Shown: positions 1 to 48,984 of the stretch, piece after piece
How the letters are laid out: each line of letters opens with the position of its first letter
Position numbering within the stretch: the stretch's first letter is position 1
NCBI GenBank assembly: GCA_003225315.1
Contig: QHZD01000043.1
Location: 1 to 48,984 of the forward strand
Reading direction: 5' to 3'
Origin: Acidobacteriota bacterium
GTDB taxonomy: Bacteria; Acidobacteriota; Terriglobia; Acidiferrales; UBA7541
Length of the DNA: 48,984 bases
Translations under genes and position numbers: made by a program
The notes under the pieces: generated by a model
What the model was told of the DNA's origin: nothing
What the model saw: the letters and a program-made list of their open reading frames with translations, nothing else
Database searches by the model: none

Positions 1-103
1 CCGCAAAAGACGCGGGATTCCCACTTTCCCACAGCTCCAACAACAGTCTTCCCTTCTCGATTCAGGGGGAGGAAAAACCAAAGGCAAGCGGACACACCAC
101 GTG

Positions 104-406
104 CTAACAAAAGCGGACATCTCGATTTGCTAACAACACTTGGTCCTTAAGGTCGGAGGCCATTTCATAGAGTTTGGCGATGTCTGCCCGGAGAGCTTTC
201 TGATTGGCAAGTTCAATGGCTTTGGGATTGGGGGTACTTGGATCCTCCAGGCTCGGGGGAGCGTTGGGGTCGCGGCCGTTGGGGTAAACCCTGGCCCGCG
301 GGGCGGTTCCCGAACTTGGTGCTTGCAGACCAAGGAGAGGTTTTGCGGCCAAGATGCCGGCTACTCCAACAAATCCCGCTAACGCGTGACGTCTTGATAC
401 CGGCAT
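104..406 (-). CDS. small exported protein, Tat-like signal, unknown function
   Basis: A 100-residue protein that I do not recognise. The N terminus reads as an export signal: a twin-arginine stretch (SRRHALAG, residues 4-11) followed by a hydrophobic run to about residue 27. It resembles but does not fully match the Tat consensus SRRxFLK. The rest is a proline-rich linker and a predicted helix (about residues 62-95) rich in Ala, Lys, Leu and Asp. The ATG start at 406 has a good ribosome binding site (GGAGG, 6 nt upstream). AT-rich sequence (TATAACTATAAA on the minus strand) lies about 30-40 bp upstream and could be the -10 region. It is divergent from the DUF2911 gene. Function unknown; probably periplasmic. 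Confidence 0.6.
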   Translation of the reverse strand: MPVSRRHALAGFVGVAGILAAKPLLGLQAPSSGTAPRARVYPNGRDPNAPPSLEDPSTPNPKAIELANQKALRADIAKLYEMASDLKDQVLLANRDVRFC

Positions 407-456
407 CAGCCACCTCCATGAAGCAGCATCCCCACGGATTTATAGTTATAGATAAT

Positions 457-492
457 GCTCTCGCTCTCGCTTTCGCTTTCGCGATCGCGAGC
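457..492. repeat. short hexamer repeat (GCTYTC)4 ending in GCGATCGC
   Basis: Four tandem GCTCTC/GCTTTC hexamers at 457-480 run into the palindrome GCGATCGC and GAGC. It lies in the divergent intergenic region between the small exported protein and the DUF2911 gene. The rest of 407-663 shows no gene. The repeat may be slippage-prone; no regulatory role can be shown. Confidence 0.5.
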
Positions 493-663
493 TACCGAAA
501 CCTACGTTTAAACTCTTTCTTGTAGTTTCGCAAGACGCGAAATAAAGAGAGGGTGAAACGAGTCTTATTCTCAGCCGTCTGTTAGGGTTGGACAAAATTC
601 GATATTGCACTGTGCTGGCAAATCCGGTTCAATGCTTGGGCACAGCATAAAGGGGGGAAATTT

Positions 664-1206
664 ATGAGAAGGCAGTATGCATTTTTGGCGGCGGGATGTC
701 TGACGGTCGGTTTGATGGCGGTACTGGGGTCCGCGCAGATGGACAAGGCTTCCCGGCCCAGTCCACCGGCAAAGGCTACGTGCGACTTGGGGGGCGGCAA
801 GACGATTACTGTGGATTATTCCAGCCCGCGCGTACGAGGACGCAAGATTTTCGGTGAACACGAACCTTATGGCAAGGTTTGGCGGGCCGGAGCGAATGAG
901 GCGACGACTTTTGTCACCACAGCAGATTTGATGGTGGGCGGGGCTCACGTTCCGGCCGGCAGCTACACCATTTTCGCGATTCCGAATCCGGATAAGTGGA
1001 CTCTGATTATCAGCAAGAAAACCGGTGAGTGGGGCACGGATTATCCCGGGCCGGAAAATGACTTGGCACGCGTGGACATGAAGGCCTCAAAGTTGCCTTC
1101 TCTCGTCGAGAATTTCACTATCGCGTTTGACAAGACGGCCAACGGCTACACTATGCGTATGGATTGGGAAACGACGCGGGCGTCCGTGGACATTTCGAAG
1201 ATGTAA
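664..1206 (+). CDS. DUF2911 family exported protein
   Basis: A 180-residue protein matching the DUF2911 family, which has no firmly assigned biochemical role. It has a signal peptide (residues 1-24, cleavage likely after the SAQ around residue 25). The typical core follows: a strand-rich start with VDYSSPRVRGRKIFG, then GKVWRAGANEATTF, then a VPAGSYTIFAIP segment and a W-rich end. The start at 664 is supported by GGGGGGAAATTT directly before ATG. It is monocistronic, flanked upstream by a divergent gene and downstream by a strong intrinsic terminator. Probably periplasmic or surface exposed. Confidence 0.85.
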   Translation: MRRQYAFLAAGCLTVGLMAVLGSAQMDKASRPSPPAKATCDLGGGKTITVDYSSPRVRGRKIFGEHEPYGKVWRAGANEATTFVTTADLMVGGAHVPAGSYTIFAIPNPDKWTLIISKKTGEWGTDYPGPENDLARVDMKASKLPSLVENFTIAFDKTANGYTMRMDWETTRASVDISKM

Positions 1207-1226
1207 CGGCTCGATTTCGCGAAGCG

Positions 1227-1270
1227 AAAAAAGGCGCGTTCGGCACTCCAGCCGGAGCGCCTTTTTTATT
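1227..1270 (+). terminator. strong intrinsic terminator, probably bidirectional
   Basis: A perfect 11-bp stem (AAAAAAGGCGC at 1227-1237, GCGCCTTTTTT at 1257-1267) encloses a 19-nt loop. A-runs and T-runs flank both sides, so it can stop transcription from the DUF2911 gene (plus) and from the convergent EamA exporter (minus). Confidence 0.9.
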
Positions 1271-1300
1271 TGGCGGCGGGCTTGGCGCGGAACCGATATC

Positions 1301-2263
1301 CTAGGAACTTTCCGGAAGGCGCGCCATGCCGCGATCGACGAGCATCACGGCGCCGATAACCATAACGGTGGAAAGAAGCACGTTTAACGTTACCGCTTCG
1401 CCGGCGAACAGCCAGCCAAGCAAAACGGCGACAATCGGATTGACGTAGGTGTGCGTGGCAACAAGCGTGGGCGAGTAGTGCTCGAGGAGCCAATTGTAGG
1501 CGGTGAAAGCCACGACCGAGCCGAAGAGGATCAGGTAGCCAAGCGCCAGCCACGAACGCAAGGAGACGGATGCGAACGAAAATCCGCGGTATTCTCCAAC
1601 AGCGGTTCCGACGAGAAGCAGTTGGAAAGATCCCGCCAGCAACGAAAGCGCCGACAAAAGTAGCGGATGCCCGGAGAGATGCGAACGTCTGGAGTAGACA
1701 ATCCCCACAGACCAAGAAAGCGCGCCCAAGACCACCGCGAGCGAACCGACAAACACGCCAGGGCCGGAATTCAGGGCGCTTCGGCCCATCAGCAGGCCGA
1801 CGCCGCCGAACCCCAGGAGGATTCCAGCCAGCAGCGTGCCGTTCAAGCGCCACCGACGAGCAGCGGCAGCGCTAAGCAGGAAAACCCAGATGGGTTCGCT
1901 GGCGATGAGCAAAGAGGCAAGGCCGGACGGCACTTTTTGCTCCGCCCAGTGCAGGGTTCCGTGGCCAATCAGAAAGAAGAAGAAACCGATGATGAGGCTG
2001 GCGCGAACTTGGGACCACGTTGGGCGAAGACGTTTTGCCAGGCACCAAGCAAGAAGAATCGAGCCGGCGGTCAAGTGGCGGAGGCCCGCGGTGTAGAGCG
2101 GAGGAATCGTTTCAACGGCGTAACGAATCGCGAGGTATGTGGAACCCCAGACGAGGTAAATGGAGAGAAAGGCAAGAATGACGCCGGCGCGATTGAGCCT
2201 CGGGCGCGCAGAAGCTACTGGCGTAGGAAGACTTGCGACGACGGCTGTGGAGTCCGTGGACAT
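1301..2263 (-). CDS. EamA/DMT-family inner-membrane exporter
   Basis: A 320-residue drug/metabolite transporter with ten predicted membrane helices arranged as two EamA repeats. The first holds the family signature YLVWGSTYLAIRYAVETIPP. The second shows ALSWSVGIVYSRR and, near the end, a segment with HTYVNPIVAVLLGWLFAGE. Such proteins export amino acids, metabolites or drugs; the substrate cannot be read from sequence. A start 45 nt further upstream is possible, but the ATG at 2263 is preceded by AGGTGAAACA and leaves a normal N terminus, so I use it. The gene diverges from the CGNR regulator across an array of TGTAATG sites that probably controls it. Confidence 0.88.
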   Translation of the reverse strand: MSTDSTAVVASLPTPVASARPRLNRAGVILAFLSIYLVWGSTYLAIRYAVETIPPLYTAGLRHLTAGSILLAWCLAKRLRPTWSQVRASLIIGFFFFLIGHGTLHWAEQKVPSGLASLLIASEPIWVFLLSAAAARRWRLNGTLLAGILLGFGGVGLLMGRSALNSGPGVFVGSLAVVLGALSWSVGIVYSRRSHLSGHPLLLSALSLLAGSFQLLLVGTAVGEYRGFSFASVSLRSWLALGYLILFGSVVAFTAYNWLLEHYSPTLVATHTYVNPIVAVLLGWLFAGEAVTLNVLLSTVMVIGAVMLVDRGMARLPESS

Positions 2264-2320
2264 TGTTTCACCTATGAGCGGCAGCGAAGGTACGGAAGGT
2301 TTCGGCATAGCGCCTGTTGA

Positions 2321-2402
2321 TGTAATGCTTTAACGCGGCTACACTCATTACAAGAAGATAGTCGATCCAGTGTAATGAGTCAAGTGAATTTAAGTCATTA
2401 CC
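2321..2402. promoter_or_regulatory. array of four TGTAATG half-sites at exact 25-bp spacing
   Basis: Seen directly: TGTAATG at 2321, CATTACA at 2346, TGTAATG at 2371 and CATTACC at 2396. Orientation alternates and each interval is exactly 25 bp. The middle pair forms a perfect 10-bp inverted repeat (ACTCATTACA at 2343-2352, TGTAATGAGT at 2371-2380). The array fills the gap between the EamA exporter and the CGNR regulator, and the last site abuts the regulator's ATG. I infer an operator for a dimeric repressor or activator, plausibly the adjacent CGNR protein itself. Confidence 0.7.
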
Positions 2403-2984
2403 ATGAAAACGCCACAAAATGTCTTCTATGCACACGGATTCGGAAAGGCTGCTCCCTGGGTTGACCTGGCAAACAGCGAAGAGTGGGACGGATTTGGCAA
2501 GCGTACCGACCACTTGGGTGACCCGGAGTGGCTGGCGGCCTTCCAGAAACATTGGATGCTGGCGCCTCTTTCGCATGGTAAATCTTCCCGCCTTCGATTG
2601 CTGAAGCTGCGCGATGTACTGCGCCGCGCTGCGCAAAAGTTGGCCGCGGGACACGGGCTGGGCGCCGGCGAAATCTCCAAGCTGAATCATGTTCTCAACG
2701 TACCGATGCGGCCGCGGCTCGTCCAGCGCCAAAATGGGTGGCGGGCGGAGCTGGTCCCTGTGAAGAGGGATGGGAACTGGGCACTGGCGGAGATCGCCGC
2801 TTCGTTAACTCAAACATTAGCGGGGCAGGACGCGCAGCGCGTGCGAATTTGTGCCAATGTGGATTGCCGATGGATTTTTCACGATCCCACGAAGGGCGGC
2901 ACGAAGCGTTGGTGCAATGACCGCACCTGCGGCAACCGTGCGCGAGTGCGCCGGGCCAGGGCAGCGCAAAAGCGAAGCGCCTGA
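2403..2984 (+). CDS. CGNR zinc-finger transcriptional regulator (ABATE domain)
   Basis: A 193-residue protein with the family's two-part layout. The N-terminal ABATE-like helical domain (about 15-140) may bind a ligand. The C-terminal CGNR zinc finger has Cys at about 148 and 153 (RICANVDCRWIFHD), then WCNDRTCGNR (about 169-178) and a basic tail of Arg and Lys. Members are regarded as stress-linked DNA-binding regulators. There is no Shine-Dalgarno sequence before the ATG and a putative operator half-site touches the start codon, so the mRNA may be leaderless or nearly so. Divergence from an EamA exporter suggests local control of export. Target and ligand are unknown. Confidence 0.82.
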   Translation: MKTPQNVFYAHGFGKAAPWVDLANSEEWDGFGKRTDHLGDPEWLAAFQKHWMLAPLSHGKSSRLRLLKLRDVLRRAAQKLAAGHGLGAGEISKLNHVLNVPMRPRLVQRQNGWRAELVPVKRDGNWALAEIAASLTQTLAGQDAQRVRICANVDCRWIFHDPTKGGTKRWCNDRTCGNRARVRRARAAQKRSA

Positions 2985-3011
2985 CAACGAAATTGTGTTC
3001 GTCGCCAGGCG
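2978..3011. terminator. hairpin between convergent genes, possible terminator
   Basis: An imperfect stem pairs 2978-2991 with 2998-3011 (12 of 14 positions) around a 6-nt loop. It begins inside the last codons of the CGNR gene and lies just past the end of folE. There is no clear T-run, so termination is uncertain. Confidence 0.4.
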
Positions 3012-3036
3012 TGGGATCAAATCTGTTGTTCTAAGA

Positions 3037-3648
3037 TCAGGTATTCTTCGGCCGAACGAGCGCGAGAAATTCATCACGCGTTTGCTTGTTGTGGCGGAAA
3101 GCGCCGAGCATGGCGCTGGTGACGGCCTGGCCATGTTGTTTCTCAACGCCGCGCATCTGCATGCACAGATGGCGGGCTTCGACGATTACGCCGACGCCCT
3201 GAGGAGCGATTTTTTCCTGGATCGCTTCCGCGATCTGGCTAGTCATGCGCTCCTGAATCTGCAGCCGCCGCGCGAACATATTGACCAGGCGCGCGATTTT
3301 GCTGAGGCCGAGCACGCGCTTCTCCGGCAAATAGGCCACGTGAGCCTTGCCGAAGAACGGAAGAATGTGGTGTTCGCAAAGGCTGAAGAATTCGATGTCC
3401 TTGACGATGACCATTTCATCGTACGCCACAGCAAACGTCGCGCCGTTCAGCACATGATCCAAATTCTGGTGATAGCCGCCGGTCAAAAACTTCAGCGCTT
3501 TCTCAAAACGCTCCGGCGTCTTGCGCAGTCCCTCGCGATTCGGGTCTTCGCCGACCAGCTTGATGATTTCGCGCATGTGGCAAGCGATTTTACGTGCGTC
3601 GAGCTCTTTGTTGTCATTCAACAGAATCTCTTCCGTTGGTTTGGTCAC
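3037..3648 (-). CDS. folE: GTP cyclohydrolase I
   Basis: A 203-residue type I GTP cyclohydrolase, which opens GTP to 7,8-dihydroneopterin triphosphate. This is the entry step for tetrahydrofolate and, through PTPS-family enzymes, for queuosine or tetrahydrobiopterin. Zinc ligands are present: C91 and H94 in [10 protein letters not shown] and C162 in HLCMQMRG. The [10 protein letters not shown] and [10 protein letters not shown] segments are typical. Length is normal. The start is GTG at 3648 and overlaps the stop of the upstream PTPS gene as GTGA, indicating translational coupling. It is the last gene of a GT2-PTPS-PTPS-folE operon. Confidence 0.96.
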
Positions 3649-4085
3649 GGACGGTTCCCTTCTGAATTGTCCCCGGCGTACTCGAAGCTGTTGTTTCCGG
3701 TCTCTTCGACGCGGATGCGTTCAAGTTTTGCCCTGGGGAAAGATTTCAGGCGCTGAAAAATTTCCATGCATAGATTCTCCGTCGTGGGCACTTTGTCCCG
3801 GAATGCGGGGATATCTTCGTTGAACGACTTGTGATCGAAATCCTCGAGTACCTGGCGTTCGACGAAGGCGTCCAGATCGTCAAGATTCGCGATCATCCCC
3901 GTAGCCGCGTCGACTTCTCCCGATACGCTAATTTCCACGACGTAATTATGGCCGTGGCCATGGGGATTGTTGCATTTCCCAAAGACACGCCAATTCTCCT
4001 CTTCGCTGAGCTGCGAAGTATGCAAGCGGTGCGACGCCGAGAAGCGATACCGGCGGCCCAGCTCGATTTTGAGCGCGCCGCTCAT
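3645..4085 (-). CDS. 6-pyruvoyl-tetrahydropterin synthase / QueD family, copy B
   Basis: A 146-residue T-fold enzyme acting on dihydroneopterin triphosphate. Zinc ligands H19, H42 and H44 and catalytic C38 are present in FSASH and [13 protein letters not shown]. The catalytic Asp-His pair is in FDHKSF and the pterin-anchoring Glu is in VEETGNN. The GKCNNPxGHGHN form is more typical of PTPS than of E. coli-like QueD. The start at 4085 is fixed by an ATGA overlap with the upstream paralogue. No queC, queE or queF lies nearby, so the product could be carboxytetrahydropterin or a biopterin precursor. Confidence 0.85.
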
Positions 4086-4513
4086 GTCTTCCCTGCCCCA
4101 TTCGCGCCGTTGCGGTAACAATCGGCAAAGAGGTCCGGCGATTCGTAGAGCCGCACGCGATGCAGCCGGCCTTGCGTAATTTTCGGCTCAAGCAATTGCC
4201 ATATGACTCGCGCAATATTCTCGCAAGTCGGAATCTGGCCCGCCAGCTCCGGCACTTCATAGTTCAGATGGCGATGGTCCATGCGCTGCATGATTTCCTG
4301 TTCGAGAATCTCTTTCAGTTCTTTCAGATCCAGCACCATGCCGGTGACTGGATCGGGCTCGCCCTCGATGGTTACTTGCAGCGTGTAATTATGGCCATGG
4401 CCATGGGGATTGTTGCACTTACCAAAAATACGGCGGTTCTCTTCCGCAGAAAGATTCGGGTTGTGGTAGAGGTGCGAAGCCGAAAACTCGATTTTGCGCG
4501 TGAGGAGAACCAT
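4082..4513 (-). CDS. 6-pyruvoyl-tetrahydropterin synthase / QueD family, copy A
   Basis: A 143-residue tandem paralogue of the next gene. It keeps every key residue: H14 (SASH), C33, H37 and H39 ([13 protein letters not shown]), the MDHRHLN catalytic pair and Glu in LYESPD. Outside these motifs the two copies differ considerably, which argues for distinct substrates or an obligate heteromer rather than a fresh duplication. Around the zinc motif, however, the DNA is nearly identical (39 of 42 bases). It lies 10 nt after the GT2 gene and is translationally coupled to copy B through ATGA. Confidence 0.85.
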   Translation of the reverse strand: MVLLTRKIEFSASHLYHNPNLSAEENRRIFGKCNNPHGHGHNYTLQVTIEGEPDPVTGMVLDLKELKEILEQEIMQRMDHRHLNYEVPELAGQIPTCENIARVIWQLLEPKITQGRLHRVRLYESPDLFADCYRNGANGAGKT

Positions 4514-4523
4514 ACTCGTCTAG

Positions 4524-5597
4524 TTATTTTATCGATTCGGGAGCGCCAATGGCGTACTCCCGGCCCTTCCATTCGATTCTTCCCTTTACGTGGCTCCGAT
4601 AGGACGCCCAGAGCACACCAGAATACAGGACTGCCGCGGGTACATAATAAAAGATGAAGGAAAAAGGGAAATGGTTACGAACCAGTTCAAGGCCGTAGAT
4701 GGTCTGGCGGCCGAGCAAAAGCAAAACGCCGAAGAAAAAGACCAGCGGGAATTTCAGCCCAATCAGAATGAGTAAGAGCGGAATCCACGGCAGGCTTGAT
4801 TCGATCTCGCGAAACGCAGCCCACGGTGTCCCGCCAACCAAGCGATAGAGATTTTTCTTCCAGCCCTGCCACATGGAATCGAATGAGCGGTACATGCGCA
4901 CGCGGACGATGCCTTTACCGGAAGCAAACCAGATGCGATGGCCCGCGGCCTTGACGCGCATCGCAATGGCTACGTCTTCGAGCACTTCGCCCGCGACGCC
5001 GGCATGGCCGCCGATGGCGTCATATACTTCGCGGCGAATCATAAGGAACTGGCCATTCGCGGCCGCGGCATGGGATTTCGGATCATTCACACTGTCATAG
5101 GAAAATAATTTGGCTAACCGGAGGTAGATATACGGGATCAGCGCTCTCTCGTACCAATCCTCAGTGACTTGCTCCGGAGAAAAGGAAACCAAGGCGGCTT
5201 CGCGCTCTTGAGCGATTTGCAGCGCGCGGGCCGCTGAATTCGATTGGTGCTCGGCATCCGCATCCGTGAAAAGAAGCCGTGCGCCTTTGGCTTGCTGCAC
5301 GCCGGTCCAAAGGGCGTAGTTCTTGCCAACCCAACCATCGGGCAATCCATCGGTCTGCAACAAGCGCAAGTGCGGGTATGCGCCGATAAGGTCGCGCACA
5401 ATGCCCGCCGTTCCGTCGGTGGATTGATCGTCCACGACCAGAATCTCCGAAATTTCCTGCTGGCGCGCCAACGATTCGATACAGGTGGCGATGACCGCCT
5501 CCTCATTCCGTGCCGGGATGATGGCGGAGACAGTCAGCGGCGAAGACGCTGGAACGAAGGCGCCGCGAGGGGAACTGTTCTGTTCGCTAGCTGACAT
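4524..5597 (-). CDS. family 2 glycosyltransferase with C-terminal membrane segments
   Basis: A 357-residue GT-A fold glycosyltransferase resembling CrtQ/HpnB-type enzymes that glycosylate carotenoid or hopanoid-like lipids. It shows the GT2 nucleotide-binding start (VSAIIPARNEEAVI, about 23-36), VDDQSTDGT, a DxD-like FTDADAEH and the GEVLEDVAIAMRVKAAGH acceptor-site motif. A QGWKKNLYR segment stands in for QxxRW. Hydrophobic helices at about 268-300 and 313-335 anchor it in the membrane. It heads the minus-strand operon with the two PTPS genes and folE. The shared promoter is notable, since a lipid glycosyltransferase and pterin synthesis have no obvious link. Acceptor unknown. Confidence 0.85.
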   Translation of the reverse strand: MSASEQNSSPRGAFVPASSPLTVSAIIPARNEEAVIATCIESLARQQEISEILVVDDQSTDGTAGIVRDLIGAYPHLRLLQTDGLPDGWVGKNYALWTGVQQAKGARLLFTDADAEHQSNSAARALQIAQEREAALVSFSPEQVTEDWYERALIPYIYLRLAKLFSYDSVNDPKSHAAAANGQFLMIRREVYDAIGGHAGVAGEVLEDVAIAMRVKAAGHRIWFASGKGIVRVRMYRSFDSMWQGWKKNLYRLVGGTPWAAFREIESSLPWIPLLLILIGLKFPLVFFFGVLLLLGRQTIYGLELVRNHFPFSFIFYYVPAAVLYSGVLWASYRSHVKGRIEWKGREYAIGAPESIK

Positions 5598-5661
5598 TAG
5601 TGTATTGGATGCGGACGAGGCGTTTCGCGACCCAGGTTGATTGCGTTAGTATAACAGTTCG

Positions 5662-6204
5662 ATGCCAATCCTCAGGAAATTAGCCGTGTGGGGCGTGTTG
5701 GGTGTCGCCGCGGTGGTTTTGGTGCTGTTTGCAATGCCCAGCTACCGGCAAGGCGAAGCCTCGGTGGCAGGCAAAACCGCGCGCGACTTCCCGTTGGAAA
5801 TTGCGGGGAAGCCCGCCCATCTCGCCGATCTCAAGGGGAAAGTGGTGGTACTGAACTTCTGGGCGACCTGGTGCCCGCCCTGCGTGGAAGAGACTCCCGC
5901 CCTCAACCGCCTGCAAAAACACATCGAGTCGCGAAACGGCGTGATTCTAGGTGTGGCTGCTGATGAAGATACCGCAGCTTACGAGAAATTCCTCCGCGAC
6001 CAAGGGGTCTCTTTCCTAACCTACCGCGATCCTTCCACCAGGGACAATCATTCGCCGATCGCGCAGACGTACGGCACATCTATGTACCCTGAGACGTACG
6101 TCATCGATCGCCACGGCAAAATCGCCCGTAAATTCATCGGCTTCCAGCATTGGGACTCCCCAGACATGCTGGCCTACTTTGATTCCATTCTCGGGCAGAC
6201 GTAA
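5662..6204 (+). CDS. TlpA-like membrane-anchored thioredoxin
   Basis: A 180-residue thiol-disulfide oxidoreductase of the TlpA/ResA type. One N-terminal membrane helix (about 8-26) places a thioredoxin fold in the periplasm. The redox motif is WCPPC (C71 and C74 in NFWATWCPPCVEETP). The cis-Pro loop is YPETYVID, near residue 143. Such proteins reduce periplasmic disulfides, for instance in cytochrome c or copper-centre maturation. No ccm or cox genes are adjacent, so the target is unknown. The gene is monocistronic and divergent from the GT2 operon. The AT-rich TATAAC at about 5650 may be its -10 element. Confidence 0.9.
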   Translation: MPILRKLAVWGVLGVAAVVLVLFAMPSYRQGEASVAGKTARDFPLEIAGKPAHLADLKGKVVVLNFWATWCPPCVEETPALNRLQKHIESRNGVILGVAADEDTAAYEKFLRDQGVSFLTYRDPSTRDNHSPIAQTYGTSMYPETYVIDRHGKIARKFIGFQHWDSPDMLAYFDSILGQT

Positions 6205-6273
6205 GAACGAAATTCAAAAAAATAGGATGCAGAAACCGTGAGGGGTCGCAAACCAGCGCGTGAACATTCTTGC

Positions 6274-7527
6274 TCACTCGTAACGCAGAGCTTCGACGGG
6301 ATCAAGCTTGGCGGCCTGCATGGCGGGGAGCCAACCGCTAATCACTCCGACGACGACAAGGATAGCGGTCGAAAGCAGCATGGTAACCAAGGAAAGCGTA
6401 AGGTGAATGTCCACTTTGCCGGAATCGTCTTCGTAGGCGGGCCCGAGGAACGGCAGCGTCCCGACCGCCGAAGTAATGGCCGCGGAAAGCAGCATGCCAA
6501 TCACGCCCGCGGCCAGAGTCATGACCAGGGCTTCCAGCAAAAACTGCCAGCGAATGTGAGACTTCTTGGCGCCAAGGGCGCGGCGGAGACCGATTTCGCG
6601 GACGCGCTCTTCGACGGAGACGAGCATGATATTCATCACGCCGACGCCGCCAATGCCCAGAGTCAGCGCGCCGACGAAAAAGAGCAGCGCTTCGATCCCC
6701 AGCGTTATTCCCTCGTAGATGGGCTTGAACTCTTCCCTGCCGAACATGGTGATGGCGCGCTTGTCGTTCGGCGAAAAGTGCTGGCGGCTGGCGATGGCGG
6801 CGCGAAACTGTTGCATGGCGTCGGCTTCAAAATTCGGGGCGACCGGTTCGAACAGCATCACGCTGGCGTAACGCGCGTCCCATAGATCGCCCGCAGTCGT
6901 ATAGGGGATGAACACAGACTCATCGTCGCTCGTGAAATAGTTACTGTCGGAAAATTTCGTGTCCATGGAGCCGACGACTGTGAATTTGACTCCGTCAATG
7001 CGCACGGTTTCGCCAATGGCCGGGGTACCGCTAAAAAGTTTTCTGCGCAGGATGGCGCCGAGGAAAGCCACGCGGCGGCGCTCGGCAATGTCTTCGAGCG
7101 AGATCCAGCGTCCTTCCATGGGGATTTCATTGCGCATTTCGCCGTATTCGGGATAGACGCCGCGGATTGCAGTATCCGAAAGCCGTTCGTCGTGCGTAAT
7201 GCCCTTCCAACGAACGGTTTCGCGCGTCACACGCTTGACGAGCGGGGATTGCGCTTTCACCCAGTCCGCGTCCTCTTGTTCAAATCGCACCGCCTTGCCC
7301 GCGCGTTCGCCGCCCGCTTGCTCGCTGGTCGTTCCGGGCCAGCAGACCACTGCGCCTTTGCCGAAAACCTCGAAGGTGTACATCAGCACGCCGCGAAACC
7401 CTGAGCCGTAGCTGAGGAGAAGTGTTACCGCCACAATGCCCCAGGCGATGCCGGTCATTGTTAGCAAGCTGCGTACAGGATTTCGCCCGAGCGCGGCCCA
7501 CGCTTCCTTGAAGATTTCAAGGAGCAT
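6274..7527 (-). CDS. MacB-type ABC exporter permease, second of pair
   Basis: A 417-residue FtsX/MacB-like permease: one N-terminal membrane helix (about 21-42), a periplasmic MacB core domain (about 45-265) and three C-terminal helices with the FtsX signature. That region includes GGVGVMNIMLVSVEERVREIGLRRALGA (positions 6584-6666). There is no ATP-binding domain, so it needs a separate MacB/LolD-type ATPase. Its ATG follows the stop of the preceding permease directly (TAGATG), so the two are probably coupled and form a heterodimer. Substrate unknown. Confidence 0.9.
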   Translation of the reverse strand: MLLEIFKEAWAALGRNPVRSLLTMTGIAWGIVAVTLLLSYGSGFRGVLMYTFEVFGKGAVVCWPGTTSEQAGGERAGKAVRFEQEDADWVKAQSPLVKRVTRETVRWKGITHDERLSDTAIRGVYPEYGEMRNEIPMEGRWISLEDIAERRRVAFLGAILRRKLFSGTPAIGETVRIDGVKFTVVGSMDTKFSDSNYFTSDDESVFIPYTTAGDLWDARYASVMLFEPVAPNFEADAMQQFRAAIASRQHFSPNDKRAITMFGREEFKPIYEGITLGIEALLFFVGALTLGIGGVGVMNIMLVSVEERVREIGLRRALGAKKSHIRWQFLLEALVMTLAAGVIGMLLSAAITSAVGTLPFLGPAYEDDSGKVDIHLTLSLVTMLLSTAILVVVGVISGWLPAMQAAKLDPVEALRYE

Positions 7528-8784
7528 CTAGCCTCCCGCCTCGAAACGCAGAGCTTCAATGGGATCGACGGAAGCGGCACGATTCGCCGGATAGAGAGCG
7601 GAAAGGACGGCAATCAAGCCGAGGAGAGATACAGAAAGAGCGCCCAGCTTCCAGCTTGCGAGCAACCCTGCGAAAAACAGCGGCATGGGCAGCAGATTCA
7701 CGAGTGCGCAAAAACCGTAGGAGAGCAGCAACCCTGTGCCGCCGCTCAGGCCCACGACAATGACGGTCTCCAGAAAAAATTGCTTGAGGATGGATTCGCG
7801 TGTCGCTCCCAGCGCCTTGCGCACGCCGATTTCCCTCGTCCGTTCGCGGACGGAAACGAGCATTACGTTCATCACGCCCAGGCCGCCAAGAAAAAGCGTG
7901 GCAACTCCGACGGCGCCCATGAAAACTTCCATGCCCACGATGATCATGCGGTTGGCTTCGGCGTTTTTCACCGTGTCCCAGATGCTGGCGGCTTCTTTGT
8001 CGCGCGGATCAAAATTGTGCAGGCGCCCAAGCGAGCGGCGAATCTGCTTTACACAGTCAGGATGCGTCTCCAGTGACCAGGGCGCGACCAATAGCCGATC
8101 CACACTGTGCTCCACGGCTGGCGGCTTGTTAGGAAAATCGCGCCGCATCGAATTGAACGGGATAAAAACTTTCCGCACATCCGCGCCATCGTAGCTGGAA
8201 TTCTGTTCCTTCGGTTTCATGATGCCGATGACGGTATAGGGCGTCCCGTTCAATGAAATCGTCTGGCCTAGCGCTTCGCGTTCAGCAAAGAGCTGCTTTT
8301 TCGTGTCGCTGCCGAGAAAGGCCACGTTGCGTGCTTCGGCGTTGTCCTGTTCGTTGTAGAAACGGCCCTGCGCGACGGTGATGCTGCGAATCTCGGTGAA
8401 GGGCGGCAACGCGCCAACAACTTGCAGGTTTCCGCTATTGAACAGGCTGTGTACCTGGACGTTGTTGCCCAGCTCCGGCATGACGTATTTGCAAGCAGGC
8501 GATTCCTTCGCCACCTGGATGTAGTCTTCCTCCCTCCAGCGGATGAGCCGGCCGGAACGCGTCCCGCCAGCCTGCATGCTGGTGCGGCCGGCAAAAACGA
8601 TCATGACGTCTTTGCCGAAGGTCTCCTGGTTATTCTGGATGCCCTTCCCCAAGCCCTCGCCCGCCGCGACCATCACGGTGATGGAGATGATGCCCCACGC
8701 GATGCCGAACATCGTAAGCATGGTTCGGCGCTTGTGGGCCCAAAGAGTGGCCAGCGTATCCCGCAGTAAGTCCTGGAATGACAT
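7528..8784 (-). CDS. MacB-type ABC exporter permease, first of pair
   Basis: A 418-residue paralogue of the following permease with the same layout: N-terminal helix at about 22-42, MacB periplasmic core (about 45-285) and three C-terminal helices. It has GGLGVMNVMLVSVRERTREIGVRKALGATRES (within 7790-7890). The stem ends with the family-typical YPANRAASVDPIEALRFE. It lies 22 nt after the adaptor gene. The two permeases plus adaptor would form a tripartite exporter spanning the periplasm, but the operon carries no ATPase or outer-membrane channel gene. Confidence 0.9.
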   Translation of the reverse strand: MSFQDLLRDTLATLWAHKRRTMLTMFGIAWGIISITVMVAAGEGLGKGIQNNQETFGKDVMIVFAGRTSMQAGGTRSGRLIRWREEDYIQVAKESPACKYVMPELGNNVQVHSLFNSGNLQVVGALPPFTEIRSITVAQGRFYNEQDNAEARNVAFLGSDTKKQLFAEREALGQTISLNGTPYTVIGIMKPKEQNSSYDGADVRKVFIPFNSMRRDFPNKPPAVEHSVDRLLVAPWSLETHPDCVKQIRRSLGRLHNFDPRDKEAASIWDTVKNAEANRMIIVGMEVFMGAVGVATLFLGGLGVMNVMLVSVRERTREIGVRKALGATRESILKQFFLETVIVVGLSGGTGLLLSYGFCALVNLLPMPLFFAGLLASWKLGALSVSLLGLIAVLSALYPANRAASVDPIEALRFEAGG

Positions 8785-8806
8785 AGCGCTCCGCCCGTCG
8801 ATTTAG

Positions 8807-10045
8807 TTATTGCAGAACGACTTGCTGCTTCTCGTCGAGGCCGTCGAGGATCTCCGTCTTCACGCCGTTCGAAATGCCCAGCTTTACACTGAACTTTTTC
8901 TTGCCGTTTTCAGCTTTGGCGTCGGGAATTTCGACGGAAGCCTTGCGTTCTTTGTCGTAAATCAGCGCGGCTTCCGGAATCATCAGGACGTTTTTCTTCT
9001 CTTCGAGGAGGATTTCAGCGTTGGCGCTCATGTTGGCCTTGAGCTCGCCGCCGGGATTGGAAATCGAGACGCGCACCTCAAAGGTAGTGACGTTGTCCTT
9101 CTCCTTACCGAGCGGAGAAATCTTAGTAACCTTGCCGGTGAATTTCTTGTCCTTAAACGATTCCACGACGATGCGCGCAGGCTGGCTCAGAAAGACCTTG
9201 CCGATGTCGGCTTCATCGACCTTGCCTTGCACGTAGACTTCGCTGACGTCGCCTAGCGTCATGATCAATGTAGCCTGCGAGCCGAGCACCAGAATCGAGC
9301 TGACCGCATCGCCGATATTCACGTCGCGCGAAAGCACGAGCCCGTCAATCGGGCTCACGATCGTGGAGTTGCGCAGATCTTCCTGCGCGTTTTCCAGAGA
9401 AGCTCTGGCTTGCGCCACCTGCGCCTCACATTTGGCGATTTCCGCCTTGGAGACGGCCAAGTTGCGTTCCGCGCTAACCTGCTTGTTCAGCGCCAGCTGA
9501 TAATTTTTTTCCGCATCCTCAACGAGACTCTTGGACATCACGCCGTCTTTATACATTTGTTCGGCGCGCTCCATATTGAGCTTCAGGAAGGGCACGTCCG
9601 GCCCTTCCGCATCGACTTTGTTGCGCTCCAGCGTGGCTTTGGAAGAATCCAGCGCCGCCTCGGCAGCTTGCAAGTTCGCTCGGTACGCGCGCTCGGCGGC
9701 TTCGAGCTGAACTTTATCCAGTTCCGCGAGCAACTGTCCCTGCTTCACGCGATCGCCGTAATCGACGTAAAGCTTTTTCACGATGCCGCTGGCCTTGGAT
9801 TTGATCTCCACTTTGGAGAGCGGTTGAATCTTGCCTGTAGCGACCACCACGCGCGCCAGGTCGCCGCGTTCCACGGAAGCAATTTTGGAAGGGTCAATGG
9901 TGCGGCTGGGGCTGAGCGCCGCTTTGACGCCATAACCGCCGCCTCCGAGCACCACGACGGCGATCGCGCTCCAGATGATGCGGCGCCGTTTCTTGCCGTT
10001 TTTGCCGTTCTTCCCGTTTCCTAAGATATTGCCATTGCTGGACAT
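8807..10045 (-). CDS. MacA/HlyD-type periplasmic adaptor protein
   Basis: A 412-residue membrane-fusion protein. After a Gly-Asn-Lys-rich cytoplasmic lead (residues 2-19) comes one membrane helix (about 22-42). A lipoyl/barrel-sandwich half (ATGKIQPLSKVEIKSKASG), a long coiled-coil hairpin (about 105-215), the second lipoyl half (STIVSPIDGLVLSRDVNIGD) and a beta-barrel with membrane-proximal domain follow. It bridges an inner-membrane permease to an outer-membrane TolC-type channel. It is the first gene of an operon with two MacB-like permeases. Divergent from the kinase gene. Confidence 0.92.
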   Translation of the reverse strand: MSSNGNILGNGKNGKNGKKRRRIIWSAIAVVVLGGGGYGVKAALSPSRTIDPSKIASVERGDLARVVVATGKIQPLSKVEIKSKASGIVKKLYVDYGDRVKQGQLLAELDKVQLEAAERAYRANLQAAEAALDSSKATLERNKVDAEGPDVPFLKLNMERAEQMYKDGVMSKSLVEDAEKNYQLALNKQVSAERNLAVSKAEIAKCEAQVAQARASLENAQEDLRNSTIVSPIDGLVLSRDVNIGDAVSSILVLGSQATLIMTLGDVSEVYVQGKVDEADIGKVFLSQPARIVVESFKDKKFTGKVTKISPLGKEKDNVTTFEVRVSISNPGGELKANMSANAEILLEEKKNVLMIPEAALIYDKERKASVEIPDAKAENGKKKFSVKLGISNGVKTEILDGLDEKQQVVLQ

Positions 10046-10172
10046 ACTAGACCCCCGCTATTCGAGCCCCGCTGCTACAAGTGGATACGCAACTGAGGGC
10101 GAAAAGTTCCCCCTCCGCACTGCTATAGACGATGGGCGAGGCTTTCGGTCAGGTCCGCGCCATCCATGAAGT

Positions 10173-10201
10173 TTGACCATATTCGCGCGACGACCTATGA
10201 T
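10173..10201 (+). promoter_or_regulatory. putative sigma-70 promoter of the kinase gene
   Basis: TTGACC (10173-10178), a 17-bp spacer and TATGAT (10196-10201). This fits the housekeeping consensus well and predicts a transcript starting about 14 nt before the ATG at 10222. No Shine-Dalgarno sequence is visible in that short leader. Confidence 0.55.
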
Positions 10202-10221
10202 TCCGCGCACGGTCCCTCCCC

Positions 10222-12804
10222 ATGATTGGCAAGACATTCGCCCACTACTTGGTGTTGGATAAGGCTGGCGCCGGTGGTATGGGCGTAGTTTTTCGTGCGC
10301 GTGACGAAACTCTGCATCGCGACGTGGCCCTCAAGCTGCCTTCGACGAACGCGCTTGCGGATGGCGAACCCCGCAAGCAGATTTTGCGCGAAGCGCGTGC
10401 CGCTTCGGCTCTGAATCATCCGCATATCTGCACGATTTATGAAGTGGGAGAGGTCGACGGCCAGCCGTACATTGCCATGGAGTACATCGCGGGAGAAACG
10501 CTGAGCCATCACATCCCGCCCAACGGACTGCCCACAGAATTGGTGCTTGATTTTGGCGCGCAAGTTGCCGACGCCTTGGATCATGCTCATTCGCAGGGAA
10601 TTCTCCATCGTGACTTGAAGTCGGCAAACGTGCGAATGACTTCGTCGGGCCAACTGAAGGTGCTGGATTTCGGCCTGGCGATGAGCATCAAGGAGGCATC
10701 GCTCGAAGGAGTCACGCGTTCCACGAGCCTTGATTCAGGAAGCGTCGCGGGAACCTTAGCCTACGTGGCACCGGAGTTGCTTCAGGGAAAATCTCCGGAC
10801 GTTCGCACCGACATCTGGTCATTGGGAGTTCTGCTTTACGAAATGGCCGCCGGCGCGCTTCCCTTTCAAGGACGCACGGGATTCGAATTGACGACGGCGA
10901 TCTTGCGGGAATCACCGGCGGCATTGCCAACGCACGTAACTCCGGGACTCCGCGCAGTAATCATGCACTGCCTGGCCAAGGACCCGGGGAATCGCTACCA
11001 GCGCGCAAGCGAAATCCGCGCGGCGCTGGAAGCACTTCAATCGGACACTGGCGTTACTCCGCAGACGGCAGTCCCACTTGTACAAAAATCCGCGATTCGC
11101 TATCTACTATCAATCGCCGGCCTGCTTGCCGCAGCGGCGGCTCTCCTCTTCGCGTATGGCCGCTTCAGCAAGCCCAGTGGCGGCATGCAGACCGGCGGCA
11201 AGTTGCGGCTCTTTCTTTCGACCGAGGGAAACCTCAGCGGGCCAGCACTTTCGCCGGACGGCAAAATGCTCGCGTATGTTCAGGGGAGCGACAACAAGCA
11301 AGACCTTTATGTCAGCCGCCTCTCCGGCGGCGAGCATCTGCGCCTCACGAATGACGGCGCTCAGAAAGACGATCCACAATTCTCACCGGATGGCGAGAAG
11401 ATCGCGTTTGTCAGACACGCCGGCAACTCTAACCAGCCAGAGCTCTGCGTGATTCCCGCCTTGGGTGGCAACATCGTCCCATTGGTGTCCTGGGCCGAGA
11501 GTCCTTCGTGGTCCCCCGACGGCACCAGGCTTGCCTTCATCGTGAGGAAGCCAGGAGAAACGGAAGCTCTGGCCACGGCCCCTGCCGATGGTTCGGACAC
11601 GCACACTATCTTGAAGGGCGATGACGTCTATCCGTTTTTTGGGCGGGCTTCGTGGTCTCCAGACGGCAACCTCCTGGCAGCCTCCCGAAGTCGCGGTGGG
11701 ATGAATCGAGAGATTTGGACCGTGCCGGCACAGGGAGGAAACCCAGCGCGTTTGACGAAAGATGCGCAAGGCGTATTAAGCGATTCTCCGATTTTTGCCC
11801 CCGATGGACGCGGCATCATCCACCGTTCGAATCGCGGGGGTGCGTCCAACATTTGGTGGCAGCCGCTGGATGCAAAGCCACCCGCGCAATTGACGAGCGG
11901 CCCCGGCCCGGACACTCATCCCAGCGTCGCTCGAAACGGCACCATCGCGTTTCTCAATTCCCGCTCCCGGTTTTCATTGGTCCTTTATCCACTTTCGGGC
12001 GGCCCAGAGGCCACGCTTCTCACCGACTCCTCTCGCCTGTGGGCCCCGGCTTTTTCTCCGGACGGCAAGGAAATTGTCTATTCGCGCGATCAGCCTGATG
12101 GGTCATGGCATCTGTGGATCACTCCTGCGGAAGGCGGGCAAGCACGCCAAATCACATCCGGCAAAACTCCTGAAATCTATCCTCGCTTCGCGCCCGATGG
12201 CGCTTCGGTCCTCTTCAATACGTGGGGAACAGAACCACTGAGTATCTGGCGTGTTCCCACCAATGGTGGACCGGCGCGGCCTGCGACTTCGACGAGTGCC
12301 GGTAGCGACGCGTATGGCGATGTATCCCCGGACGGCCGCTCGATTGTCTTCTCACGCACTGAAAACAAAATCTCCCGCCTCTACGTCGCACCCGCGGACG
12401 GCACCGGCGAAGCTCGCCGCGTTATGGAAACTCCCGGTACGGTTCCGCGATGGTCTCCGAACGGGCAATGGATCAGCTTCAGTCCCAGCCGTAGTTTTTC
12501 CAGCGGTGTTTTTATCGTTCATCCCGATGGCACTGGTCTACGACGGCTTACGGAGACCGGTGGCTGGGCCGTGTGGTGGCCCGACGGAGAACGCATTGGT
12601 TTTCAAGTCGTAGGTCCGGATGGGAACCAGCAGATTCAGGTATACGACATGAAGTCCGGAGAAACGCGTACGCTCTCCAATGTGCATTTCGTGGGAACGA
12701 ATTTCCCTTTCGACATTTCGCACGACGGGAAAAAACTGATCACCACAAACTACCGGCACGTCTCCGATGAAATTTGGCTGCTCGAACCCGCCGAAAAAAA
12801 GTGA
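10222..12804 (+). CDS. Ser/Thr protein kinase fused to TolB-like beta-propeller
   Basis: An 860-residue PknB-type kinase. The cytoplasmic kinase domain (about 8-270) has GAGGMGVV, VALK, the catalytic loop HRDLKSANV (Ser where Pro is usual) and DFG in VLDFGLA. A single membrane helix follows (about 290-312), then an extracytoplasmic domain (about 335-855). That domain is built of WD40/TolB-like (PD40) repeats, recognisable by recurring LSPDGKMLAYV, FSPDGEKIAF and WSPDGTRLAF. The layout suggests sensing outside and phosphorylation inside; substrates are unknown. It is common in Acidobacteriota. A sigma-70-like promoter lies just upstream. No paired phosphatase gene is present. Confidence 0.93.
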   Translation: MIGKTFAHYLVLDKAGAGGMGVVFRARDETLHRDVALKLPSTNALADGEPRKQILREARAASALNHPHICTIYEVGEVDGQPYIAMEYIAGETLSHHIPPNGLPTELVLDFGAQVADALDHAHSQGILHRDLKSANVRMTSSGQLKVLDFGLAMSIKEASLEGVTRSTSLDSGSVAGTLAYVAPELLQGKSPDVRTDIWSLGVLLYEMAAGALPFQGRTGFELTTAILRESPAALPTHVTPGLRAVIMHCLAKDPGNRYQRASEIRAALEALQSDTGVTPQTAVPLVQKSAIRYLLSIAGLLAAAAALLFAYGRFSKPSGGMQTGGKLRLFLSTEGNLSGPALSPDGKMLAYVQGSDNKQDLYVSRLSGGEHLRLTNDGAQKDDPQFSPDGEKIAFVRHAGNSNQPELCVIPALGGNIVPLVSWAESPSWSPDGTRLAFIVRKPGETEALATAPADGSDTHTILKGDDVYPFFGRASWSPDGNLLAASRSRGGMNREIWTVPAQGGNPARLTKDAQGVLSDSPIFAPDGRGIIHRSNRGGASNIWWQPLDAKPPAQLTSGPGPDTHPSVARNGTIAFLNSRSRFSLVLYPLSGGPEATLLTDSSRLWAPAFSPDGKEIVYSRDQPDGSWHLWITPAEGGQARQITSGKTPEIYPRFAPDGASVLFNTWGTEPLSIWRVPTNGGPARPATSTSAGSDAYGDVSPDGRSIVFSRTENKISRLYVAPADGTGEARRVMETPGTVPRWSPNGQWISFSPSRSFSSGVFIVHPDGTGLRRLTETGGWAVWWPDGERIGFQVVGPDGNQQIQVYDMKSGETRTLSNVHFVGTNFPFDISHDGKKLITTNYRHVSDEIWLLEPAEKK

Positions 12805-12875
12805 AGTGCTAGTAGTGGGTGGATGTTAGGGAAATGAACTCCCGTTGGAGAAGAGCCGGGCTCAAAAACTTTGAG

Positions 12876-13258
12876 GGCGCAACCGGTGTTTAGCCTGTTG
12901 CGCCCTCTAACTGAGCCGTAAAGTTTCTAACCTTTTCGATTTCGTCCGGCGGCACAACCACCTTGCGGTAATTGCGCCCTCCAACCCGGCCCGTTCTGAC
13001 TTTTCGCTTCCCGGTTTTTGTCTCGCGGCACAACTCGCTGTTACGCTTGCTGCGCCGCTTCGACGAAACTGTTAAGTTACTGGTCTTCTCGAACCAACTT
13101 GGTCGCGTGACCGCCGTTAGGCTAGTCGCGCCTTCCAGACGAAACCGTTAAGGCTTCGAGCTTCGCGATTCAATCTCGCGGCGCGGCCGATGTTTAATCT
13201 TGCTGCGCCCTCTAAATTGATCCGTAAAGTTCTTAAGCTTCCCGGTTCAATCTGATGC
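12876..13258. repeat. five diverged tandem repeats of about 76 bp, each with a palindromic head
   Basis: Units start at about 12876, 12951, 13027, 13101 and 13180 (lengths 75, 76, 74, 79 and about 79). Each begins GGYRCRACC-like, passes a GTTA/GTTTA core to TGCGCC and then TCTAA, with CCGTTAAGTT or CCGTAAAGTT further on. Units 1 and 5 are the most alike, around 75% by eye. The head of unit 1 forms a perfect 11-bp stem (12873-12883 with 12897-12907). The array fills most of the gap between the kinase gene and the convergent P-type ATPase. No matching unit is obvious elsewhere in the window. Confidence 0.65.
12890..13147 (-). other. open frame without ATG inside the repeat array, possible gene fragment
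   Basis: An 85-codon open frame ends at TAA (12890-12892) and begins after an in-frame TAA at 13148-13150. It has no ATG and only weak alternative starts. The last 45 residues look protein-like: a basic stretch (KTGKRKVRTGRVGGRNYRK) and then VVVPPDEIEKVRNFTAQLEG, a plausible strand-helix ending. LEGAT occurs twice because three 76-bp units restore the frame. It could be the C-terminal remnant of a DNA-binding-like protein, or chance coding in the repeats. I do not call it a gene. Confidence 0.3.
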
Positions 13259-13370
13259 GCAAGATAAATGTTCCTCTTTTCGTCGTCAATCAAATTCGTA
13301 TCGAACACTTGTGCAAATCTGTGGACGAGTGTGCAAAAATCCCGCGCGGGCGTATACTTCGTTTGCATCG

Positions 13371-15794
13371 CTACAGTGAGGCTTTTCGCAGGCGAAGGGC
13401 ATTGGCGATGACGGACACGGAGCTGAAGCTCATCGCCGCGCTGGCAATCATCGGGCTCAGCAGCCAACCGAAAAAAGGAAAGAAAACGCCCGCTGCGACG
13501 GGAATTCCAATCACGTTGTAGAGAAAAGCGAAGGCTAGGTTTTGTTTGATGTTGCGAATCGTGGCGCGGCTCAGTTTGCGCGCGCGGACGATGCCGCGAA
13601 GATCGCCTTTCACCAAAGTGATGCCCGCGTTTTCAATTGCCACGTCCGTACCGGTGCCCATGGCGATTCCGACGTCCGCTGCCGCGAGCGCCGGAGCGTC
13701 GTTAATTCCATCGCCTGCCATCGCAACGATGTGGCCCCGCTCGCGCAGCCTTTTCACGATTTCACTTTTTTGCTGCGGCTGAACTTCGGCTTCGACTTCT
13801 TCGATTTGTAATTCGCGGGCGACTTGCATCGCCGTTTCACGGCGGTCTCCGGTGAGCATAACGATGCGGACACCATCGTCATGCAGCGCGCGAATCGCCT
13901 CTGGCGTAGATGCTTTGATTGCGTCGCTCAGGAAGAGCACACCGGCGAATCTTCCCTCAACGGCAACGAGAATTGGAGTAACCGCGGAAGACTTCGTTGC
14001 CTGGGCTTCCAGATCTTGAAGATTTGGCAAGTCAATCTGCCGCTCGCGCAGAAACGCGGCCGTCCCGGCGAGGATCTTCTTTCCGAGAACTTGGCCTTCC
14101 CCGCCGGAGCCCGGGACTGCGCGGAATTCTTTCGGCGAAGTCAGCGGAAGCTTTTTTTCTTGAGCTGCACGCACGATCGCGCGCGCCAAAGGATGCTCGC
14201 TGGGCTGTTCGACGCTTGCCGTTAGCGAAAGGAGTTCGTCTTTCGATAAGCCGGCAGCGTCGAACACTTGGATGCTGGAGACCGTGGGCTTGCCTTCCGT
14301 GAGCGTGCCGGTCTTATCCACGACCAGCGTGTCGACTTTGGCGAGCGTTTCAAGAGCTTCAGCGTTGCGTACCAGCACACCCGCATGCGCGCCGCGGCCA
14401 ACGGCAACCATAATGGACATCGGGGTCGCAAGGCCAAGCGCGCATGGGCATGCGATGATGAGCACGGACACAGCCGCCACCAGCGCGTGCGCAAAACGCG
14501 GCTCTGGGCCGAACAAGATCCAGCCTGCAAAAGAGAGGATTGCAACGGCGATCACCGCCGGGACAAAATAAGCCGCGACGCGGTCGGCAAGTCGCTGCAA
14601 CGGCGCGCGGCTGCGCTGGGCTTCGCTGACGAGTTTCACAATTTGCGCCAGCATCGTTTCGCTGCCGACGCGCTCCGCTTCCATGATGAAACTGCCGCTG
14701 GTGTTCAGCGTTCCACCGGTGACTTTATCGCCAGCGCCTTTTTCGGCTGGCATGGGTTCGCCAGTCACCATGGATTCATCGATGGCGCTCGCGCCTTCGA
14801 GAATGGCGCCATCCACGGGGATGCGCTCGCCCGGACGTACACGAAGTTTGTCGCCGCGTTTCACTTGATCGAGCGGAACGTCAGTTTCCGAGCCATCCGC
14901 CGCAAGCAAGTGAGCTTGCTGCGGCGCGAGATTCAACAGCGCGCGAATGGCTCCGCTGGTGCGCTGCCTGGCGCGCAATTCCAGTACTTGCCCGAGGAGA
15001 ACGAGAGTGATGATCACCGCCGCCGCTTCGAAATAAACCGGCGAGGCGCCATCCATTCCGCGGAAAGAGGCCGGAAACACTCGGGGGAAAAAAGTAGCGA
15101 TAACGCTTTCGAGGTACGCGGCGCCGGTGCCCAGCCCGATTAGCGTAAACATGTTCGGGCTGCGATTGACGAGCGAGGACCAAAAACGCTCGAAGAATGG
15201 CCATCCACCCCAAAGAACCGCCGGCGTGGCAAGAAAAAACTCGACTCCATTTCGAACGCTGGGCGTCAGATGGACGCCGACCAAGTCCCCCAGCATGGAA
15301 AGGAGCAGCAGCGGAAGAGACAGCACCGCGCTGATCCAGAAACGCAGCAGCATGGACTCGTACTCGGGGTCGGCTTCCACCTCCGCGAAAACGTCCATCG
15401 GTTCGAGGGCCATGCCGCAAATGGGGCAGCTCCCTGGACCTACCTGAATGATCTGCGGATGCATCGGACAGGTGTAACGAATCTTTTTTTCGTCAGTTGT
15501 CACGCGGGACGCGGCCGCCTCTGGGCGATGCGCCGCCCCGTGTTCCGCCGACGCGGAACCGTGCTGCATTCCTGCAACAGCGGGAGCAGCGAGAAACTTC
15601 TCCGGGTCGCGCGAAAACCGTTCGGCACAACCCTTCGAGCAGAAGTAATACCTATTTCCAGCATGCTCGATTTTGGCGGCGGCTTTTTCCGGAGTAACCG
15701 TCATTCCGCAGACGGGATCCTTCACTTTTGGCGGTGTGTTTAGGACAGCCAGTTCTGGAATCGGAGGCTTGGGCGCAGGCGATGAATCGGACAT
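13371..15794 (-). CDS. copper-type heavy-metal P1B-ATPase with YHS and HMBD metal domains
   Basis: An 807-residue CopA/SilP-like metal-exporting ATPase. In place of N-terminal CxxC HMA domains it carries a YHS domain (about 25-68; [14 protein letters not shown]) and a heavy-metal-binding domain (about 108-135; YTCPMHP, CPICGM). The core has the metal-binding helix [10 protein letters not shown] (about 450), the phosphorylation site [11 protein letters not shown] (about 491), an HP locus (EHPLARAI) and the hinge [10 protein letters not shown] (about 698). CPC points to Cu(I) or Ag(I). It exports metal from the cytoplasm. Divergent from a small ferredoxin-fold protein. Confidence 0.93.
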
Positions 15795-15867
15795 ATCACC
15801 ATGTTAGATGAATTCCGGTTACCTGCGGATATGCCTCGAATTCCGCGGCGGCTGGTATAATGCCGCC

Positions 15868-16089
15868 ATGACCCTCGTCGAAGTTACCTACGAATTGCAA
15901 TCACCGCTGACGGAACAACAATTGCGGCATCTGGGCGAATTCGCGAACACGTACGGCTTGCGTCGGTTCCGCATCGACGAATCGAAGAAGCAGTTGTCGT
16001 TCGAGTATGACGCCTCCCGCCTGCGCGAAACGCAGGTGGCCCATGCGCTTGGCCAGGCACGCATCGCCGTCGCCCGCAGAGTGAATTAG
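15868..16089 (+). CDS. small HMA-like ferredoxin-fold protein lacking the CxxC motif
   Basis: A 73-residue protein whose strand-helix-strand-strand-helix-strand pattern resembles the HMA/CopZ metallochaperone fold: VEVTYELQSPLTEQQLRHL, then RRFRIDES, QLSFEYDASRL and a final helix. It has no cysteine at all, so the classical copper site (MxCxxC) is absent. I chose ATG 15868 because the fold starts there; an in-frame ATG at 15808 would add 20 unlikely residues. Divergence from the copper P-ATPase suggests a link to metal homeostasis, for instance as a structural partner or regulator. This is inference only. Confidence 0.65.
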   Translation: MTLVEVTYELQSPLTEQQLRHLGEFANTYGLRRFRIDESKKQLSFEYDASRLRETQVAHALGQARIAVARRVN

Positions 16090-16227
16090 TTTAAGGTTTG
16101 AGTGGTTAGATCGAATCAAATCTAAGAGCGGCTGTGAGTGCGGGCCAATTTCGCCTTGCAGGAAACTACTCTCTTGGCTTCCCAGCAGATTAACTAATGG
16201 TTCGGAAATTTCTGTCCGGCCTGCGGA

Positions 16228-16264
16228 AAAAAAGAGGGGCCCCCGCTTGGGATCGGGGGCCCCT
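16228..16264 (-). terminator. intrinsic terminator of the candidate ncRNA
   Basis: A perfect 11-bp stem (16264-16254 with 16245-16235, AGGGGCCCCCG) with an 8-nt loop is followed on the minus strand by CTTTTTTT. No coding gene on the minus strand ends here, so its presence supports a separate minus-strand transcript. Confidence 0.85.
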
Positions 16265-16426
16265 GAAGGCGCGTTTCAATTGCTGGCGTCGTTTTCACAC
16301 CAGCGCGTGGGGTCATCCATCCTAGCTTCCCTCTCAGAGGCAGGTGGGAACGATTTGCAAAAAGTGACAAGCAAGCCCCTTCCCCCTCGCTTGTCTCTCC
16401 TCACATTTCGTCATTTGAAACGCGCC
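16235..16426 (-). ncRNA. candidate structured non-coding RNA with its own terminator
   Basis: On the minus strand a 12-bp perfect stem (GGCGCGTTTCAA, 16426-16415, with 16279-16268) closes a domain of about 159 nt. Inside lie a 10-bp hairpin with one G-U pair (16395-16386 with 16375-16366, loop GGGGAAGGGG) and an 8-bp hairpin (16304-16297 with 16290-16282, A-rich loop). A further CCTC-TGA-GAGG hairpin lies between them. The domain is followed 3 nt later by an intrinsic terminator. No convincing protein is encoded here on either strand. The branched shape does not look like 6S RNA, tmRNA, SRP RNA or RNase P. Acidobacteria-restricted RNA motifs (Acido-1, Acido-Lenti-1) are possible matches that I cannot test. 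Confidence 0.6.
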
Positions 16427-16697
16427 CGCAGACCCGTTAATGCACGGCTTCGGCCAACGTGACGGACGAACGACTGTCACATAAATACTTGATTATGCTT
16501 AGGTTAGCTGTGTGGAGCGCCTGTGCGCACGCGCCAAATCCGCACTGGGGTTTCAATTCGGAACTCCCTTCACTCCAAAATCGGAAGCCCTTCTGTTCAT
16601 CTCATCTGAATGCGGCTTTGCCACTTGGTTCTAGAACCCAGGTAACAAGATTTTCGAACTTCGAGGACTATCGGTTTTCTTCTGGCCTCTCCACAAA

Positions 16698-17036
16698 ATG
16701 ACCTCCATGTGCGGGCTCTTTCGTAAAACCATCTCGCGTCGGATTCTCTCGAGGACATCTCACTTGGGAGCCGTTTTCCTGGCTTGTTCGCTCACGCTGC
16801 TCGCGGACACGCCGGGATTGCTCCGGAAGGTTCCCGCGGGCGGCTGCTTTTGCCGTTGCGAAGAATCGCATCAACGACGAGGCTGCGTAAAGCTGTGCGA
16901 TTCAAAGCGATTTGCTTCCCGCTGGTGGGCCATTAAGTGCGCGAAACCCCGCATGCATAGGCCGCCCAACAACTCGAATGCCGGCCCACGGTTCCCGCAT
17001 CCTGGCCGCGTTGAGCACGCACAGCTCCATCGGTAG
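16698..17036 (+). CDS. small cysteine-rich secreted protein, unknown function
   Basis: A 112-residue frame. A basic N terminus (RRILSRTSH) is followed by a hydrophobic stretch (LGAVFLACSLTLLA, about 23-36) like a signal peptide. The mature part has six cysteines in the pattern CFCRC, GCVKLC and KC, then SRWWAIKCAKP and a Pro/Asn-rich end (NAGPRFPHPGR). The compact Cys spacing and WWA-KCAKP block look selected rather than random; I have an impression of similar proteins in Acidobacteriota but cannot confirm it. Starts at 16698 and 16707 are both possible, and neither has a clear ribosome binding site. It could bind metal or be disulfide-bonded. Confidence 0.55.
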   Translation: MTSMCGLFRKTISRRILSRTSHLGAVFLACSLTLLADTPGLLRKVPAGGCFCRCEESHQRRGCVKLCDSKRFASRWWAIKCAKPRMHRPPNNSNAGPRFPHPGRVEHAQLHR

Positions 17037-17113
17037 TTCGGTGTTTTAGTTCGCAGTTTCAACTGAACGTGCTCCGATTTGAACTTAGTGCTACGGTGTT
17101 CTATCGCGGAATT

Positions 17114-18301
17114 CTAGCGAGCTTCGGCTTCGACAGTCGCCCGCGCCGCGTGTTCGGTGGTTGAATTCGATTCGCCGAGAAGCTTTGCCAGAATTTCTGG
17201 GATTTCGAAGACAGCGCGGTTGTTCTGAGCGGCTACGCTTTTTCGGAATTTGGCGAGCGTTGCGGGATCGAGCATGCGCTTTACGCCTTCCACCACATTC
17301 CCGAAACTTTTCAATACAATGCCGACGCCCTTTTCCTTCACCCACTCGGCGTTGTAACGCTCCTGCGGAAGCGTCCAGGCGTTGCATTCGATCAATACAG
17401 GGAGCTTGCGGACCATGGCTTCCGCAATGCTGCCGGGGCCCGGTTTGCCGATCAAAAAATCCGCTGCACGCATCAGCCGATGCACTTCCTTCGTGAAGCC
17501 AACGATGTGCACCGGCATTTTCCATGGCCGAGCGCGTAGTTTCGCCGCCAATTCTTCGTTCCGTCCGCAAATGAGAATCAATTGCAGCGTCAAACTGGCG
17601 GCTTCCAGTTTTTCGGTGATGTCGTACATCACTTTGGAACCGTGGCCGCCGAAGAGCACAATGGCCGTCGGCACATCTTCCCGCAGCCCCATTTCCCGGC
17701 GAAGTGCAATTGGATCGGAATTGTCTTCGACGTAAAAATCAGGGCGCAAAATCATTCCCGAGGTCAGAAAAACGTGAGCATCATCATGGCCTATCGCTCG
17801 TGCTTGTTCGGCAGCTTTTTCCGTGCCGGCGATCACGTATTGCTCCTTGACCGGCTCGATCCAGAATCGCGGCGGAAAATCCGCCAGGTCGGTGATGATA
17901 GTGACAAACGGACGGCTGGGATAAACCCTGTTCCAGCTTTCGCAAATTTGCCGATTGAAATGGGGAATTACGGAAATGAGCAGTTCCGCAGGTTTTTCAC
18001 GCCAGAATCGTTCGAGCAGATTCACTAGCGGTCCGTGAAATAGCCGGATCGTTGCTTGCAGAATGCGAAGGAGATATGTACTGCCTAGAGTCCAGCCATT
18101 TTGCAACAGGATGTTGTACTGCTGCTGGATGCGAATGCCGGTGAGTTTGCGCAGAACGTCCAGGCGGTCCGTCAGGTCCTGGAACTGGATGAGTTCGACC
18201 TGCCAGTCGCGTTGCTGTTGGGAAATTACGGTCTGTAAGGCTACTGCAGCGTTGCGATGCCCTCCCCCGCCATCGTGGAAGACGACGTGAATTTTCCTCA
18301 T
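17114..18301 (-). CDS. MGDG-synthase/UgtP-like glycosyltransferase (GT28 type)
   Basis: A 395-residue GT-B glycosyltransferase. The N-terminal half begins KIHVVFHDGGGGHRNAA, the acceptor-side signature of monogalactosyldiacylglycerol synthases and UgtP, and has an IPHFNRQICESW segment. The C-terminal half has VLFGGHGSK, GFTKEVHRLMRAADFLIGKPGPGSIAEAM and ECNAWTLPQERYNAEW, the UDP-sugar site. It probably glycosylates diacylglycerol or a related lipid at the inner leaflet. I place the start at ATG 18301, where the family homology begins; a longer frame reaches 18409. No Shine-Dalgarno is seen. Divergent from the PHP gene. Confidence 0.85.
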   Translation of the reverse strand: MRKIHVVFHDGGGGHRNAAVALQTVISQQQRDWQVELIQFQDLTDRLDVLRKLTGIRIQQQYNILLQNGWTLGSTYLLRILQATIRLFHGPLVNLLERFWREKPAELLISVIPHFNRQICESWNRVYPSRPFVTIITDLADFPPRFWIEPVKEQYVIAGTEKAAEQARAIGHDDAHVFLTSGMILRPDFYVEDNSDPIALRREMGLREDVPTAIVLFGGHGSKVMYDITEKLEAASLTLQLILICGRNEELAAKLRARPWKMPVHIVGFTKEVHRLMRAADFLIGKPGPGSIAEAMVRKLPVLIECNAWTLPQERYNAEWVKEKGVGIVLKSFGNVVEGVKRMLDPATLAKFRKSVAAQNNRAVFEIPEILAKLLGESNSTTEHAARATVEAEAR

Positions 18302-18464
18302 TGGGAGGATTGTGCCACAAAGCGACGGGTATTGGAGAGAGCACGCTCCATGCCATGTGAATAACCGAGTAACTGATTTGCGTTCAATAAGCTCCGTGGA
18401 CACATTCACGCAGATTTCGCAACCTCTTTACAGGCTGTTCATATCGAGGGAAGAAAATTACAAC

Positions 18465-19502
18465 ATGCGCTGCGACCTTCATGTTCACTCGATCGCATCC
18501 GGAATGTTCAACGCACCCGGGCTGAATCGCATTTGCCGGGAATGTTACACCGAACCGGCGGCCGTGTATGAACGGCTGAAGCGGAAGGGCATGTCCCTCG
18601 TCACCCTAACCGACCATGACTCGATCGACGGAGCGGAGTCCTTACGGCAGTACGCCGACTTTTTCCTCAGCGAAGAAGTGACCGTGCGAATGCCCAGCGG
18701 CACCGAGATGCACATGGGAGTTTATGGCATCACGGAACGCGATCATGCTGAAATTCAGCGCCGAAGAAACGATTTTATTGCGCTATTGATGTACCTCACC
18801 GAGCGTAAGCTTTTCTTCAGTGCCAACCATGTATTCTCTGGATTAACGGGCCGCCGCGAAGCAGAAGATTTTCATTGGTTTGAATCCTATGTGCCGGCGT
18901 TTGAAACGCGCAACGGGCAGATGTGGCCGCAGTCCAACGAGAGTTCCGCGCGGCTGGCGGCGCGGCTGGGAAAAATCGCGATTGCCGGCAGCGATTCGCA
19001 CACCATCGCCGGCGTCGGGCATACGTTCACGGAAGTGCGGGGCCTGGATTTGGTACGGCCTGGGACTGATGCTGCTCGCCTACGGAGGCCCGCAGCGTTT
19101 TGCGGCCATCGGGGCTGCCGGATCGCCAGCGGTCCTGGGAATTCTTGTATTCAAAGCGCTGAAGAGATTGAGCCAGCGGCCGAGGCCTTGCCACATCGAA
19201 CCGCACTGCTGGTCGAAGGTGCTGCCTCCGGACAAGTTTTCGTTTCCCTCGGGCCACACGATGACGGCGTTTTCGATCGCACTGGTGGTCAGCTACTTTT
19301 ATCCCTCACTCGAAGGCGTGCTCTTTTTCCTGGCGCTAAGCATTGCGGTGTCCCGCATCGTGCTGGGTATGCACTTTCTGAGCGATGTGCTGGCCGGCGT
19401 GGTCATGGGGGTTGCTTTGGGCTGCGCTTCGATTACGGCTTTCGCTTCTTTGGGACTCATCTAGCAGGCACACGTCTTTCTCGCCTAGCAGTTTCCTCTT
19501 GA
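18465..19502 (+). CDS. PHP-domain phosphoesterase-like protein, C terminus apparently replaced
   Basis: A PHP (polymerase and histidinol phosphatase) metal-dependent domain. DLHVHS (residues 4-9) and TLTDHDSI carry the metal-binding His and Asp, SANHVFSG the middle His, and GSDSHTIAG the C-terminal Asp and His. Homology-like sequence stops near VRGLDLV (about 19050). After that the same frame gives a low-complexity Arg/Gly-rich tail to 19502, which is shadow coding. The second reading frame from this point encodes a PAP2 phosphatase. The catalytic core looks whole, but the family's C-terminal region is missing. ATG 18465 starts the domain. Confidence 0.75.
   Translation: MRCDLHVHSIASGMFNAPGLNRICRECYTEPAAVYERLKRKGMSLVTLTDHDSIDGAESLRQYADFFLSEEVTVRMPSGTEMHMGVYGITERDHAEIQRRRNDFIALLMYLTERKLFFSANHVFSGLTGRREAEDFHWFESYVPAFETRNGQMWPQSNESSARLAARLGKIAIAGSDSHTIAGVGHTFTEVRGLDLVRPGTDAARLRRPAAFCGHRGCRIASGPGNSCIQSAEEIEPAAEALPHRTALLVEGAASGQVFVSLGPHDDGVFDRTGGQLLLSLTRRRALFPGAKHCGVPHRAGYALSERCAGRRGHGGCFGLRFDYGFRFFGTHLAGTRLSRLAVSS
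19042..19464 (+). pseudogene. PAP2-family membrane phosphatase, N terminus missing
   Basis: In the frame +1 relative to the PHP gene the sequence codes for the C-terminal part of a PAP2 lipid phosphatase. It has the three signature motifs KRLSQRPRP, FSFPSGHT (catalytic-site PSGH) and SRIVLGMHFLSDVLAG, plus four hydrophobic helices. About 40-60 N-terminal residues typical of the family are absent: the recognisable part begins at WYGLGLMLLAYGG, at the point where PHP similarity ends. An internal ATG (19069) could give a 131-residue product. The junction looks like a deletion that removed the end of the PHP gene and the start of this one, or an assembly error. Confidence 0.7.
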
Positions 19503-19602
19503 CCTGCGTTTCGGCGAAGCGTTCAAAACCAGTGAAACGATTCGGCACATCGCGATGGTATGAAAACCCGGGCGCGGACTTAATCGCGGTATATTGAGGC
19601 AG

Positions 19603-20538
19603 ATGGCCGAAGCCGCCCAAGCCTCTCCCAGTGTTGCGAGCCGGCAGCAATCTCATTCCTATTTAGTTTTCTTGTTGCAGGTTTCGCGACCAGGGCTGTG
19701 GAGCACGACTTCCCTCTTTTACCTCATTCCGCTCGGACACGTGGATTTTTTGCATTCCGGGAAACTTTGGCTGGGACTGGTTTTCGTGTTGTTTCCGCTG
19801 GGGTTTCTGCTTTACGGCGTCAACGACATTGTCGACGCCGAAAGCGATTCGCTGAACCCGCGAAAGGGCACGTTCATGTTCGGTTCGCGTGGCGCGCGGG
19901 AACAACTGGCGGCTTTGAAATGGCAGATTGCCGCGGTGCAAGTCCCGTTCTTGGCGGCATTTTATTTTTTCATCGGGCCGCGCATTTTGTGGTGGTACGC
20001 GATACTTCTGCTAGCCGTGGGGCTCTACAATGCTCCCGGCATCGGTTGGAAAGGCCGGCCTCCCTTCGATGTGCTGATTCAGGCAAGCTACCTCCTCGTT
20101 TTCGTGTTGAGCAGCTGGCTGAACAACGCGCGGCATCTCCCGTGGCAGACTTTTCTGTTTGGCGCGATGTTTGCCATGCACTCGCATATTTTCGGCGAGG
20201 TAATGGATATCGAGCCGGACCGGTTGACCGGCAGGCGAACGACGGCGACCGTGATTGGGAGAGTGCGCGCCAAATTCTTGATTGGTGCTTTTTTGTGCAT
20301 TGAAACTGCCTTGGTGCAATTCTATTTTCGGGACTGGATCATCGCGGGCTTTCTCGCCATCGGTGCGATCTGGTTCTTGATCGACGCGACTTTACTGTGG
20401 AAAGAGCGCGCTTATAGTCCCAGAGAAATGCGCCTGTTCTTGTGGGGCTGGAACGCCGCCGCGCTGCTGGGAATGATTTGGGATTGGAGCGGCGCCACGC
20501 TGACACATGTCGCTGCCATCTCAGGACTTCTGTTGTGA
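19603..20538 (+). CDS. UbiA-family prenyltransferase
   Basis: A 311-residue integral membrane protein with about eight or nine helices. Both Asp-rich motifs that hold Mg-diphosphate are present: NDIVDAESD (about 75-83) and MDIEPDRLTGRRTTA (about 204-218). Family members join a prenyl chain to an aromatic or other acceptor (quinones, chlorophyll, archaeal-type lipids). The acceptor is not deducible here, and the RSDxxL details differ from ubiquinone-type UbiA. ATG 19603 is preceded by GAGG. It overlaps cutC by GTGA, so the two are co-translated. Its place beside a lipid glycosyltransferase and a PAP2 remnant suggests a lipid-modification neighbourhood. Confidence 0.87.
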   Translation: MAEAAQASPSVASRQQSHSYLVFLLQVSRPGLWSTTSLFYLIPLGHVDFLHSGKLWLGLVFVLFPLGFLLYGVNDIVDAESDSLNPRKGTFMFGSRGAREQLAALKWQIAAVQVPFLAAFYFFIGPRILWWYAILLLAVGLYNAPGIGWKGRPPFDVLIQASYLLVFVLSSWLNNARHLPWQTFLFGAMFAMHSHIFGEVMDIEPDRLTGRRTTATVIGRVRAKFLIGAFLCIETALVQFYFRDWIIAGFLAIGAIWFLIDATLLWKERAYSPREMRLFLWGWNAAALLGMIWDWSGATLTHVAAISGLLL

Positions 20539-21236
20539 AGCGAAAATGCCTGCTCGAAATCAGCGTGGAAAGTCTTGAAGCCGCGACGGCAGCGGAGCGC
20601 GGCGGGGCGGACCGCATTGAACTCTGCGGAAATTTATCCGTCGGCGGAGTTACGCCGGATACGGAAATCCTTCGCACGGTGCGGACGCAAGTTCACATTC
20701 CCATTTTCTCCATGATCCGGCCGCGCGCGGGAGACTTTGTCTATTCGGATGCGGAATTTTCAGAAATGCGACGCTCGATCAGTGACGCCAAAGAATCTGG
20801 GATGGATGGCATCGTACTGGGCGCTTTGACGAAAGGCCGACGTGTCGACGTTGAGCGGACGCGGGAACTGGTTGAACTTGCGCAGCCGTTGCCGGTGACG
20901 TATCACCGCGCGTTTGACGAGGCCATCGATCTGCGGCCAGCGCTCGAAGATGTGATCGAGACTGGTGCGAAAAGAATCCTGACGTCCGGCGGTGCGAAGA
21001 GCGCGCTCGAAGGAGCCGCAGTACTCAGCGAACTTATCGAAGCCGCACGAGAACGAATCGCCATTGTTCCCGGCGCAGGAATCAGCGCCGCAAACATTGC
21101 GGAAGTTGCGCGGCGAACGAAGGCGCGCGAATTTCATTCCGGGCTGAGCGCCACGCTTTCTTACGGGAGCCACGAGTACAGGCGGTTTGAAGAAGAAGTG
21201 CGCAAGCTTACGAAGAAAATCGTGCGCCTCGCCTAG
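20535..21236 (+). CDS. cutC: CutC family protein (TIM barrel)
   Basis: A 233-residue CutC homologue, a cytoplasmic TIM-barrel protein historically tied to copper homeostasis, though its enzymatic role is unresolved. Typical features are the start LLEISVESLEAATAAERGGADRIELC, IPIFSMIRPRAGDFVYSD, the DGIVLGAL strand, PVTYHRAFDE and a late GAGISAANIAEV. The start is GTG 20535, overlapping the prenyltransferase stop (GTGA); a longer frame would overlap that gene by almost 100 nt. It shares the operon with the UbiA gene. The copper P-ATPase lies 5 kb away on the other strand, so no direct link is implied. Confidence 0.93.
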   Translation: MKRKCLLEISVESLEAATAAERGGADRIELCGNLSVGGVTPDTEILRTVRTQVHIPIFSMIRPRAGDFVYSDAEFSEMRRSISDAKESGMDGIVLGALTKGRRVDVERTRELVELAQPLPVTYHRAFDEAIDLRPALEDVIETGAKRILTSGGAKSALEGAAVLSELIEAARERIAIVPGAGISAANIAEVARRTKAREFHSGLSATLSYGSHEYRRFEEEVRKLTKKIVRLA

Positions 21237-21769
21237 GCTGTGGTACCGACTCGGGACGACACAAGGGGGCACCCCCACATCATTTTGCATGGATTTGAAA
21301 ACAAACGACTTACACAAAAAGCATTTCGTAACTGATTGATTCTAAAGGGCCGAGGTTACGTTTGCCAGACGACATAGCGTACGTACCGTGTTGCGCTGCA
21401 AGCTTTTCTCGTCAGCGTTGATTGCACAAGGGTTAGGCAAGGAGTGCCCCTAGAGTGGTTTGCAACTGTCTTTCTAAAAGACCCTGCGCCGACATCCTTA
21501 GCGGCCGTCGTCGATTCCTTTACGTTGGAACCAAGGGTGCGGGAAGCCTCGGAAAAATTTCGGCTCTAGAAACAAAACTGCGGCAACGGAAGCTGCCGCA
21601 GTCTTTACAGATCACAATTTGACCTGAAGACATTATAGCATATGGGGCGGACACGTCCTGGAAAAACTTCTTGGGGAAAAACTTCTGGGATCAAGGGGAG
21701 AGTTTCCGATTAAGTCGGTATAAATTTTTGCGGGAGCGCGAAATGACTCTTCTGTCCAAGGAGGAGCCG
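21237..21769. other. long intergenic region without a recognised gene
   Basis: About 530 bp separates cutC from the exported aldolase. I see no coding frame with protein-like character. It holds the hairpin at 21577-21602 and a 12-base direct repeat GGAAAAACTTCT (21660-21671 and 21675-21686) in the leader of the aldolase gene. TTGACC at about 21619 could be a -35 element, but no well-spaced -10 follows. Confidence 0.5.
21569..21606. terminator. hairpin, intrinsic terminator better formed on the minus strand
   Basis: A perfect 9-bp stem (ACTGCGGCA at 21577-21585, TGCCGCAGT at 21594-21602) with an 8-nt loop. The minus strand continues TTTTGTTTC, a good U-tract. The plus strand continues CTTTACAG, which is weak. 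It lies 340 bp past cutC, so its client transcript is unclear. Confidence 0.6.
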
Positions 21770-22633
21770 ATGCGAGCAAAGCGAGTGGCCACATTCACTG
21801 TGATTTGTATGGTTTCGTGCTGGATGACCCCCGGAAGGGCGCAAGCCCCACAGCAAAAAGCGCCGGCGAGGCTTTACAACACCGCCAAGCAGAAGCTCAA
21901 AGAAGGCAAGCACATTATCGGCGCCACCGTTTTCTCTCCCGACCCGAATATCTATTGCGCCATGGCGAATGCCGGATACGATTTCCTGTGGATCGAGATG
22001 CAGCACAGTCCCCTCACGTATGAGGACGTGGCCAAAATGATTTGGGCCTGCAGGGGAGCTTCGGCGATGCCATTTATTCGCGTCCCGGACGCGACAGAGA
22101 GTGATATCCAAAAAGCGACGGACATCGGCGCTGTTGGGATTATCGTTCCGACGGTCGATACGGTAGAGAAAGCCCAGGCAGCCGTGAAGTGGTCCAGGTA
22201 TCCGCCCGAGGGACGGCGCAGCCAGGGCAATGGGCAGTATGGGGCTTTGTGGGGAAATGACTACCGCCAGACCGCGAATGAAAACATGGTGGTGGTGATT
22301 ATGATTGAGACTCCCATCGGCGTAGAGAACGCCGAGAAGATTGCATCGGTACCTGGGATCGACGTGATCTTCGCGGCCAGCACGGACCTAGGCAATTTTT
22401 CCGGACACCGGCAGGGCGACAAGGAGTACGAAGCCCTGGTCACGAGGATTCACGACGTGACGTTGCAGCACGGGATCAGGCTGGGTGGGCCGCAGGCCTG
22501 GAAGGATCGCCCGGGGTTCACCTTTTTCCAGGGCCCCGGGGAAACCCAGCTCATCCAGTTCGGAGCGCGTGTGAACCTTCAGAGCGGCACACAGTCGAAG
22601 GTGGCTCCGATCGAAGGCGCGACACCGCATTAG
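21770..22633 (+). CDS. exported HpcH/HpaI-family aldolase/citrate lyase-like protein
   Basis: A 287-residue protein of the HpcH/HpaI class II aldolase family (Mg-dependent cleavage of 2-oxo-4-hydroxy acids). Active-site candidates are His in WIEMQHSPLTYED, Arg in PFIRVPDATE, the metal ligand Glu in VVIMIETPIGVENAEKI and Asp in AASTDLGNFSG. Unusually it starts with a signal peptide (MRAKRVATFTVICMVSCWM, cleavage near GRAQA, residue 24). The ATG at 21770 has a near-perfect ribosome binding site (AAGGAGG, 5 nt upstream), so the exported form is well supported. The family's usual cytoplasmic location makes this atypical. Confidence 0.85.
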   Translation: MRAKRVATFTVICMVSCWMTPGRAQAPQQKAPARLYNTAKQKLKEGKHIIGATVFSPDPNIYCAMANAGYDFLWIEMQHSPLTYEDVAKMIWACRGASAMPFIRVPDATESDIQKATDIGAVGIIVPTVDTVEKAQAAVKWSRYPPEGRRSQGNGQYGALWGNDYRQTANENMVVVIMIETPIGVENAEKIASVPGIDVIFAASTDLGNFSGHRQGDKEYEALVTRIHDVTLQHGIRLGGPQAWKDRPGFTFFQGPGETQLIQFGARVNLQSGTQSKVAPIEGATPH

Positions 22634-22638
22634 TCGCG

Positions 22639-22666
22639 GCCCGCACTGGCTGAAGCGGTTGCGGGC
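22639..22666. terminator. hairpin between convergent genes, weak terminator candidate
   Basis: GCCCGCA (22639-22645) pairs with TGCGGGC (22660-22666) in the 45-bp gap between the aldolase and the convergent TPR gene. There is no T-run on either side. Confidence 0.35.
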
Positions 22667-22678
22667 GAATGCCGATAC

Positions 22679-23920
22679 TCAGTTCTTATCGGATTTTTGG
22701 CTACTTGACACCGAGCCGTTCAGTTTCTGCAATTTTGCCAACTGCTCCCGAACCTGATCCGCGTCTGTCGCATGCGGAGCTAACTCCAAATAAGTCTGCA
22801 TTTCCAAGATCGCCATGGCGTAGTTGTTTTTTCGGGCAGAGATTTCAGCGAGCAAGAGATGCGTGTGCGGAAAATGAGTGCGCAGGTCCAAGTGTTCAGC
22901 CCTGAGCGCGCTTTTTTCAGCGTCTTCGATCTTGTTGAGCTTGTAATTCGCGACCGCGTTATAGAAATAGGCCTCGGTGTAATCCAATGGATCGAGATCC
23001 AACATGTAACCAGCGGCGGCCTGCTGATTAAACGGATCAAGATCCAAAATGTGACCAGTAAGTTTAAGGACCTCCGGCCAATTTTCTGCCTGGTAAGCCA
23101 TTAGCGCGAGCGACAGATACGGCCGCAGGAACTTAGTATCGATGGCCGTGGCTTGGGTATACGCGGTGCGAGCCGCGTCGTTCTGGTTTTGTTTCTGTAA
23201 AACAGTACCCAACTGAAACCAGGCGTTCGAGAAACTGGGGTAGATCTCCACTGCCTGTTCAAAATATTTGCGTGCATTGGCAAGTTTGCCGTTCTTCTCG
23301 GCCTCTAGGCCCTTCTCATAGGCTCTTCTGGCATCTTTGGGTGCTTTGTAGGGAGTGGCGCTCAGGGTCATGCCCTCAACCTTTGCAGCTCTCTGCACCA
23401 CGATAGCGCCCACGTCAAGGCTGCCGCCGAGAGTAACGAGATCCCCCACAAGGTTCATGACACTGGGGTAAAAACCAGAAGCCGAGGCTCGCAGCTCACA
23501 ATTCGCCAACTCGCGTCGTGGAATTCCCATATCGGAGTCCTTCCGAGCCGCGCCAGATTGCAGACCCGGGTCGCCGCTAGCGTCAACGAAAGAATCAGCC
23601 CGCGATCCCAATTGCATGCTGAAATCGCCGTGAGGAGATGCATACAACTGTTGACGCACCCTGTTGTTACAAACCCGCTCAACCAACACATTGTTGGGAA
23701 GAGGTGTGCCGTCGTTGGTTGCAACTCGTCCTCGAAGAAACATCACGAGATCCCCTGTCGGTTGATTTGCCACCGAACTCGGGGGAGGGGAATTCGTAGG
23801 ACGGCTTGGTGGTGCGGGAGGCGGAGGCGCGGGGGCCGGGGGCTTCTGCGCCACCGTGACTGGGGCCAGAAGTGCCATTGCGATGGCCAGCACGACGAGA
23901 ATGCGCGAGCCGTGGCTCAT
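22679..23920 (-). CDS. exported TPR-repeat protein with proline-rich linker
   Basis: A 413-residue secreted protein. The signal peptide covers residues 1-24 (cleavage near VTVAQ), followed by a Pro-rich linker (about 26-50). A beta-rich domain (about 58-190) with RGRVATNDGTPLPNNVLVERVC resembles carboxypeptidase-regulatory-like folds. Four to five tetratricopeptide repeats follow (about 205-395), with helices such as ARKYFEQAVEIYPSFSNAWFQLG. TPRs mediate protein contacts; the function is unknown. A 26-bp stretch is repeated 45 bp apart (22988-23013 and 23033-23058). It inserts 15 residues between two TPR helices as GHILDLDP then GYMLDLDP, a small in-frame duplication. Confidence 0.82.
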   Translation of the reverse strand: MSHGSRILVVLAIAMALLAPVTVAQKPPAPAPPPPAPPSRPTNSPPPSSVANQPTGDLVMFLRGRVATNDGTPLPNNVLVERVCNNRVRQQLYASPHGDFSMQLGSRADSFVDASGDPGLQSGAARKDSDMGIPRRELANCELRASASGFYPSVMNLVGDLVTLGGSLDVGAIVVQRAAKVEGMTLSATPYKAPKDARRAYEKGLEAEKNGKLANARKYFEQAVEIYPSFSNAWFQLGTVLQKQNQNDAARTAYTQATAIDTKFLRPYLSLALMAYQAENWPEVLKLTGHILDLDPFNQQAAAGYMLDLDPLDYTEAYFYNAVANYKLNKIEDAEKSALRAEHLDLRTHFPHTHLLLAEISARKNNYAMAILEMQTYLELAPHATDADQVREQLAKLQKLNGSVSSSQKSDKN

Positions 23921-23950
23921 AGATCGCTGCCTACGGAGGAAGCATCAGAC

Positions 23951-24027
23951 GCCCAAAATCCTAGGGCACATCTCAGTTCAAGTCAAGGTTCCGGACTCGC
24001 CGAAAGCTTGCTCTAGGCTTTTTGGGC
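23951..24027. repeat. inverted repeat spanning the ftsZ stop codon
   Basis: GCCCAAAA-T-CCTAG (23951-23964) is complementary to CTAGG-CT-TTTTGGGC (24013-24027). This gives 13 base pairs with a small internal loop and a 48-nt apical loop. The proximal arm includes the last codons and TAG stop of ftsZ. There is no U-run after it. It may fold the 3-prime end of the dcw mRNA. Confidence 0.4.
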
Positions 24028-25233
24028 TTGGCGGCGGAGGAATGTCGGAACGTCCAGATCGTCGGACGGCACGTCCTGACTGACTTCGCGGACGCTATTC
24101 GACTCGGGGTTTGTAAGTACAAACCCCGAACCCCGCTGTTGGACTTGGTGGACGACGTTCGGCAAATCCTGCTGCACTGGCATATCCGGCATTTCGCGGC
24201 CGGCCTTCCAGGTCTTGGGCAAAAACGATTGCTTCTGATGGATGTTTTTCTTGTTGGCGTCCTTAAAGCCGGCCGCAATGACGGTGATCTTCACGGAGTC
24301 CTTCATGTTGTCATCCTGCACGGCGCCGAAAATGATGTTGGCATTCTCGTGCGCGGCTTTTTGAATGACGCTCGACGCTTCGTGGACTTCATGAAGCGTG
24401 AGGCTCGAGCTTCCGGAAATGTTGATGAGGATGCCCTGCGCGCCCTGGATGGTATTGTCCTCAAGCAAAGGGCTGGCGATGGCGCGGTTCGCGGCGTCCA
24501 CGGCGCGGTTCGTTCCAGTGGCGACGGCAGTGCCCATCACGGCGTAGCCCTGGCCGTGCATTATCGCTTTCACATCGGCAAAGTCGCGATTGATGATGCC
24601 GGGCACGGTGATGATGTCCGAGATGCCCTGAACGGCCTGGCGAAGAATGTCGTCGGCGATGCGGAAGGCGTCGAAGAAGCTGGTGCCGCGTTCGACGGTG
24701 TCCATCAAGCGCTCGTTGGGGATGACAATGACGGTGTCAACGGCGCCGATCAGTTCCTGGAGGGCTTGCTCGGCCTGCATCATGCGGCGCTTGCCTTCAA
24801 AAGCGAAGGGCTTCGTTACCACAGCCACGCTCAAAGCCCCCAATTCGCTGGCGAGCGAAGCGACCACAGGCGCAGCGCCGCTGCCGGTGCCTCCGCCAAG
24901 GCCGGAGGTAATGAAAATCATGTCCGAGCCTTCGAGCGCTTCGATAATTTTTTCCGTGTCTTCTAGCGCGGCTTTCCGGCCGACTTCGGGATTGGCGCCC
25001 GCGCCGAGTCCTTTGGTGAGCTTCGCCCCGAGCTGAAGTTTGACCGGCGCTTGCGACAGTTTCAGCGCCTGCAGGTCGGTGTTCGCGGTGATGAATTCCA
25101 CGCCTTCGAGCTTGGCGCGAATCATGCGATTGACCGCGTTGCACCCGCCCCCGCCGACACCTATGACCTTGATCTTCGCCGGCTGCAGCTCCTCGCTGAA
25201 GCTCATGCGAATTCCTGCTTCTCTCGTCGTCAT
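24013..25233 (-). CDS. ftsZ: cell division GTPase FtsZ
   Basis: A 406-residue tubulin homologue that polymerises into the Z ring at midcell. It has [18 protein letters not shown], the GTP-binding signature [14 protein letters not shown], and the synergy-loop region including [21 protein letters not shown] variable linker leads to the C-terminal tail [12 protein letters not shown], the docking peptide for FtsA and other partners. I use ATG 25233, which has GGGGA upstream; a TTG at 25254 is also possible, and the conserved core starts after a further ATG (MSFSEE). It is the last gene of the dcw cluster, 46 nt after ftsA. Confidence 0.97.
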
Positions 25234-25279
25234 ATTTTCCCCAACCTTCTCCAAGTCCGCTGGCAGCTCTCGGGCAGGG

Positions 25280-26494
25280 TCACGAGGCGCCGGCGAACAT
25301 GGCTTTCAATTTGGATACGAGATTTCCCGCGCGCTGGGGCGCAGAGCGCCGCGCCTTCGCGCCACACAAAACGAGCCCCACTACGGTTGCATATTCCGGC
25401 TGCGCCACCTGTTCCGGCAGATCAGCCAAGCCTTTGGGTTCCGCGACCCGCACCGGCAGATGGAAAGACTGCTCGATGAGTTCATCGAGTCCATGGAGGC
25501 GCGCGCCGCCGCCCGCCAGGATAAATCCTGCGGGAAGCTGGCCGTCTAGGCCGGCGCGCTGCAGGTCGTCGCGAATCAGCGAAAGCAATTCCATGGCGCG
25601 CGGCTCGATGATGTCCGTCAACATATGCGCGAAGATGGTCCGAGGCGGACGGTCACCGACGCTGGCAATTTCGATGGCGCCATTTCCCTTCATAAAAGCG
25701 GAAGCGGCGCAGCCGTGGCGGCGCTTGAGCCTTTCCGCTTCAGGAATCGGCGTGCGCAAACCGACGGCGAGATCATTTGTGAAGTGATCGCCGCCAATCG
25801 GAACGGCGCTGCTATGGCGAACCACGCCCCCGCCAAAGACGAGCAATTCCGTGGTGCCGCCGCCGATGTCTAACAAACAGCAGCCGAGATCGCGCTCGTC
25901 CTGGGTGAGGCAGGATTCCGCGGAGGCGAGCGGTTCGAGAACGGTGTCGGTGATGAGGATGCCCGCTTTGTTCGCGGCGGTGACGAGGTTCTGCGTAGCG
26001 GCGACAGAGGAAGTCACGAGATGGACGTTGACTTCCAGGCGCTGGCCGACCATGCCGATGGCGTCACGTATGCCGTTCTGCGCATCCACGATGAATTCGT
26101 GCGGAAGAACATGAAGGACTTCGCGGTCTTCGGGAAGAGTGATGTTGCGGGCGGCATCGACGGCGCGGCGCACGTCTTCGCGCTCGATGTCACGCGGACG
26201 GTGGCCCAAGGTGATGCCGCCGCGGCTATTGACCCCCCGCACGTGGCCGCCGGCGACGCCAACTAGAGCTTCTTCCACCGGCACGTTGGCAACGCTTTCG
26301 GCTTCTTCTACCGCGCGGCGGATGGAGCTCACGGTGGAATCAAGATTGACGATCAGGCCTTTGCGAAGCCCCTTGGACTCTGCCGCGCCAAGAGCCAGAA
26401 ACTTCACAAGGTCGCCATCGATTTCCGTGATTAATACGCAAGTTTTTGTGCTGCCGATGTCCAGCCCGATGAGGTATTTGTCTTTCTTCGCCAA
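25280..26494 (-). CDS. ftsA: cell division protein FtsA (actin-like Z-ring anchor)
   Basis: A 404-residue actin-fold ATPase that tethers FtsZ to the membrane and recruits later divisome proteins. It shows the phosphate-1 loop ([14 protein letters not shown]), the 1C subdomain around [14 protein letters not shown], phosphate-2 ([16 protein letters not shown]) and adenosine motifs ([18 protein letters not shown]). An amphipathic C-terminal helix ([10 protein letters not shown]) should insert in the membrane. The start is TTG 26494, backed by AGGAG 7 nt upstream. It lies 21 nt after ftsQ. Confidence 0.96.
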
Positions 26495-26515
26495 GCTGCC
26501 GCTCCTGCGATGAAG

Positions 26516-27433
26516 CTATTTTTTCCTAGCCACGGCCGTGCCCGGACTGGTATCGGGATTCACGACCACTTGCCGCGAATACTGCAAATCGATGGACTGG
26601 ACTCGGCCGGCATTCGCCTGCCACTGCGAAAAATTGTCGATCAGCATTTTGAATTTGCCGGTGAACTCGCCCGAACCGAAATGAATGGTGACGGCCTGCG
26701 AATCGCTGGGGTTCGCGAGGCCAGTCATCACCACGCGCAAATCCTTGGGATTGGAGAGATCGATTTCGCTCACGCGATCGGACGAGCCGGAGCGCACGAG
26801 GTCGATAGCCTTGATGAATTCTTCGTACGCCTGCATGCGCTTTTCGCGCTGGTCGCGCGGCAATTCTTCCGAGACGCCGGTGACGATCGGAAAATGCAAT
26901 TCTTCGCCGCGCGGGCGGTCGAGGATGACGCCATGCGCGTCGATTAGCGCGAGTTCGTTGCCGTTGCGAACAAAAGCGACGGGAGTGCGCTCGGTCAGCT
27001 CAATGCGGAGACGATTCGGCAGGATGCGCTGCACGCTAGCGGATTCGACCCAGGGAATCTGTTCCAACTGGCTACGGCGAGACTCTAGAGAGACGAGCAA
27101 TACGCTGCGGTTGCGGTCGTGAACAAACTGCTGGAGAACGGTTTCGCGGCTGACAATGTGATTGCCGGTCAGTTCAATTTGATCCGGCTTTAGCAGAAGC
27201 ATGCTGGGTGAATACAAGAGAAACTGCGCGCCGTAATAGGCCGCCGTCATACTCACCACACCAGCAATACTTACGACCAGCACGCGCCGGTAGAACGGCC
27301 AGCCCCGCCCGGTGAATTTTTTGCGGCGGATTTCGACCGGCTTCTGGCGGCGCAGGTAACGCGGCTCCTCGTCGGCAACCAGCTCAGGCCGGTAGGAGTC
27401 GGCGTCCCTCGCCGCAGTCGCATTGCGCTGCAT
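26516..27433 (-). CDS. ftsQ: cell division protein FtsQ
   Basis: A 305-residue bitopic divisome protein linking early and late components. It has an Arg-rich cytoplasmic N terminus and a single membrane helix (about residues 47-65, VLVVSIAGVVSMTAAYYGA). A periplasmic POTRA domain (LLLKPDQIELTGNHIVSRETVLQQ) and the FtsQ beta domain (WVESASVQRILPNRLRIELTERTPVAFV) follow. I use ATG 27433. GTG 27442 (overlapping the murB stop as GTGA) or TTG 27451 could also start it. No ddl gene lies between murB and ftsQ. Confidence 0.92.
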   Translation of the reverse strand: MQRNATAARDADSYRPELVADEEPRYLRRQKPVEIRRKKFTGRGWPFYRRVLVVSIAGVVSMTAAYYGAQFLLYSPSMLLLKPDQIELTGNHIVSRETVLQQFVHDRNRSVLLVSLESRRSQLEQIPWVESASVQRILPNRLRIELTERTPVAFVRNGNELALIDAHGVILDRPRGEELHFPIVTGVSEELPRDQREKRMQAYEEFIKAIDLVRSGSSDRVSEIDLSNPKDLRVVMTGLANPSDSQAVTIHFGSGEFTGKFKMLIDNFSQWQANAGRVQSIDLQYSRQVVVNPDTSPGTAVARKK

Positions 27434-27438
27434 GGCCT

Positions 27439-28347
27439 TCACGCGTTCCAAACGACCACCTCGTTTTCAAGGCTGACACCAAAACTTTTCTGCACGCGTT
27501 CGCGCACGCCGGCAATTAGCGCCAGCATGTCTTTGGCAGAGGCATGGCCGGCGTTCACAAAGAAATTGGCATGACGATCACTGACCTGGGCGTCACCCAC
27601 GGACAGACCTTTGAGTCCCAATTCATCAATCATGCGGCCCGCGGAGGCCCCTGGAGGGTTTTTGAAGATGCAGCCGGCGCTTTTCTGACCGAGCGGCTGG
27701 CTCGAGCGCCGTTTTTCGTTGCAGATACGAATCCCTTTTAGAATTTCTTTGTACGGTTTGGAGGGTAGTTCCAATATCACTGCGAGCATCATATCATCGG
27801 GCGCAAAAGAAGTGTGGCGGTATTCGAAAGAAATTTGATCACCCCGGAGGATTTCGACCTTCCGGCTGGCCGACCGGTAGAGCGTCACTTCCCGGACATA
27901 GTTGCCGATCTGCATGCCATACGCGCCGGCATTCATGCGCAGAGCGCCCCCGACCGTGCCCGGAACACCGATGAGCCCTTCCATTCCGCCGAGGTCGTTC
28001 TTGGCACAAAAGGTGATCATGCGGCCAAGGTCGGCAGCGGCGTCGACGCGCGCAAGGCTGCCATCAAGGACGACGTCCGGCTCCGGACGAACAAGTTGCA
28101 GAACCACCCAAGGCAATTCGCCATCACCTACGAGCAGGTTCGAGCCGCCACCGAGGAACTTGTGAGGAATGTCGTTCACGTCGAGCAGACTCAGCAGGTC
28201 AGGGAGGCTTTCGTGCTTCTTGATGCGCAGCAGGTCCGTCGTTCCACCGATGCCCAGCGAAGTCAGGTCGGATAGGGCGGCGCCATACTGCAGCTCGACG
28301 TGGAGCTCCGCGAGTTTGCCGACGATACTCGGGTCATGAATGCGCAT
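27439..28347 (-). CDS. murB: UDP-N-acetylenolpyruvoylglucosamine reductase
   Basis: A 302-residue FAD enzyme that reduces UDP-GlcNAc-enolpyruvate to UDP-MurNAc with NADPH. Hallmarks are [13 protein letters not shown], the FAD-binding [14 protein letters not shown], and [21 protein letters not shown]. The catalytic Ser is in [11 protein letters not shown] and the proton-donating Glu is in LENEVVVWN at the C terminus. ATG 28347 starts the conserved region and overlaps the end of murC by 14 nt. A longer frame to 28434 would run deep into murC and is unlikely. Confidence 0.96.
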
Positions 28348-29743
28348 GAGGCGTCGGATGCTCCGTTCCCAGTAAGACCATGAATTCGTTGCTCGCCCGG
28401 CTGATATTGCCCGCGCCGATGGTGAGGACTGCATCTCCCGGGCGGGCTTGTTTCAGCAGGTACTCGATGCCTTCCTGCATCGAGCGAAAGTAGTGGACGT
28501 TTTTGTGTCCGGCATCGCGAATGGCGGTTGCCAGCGCTTCGCTGGTCACGCCCGGGATGGGTGCTTCGCTCGCCGCATAGATATCGAGCAGCACAAGGAT
28601 GTCCGCCTGATTGAACGCGCTGCGAAAATCGTCCCAAAGGTGCTGCGTGCGTGTGTAACGATGAGGCTGGAAAAGCACGAGCAGGCGATTGAACTTGCAG
28701 CCGCGAGCCGCTTCGAGCGTGGCGCGAATTTCGGCGGGGTGATGGCCGTAGTCATCGACCACGGTGATGTCGTTGACCACCCCCTTGATGTCAAAGCGGC
28801 GGCCCACGCCGGCAAACTTAGCGAGCCCTTCGCGGATCAGGTCGGCCGGAACGTTTAGGTAGAGGGCGACGGCTGCGGCTGCGGCGGCGTTGCGAACATT
28901 GTGCATGCCGGGAGGATGCGCCAGGCGGAACAAGCCGAAGTCTTCGCCTCTGTAAGTCAACCGGAACTCGCTGCCCAAACCTTCCAGCTTTACATCGCTG
29001 ATCACCAGATCGGCTTGGCTCGAGATTCCATAGGTAATGATGGGGCGCTTCACGCTGGGAATGATCGCTTGCACGTTCGGCTCGTCGATGCAGAGGATGG
29101 CAGCACCGTAAAACGGCACGCGATTCACAAATTGGATGAAAGCGTCCTGAATATCTTCGAGCGAGGTGTACTGGTCGAGATGTTCGCGATCAATGGTGGT
29201 GACGACTGCGACCACCGGAGCGAGCATCAAGAAGCTGCGGTCGCTCTCGTCCGCTTCGACCACAAAATATTCGCCTTTGCCGAGCCGCGCGGTCGTGCCG
29301 GCCTGGTTGACTTTTCCACCGATGACAAACGTGGGATCGAGATGCGCCGCCGCGAGCACCGAGGCGACAATCGAAGTCGTAGTCGTCTTGCCGTGCGCTC
29401 CGGCTACAGCGATTCCGTATTTCAAGCGCATCAGCTCCGCGAGCATTTCCGCGCGCGGAATCACGGGAATCTTATTTTTGTGGGCTTCGACAACTTCGGG
29501 GTTATCCGCCTTCACGGCGGAAGAGGTGACCACAACGTGCGCGCCATCTCCATTCGATGCTTTGTGGCCCTCATAGATCGTCGCGCCCAGATTTTGCAGG
29601 CGTTCGGTGATAGTGGACAGTTTGACGTCGGAACCGGACACGGAATAGCCGAGCGTCAAGAGCACTTCGGCGATGCCGCTCATGCCGATGCCGCCGATAC
29701 CGACCAGGTGGATGCGTTGAAAATTGCGAAATGAAACCATCAT
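28334..29743 (-). CDS. murC: UDP-N-acetylmuramate--L-alanine ligase
   Basis: A 469-residue Mur ligase adding the first L-Ala to UDP-MurNAc. It has the N-terminal UDP-binding Rossmann motif [14 protein letters not shown], the P-loop [10 protein letters not shown] (ATP), the central DESDRSFL, and the C-terminal [11 protein letters not shown] with the HHP typical of MurC. Length is normal. Its ATG overlaps the murG stop as ATGA, and it overlaps murB by 14 nt, so the three are translated together. Confidence 0.97.
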
Positions 29744-30837
29744 GCGGTTGCCCTCTGCCGATTTGCTTGCACGTTCGCGGCCTCTTCGATGAGATTGACA
29801 ATGTCGCGCGCGGCATGAGGGCGGGCAAGTTCGCGCGCAGCGGTAGACAATTTTTCGATGTCCTGGGGCTGGTCGAGGAGAGAGAAAATTTCGCTGGTCA
29901 GCTTTTCAGGCGTGAGTTCCGCTTCGGAAATCAGGCGGCCGGCGCCTGCGCGGAACATTTCCTGCGCATTGCGGAGTTGATGGCTGTCCGTCGCCCTGCC
30001 AAAAGGGATAAAGATGGCGGCGCGGCCCGCAGCGGCGATTTCCGCGGCGGTGATGGCTCCTGCGCGGCAAACAATAATGTCTGCCCAGGCAAAGCGCTCC
30101 GGCATGTTTGTGAGGAAGGGGACAACTTCTGCTTTGATTTCGCGCCGCGCATAAGCCGTGCGTACAGCGTTGTAATCGCGCTCGCCGGTCTGATGAACAA
30201 TGGCCAATTCGCTCTTGCGCGCCGCGAGGCGGTCCATGGAGTCGACAAATGTTCGGTTGATTGGCAACGCCCCCTGGCTTCCGCCGGTGACGAGCAGCCG
30301 AAACGGCTTTTCCAGCCGCCGCGACGTGATGGAGAAAAATTCCGGGCGCACCGGGCAACCCGTGACGATTGCTTTCTTGCCCCAATCGCGTGCAGAAACT
30401 TCATAGCCAGTCGCGATTCGTGTAGAAATTCTAGCCAGGACCTTGTTCGTGAAGCCGGCTTCGGCGTTGGGTTCGAAGATGACGTTGGGTACGCGCCCCA
30501 GCCAGGTAGCGAGCAGCATGGGACCTGCAGCATATCCGCCGACGCCAAACGCGGCGACGGGCTTGTGCTTGCGTAATACGCGCCGCGCATCGAGCATTGC
30601 CGGCACGAGCATGGCAATGTTCTTGACCAGCGTGGCGCCACCTTTGCCCTTCAAGCCGGCCACCCGCAGCGTTTCCAGCGGCAGCCCCGCCTGCGGCACC
30701 AGTTTCATTTCAATCCCGCGTTCTGTTCCCACCAGCACGACTTCCCTTTCGCTTCCTCTTGCCAGCCATTCCCGCGCAATCGCCAGCGCCGGAAAAACAT
30801 GTCCGCCCGTGCCGCCGCCTGCTATCAGCAATTTCAC
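29740..30837 (-). CDS. murG: UDP-GlcNAc:lipid I N-acetylglucosaminyltransferase
   Basis: A 365-residue peripheral membrane GT28 enzyme that turns lipid I into lipid II on the cytoplasmic face. Signature features are the first glycine-rich loop ([16 protein letters not shown]), [13 protein letters not shown], the third glycine loop [15 protein letters not shown], and the UDP-GlcNAc site ([28 protein letters not shown]). That site reads AGAITAAE where SGAxTxxE is common. Starts with GTG 30837. It follows ftsW by 16 nt and overlaps murC. Confidence 0.96.
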
Positions 30838-30853
30838 AGGACTGGTCCGCCCC

Positions 30854-31972
30854 TCACGCTTCTGCCGCCTGTTGCGAAATATTCAGCAGAACGCCGGTGG
30901 CCAGGAGCATGACCAGCAAACTCGATCCGCCATAGCTGATGAAGGGCAGCGGAATTCCTTTCGTCGGCACCATTCCGAGCACGACAGCAAAATTAATCAG
31001 CGCCTGGCACAGCACCATCGCGGTGATTCCCAGCGCGAGCAGCCGCCCGAATCCGTCCGGCGCGCCGAGGGCAGCGCGCATCCCGCGCCAGCCATAGACC
31101 ACAAAGAGCGCGATGACAGCGATTGCTCCGAGAAAGCCCAGCTCCTCGCAGATCACCGCATAAATAAAATCCGTGTGCGCTTCCGGCAGATAAAAGAGCT
31201 TTTGTTTGCTCTCCATCAGACCCACGCCTGTGAATCCGCCAGAGCCGACAGCGATGAGCGATTGAAGAAGTTGAAATCCAGCGCCTTGCGGATCGGAGTC
31301 CGGATGCAGGAAAGCCATCAATCGAGCTTGCCGGTACGCGACTTGCGTGATGAGCAAATACACCAGAGGGACTGCGCCTGCTAGCCCCACTGCAAGCCAC
31401 TTCCAGGAAAGTCCAGCGACGAACAGAATGGCGGCGGCCACCACGAGAATATCGATGGAGGTTCCAAGGTCGGGCTGCAGCAGGATCAACGCGACATAAA
31501 CGAGAATGGGACCGGCCGCCGGAAAAATCGTTCCCCAGAAATCTTCCTTGCAAAATTCCATGCCGGCCCTGTTGCGGCGTCTCTGATCCATGAACCAGGC
31601 CAGGTAGAGGATGGTGGCGAGCTTCGCCAGCTCCGACGGCTGGATCCCTATGGGGCCGAACTTGATCCAACGATGCGTGGCATGCGACTTGTCGAGGAAA
31701 AACGTGCCGATGAGCAGCAACAAGACGATGCACACGACGGGATAAATGACCGCGGGCTCGCGCAGACGACGGTAGTCCGTCCTCATCAGAGCAAACATTC
31801 CCAAGATCCCGATAAAGAGCCACGCGGCCTGGCGGGCGAGAAAAATGTAGGAGTGTCCGTACTGCTGTTGCGCGGTGACCGCAGAGGCGCTGAAAATCAT
31901 CACGGCGCCGAGCAGGCACAAGGCCAGTGTCACTCCAAAAAGCAGGCGATCATTTTCCAGTCGTCTCGGCAC
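30854..31972 (-). CDS. ftsW: SEDS glycosyltransferase FtsW
   Basis: A 372-residue SEDS-family protein with about ten membrane helices. It polymerises lipid II glycan strands at the septum together with FtsI. It shows RWIKFGPIGIQPSELAKLA, the catalytic-loop LLQPDLGTSIDI (Asp), and the C-terminal MVPTKGIPLPFISYGGSSLL, all diagnostic of FtsW/RodA. The cluster context decides for FtsW. The start is GTG 31972, only 6 nt after murD. Confidence 0.96.
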   Translation of the reverse strand: MPRRLENDRLLFGVTLALCLLGAVMIFSASAVTAQQQYGHSYIFLARQAAWLFIGILGMFALMRTDYRRLREPAVIYPVVCIVLLLLIGTFFLDKSHATHRWIKFGPIGIQPSELAKLATILYLAWFMDQRRRNRAGMEFCKEDFWGTIFPAAGPILVYVALILLQPDLGTSIDILVVAAAILFVAGLSWKWLAVGLAGAVPLVYLLITQVAYRQARLMAFLHPDSDPQGAGFQLLQSLIAVGSGGFTGVGLMESKQKLFYLPEAHTDFIYAVICEELGFLGAIAVIALFVVYGWRGMRAALGAPDGFGRLLALGITAMVLCQALINFAVVLGMVPTKGIPLPFISYGGSSLLVMLLATGVLLNISQQAAEA

Positions 31973-31978
31973 CTTCGT

Positions 31979-33367
31979 TCACCCTCTTGCAGAAGTACTC
32001 GCCGCTTGCCGTTCCAGTTGATGCACCAAGTCTTTGAACACGCGGCCGCGGTGTTCGTAATTCTGAAATTGATCGAAACTGGCGCACGCCGGAGCGAGCA
32101 GCACTACGTCGCCGGGCCGCGCCGCGAGCGAAGCGATTTCCACGGCACGCTCAATCGTTCCGGCGCGCTCGATAGCCACGCTGCCGGTAATTTGGTTTTC
32201 AATTTTTTCCGCTGCCGCGCCGATCAGAAGCGCAAGAATGGCTTTCTCGCGCAACGGTTTTTGCAAAACGGTGTAATCGCTGCCTTTATCTTTACCGCCG
32301 AGAACGATCAGGATTCGCCCGGGAAAAGCATCCAGCGCCTTTAATGTGGCATCCACGTTCGTGGCCTTCGAATCGTTGTAATAGCGGACACCGACGATTT
32401 CTGCAACGAACTCGAGCCGGTGCTCGACCCCAGCGAACGAGCGGATTCCCCTGGCGATGGCCTCGGGTTGGGCGCCAGCAAGACGCGCCGCCGCCACGGC
32501 CGCGAGCGCATTTTCCACGTTGTGCCCGCCTGCGAGCGGAATGTCCTTGAGATGCAACACCGCTTCCTCCTGGCCGTCGCGGCGAAACACAATTTCGTTT
32601 CCGCGCACGAACGCACCCTGAGCCACGCGCTGCTTCCGGCTGACCCAGTACACTTGCGGTTTGGTGGGCGCGAGCGGCGTGGTCGCTGGATCATCCGCGT
32701 TCAGGACCGCGCTGTCGGCTTCCGTCTGATTCTCGAAGATGCGGGCTTTGGCTCGGCCATACGCTTCGAGCGTGTGATGCCGGTCCAAATGGTCAGGGGT
32801 GAGATTCAAGAACACGCTGATGTTGGGGCGAAACGTTTCAATCAGTTCCAGTTGAAAACTGCTTAGCTCCACCACAGTGATGGAATCGCCGCTGGTCTGG
32901 CCCACGCGCGCGATCAAGGGCGTGCCGATATTCCCGGCGAGAATCGTAGAAAAACCGGCGTTCTTCAAAATGTGGTCGATTAGCGAAGTCGTCGTCGTCT
33001 TGCCGTTCGAGCCGGTGATCCCAATCAAGCGTCCGCGCAGAAAACGATCCGCGAGTTCCACCTCGCTCCAGATGGTGACCCCCTTGGCGCGGGCAGCTTG
33101 CAGCAAAGGCGCATCTGCAGGCACGCCCGGACTCGGAACAATCAGATCTTGTTCGAGAAAGGAATTTTCACGGTGGCCGCCCAGCTCGAGGCTTACGCCA
33201 GCAGCTCGGAGCGGAGCAATCGCTTCGCTGATTTCGTTTTCCGTCCGCGCGTCGGTAGCAGTCACTTTCGCGCCGCGCTCAGCGCAAAAGAGCGCAGTAG
33301 CCACACCCGTCCTGGCCAGTCCAACGACCAGCACACGCTTGCCCCGCAACTCAAACGGATTCGGCAT
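31979..33367 (-). CDS. murD: UDP-N-acetylmuramoyl-L-alanine--D-glutamate ligase
   Basis: A 462-residue Mur ligase adding D-Glu. The Rossmann N terminus (RVLVVGLARTGVATALFC), the P-loop GITGSNGKTTTTSL, the catalytic NLTPDHLDRHHTLEAYGRAKARIF and the C-terminal YNDSKATNVDATLKAL are all canonical for MurD. It starts with ATG 33367, 25 nt after mraY, and is followed after 6 nt by ftsW. Confidence 0.97.
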   Translation of the reverse strand: MPNPFELRGKRVLVVGLARTGVATALFCAERGAKVTATDARTENEISEAIAPLRAAGVSLELGGHRENSFLEQDLIVPSPGVPADAPLLQAARAKGVTIWSEVELADRFLRGRLIGITGSNGKTTTTSLIDHILKNAGFSTILAGNIGTPLIARVGQTSGDSITVVELSSFQLELIETFRPNISVFLNLTPDHLDRHHTLEAYGRAKARIFENQTEADSAVLNADDPATTPLAPTKPQVYWVSRKQRVAQGAFVRGNEIVFRRDGQEEAVLHLKDIPLAGGHNVENALAAVAAARLAGAQPEAIARGIRSFAGVEHRLEFVAEIVGVRYYNDSKATNVDATLKALDAFPGRILIVLGGKDKGSDYTVLQKPLREKAILALLIGAAAEKIENQITGSVAIERAGTIERAVEIASLAARPGDVVLLAPACASFDQFQNYEHRGRVFKDLVHQLERQAASTSARG

Positions 33368-33392
33368 AACTCTCGCAAACGAGAATACTCTG

Positions 33393-34526
33393 CTACCTCA
33401 ATTTCAAGGTCGTCAGCGCAAACAGCGCAAACACCAGCGCCGCGATCCAAAAACGCACGATTACTTTCGATTCGCTCCAGCCAAGCAACTCGAAATGATG
33501 ATGAATGGGCGCCATGCGGAAGATGCGCTTGCCGCGCAGCTTGAACGAGCCCACCTGCAAAATCACCGACAAGGCTTCCAGCACAAAAACTCCCCCAACG
33601 AAGAACAGCAGAATCTCCTGCTTGATGATGACGGCGATCACGCCGAGGGTCCCGCCCAACGAGAGCGAGCCCACATCGCCCATAAAGATTTCCGCGGGAT
33701 GCGCGTTGTACCACAGAAAGCCGAGTGACGCGCCGACGAGCGCGCCGCAAAACACCGTAAGCTCGCCCACTTTCGGGATGTATTGAATGTCGAGGTACGT
33801 CGCCCAGCGGAAATTGCTGCTGACATAGGTCAGCACCGTCAGGGCGCCCGCGGCGATCACCGTACAGCCGATGGCGAGGCCGTCCAGCCCATCAGTCAGG
33901 TTGACGGCATTGGAAGAGCCCACGATGACAATGCCGACGAAAACGAGAAAAGGAATAAACGCCAGTGGCCAGAGATGTGGCGAATGCATGAAGGAGTGAA
34001 AAACGAGATCTGGGCGAAAGCGCTTGAGAAACGGGATCATCAGTTGTGTGGAGTACGCACTGTGCGTGGTCAGAACTAGGAGCGAGACGCCCACTACCAG
34101 GCTAACGAACACCTGGAAATAGATTTTCTTTTTCGCCGTGAGGCCCAGGTTGCGCTGCTTGGACACTTTCGCGTAATCGTCGATGAAGCCGATGACCGCG
34201 AAACCGATGAGTGCAAACAACGCCAGCAAGATGAAAGGGTTTGTGAGATCAGCCCAGAGCAGCGTCGGCACGGCGGTAGAGAGAACAATCAGTACGCCGC
34301 CCATTGTGGGAGTGCCCGCTTTTTTCTTGTGCTCCTGTGGGCCTTCCTCGCGGATGAACTGGCCGATTTGCAGTTCGCGGAGGCGGCGGATCAGCGCGGG
34401 GCCGAAGACCAGCGCGAGGAACATCGCCGTGAGGCTTGCATACACGGTACGAACCGTGATGTAACGAAAAACATTCAGCGGGCTGATGTACTTGCGCAAG
34501 ACCTCATAGAGGAGGTAGTAAAGCAT
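33393..34526 (-). CDS. mraY: phospho-MurNAc-pentapeptide transferase
   Basis: A 377-residue polytopic enzyme that transfers phospho-MurNAc-pentapeptide to undecaprenyl phosphate, giving lipid I. It has KKKAGTPTMGG, the catalytic FIDDYAKV (Asp-Asp), SNAVNLTDGLDGLAIG and MGDVGSLSLGG with ten predicted helices, and RMAPIHHHFELLGWSE near the end. Full length. It lies one nucleotide after the murF stop, indicating tight coupling. Confidence 0.97.
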   Translation of the reverse strand: MLYYLLYEVLRKYISPLNVFRYITVRTVYASLTAMFLALVFGPALIRRLRELQIGQFIREEGPQEHKKKAGTPTMGGVLIVLSTAVPTLLWADLTNPFILLALFALIGFAVIGFIDDYAKVSKQRNLGLTAKKKIYFQVFVSLVVGVSLLVLTTHSAYSTQLMIPFLKRFRPDLVFHSFMHSPHLWPLAFIPFLVFVGIVIVGSSNAVNLTDGLDGLAIGCTVIAAGALTVLTYVSSNFRWATYLDIQYIPKVGELTVFCGALVGASLGFLWYNAHPAEIFMGDVGSLSLGGTLGVIAVIIKQEILLFFVGGVFVLEALSVILQVGSFKLRGKRIFRMAPIHHHFELLGWSESKVIVRFWIAALVFALFALTTLKLR

Positions 34527-34527
34527 C

Positions 34528-35967
34528 TCAGTAGCGTACCTCCTGACCTGTGATTTCTCCGGCTACGGCATGCCGCGCGATCAGCGCTTCCACAATTTGC
34601 TCCATCTTTACGCCACGCGAGCCTTTCACCAGCAGCAAATCGCCAGTGGTAATAAAGTCCGCGAGAAATTCGGCGGCTTCCTGCGGGGCGGCGAAAAACT
34701 TCGAGCGCTCGCGCGGGAGTCCTGCTGCAACGGCGCCTTCCACGATTTGCGCGGCATCGCCGCACACGCCGACGATCCAATCGACCTTCCCAGTCTTTGC
34801 CGCAAATTGCCCCGCTGCGCGATGCAGTTCCGGCGAAGCCGTGCCTAGCTCACGCATTTCGCCGGCAGCGAGGATGCGCCGATGAAAATTCGGCGTGGCC
34901 GCCAGCAATTCCGTCATCGCTTGCAGCGCTGCAGGACTCGAGTTGTAACTGTCGTTGATCAGCGCCGCCCCATTCGAAAATCGTAACAATTCTCCGCGCA
35001 TCGCCGGCGCGCGCAGCGACCGAAACACGTCCTGCGCTTCCGCTGCGCCGATGCCCCACACGCTTGCTGCCGCCAGGGCCGCCAGCGCGTTGGCGATCGC
35101 GTGACGCCCAGGAACATTCAGCTCCAGCCGAACGCGCCCCTCCGGACTAACGTAATCAAACGCTGTTCCCAACGCTCCGCGGTCTTCGATCTCCCTGGCC
35201 ATGAAGAATGCTGTGTTCTCGATGCCATACGTCAACACGCGGCCGGGCGCGAACGCTCCAAACGCGGCGACGCGCGCATCGTCCGCGTTGAGCACCGCGG
35301 TCGACTCGTGTCCATTCAACCCTTCAATCAGTTCGCGCTTCGCTAGCGCAATCTCATCCACGGATGCAAAAAATTCCAGGTGCGCGGGCGAAACGCGCGT
35401 TACTACTCCAACGTCCGGCCGCGCGATTTCTGCCAGCCGCGCAAGCTCGCCGCGGCGCGACATCCCCATTTCCAGCACGGCCGCCTGATGCGTTTCCTCC
35501 AACCGAAACAGCGTTAGCGGCAGCCCGTACTCGTTATTTAAATTCCCTTCCGACTTCAGAACCCGCAGCTTCGCGCCCAGCAGTGCCGCCAGGATCTCCT
35601 TCGTGGTGGTCTTGCCGACAGAACCCGTGACGCCGGCAATTTTCCCGCCCCAGGATTCGCGCACCGCGCGCGCCAGTTGCTTGAGCGCAAGGAAGGTGTC
35701 GCCCACGGCGATGCATTGGGCTCGGATTGCATCTGCATATCGCGGAAGCTGCGCGTCTGCCACCACCGCCACAATGGCTCCGGCTTCCAGCGCACTGGCC
35801 ACATGGTCGTGTCCATCGTGACGCGGTCCGTGGATGGCGATGAACAGTTCTCCGGCACGAATCGCGCGAGAATCAATCGACACGCCGGCCAGCCGGGCCA
35901 GGGGATTGAGTCCCGTCCCCGGCCGAGTACCCAAAGCGTCAGCCACCTGTGCAATCGTCCACCGCAT
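34528..35967 (-). CDS. murF: UDP-MurNAc-tripeptide--D-Ala-D-Ala ligase
   Basis: A 479-residue Mur ligase adding D-Ala-D-Ala to the tripeptide precursor. It has an N-terminal MurF-type domain (VSIDSRAIRAGELFIAIHGPRHDGHDHV) and the P-loop GVTGSVGKTTTKEIL. NNEYGLPLTLFRL and ALINDSYNSSPAALQAM in the C-terminal half are characteristic of MurF. The ATG at 35967 has GAGGAA 4 nt upstream. A 151-nt gap separates it from murE, the largest inside the cluster. The D-Ala-D-Ala ligase (ddl) it depends on is not in this window. Confidence 0.97.
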   Translation of the reverse strand: MRWTIAQVADALGTRPGTGLNPLARLAGVSIDSRAIRAGELFIAIHGPRHDGHDHVASALEAGAIVAVVADAQLPRYADAIRAQCIAVGDTFLALKQLARAVRESWGGKIAGVTGSVGKTTTKEILAALLGAKLRVLKSEGNLNNEYGLPLTLFRLEETHQAAVLEMGMSRRGELARLAEIARPDVGVVTRVSPAHLEFFASVDEIALAKRELIEGLNGHESTAVLNADDARVAAFGAFAPGRVLTYGIENTAFFMAREIEDRGALGTAFDYVSPEGRVRLELNVPGRHAIANALAALAAASVWGIGAAEAQDVFRSLRAPAMRGELLRFSNGAALINDSYNSSPAALQAMTELLAATPNFHRRILAAGEMRELGTASPELHRAAGQFAAKTGKVDWIVGVCGDAAQIVEGAVAAGLPRERSKFFAAPQEAAEFLADFITTGDLLLVKGSRGVKMEQIVEALIARHAVAGEITGQEVRY

Positions 35968-36118
35968 AAGTTCCTCAAAGGATTCGTCTTACTCCAGTAC
36001 CGAATGCCTCGTTGTGTTCTCAACGTTTTGAGGGCTCCTCCTTTCGAGAGGTCCGCTATTGGCCCGCCCCGACCGTGCCGGGCCCGAGCGCCCTCGTCTC
36101 TACTATGACCCAAGCGCC

Positions 36119-37771
36119 CTAGGTGCCAAACCCTGAGCCGCCTCGCGGCTCGCCTTTCGATGGACCGTCCTTCCCGTTCTCGTTTCGCGGTCCTTCAAAT
36201 CCACGCCCGCGCAAGGCGCGCCGTGCCATTTCGCGATCGTCAAATTCAAACGTTCTGTCGGCAAGAATCTGATAATTCTCGTGGCCTTTTCCCGCCAACA
36301 GCACGATGTCGCCACTGCGGGCTTCGTCCATGGCCATGCCGATGGCTTTTTCGCGGTCCGGCTCGATCAGATATTTGCCTGCGGTTTTCTGGAGTCCCAC
36401 GATGATGTCGCTGATGATTTTCAGCGGATCCTCGCTGCGCGGATTGTCACTGGAAAGAATCGTCAAGTCGCTGAGTCTGCCGGTGACTTCTCCCATCACC
36501 GGCCGCTTGGTGCGATCCTTTTCGCCGCCGCAGCCGAACAGGGTGACGATGCGCCCCTTGGGATTGAGCTCGCGAGCCGTCCGAATCAAGTTTTCCAGGG
36601 CATCGTCGGTGTGCGCATAATCGACAATCACGAGGAACGGCTGCCCGAGATCGATCCGTTGGAAACGTCCGGAAACACTTTCAAGATTACGGATTCCGCT
36701 TTCAATGACTTCGTTCGAAAGGCCTAGCGCCTGTGCTGCTCCGATAGCAGCGAGAAGATTGTAAACGTTGATCCGGCCGACCAGACGCGATTCCACATGC
36801 ACCTTTCCATTTGGTGTCTGCGCCGTGAACGTCAAACCATCGAAGGTCAGTTGAAATTTCTTCGTGGTAATGTCCGCGTCCGATTCCAATCCATAGGTGA
36901 CCGTTTTCTTCGCCAGACCGGCCAACCGTTTGCCGAATTCATTGTCCGCATTCAACACCGCAACTTCTGGAGCACCTGCCCCCGTGTCCTCAAACAAGCG
37001 CTTCTTCGCAGCGAAATAATCCTCAAACGTTTTGTGAAAATCCATGTGCTCGCGCGTCAAGTTGGTGAAGACCGCGGCCTGAAAATGGCATCCCCACAGC
37101 CGGTCCATCGCCAGCGAATGTGAGCTGGCCTCAAGCACACCGTACTTTCCGCCTGCATCGCGGATCTCGGCGAAAAATCCCTGCAGCTCGACCGATTCCG
37201 GCGTCGTGTTCGGCGCGGGATAGTCGCCGAGCGGCGTGTGATACGCAATCGTCCCAAACAGTCCCGTCTTTGCACCGGAGGCCTTCACAATCGCATCCAC
37301 GACCGAAGTCGTGGTGGTCTTCCCGTTCGTGCCGGTCACTGCGACGAGGTGCAGCGCACTCGCCGGATGCCCCAGGAAATTCGCAGCCGCGATCGCCAGA
37401 GCTTTGCGCGCTTCTCGAACTTGAATCCACGACACACCTGGCGGAATCTTGCCGACGGCCTTCTCTTCGCTCGCTATGGCAACCGCGCCGCGCTTGATGG
37501 CGTCCTGAATAAACGCGTTCCCGTCTGCCTTCGCTCCATGCAAAGCAAAAAACAGCGTGCCCGGTTGCACTTTTCGCGAATCGCAAGCCACCTTCTGAAT
37601 AGTCAATTCATTTGCGTTCGCAGACAGAGTTGTCTCCACGCCTTGCAACACTTCGCTCAGCTTTCTTCCGCTGGCCGTTGCGCTTGTGCGGTGAGAGTGC
37701 TTTCGTTGGCGGTTAACCCGGTTCGTGGTAGCGTCCCGTACCTGTTCTGCTGGGCTCAATACAATTTTCAT
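36119..37771 (-). CDS. murE: UDP-MurNAc-L-Ala-D-Glu:meso-DAP ligase
   Basis: A 550-residue Mur ligase adding the third amino acid. The P-loop is GTNGKTTTTSVVD. The C-terminal DNPRSEDP motif is the hallmark of enzymes specific for meso-diaminopimelate rather than lysine, so the wall is DAP-type. Other family blocks are TPESVELQGFFAEIRDAGG, HMDFHKTFEDYFAAK and IVDYAHTDDALENLI. An extra N-terminal basic stretch of about 45 residues precedes the usual start, and the C-terminal end adds a Gly/Pro-rich tail. The ATG at 37771 lies just after the ftsI stop (TAGGATG). A TTG further upstream (37804) is less likely. Confidence 0.95.
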   Translation of the reverse strand: MKIVLSPAEQVRDATTNRVNRQRKHSHRTSATASGRKLSEVLQGVETTLSANANELTIQKVACDSRKVQPGTLFFALHGAKADGNAFIQDAIKRGAVAIASEEKAVGKIPPGVSWIQVREARKALAIAAANFLGHPASALHLVAVTGTNGKTTTTSVVDAIVKASGAKTGLFGTIAYHTPLGDYPAPNTTPESVELQGFFAEIRDAGGKYGVLEASSHSLAMDRLWGCHFQAAVFTNLTREHMDFHKTFEDYFAAKKRLFEDTGAGAPEVAVLNADNEFGKRLAGLAKKTVTYGLESDADITTKKFQLTFDGLTFTAQTPNGKVHVESRLVGRINVYNLLAAIGAAQALGLSNEVIESGIRNLESVSGRFQRIDLGQPFLVIVDYAHTDDALENLIRTARELNPKGRIVTLFGCGGEKDRTKRPVMGEVTGRLSDLTILSSDNPRSEDPLKIISDIIVGLQKTAGKYLIEPDREKAIGMAMDEARSGDIVLLAGKGHENYQILADRTFEFDDREMARRALRGRGFEGPRNENGKDGPSKGEPRGGSGFGT

Positions 37772-37772
37772 C

Positions 37773-39941
37773 CTAATGCCTGACTCTCCGGTCCGGCTTC
37801 GCAATTTTTGTCGCTGGTGTTCCGAACTGCACGGTTACCTTCGCGCCCTTCCGGACCTTCGTTCCCGCGCCTGGGGTCTGATTTGTTGCAAGACTGCTGC
37901 CAACCAGAATCGGCTCCAGCCCCAGATGCAAGCACATCTCCATCACTTCACGCATGGTCTTCCCGGAAAAATCCGGAACCTGAATGTCGCCGCCCTCATC
38001 CACAGCCACAGTCACCGGAGGCGCAGGGCTATTTCCCTCTCTATTGTTGGTTGCTGCGGACTTCGCGGGAGGTTGGTCGGGCTGCTCCGAAAAATCCGTG
38101 GGAGTGAAATCCTCGAGGACCGAGCTGTCCGATACGTCGCGATTCCTATACGCTGCCTGGACAAGCCTGGGGCCAATAGGCACATCGCGCGGCACATCCA
38201 AGTATGGCAATACTTGCTCGGCAATTCGCTTGAAAACCGGCGCGGCAACCTGGCCGCCCTCGTGCTGACCAACGGGCGAATCGAGCGAAACCAGAATCGT
38301 CACGGCGGGGTTGCTGATCGGTGCAAAGCCCGTAAAAGAGGCGATCAGTTGCGTCCGGGAATATCGGCCGGTCGCCGGATCGATTTTCTGCGCTGAGCCG
38401 GTCTTTCCCGCAACGGTCCAGCCATCAAGCCGCGCTAGCGGCCCTGTCCCATGCAATATGACGCCTTCCATCAGCCGGCGCAGTGTCGCCGCAGTTTCCG
38501 GGCGAATGACTCTTCTCGGTTCAGAAGGCGCGAGCGGGGCTTCCGCGGACAATTTGCGACCCCCGCGTCTCAACTCCGCAACGACATGCGGCTTATACAG
38601 TGTTCCTCCGTTGGCAATTGCGGAAACCGCGCTGATCAGCTGAATCGGTGTCACGCCCACTTCCTGCCCCATGGAGATCGATCCGATCGAGACCGCCGAC
38701 CAGTTATCCAATCGCCGCAGAAGTCCTTTGCTCTCTCCGGGCATGTCCACGCCCGTCGGCTGGCCAAATCCAAATGCGCGGATGTAGTCATAAAATTTCG
38801 GCGCTCCCAGCCGCAGGGCAATCTTGATCGCGCCCACGTCGCTCGACTGCGCCAAAATGTCGACAACGGTCAGCATCCCAAACGGCTTATGGTCGCGAAT
38901 ACGATGCCCGGCCACGTAGACTGCTCCGTTCTCGCAATCGAATACTTCCCCTGGCCGCGTAATTCCCTGATCGAACGCAGCTGCCAAGGTAATGAGCTTA
39001 AAAGTGGATCCAGGCTCGTACAGCGCCGTAACTGCACGGTTCATCCGCGCTTCTGCGGGCGCCTCATTTGCCACGTTGGGATTGAACTTCGGCCAGTTTG
39101 CCAGCCCGAGAATTTCGCCGGTATTCGGATTCATCACCATCACGGTGCCGGCCATCGCGTGCGTTTTGGCAATCGCTGCGGCCAGTTCGCGCTCTGCGAT
39201 GTACTGAATTTTTTCGTCGAGCGTCAGAACCACGTTTGCGCCCGGCTCGCGTCGAGCTTCCCCGGCATCGAACCAGCGCTGGCGCGCGTCCGCCATTACG
39301 ATGATTTTTTCGCTCTTGCCGCGAATCTGGCCATCCAGCTCGTATTCAATTCCGCCCAGCCCTTTTTCATCGAGATCGACGAAGCCCAACACATGGGATG
39401 CCAGGCCGCGCTTCGGATAAATACGCTGGTTTTCTTTTTGGAAGTAGACGCCTTTCAGATTGAGCGCCTCAACCGCTTCCTTTTTGTCCGGAGGCAGCTT
39501 GCGCGCGATCCACACAAACGAGTGCGAAGATTCGAATCGCGCTTCCAGCACTTCGCGTGGAATCCCCAGCACGCCCGAAATCAGCCGCGCCGCCAGTTGC
39601 TGGTCGCCAAGCTCGGAGGGGACCGCGAACGCTGAGTCCACCAGGATGCTCATCGCCAGTGGGTGCATGTTGCGGTCGTAGATAGCACCGCGCTTCGGCG
39701 TGATTTCAATCACGCGCTGCTGCTGCCGCTGCGCTCGGGCCATGTATTCGCTGTGAAGGAAGAGTTGCAGGTATCCCAGCCGTCCAAAAACGGCGGTCAT
39801 CCATAGAAGTGTTATGCAGGCAACGATCAGCAGGCGGCTAACTGCTTTGCGGTCATTGTTCCATTCGACGGCTCGGCGGTTGCGTTCGGACCCTGCCGCT
39901 ATGCGGCCACCTGTGGCGGCGTGAGCACGGTTTTCTGGCAT
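37773..39941 (-). CDS. ftsI: septal transpeptidase FtsI (class B PBP) with C-terminal PASTA domain
   Basis: A 722-residue penicillin-binding protein that cross-links septal peptidoglycan. It has one N-terminal membrane helix (about 36-56), a PBP dimerisation domain and the transpeptidase domain. Active-site motifs are STFK (about 312; nucleophile Ser), SSD (about 366; SxN position with Asp in place of Asn) and KTGS (about 512). A single PASTA domain closes the protein (about 655-718; VPDFSGKTMREVMEMC and a GAKVTVQFG strand), a feature better known from Gram-positive PBP2x. A Pro/Asn-rich linker precedes it. It is separated from ftsL by 90 nt. Confidence 0.95.
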   Translation of the reverse strand: MPENRAHAATGGRIAAGSERNRRAVEWNNDRKAVSRLLIVACITLLWMTAVFGRLGYLQLFLHSEYMARAQRQQQRVIEITPKRGAIYDRNMHPLAMSILVDSAFAVPSELGDQQLAARLISGVLGIPREVLEARFESSHSFVWIARKLPPDKKEAVEALNLKGVYFQKENQRIYPKRGLASHVLGFVDLDEKGLGGIEYELDGQIRGKSEKIIVMADARQRWFDAGEARREPGANVVLTLDEKIQYIAERELAAAIAKTHAMAGTVMVMNPNTGEILGLANWPKFNPNVANEAPAEARMNRAVTALYEPGSTFKLITLAAAFDQGITRPGEVFDCENGAVYVAGHRIRDHKPFGMLTVVDILAQSSDVGAIKIALRLGAPKFYDYIRAFGFGQPTGVDMPGESKGLLRRLDNWSAVSIGSISMGQEVGVTPIQLISAVSAIANGGTLYKPHVVAELRRGGRKLSAEAPLAPSEPRRVIRPETAATLRRLMEGVILHGTGPLARLDGWTVAGKTGSAQKIDPATGRYSRTQLIASFTGFAPISNPAVTILVSLDSPVGQHEGGQVAAPVFKRIAEQVLPYLDVPRDVPIGPRLVQAAYRNRDVSDSSVLEDFTPTDFSEQPDQPPAKSAATNNREGNSPAPPVTVAVDEGGDIQVPDFSGKTMREVMEMCLHLGLEPILVGSSLATNQTPGAGTKVRKGAKVTVQFGTPATKIAKPDRRVRH

Positions 39942-40031
39942 GGCGACATCAAATCGAGAAGCGCTCCGCCTTGAAGCTCAAATCTCTGACAGCAAACTGG
40001 TTGTCGAGCCCTGTCCATTTAGTGAAAAAGG

Positions 40032-40448
40032 TTACGGCGCTCGATTCGGCCGGATGTAACGCGCTGCCGCCACTTCTGCGCCGTCCGGAGCCTCGTATTC
40101 TTGCACCTGCGTTGGCAGCGGCTCGGTCAAGCCCAGTTGGCGGCGCGCAATCACGTCAATGCGCATCGGATTGCGCAGTCCGGCGATTTCCAATTTCAGC
40201 GACGAATTCAGCGAGGCCGCCTCGGATTGCCGCGCCTTCACGTCCTCGAGCTGAAAACTCAAATCAATGCAGCGGAAATGCTGGTAGATGTACAGCATGA
40301 AAAACGCGGCAATCACGCCTCCGAGAGCGACTGTACGGTACAGCCTGCGCATCTTTGCGGGCTCGACGTGGCGCACGATGCGCGAATTGTCGATCCGCTT
40401 GACGGTATGAAACTCGGTCATTGCCGATGATTTTTTCCTGCGTGCCAT
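40032..40448 (-). CDS. ftsL: FtsL-like bitopic division protein
   Basis: A 138-residue protein in the ftsL position between rsmH and ftsI. It has a basic cytoplasmic N terminus, one membrane helix (about 44-62, VALGGVIAAFFMLYIYQHF) and a periplasmic coiled coil (LEDVKARQSEAASLNSSLKLEIAGLRNP). The end, DVIARRQLGLTEPLP, matches the FtsL/DivIC-type ending that contacts FtsB and FtsQ. I use ATG 40448, preceded by AAGG at a good distance and placed 19 nt after the rsmH stop. Sequence conservation in this family is low, so the assignment rests on topology and synteny. Confidence 0.85.
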   Translation of the reverse strand: MARRKKSSAMTEFHTVKRIDNSRIVRHVEPAKMRRLYRTVALGGVIAAFFMLYIYQHFRCIDLSFQLEDVKARQSEAASLNSSLKLEIAGLRNPMRIDVIARRQLGLTEPLPTQVQEYEAPDGAEVAAARYIRPNRAP

Positions 40449-40467
40449 AACGTTACCTTGCCGGCTG

Positions 40468-41355
40468 CTAAGCGGCCGGCGCTCTTTCCGCACACCGCAG
40501 CTTCGCGCTTCGCGAACGCGGGTTGCCCATCGTCTCTTGCTCGCTGGGCTGGATCACGTGTTTCGTCAGCACGCGGAGCGTTCCTGCCCGCTCTCCCTCT
40601 TGAAACGCGCGCTTCACCAGGCGGTCTTCCCGCGAGTGGTAGCTCAGCACCACCCAGCGGCCTCCTGAAATCATTGTGGCGGGGGTCCGAGAAAGAAACT
40701 GCCCGAGTTCCTCCATCTCTCGATTCACCGCTATCCGCAGCGCCAGAAACGTTTTTGTTGCGGGATGCAGTCTCTGCCTTCCCCATTGCTTTCGGGCCCC
40801 TGCCACAGTCGTTGCCAAGTGCGCGGTGTCCCTAAGGGGTCGCGCTCGTACAATCGCCTTGGCGATTCTTCTGGAATCGTGCTCATCGGCTTCGCGGTAG
40901 AGCAGGTCGGCAATTTCCTTCTCCGGCCATCGATTCACAATCTCGTCTGCCGTCAGTTCGTCGTTGGCAGTGTCCATCCGCATATCCAGCGGAGCAGCCT
41001 CGCGGAACGAAAATCCGCGCGCGGCTTGATCAAGCTGCATGCTCGAAACCCCCAAGTCGGCCAAGACCCCGTCCACCCCGGGAATCTCCAACTCTTGCGC
41101 GACCTCCGCAATCCTCGAGAACGGGGCGTGTATCAGCGTCACTTTCGCCCCAAAGATCTTGAGCCGCTCCCGCGCCAAGTCCAGCGCCTGTGCGTCCCGG
41201 TCCAGACTGATCATCCGCCCAGAGGTCAATCTCTGCGCGATTGCTTCCGAGTGTCCGCCCGCTCCCAGCGTGGCGTCGATGTACGTTCCGTCCGGCTTTA
41301 TTCGCAGCCATTCGAGCACCTCTTCCAACAGCACCGGCGTGTGCGGCGCAGCCAA
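40468..41355 (-). CDS. rsmH: 16S rRNA (cytosine-1402-N4) methyltransferase
   Basis: A 295-residue SAM-dependent enzyme (formerly MraW) that methylates C1402 in the ribosomal decoding centre. The start HTPVLLEEVLEWL, the SAM site GTYIDATLGAGGHSEAI, the VDGVLADLGVSSMQLDQAARGFSF block and a C-terminal VLSYHSREDRLVKRAFQ are diagnostic. The only usable start is TTG at 41355; it has no clear Shine-Dalgarno and lies 12 nt after mraZ. A weak start here may keep expression low relative to mraZ. Confidence 0.96.
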   Translation of the reverse strand: MAAPHTPVLLEEVLEWLRIKPDGTYIDATLGAGGHSEAIAQRLTSGRMISLDRDAQALDLARERLKIFGAKVTLIHAPFSRIAEVAQELEIPGVDGVLADLGVSSMQLDQAARGFSFREAAPLDMRMDTANDELTADEIVNRWPEKEIADLLYREADEHDSRRIAKAIVRARPLRDTAHLATTVAGARKQWGRQRLHPATKTFLALRIAVNREMEELGQFLSRTPATMISGGRWVVLSYHSREDRLVKRAFQEGERAGTLRVLTKHVIQPSEQETMGNPRSRSAKLRCAERAPAA

Positions 41356-41367
41356 TCTTGCAAAACC

Positions 41368-41808
41368 TTAAATTCCCAAATCTTCGAGCGCCTTGTCGTC
41401 TTCGTCCGTGTACGGCTCGTTCTTCAATTGATCCAAGACTCTGGTATGGTTCATCACTTCCAGGTAGTCCAAGTTCCCAAGGACGTCCACGTCTCCCTTG
41501 GTCTGCGCTGCTTCGCGCAACACGGTAGGAATCAGCAGCCTTCCCTGGCCATCTAGCTCCACCGTCTGCCCGTAATAGCTAGTCCGCATCAGAAACTTTC
41601 TCTTTGCCCGATTCGTGCTCGGCATCTGCGCCAGCTTGTCTTCAATCTCCGACCAAACCTTCATTGGGTAAATCCTGGCCGTCTCACCGGTGGTGCTGGT
41701 GATGTAAAACTGATTCCCGTACTCCTTCAATTCGTCGAGAAACACGGCGGGTATCTTCAACCGACCCTTCTCGTCCACCTTCGCCGGACAGTTGCCCCGC
41801 AGCTTCAT
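41368..41808 (-). CDS. mraZ: MraZ transcriptional regulator of the dcw cluster
   Basis: A 146-residue AbrB-like protein with two SpoVT/AbrB-fold repeats. Each carries the DxxGR signature: KVDEKGRLKIPAVF and ELDGQGRLLIPTVLR. MraZ oligomerises into a ring and represses its own operon by binding direct repeats upstream. As expected it is the first gene of the cluster, with a promoter and a phased GTGG repeat array about 190-260 bp upstream. The leader of about 220 nt is unusually long. Confidence 0.96.
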   Translation of the reverse strand: MKLRGNCPAKVDEKGRLKIPAVFLDELKEYGNQFYITSTTGETARIYPMKVWSEIEDKLAQMPSTNRAKRKFLMRTSYYGQTVELDGQGRLLIPTVLREAAQTKGDVDVLGNLDYLEVMNHTRVLDQLKNEPYTDEDDKALEDLGI

Positions 41809-42000
41809 GCGCCCCGCTGTCGGCCATTTTGCGGCCGCCTGAAATGTCAGCCGTCCTGCGGCTGCCCAAGGCGATGTTGACGCCGTTTTTCGCGGTGTCA
41901 GACACCAAAATGTGGTCTAGAATGGCCAAAAATGCTCCACTTTCGCCACAGATCTGGGAACCTGTTGAATTTATTCTAAAGCGCCCTATTCCCCACTACC

Positions 42001-42040
42001 CCGCCCCTACTTCTACCCACTTCTTACCACTTTTCGCCAC
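42001..42040 (-). promoter_or_regulatory. predicted MraZ operator: four decamers in exact 10-bp phase
   Basis: Read on the minus strand from 42040, consecutive 10-mers begin GTGGC, GTGGT, GTGGG and GTAGG, three of them ending in AA. Shifted by three bases this is AAAGTGG-N3, GAAGTGG-N3, GAAGTAG-N3, matching the published tandem MraZ-box form AAAGTG(T/G)N3 of mycoplasmas. The array starts directly after the predicted -10 element, so bound MraZ would cover the transcription start. Confidence 0.7.
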
Positions 42041-42068
42041 ATCCTACCCTGCTTTTGGTGCTTGTCAA
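42041..42068 (-). promoter_or_regulatory. mraZ: putative sigma-70 promoter of the dcw operon
   Basis: On the minus strand: TTGACA (42068-42063), a 16-bp spacer, then TAGGAT (42046-42041). The -35 is a perfect consensus. The predicted start (about 42034) falls in the GTGG repeat array. Confidence 0.65.
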
Positions 42069-42243
42069 GAGGAAACATGCATTTTTTTAAAAATAGTTGT
42101 GAAAAATTATTTGCGTTCGATTTTCATTCCTGGACACCATAGCTTGTGGTCTCGCCAAGATTTGCTAACTAGGCTTAGGGGTTAGTATCTCTGCCGCTCC
42201 CACGCGCACCGGGACACGGGTTTTGCTTCGTAGAAATCCCTAT

Positions 42244-42271
42244 TTGAATTGAAAATGAGTCGTGCTAATCT
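42244..42271 (+). promoter_or_regulatory. putative promoter of the pqq operon
   Basis: TTGAAT (42244-42249), a 16-bp spacer and TAATCT (42266-42271). It lies 43 bp before the pqqA ATG, with AAGGAG at 42301-42306 in between. Confidence 0.45.
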
Positions 42272-42314
42272 TCCGAGGTCGTCGACTTTTCGGATCCGTC
42301 AAGGAGTCTCAATC

Positions 42315-42392
42315 ATGGAATGGGTTACGCCTCAGCACGAAGAGATCAACCTCAACTGCGAAGTCAGCTCGTACGCCAACGCACAGCTCTAA
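42315..42392 (+). CDS. pqqA: PQQ precursor peptide PqqA
   Basis: A 25-residue ribosomal peptide, the substrate from which pyrroloquinoline quinone is built. The two residues that are cross-linked, E16 and Y20, are present with the right spacing in NCEVSSYANA. The start MEWVTPQHEEI matches the family's W-x-x-P and EE-I pattern. It has a strong ribosome binding site (AAGGAG, 8 nt before ATG). It is followed by a hairpin and then pqqB. This gene is easily missed because of its size. Confidence 0.93.
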   Translation: MEWVTPQHEEINLNCEVSSYANAQL

Positions 42393-42397
42393 TCTTT

Positions 42398-42418
42398 CTG
42401 GCCGCTCAAAGCGGTCAG
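42398..42418 (+). promoter_or_regulatory. hairpin in the pqqA-pqqB gap
   Basis: CTGGCCGCT (42398-42406) pairs with AGCGGTCAG (42410-42418), 9 bp with one G-T, loop CAA. No T-run follows, so it is more likely a partial terminator or an mRNA-stabilising structure that lets pqqA accumulate above the downstream genes. Confidence 0.6.
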
Positions 42419-42434
42419 TGGCAAACGAGCAGGA

Positions 42435-43385
42435 ATGCGCGTAAAAGTCCTCGGCTCCGCAGCCGGGGGCGGCTTTCCCCAATGGAATTGTGCTTGTCCA
42501 AACTGTAGCGGCCTACGCAACGGCAGTGTTAAGGCGCGCCCACGCACGCAAACTCAAATCGCAATCGCGGCGGATCCTGAATACGCGCTTCGCGCCTATT
42601 GGACTCTCATTAACGCTTCCCCCGACCTTCGCTGGCAAATCGTTGCTACGCCCGAGCTAGCTCCTTTCCCAAACACGCGGTCTTCCACTGCAATCATGGA
42701 TGTCTATCTGCAAAGCGCCGATGTCGACGCCCTTATGGGTTTGCTGCACTTGCGGGAGTTCCAGGCGTTCAAAGTTTTCTCCATGCCAGCTATCCGGAGT
42801 ATTTTGTCGGAAGAGAATTCCATCTTCCGAGTCCTGGGCCGCGCGAGCCCGCCAGTGCAATGGTTTTCTCTTCCGTTCTCCTCTCATGTGAACTGGGAGA
42901 AGAAGCACAATCCAGACGCAGTTCCGCAATTCACCGCCCACGCCGTATCCCTCGGTGGAGAGTATCCGGATTACATCGGTAGGAAACTGCGAGCCACGCT
43001 GCCCGCCCAAGAGGCGGTCATCGCTTTGGCCTTCGAGTTCGCTGGGAAGCGCGTCTTCGTCGCGCCGACGCTGCCCGGTCGCAACACCGAATGGAAGAGG
43101 TGGGCCGAATCGAGCGACCTGGTGCTGATCGACGGCACGTTCTGGAGCGACGACGAGTTGCTCCAAACAGGCCGTAGCAAGAAAACAGCTCGGCAAATCG
43201 GCCACTTGCCGATTTCCGGTCCGGGCGGATTAATGGACCAGTATCCGAAGTCTGCCAGAGGGCGCAAGGTCCTGATCCACATCAACAATACGAACCCAAT
43301 ATTGAATGAAGTCAGCCCCGAGCACCGCGCCGCGCGTGAAGCCGGATGGGAAATCGCCTATGATGGAATGGAGTTCAACCTATGA
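42435..43385 (+). CDS. pqqB: PQQ biosynthesis protein PqqB
   Basis: A 316-residue metallo-beta-lactamase-fold protein needed for PQQ synthesis; it is proposed to hydroxylate the cross-linked Glu-Tyr intermediate. It begins with the family signature VKVLGSAAGGGFPQWNCACPNC, whose cysteines hold a structural zinc. LINASPDLRWQI, MDVYLQSADVDALMGLLHLRE and, near the end, the HINNTNPIL metal-site block are typical. Length is normal. It overlaps pqqC by ATGA. Confidence 0.96.
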   Translation: MRVKVLGSAAGGGFPQWNCACPNCSGLRNGSVKARPRTQTQIAIAADPEYALRAYWTLINASPDLRWQIVATPELAPFPNTRSSTAIMDVYLQSADVDALMGLLHLREFQAFKVFSMPAIRSILSEENSIFRVLGRASPPVQWFSLPFSSHVNWEKKHNPDAVPQFTAHAVSLGGEYPDYIGRKLRATLPAQEAVIALAFEFAGKRVFVAPTLPGRNTEWKRWAESSDLVLIDGTFWSDDELLQTGRSKKTARQIGHLPISGPGGLMDQYPKSARGRKVLIHINNTNPILNEVSPEHRAAREAGWEIAYDGMEFNL

Positions 43386-44152
43386 CTTCTTCCGTCCAAA
43401 GTTCGCGCGAAAAGCCGTTGCTCTCGGAAGCGGAATTCATCGCCGGCTTCCATGCCATTGGCGAAGAGCGCTATCACCACAAGCATCCGTTTCACCTGCT
43501 CCTGCATGAAGGCAAGCTTACGCGCGGCCAACTTCAGGCGTGGGCGCTGAATCGCTACTACTATCAGAGCCGTATTCCTATCAAGGACGCGGCAATTCTG
43601 GCGCGCAGTGAAGATCCCGGGTTTCGCCTCGTCTGGCGCAAACGCATCCTCGATCATGATGGTGACGGAACCAAGCCTGGTGGCATTGAAAAATGGCTGC
43701 GTCTTGTTGAAACCACGGGCCTATCCCGCGAACACGCACTCCGCGGCGACGGCATTCTCCCGGCGACGCGTTTCGCCGTCCAGGCGTACGTTGACTTCGT
43801 ATCCACGCGCTCGCACCTCGAGGCGGTGGCTTCCTCCCTCACCGAACTTTTCTCGAAAAAGTTGATCGTCCTCCGTATGGATCGTCTGCGCGAACACTAC
43901 CCTTGGCTCTCTGGCGGCCTCGACTATTTCACCGGTCGCCTCACGCAAGCTCCCGAAGACGCCGATTTCGCGCTCGCCTGGGTCGTCAAACACGCCCGCA
44001 CCCGCGGAGAACAGGATCTGGCCCACGCCGCTCTCCGAGCCAAATGTGACATTCTTTGGGCTCAGCTCGACGCGCTCTATTTTGCATATGTGAATCCCGG
44101 CTGGCCGCCGCCGGGCGCTTTCCAACCGGCGAAAGAATCTTTAAGGACTTAG
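43382..44152 (+). CDS. pqqC: PQQ synthase PqqC
   Basis: A 256-residue cofactorless oxidase catalysing the last step, ring closure and eight-electron oxidation of AHQQ to PQQ. The all-helical TENA/HO-1 fold shows YHHKHPFHLLLHEGKL, NRYYYQSRIPIKDAAIL, and IDHDG-like RILDHDGDGTKPGGIEKWLRL. Later come RFAVQAYVDFVSTRSHLEAVASSLTELF (two key His/Arg regions) and PWLSGGLDYFTGRL. The start overlaps the pqqB stop. The gene abuts pqqD. Confidence 0.96.
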   Translation: MTSSVQSSREKPLLSEAEFIAGFHAIGEERYHHKHPFHLLLHEGKLTRGQLQAWALNRYYYQSRIPIKDAAILARSEDPGFRLVWRKRILDHDGDGTKPGGIEKWLRLVETTGLSREHALRGDGILPATRFAVQAYVDFVSTRSHLEAVASSLTELFSKKLIVLRMDRLREHYPWLSGGLDYFTGRLTQAPEDADFALAWVVKHARTRGEQDLAHAALRAKCDILWAQLDALYFAYVNPGWPPPGAFQPAKESLRT

Positions 44153-44434
44153 ATGACCGCCCGTGAACTAAGCAGCCGTCCGCGCCTTGCTCCTGGTTGC
44201 CGCCTCAGCGAAAACAATCAGCAGCGCATCCTGCAAATGCCTGAGCGGGCTCTGCGCCTGAACGGCCCCAGCCTCGAAATCGTTCAGCGTTGCGACGGCA
44301 AGCATACCGTCCAGCAAATTGTTTCCGAGCTGCAGCAAATCTATTCCAAGGCGCAAGCGCAAAAAGTGGAAGAGGACATCCTCGGCTATCTCGCTCTTTT
44401 GCAAAAGGAACGCGCTCTCGATTTCGAGGTGTAG
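44153..44434 (+). CDS. pqqD: PQQ peptide chaperone PqqD
   Basis: A 93-residue RiPP recognition element that binds PqqA and presents it to PqqE. It has the winged-helix-like PqqD layout: PRLAPGCRLSENN, the strand PERALRLNGPSLEIVQRCDGKHTVQQIV, and a terminal helix VEEDILGYLALLQKERAL. Its ATG follows the pqqC stop without any gap. It is stand-alone here, not fused to PqqC or PqqE. Confidence 0.95.
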   Translation: MTARELSSRPRLAPGCRLSENNQQRILQMPERALRLNGPSLEIVQRCDGKHTVQQIVSELQQIYSKAQAQKVEEDILGYLALLQKERALDFEV

Positions 44435-44503
44435 CGCCGGCTTGCTGGCATCGGTTGAGTTCTGGTGGTCCCGATCCGTTCGCGACCGCATTTCGATTTG
44501 GCG

Positions 44504-45661
44504 ATGACATCTACTATTTCCAATCCGCTGGCACTGATTGCCGAACTCACCCACCGCTGCCCGCTCCATTGCGTCTACTGCTCGAATCCCCTTGAATTGC
44601 AATCCCGCTCCACCGAACTCTCCACCGAATCGTGGTCTCGCGTCTTTCAGGAAGCCGCCAGTCTCGGCGTCCTCCAAGCCGACTTCACCGGCGGCGAACC
44701 TCTCGCCCGCATCGATATTGTCGATCTCGTCCGTGCCGCGCGCTCGGCCGGCTTGTACGTCAATCTGATTACTTCCGGCCTGCCTCTCGATGAATCGAAA
44801 CTCGCTGCGCTCGTCGCTGCCGGCCTCGATCACATTCAACTCAGCTTCCAAGGTGCGCGCGAAGAACTCTCCAACGAAATCTCCGGCACAAAGTCCCACA
44901 CGCAAAAACTCCGCGTCCTCGAATGGGTCAAGCAACATCGCGTTGCGCTGACGCTCAATTTCGTCATCCACCACCGCAACATTGATCAACTCGAAGAGAT
45001 GGTGGCTCTTGCAGAAACTTCGAGCGCGACGCGCATCGAGTTCGCCAACGTCCAGTATTACGGCTGGGCGTTCGCCAATCGCGAAACTCTACTGCCCACG
45101 CGCGAGCAGCTGGCTCGCTCCATCGGCGTAATCAAACGCGAGCAGCAACGCCTGGAAGGCAGGATTCGCGTCGAATACGTCGTCCCCGACTATTACGCAA
45201 AATACCCCAAGCCCTGCATGGGGGGCTGGGGACGCAAGCTAATGCTGATTGCGCCAAGCGGCGACGCGCTTCCCTGCCACGCCGCACATGTGATTCCCGG
45301 CCTCGCGTTTGAAAATGTGAAAGACCATGGCCTGCGCGAAATCTGGGAACGCTCCGCCGCATTCCAGAAATTCCGCGGTGAAGATTGGATGCAGGAGCCT
45401 TGCAAGACTTGCGACCGACGCGAGCAGGACTTCGGCGGCTGCCGGTGCCAGGCATCGCTCCTCGCAGGAGATGCCGCTGCCACTGATCCGGTCTGCTCGC
45501 TCGCGCCGCTGCGCCCCAAAGTCGACGCGATTCTTGCGGCCGTGAATCTTGCTCCCGCTTCTGTAGCACCGGGGATTGCCGGCCCTTACATAGCCGAGGC
45601 ACCCCCCGCCAACGAGCCGCCCACTCGGCCTTCCTGGCTCTACCGGCCAAATCCTGCCTAA
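44504..45661 (+). CDS. pqqE: radical SAM PqqA cross-linking enzyme PqqE
   Basis: A 385-residue radical SAM/SPASM enzyme that forms the carbon-carbon bond between E16 and Y20 of PqqA. The SAM cluster motif is CPLHCVYC (CxxxCxxC, about residues 19-26), followed by LQADFTGGEPLARID. The C-terminal SPASM cysteines lie in PCHAAHV, CKTCDRREQDFGGCRCQ and DPVCSLAP. ATG 44504 gives the usual start; a GTG at 44465 would add 13 residues. The stop shares two bases with the convergent MFS gene, so no terminator separates them. No pqqF/G protease is present. Confidence 0.96.
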   Translation: MTSTISNPLALIAELTHRCPLHCVYCSNPLELQSRSTELSTESWSRVFQEAASLGVLQADFTGGEPLARIDIVDLVRAARSAGLYVNLITSGLPLDESKLAALVAAGLDHIQLSFQGAREELSNEISGTKSHTQKLRVLEWVKQHRVALTLNFVIHHRNIDQLEEMVALAETSSATRIEFANVQYYGWAFANRETLLPTREQLARSIGVIKREQQRLEGRIRVEYVVPDYYAKYPKPCMGGWGRKLMLIAPSGDALPCHAAHVIPGLAFENVKDHGLREIWERSAAFQKFRGEDWMQEPCKTCDRREQDFGGCRCQASLLAGDAAATDPVCSLAPLRPKVDAILAAVNLAPASVAPGIAGPYIAEAPPANEPPTRPSWLYRPNPA

Positions 45662-46938
45662 TCCGCCGGCGCGGCTTGCGTTTCTCTCAGTCTCATGACC
45701 ACTCGCACGATGAAAATCAGGCTCCCGAGCAGCACCAGCGATCCAAACGCTGTCAGCGTGTATGGCGCTCCAATCCGTTTCGCGACGCCGCCTGCGAGCA
45801 ACGCGCCGATCGGTTGCACGCCCATGAACATCGTTGCGTAAACCGCCATCACGCGGCTGCGCAGCTCATCCGGCACTCGATTTTGAATCAACGTGTTCGT
45901 TGCCGCCATCTGCGATGTTGCCGCAGATCCCACCACGAAAAGCACTGCAACGCACAGCCAGAATGTCTTCGCTTGCGAAAAGAGAATCAGGCACACCGAG
46001 CAGGTCGTCGAAGTTGCAGCAATCCATCGCGCCAGCCCCTTGTAATGTGTCCGCGCGGCGAAGTGCAGCGCGCCAAGCACCGCCCCGATTCCCGCCGAAC
46101 TCATCAGCAATCCCAGCGTCCGCGCGTTTCCCTTCAAAATATCCTGCGCGTAAATCGGCATGAACACCGAGTATTGCAAACCAAAAAGGCTCAGCACGCT
46201 GAGGAGCAGCAACGCCGACCGCATTGGCAGGTCACTCATTGCAAACCGGAATCCTTGCACAAAACTCCGCAGCGGCGAATCCGTGCTCGGCTTAATCTCC
46301 CTCCGCTCGATCCGCATCATCAGCAACGCCACGATCACCGCCACAAAGCTCAATCCGTTCAGAAAGAAACACCACCCTTCTCCCACCCAGGCAATCGCAA
46401 ACCCTGCAATCGCCGGCCCCGCTACCCGCGCACCATTGAAAATCGAGGAATTCAGCGCGATCGCGTTCGGCAGATCTTCCTTCCCTACCATGTGCACCAG
46501 AAACGCCTGCCGTATCGGCACATCAAACGCGTTCACGATTCCGACCAGAAACGCGACGACAATCAATTCCCACTCGTTGATCAATTTCGTCAGCGTCAGC
46601 CCCGCCAGCGCAAACGCCAGAATCATCGAGATTGTCTGGGTTGCAATCACGCCGCGATGCCGGTCGTACCGGTCGCCAACGTAGCCGCCGATCGAGGACA
46701 GAAACAGCATGGGCACCTGGCTCGCGAAGCCGAACACTCCGAGTAACGCCGCGGATCCGGTTAGTTTATAGACGAGCCAGAGCTGCGCCGTCGTCTGCAT
46801 CCACGTGCCAATCAGCGAAATGAGTTGTCCGGCAATGAAAAGTTGGAAATTGCGGTGCTGCATGGCGCGGAAGCGCCTAGAAGGGGCCGGAAAGCGCGCG
46901 GGCACGGCCGTGCTGACCGCGGTGCGGTCACTGTTCAA
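45658..46938 (-). CDS. MFS exporter of the EntS-like (MFS_3) type
   Basis: A 426-residue major facilitator with twelve predicted helices. The first block, RHR-like MQHRNFQLFIAGQLISLIGTWMQTTAQLWLVY, is characteristic of the enterobactin-exporter-like group. GGYVGDRYDRHRGV is the loop 2-3 signature and VGIVNAFDVPIRQAFLVHMVGKEDLPNAIALNSSIFNGARVAGPAIAG spans helices 4-5 (46435-46579). I choose TTG 46938 because GGAGGA lies 9 nt upstream; an internal ATG (46863) would cut the conserved RRFRAMQHRNF. Substrate unknown, possibly a siderophore or drug. Confidence 0.88.
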   Translation of the reverse strand: MNSDRTAVSTAVPARFPAPSRRFRAMQHRNFQLFIAGQLISLIGTWMQTTAQLWLVYKLTGSAALLGVFGFASQVPMLFLSSIGGYVGDRYDRHRGVIATQTISMILAFALAGLTLTKLINEWELIVVAFLVGIVNAFDVPIRQAFLVHMVGKEDLPNAIALNSSIFNGARVAGPAIAGFAIAWVGEGWCFFLNGLSFVAVIVALLMMRIERREIKPSTDSPLRSFVQGFRFAMSDLPMRSALLLLSVLSLFGLQYSVFMPIYAQDILKGNARTLGLLMSSAGIGAVLGALHFAARTHYKGLARWIAATSTTCSVCLILFSQAKTFWLCVAVLFVVGSAATSQMAATNTLIQNRVPDELRSRVMAVYATMFMGVQPIGALLAGGVAKRIGAPYTLTAFGSLVLLGSLIFIVRVVMRLRETQAAPAD

Positions 46939-47065
46939 AATATTCTTCCTCCACTCGTTGGATGCCAACGCCGTGAACTAGTCACGATGCCGCGAGAGGA
47001 GATACGTTGTCAACGCAATCAAAAGGAGAACCCGATCCAGATTGTCTCTCGGAGAAAGGGCGGCG

Positions 47066-47788
47066 CTATTCGTTGGGAGGGTCTGGCGCGCCCACGTGCA
47101 AGTGGCTCAAATCGCGCAGCATGGCTTTGTCTTCTTCGCTCATGCCCCGCGTGAAATTCGGGTCATTCAGGTGCTGATTGCGCGCAGACTCCGGCATATT
47201 CTGCAATACCCCCAGCCTCTGCTGAATCGCCCGCTGCCGGTCCGGAGGAAGCTGCTTCCACTTCGGCGCCAAATCATTCCGGACGTGATCCTTCTGTTCC
47301 GGCGTCAACCTGCTGAATGTTTCCTCGCGCTTTTTGATTTCTTGTCTGTCTGCCGGAGACAGATTTCTTTGCCTGTTATAGTTCTCGATAACCTTTCTTT
47401 GCTCTTGCGGGCTCAGTTGGTTAAGTTTTTTCTGTGGTGGCGGCGTATACGCAGACGGCGGCCGGTTCGGATTGATGCTCGGCGTCCCCATAATGTCAGC
47501 TCGATTGGGGTTCGGGCTCGGGGGGCGGTTCGCGCCCGAATTCTGCCGCTCGTTTTGCGCCCTGCGCGCACCCTGCTGCTGTTGTCGGCGCTCCTGCCTT
47601 TGCTCTTGTCTCTGCGGTTGTCTCGACGACTGTTGTCGAGGGGGCTGATTCCTCTGCTTGGGCGGCTTATTGTCCTGCCGATTCTGCGCCCAGTTCGCGC
47701 GTGGTCCTTGCGCGAAAGCCGGAACAGCCAGCGCCGCGCTCAGTCCCAGCGCTATCAGCCCTCCCGCGAATTGGAGTTTCCGTCTCAT
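47066..47788 (-). CDS. DUF3106 exported protein
   Basis: A 240-residue protein with a signal peptide (about 1-26, cleavage after AFAQ). A Gln/Arg/Asn/Pro-rich low-complexity region follows (about 28-120). The C-terminal helical DUF3106 domain (about 123-215) has LSPQEQRKVIENYNRQRNLSP, FSRLTPEQKDHVRNDLAPKWKQLPPDRQRAI. The family has no known biochemical role, but it is often encoded next to ECF sigma/anti-sigma pairs, as here. It lies 6 nt after the anti-sigma gene and so is probably co-transcribed. It may act as an envelope sensor by analogy with the Spy/CpxP-like LTPEQ motif; this is inference. Confidence 0.85.
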   Translation of the reverse strand: MRRKLQFAGGLIALGLSAALAVPAFAQGPRANWAQNRQDNKPPKQRNQPPRQQSSRQPQRQEQRQERRQQQQGARRAQNERQNSGANRPPSPNPNRADIMGTPSINPNRPPSAYTPPPQKKLNQLSPQEQRKVIENYNRQRNLSPADRQEIKKREETFSRLTPEQKDHVRNDLAPKWKQLPPDRQRAIQQRLGVLQNMPESARNQHLNDPNFTRGMSEEDKAMLRDLSHLHVGAPDPPNE

Positions 47789-47794
47789 TACCCT

Positions 47795-48274
47795 TTACAT
47801 GGTTTGATTCGAATTCGCATCGGCGTCATCCGCTTGCACCGGCTGCGGCAACTCGCTCAACGGTGCGAAGTCCGAAATCACGTCGTAATTTTCCAGCACC
47901 TGCATGTTCTGATTGATCTTGTCGATGTCCACCGCGCTCAACGAGCTATCCGCAGGACGCGAACCCATCCACACTGTCGCCAGGAGCAGCATCGACGCCG
48001 CCAGTACCACTCGCGGCGACGGCGCGAACCATCCCCACCAGCTTTGCTTCACCGGTTCCGCCGCCACTCGCGCGTGCATGCGAATATCAAACGCCGCTGA
48101 CGGCTCGATCACCGGCATCTCATCCAGCAATACGTTCACCGCGCGAAATTCGTTCACGCGCAGCTGGCACGCCGCGCACGTCGCGAGATGCTTCTCCACG
48201 TCTCGGCGTTCGCCTTCCTTCAAGCGCCCGTCCACGTACGGCAAAATTCGGTTTTCCATCCGGCTGCAACTCAT
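47795..48274 (-). CDS. zinc-binding anti-sigma factor (ZAS type)
   Basis: A 159-residue membrane protein. The N-terminal cytoplasmic anti-sigma domain has the zinc motif HxxxCxxC in EKHLATCAACQLRVNEF, preceded by ILPYVDGRLKEGERRDVE. One membrane helix (about 88-107, VVLAASMLLLATVWMG) leads to a short periplasmic tail rich in Asp and Asn. It would hold the ECF sigma factor encoded 30 nt upstream. The ATG at 48274 fits family length; a TTG at 48301 is possible. Zinc plus two Cys allows, but does not prove, redox sensing. Confidence 0.87.
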   Translation of the reverse strand: MSCSRMENRILPYVDGRLKEGERRDVEKHLATCAACQLRVNEFRAVNVLLDEMPVIEPSAAFDIRMHARVAAEPVKQSWWGWFAPSPRVVLAASMLLLATVWMGSRPADSSLSAVDIDKINQNMQVLENYDVISDFAPLSELPQPVQADDADANSNQTM

Positions 48275-48304
48275 GTGACTGTCCTTCCCTTCCTGGCCCA
48301 ACCT

Positions 48305-48904
48305 CTATTGCCTTGCTTGCTGCGCCACGAGGGGAGCTAGTTCCACTCGCAGCGTTTCATACGCCCGGAACAGCAGCGATTTCAGCGCGCTCTCCGAGCA
48401 TTGCAAAATCTTCGAAATCTCTCCGTAATCCAGCTCCTGGTACTTGTGCAACAGCACCGCTGCGCGCTGTTTCTCCGGCAATTTGTCAATCGCATGGCGG
48501 ATCATTTTCTTGCGCGCTTCTTCGACCAAGTGTTGCTCGATGTTCGGGTGCTTTTCGGCGACATCGATCGTTTTCTCGTCACCATCTTCGGCATCCACCG
48601 TTATCGGCGCGTCCAGAGAAATTTCCATGCGCTGGTAACGATTGTCCCGCAGCGAATTCAACGCCAGGTTTGTCGCGATCCGGAAGAGCCAGGTGGTGAA
48701 CTTCGCGCTCGGCACGTACTCTTCCCGCGCGCGGTACACTCTTATGAAAACTTCCTGCGCCAGGTCTTCCGCCTGCTCCCGGTTCCGAACCATCCGGTAC
48801 AGGAAATTGACCAGAGGACTCCTGTAGCGATGGAGTAGAAGCGCGAACGACTGTTCATCGCCCGCCTTCGCGTCCAGCATTAGTTGGACGTCCGACCTGG
48901 CCAT
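48305..48904 (-). CDS. ECF RNA polymerase sigma factor, RpoE-like
   Basis: A 199-residue group IV sigma factor. Region 2 is clear (FLYRMVRNREQAEDLAQEVFIRVYRA; -10 recognition), as is the FTTWLFRIATNLALNSLRD block. An acidic linker follows, then region 4 (LPEKQRAAVLLHKYQELDYGEISKILQCSESALKSLLFRAYETLR; -35 recognition). It heads the sigma, anti-sigma, DUF3106 operon. I use ATG 48904; GTG 48913 is an alternative in the same frame. A GCAACTT / TTGATA pair just upstream may be its own autoregulated promoter. Confidence 0.93.
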   Translation of the reverse strand: MARSDVQLMLDAKAGDEQSFALLLHRYRSPLVNFLYRMVRNREQAEDLAQEVFIRVYRAREEYVPSAKFTTWLFRIATNLALNSLRDNRYQRMEISLDAPITVDAEDGDEKTIDVAEKHPNIEQHLVEEARKKMIRHAIDKLPEKQRAAVLLHKYQELDYGEISKILQCSESALKSLLFRAYETLRVELAPLVAQQARQ

Positions 48905-48917
48905 AGTCGCCACACTG

Positions 48918-48947
48918 TATCAAACCCCTGTTGTCTCAGAAAGTTGC
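48918..48947 (-). promoter_or_regulatory. possible ECF-type autoregulated promoter
   Basis: On the minus strand GCAACTT (48947-48941), a 17-bp spacer and TTGATA (48923-48918). The -35 resembles the AAC-containing elements used by RpoE-like sigma factors. The predicted start lies just before the sigma gene's start codon. Confidence 0.35.
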
Positions 48948-48984
48948 AAATGGAAGGGCGCTCAAAAGCGAAAGGAAGGCGAAA

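Follow-up and report, generated by a model that had tools for sequence, protein, structure and literature searches.

The window, a stretch of 48,984 nucleotides, carries on its minus strand at 16228-16430 what is almost certainly a genuine structured non-coding RNA. The RNA would be about 203 nt long, extending from a predicted start at 16430, placed by its distance from the -12 element of the promoter, to the T-run of its terminator, and every feature that the original prediction had assigned to this position is present. The closing stem P1, described there as a perfect 12-bp helix, consists of 12 Watson-Crick pairs plus one G-U pair, with the 5' strand (16415-16427) pairing to the 3' strand (16267-16279). 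Folding places three hairpins inside it, where two or three had been expected: P2 (16349-16412), a long hairpin whose strongly conserved G-rich loop reads exactly GGGGAAGGGG here; the core (16309-16347; CCACCUGCCUCUGAGAGGGAAGCUAGGAUGGAUGACCCC), made up of an irregular hairpin and the single-stranded AUGGAUGACCCC; and P4 (16282-16304). The predicted spacing to a strong terminator also holds, as the stem of the intrinsic terminator P5 (16228-16264; loop AUCCCAAG) begins 3 nt past the Watson-Crick part of P1 and runs for 11 bp (16264-16235) before CTTTTTTT. For the 165-nt domain, the predicted folding energy is -74.5 kcal/mol (z -5.87), a value reached by none of 200 dinucleotide shuffles. According to the list of open reading frames, the nearest plausible gene upstream on the same strand ends at 17114 (another frame has a shorter mechanical ORF, with its end at 17091), and the copA gene downstream starts at 15794, so no same-strand coding gene obviously uses the terminator, as had been claimed.

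Covariance models of Rfam 15, the check proposed with the original prediction, gave no family at its gathering score anywhere in the window. A relaxed search on the RNA returned sub-threshold matches only, all of them taking in the terminator hairpin; the best match overlapping the RNA, BjrC68, reached 21.4 bits against a threshold of 39 and lies mainly on the terminator. Six further loci, four of them short forms of the element, likewise yielded sub-threshold matches only. Acido-1 (RF01686) and Acido-Lenti-1 (RF01687), structured acidobacterial RNAs listed as non-cis in PMC2864571, differ from this RNA in that neither model matches it. ARAGORN finds no tmRNA or tRNA gene in the window, in agreement with the earlier exclusion of tmRNA. 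Among the best matches in the open-access literature, no such RNA is described for the Candidatus Acidiferrum lineage, and this folded RNA of about 200 nt is apparently undescribed.

Homologous copies were compared in an alignment (A1) of 53 of the 77 cuttable stretches; short forms, near duplicates and copies whose core is broken were excluded, so the core columns look more uniform than they are in the whole set. In this MAFFT alignment, 91.6% of the modelled cells can pair, compared with 78.4% in shuffles, and cells with a double change number 281, whereas shuffles give 94.5 and slid controls no more than 87. Double changes occur in 23 of the 36 pairs (19.1 in shuffles; reached by 2 of 500), including 10/10 modelled pairs of P1 and 13/15 of P2. 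A lack of compensatory changes had been named as the result that would refute the prediction; such changes are present and, together with the Rfam outcome, support the reading as a stand-alone structured RNA. P4, counted as at least 5 bp within the 40 nt 3' of the core, occurs in 69/69 loci where the segment could be cut (6/75 were uncuttable), a count without a shuffle control. The core hairpin shows no double changes because the core hardly varies: its 39 nt are identical in 51 of the 75 long-form loci, with at most one mismatch in 60 and at most three in 67, while the other eight differ by at least seven letters in an ungapped comparison, several of them through one-base indels by eye. Conservation of the core extends to paired and unpaired bases alike. 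For a pseudoknot between the G-rich loop of P2 and ACCCC, both sides hardly vary, and an ACCCC-like stretch is kept in most short forms, which have no P2. A kissing contact between the P2 loop and the CCCAAG terminator loop is not supported, as L068-L070 (g6) keep the G-rich loop and have no CCC in the terminator loop.

The terminator is conserved in more than its stem. A strict stem search located the hairpin in 63 of the 75 loci, and 54 of these 63 carry CCCA[AG] at the loop, whereas none of the 279 other hairpins with a stem of 8 or more in these flanks has CCCAA at its loop; at least five T follow within 14 bases of the stem in 59 loci. Since its loop is conserved, the terminator seems to be part of the working RNA. 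Comparison of the copies shows a conserved RNA whose predicted fold combines three outer helices with a core that scarcely varies and a terminator whose loop is conserved.

Using the minus-strand segment 16540-16200 as query, blastn matched 75 of 89 genomes from one family of Acidobacteriota, the Candidatus Acidiferrum lineage, in 13/13 genera, and 46 of the 50 genomes of good quality. The 80 matched loci examined comprise 75 long-form copies in 73 of the 89 genomes, four short forms (L076, L078, L079 and L081) and one decayed-looking copy (L077 in G006). A covariance model (R1) matched 75 of 95 genomes of the order, all within the family and including a short form in G035 and the decayed-looking copy in G006, but 0/6 genomes of two sister families; under strict filters, it matched the source genome alone in a 396-genome sample of the phylum. 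A sequence-only model of the core (R2) matched 78 of the 89 family genomes at E 0.1 or better, and in a 399-genome sample of the class its matches outside the family all had E-values of 0.003 or worse. Inspection covered 12 of the weak R2 matches and identified five short forms, one partial long form and six matches judged by eye to be due to chance, mostly in coding sequence and two of them (G504 and G657) outside the family. The exact core pattern occurs in 54 stretches of a collection of 84,980 species, all 54 at known loci of the family; among the titles are Candidatus Acidiferrum typicum and Candidatus Acidiferrales, and two stretches titled Bacillota and Betaproteobacteria match loci of family genomes. 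Viral contigs contain 0 exact matches. The 14 family genomes without a blastn match include G007, G008 and G019, which belong to the genus of the window and are 95-97% complete, so the RNA seems to be absent from some members. As judged from these searches, the predicted RNA is common to most sequenced members of the family and is not convincingly found outside it in the samples searched. Two genomes carry two long-form copies each: those of G038 (L062 and L066) are each close to a contig end and may represent a single place that was assembled twice, and those of G072 (L056 and L067) differ. In G044, a partial long form (L144, 445-486 and on) lacks the 5' half; of the core it retains the 3' half, together with P4 and a hairpin resembling a terminator.

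Directly upstream of the RNA lies TTGGCC-N7-TGCAT, a candidate sigma-54-type promoter on the minus strand at 16440-16457 (TTGGCCGAAGCCGTGCAT), with GG at 16455-16454 and GC at 16443-16442. The spacing GG-N10-GC is that of the consensus sigma-54 -24/-12 element. In counts made on the 75 long-form loci minus those too short, as also for the palindromes, terminator and core, GG-N10-GC falls in the expected 40-nt window in 70/72 loci, compared with 1752 of 8948 control windows (19.6%), and the stricter TGG-N10-GC in 58/72, compared with 515 of 6470 control windows of 55 nt (8.0%). Transcription starting 12 nt from the C at -12 would begin at 16430, which coincides with the edge of the originally predicted span and lies 3 nt before P1. 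The genome encodes RpoN (E 9.4e-57), and thus a suitably placed, conserved -24/-12 element is accompanied by the sigma factor itself, the two marks expected of a sigma-54-dependent regulatory RNA; a promoter scan detected no sigma-70 site on either strand of 15700-17200. The RNA is very probably transcribed under sigma-54 control, as far as promoter sequence can indicate. In addition, sites resembling TCCCGANTCGGGA are enriched upstream, in many loci some 130 nt ahead of the -24 region. With at most three mismatches, this palindrome is present upstream in 43/72 loci, against about 8% of shuffles and 2/69 downstream controls; the palindrome was chosen after viewing the sequences, so the enrichment is partly circular, and the clustered position of the sites is the more independent part of this evidence. 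In the window, three activator-like palindromic sites lie within 16532-16586 on the minus strand (16574-16586, 16552-16564 and 16532-16543), the second and third picked by eye.

On the 3' side of the RNA lies a copper P-type ATPase gene, copA (13371-15794; TIGR01511, 605.9 bits against a cut-off of 397), separated from it by a small convergent gene that matches no family above cut-off and has relatives near 45 of the 75 loci (flanks mostly 1-1.5 kb). Neighbourhoods were sampled at 19 representative loci (18 plus the window) from 12 genera. A copA homologue lies within the stretch at 13 of the 19, in nine of the 12 genera and always on the 3' side, an arrangement that would suit a cis-acting leader or attenuator of copA located behind the terminator. 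However, copA runs along the RNA at six of these loci and against it at seven, which indicates that the RNA is no copA leader; an opposite-strand gene intervenes in the window, and the representatives of g4, g6 and g10 have no copA in the stretch examined. The leader reading is largely refuted by the two orientations and is very improbable. Clustering also placed a CsoR-like gene near 15 of the 75 loci (one member tested, PF02583) and a divergent thioredoxin-like gene with a Cys-rich tail at 9 of the 19 (one member tested). Copper genes thus lie nearby in most genera sampled, which suggests a copper or redox setting for the RNA; the neighbourhood does not prove a link to copper, because gene order may simply be inherited. 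On the plus strand of the window, a divergent ORF at 16698-17036 begins, by eye, like a signal peptide and contains a Cys-rich stretch (GGCFCRCEESHQRRGCVKLC); it has no Pfam or NCBIfam match, and relatives occur on the same side in 24 of the 75 loci.

The core, more or less changed, also occurs at nine other places in eight genomes of the family, in elements of about 70 nt. In these short forms the same core sits inside other stems and is mostly closed directly by a short stem; P1 was not aligned in their structural alignments (A3 and A4). Four have R2 E-values of 1.7e-11 or better and five lie between 4.8e-5 and 1.1e-3. Compared with shuffles, and as cut, four fold clearly better (z -2.2 to -2.5), two slightly better (z -1.31 and -1.62) and three not clearly so (z +1.26, +0.51 and -0.34). 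Sigma-70-type promoters lie just upstream by eye. Two short forms, L081 and L143, look self-terminating by eye, the terminator of L143 having the same kind of loop as the long form. The sigma-54-type promoter, the invariant core with its short relatives, the terminator loop and the copper-gene neighbourhood are new with respect to the original prediction.

Several side features accompany the short forms. Five of the nine (L076, L078, L079, L143 and L145; equivalent to L154, L250, L249, L251 and L160) have a gene of a single XRE/HTH regulator family (SQGDIEKRTGLLRCYISRVENGHTVP) no more than about 1 kb away, in varying arrangements. The three genomes counted contain 5, 9 and 13 matches to this family, and the 2.5-3.7 kb examined around nine other members include no core-like site. 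The contexts of L078, L142 and L145 (L155, L158 and L160) each contain a protein of 522-551 aa with a similar start by eye (MILREIIPILIACSCLS and alike), which may point to a common island. In G002, L157, about 3.6-4.7 kb downstream of L081, contains a protein that resembles by eye a sigma-54 enhancer-binding activator.

Downstream genes vary in direction, the RNA has a terminator of its own at its end, and conservation of the core does not distinguish paired from unpaired bases; a trans-acting, protein-binding RNA is therefore favoured. In the mechanism we propose, sigma-54 RNA polymerase and an enhancer-binding activator would transcribe the RNA, which would thus be made only on a signal; transcription of this type is a well-supported prediction. 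The finished RNA would then act in trans by offering a protein its invariant core along with the G-rich P2 loop, and binding of the core may titrate or regulate this partner. The short elements with the same core could be other binding sites of the same partner; as they occur in only 8 of the 89 genomes, they cannot be its general targets. That the RNA is signal-induced and trans-acting, with a core that binds a protein, is a tentative reading to which we give slightly less than even confidence, and the invariance of the core could be explained just as well by a small-molecule aptamer or by pairing to a conserved RNA.

Pairing would make the RNA a base-pairing small RNA, whose G-rich P2 loop, AUGGAUGACCCC strand or CCCAAG loop binds several mRNAs. 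Strong conservation of all three single-stranded segments agrees with this reading, but the conserved stretch includes paired bases, and the usual seed of a small RNA is far shorter than the stretch conserved here. The Hfq-like match in the genome is also weak (24 bits against a cut-off of 27, in a 176-codon frame), and 15 tests of the three loop segments against the start regions of four neighbouring genes (copA, the small convergent gene, the Cys-rich ORF and a glycosyltransferase) gave no significant pairing (lowest P 0.05). Base pairing is possible yet unlikely. A broader proposal, rather less likely still, is that the core is a new RNA module for a protein or ligand, used in two ways within one lineage, as a titrating RNA induced through sigma-54 and also in short RNAs or leaders behind sigma-70-like promoters, several of them beside one family of XRE regulators, with all of these possibly tied to copper or redox stress.

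If the core were instead an aptamer for a small molecule or metal ion, the long form would be a free-standing sensor and the short forms leader riboswitches. A nearly invariant irregular core inside variable stems speaks for such a reading, and an ORF could begin 16-34 nt downstream of the short module in L076, L078 and L079. However, the long form has a terminator of its own at its end and no gene beyond it keeps a constant orientation, L081 and L143 appear to terminate themselves, and the ORFs behind the short forms are tiny or seem unrelated by eye, two of the three encoding tiny, hydrophobic-looking peptides; we consider an aptamer improbable. A small mRNA, in which AUG GAU GAC CCC of the core begins a short peptide preceded in most loci by the purine-rich GAGAGGGAAGC (by eye), is rejected as very implausible: third codon positions in the core are as invariant as the others, pairs outside it co-vary and the short form L143 breaks the frame; one-base alignment gaps are also common (a per-row count, so few events, with no frame test). 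Least probable of all is a CsrB/RsmZ-like sponge or 6S RNA: despite several GGA motifs, one inside a hairpin loop, the 97.64% complete genome has no CsrA/RsmA match (3/14 control genomes were positive), and despite the stand-alone nature and comparable length of 6S RNA, the fold here is branched rather than a single rod and has no RF00013 match, the only 6S-like match of the genome lying elsewhere and scoring 37.9 bits, below the gathering score of 46.4. That match (G000:C46:23957-24180, L238) is perhaps a diverged acidobacterial 6S RNA.

The favoured reading, a protein-binding RNA acting in trans, resembles known decoy systems. CrcZ and CrcY of Pseudomonas and Azotobacter are stand-alone RNAs that act as Hfq-Crc decoys, are transcribed by sigma-54 with an activator and, in the case of CrcZ, carry repeated A-rich motifs. 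The RNA described here shares the stand-alone form, the sigma-54-type promoter with putative activator sites and the proposed titration of a protein, but has one nearly invariant folded core, belongs to another phylum and occurs in a genome whose Hfq match is below threshold. GlmY and GlmZ of Enterobacteria follow a similar decoy logic with RapZ, and QseF activator sites are reported in the glmY promoter; however, their fold differs, and the RNA here has no Rfam match. The resemblance to CrcZ and GlmY is, on the proposed mechanism, a likeness of logic and not family membership. Acidobacteria are major soil bacteria, yet their annotated small RNAs are very few; a 2022 table lists four distinct ones (PMC9029176). 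The RNA predicted here is family-wide. Its testable promoter, covarying scaffold and almost unchanging core make the binding partner a concrete target, and the short relatives would allow a test of whether one RNA module serves in both free and leader RNAs. Elsewhere in the window, on the plus strand, a PHP-type ORF (18312-19502; PF13263) overlaps a PAP2 phosphatase ORF (18880-19464; PF01569) in a different frame, possibly reflecting a frameshift or overlapping genes.
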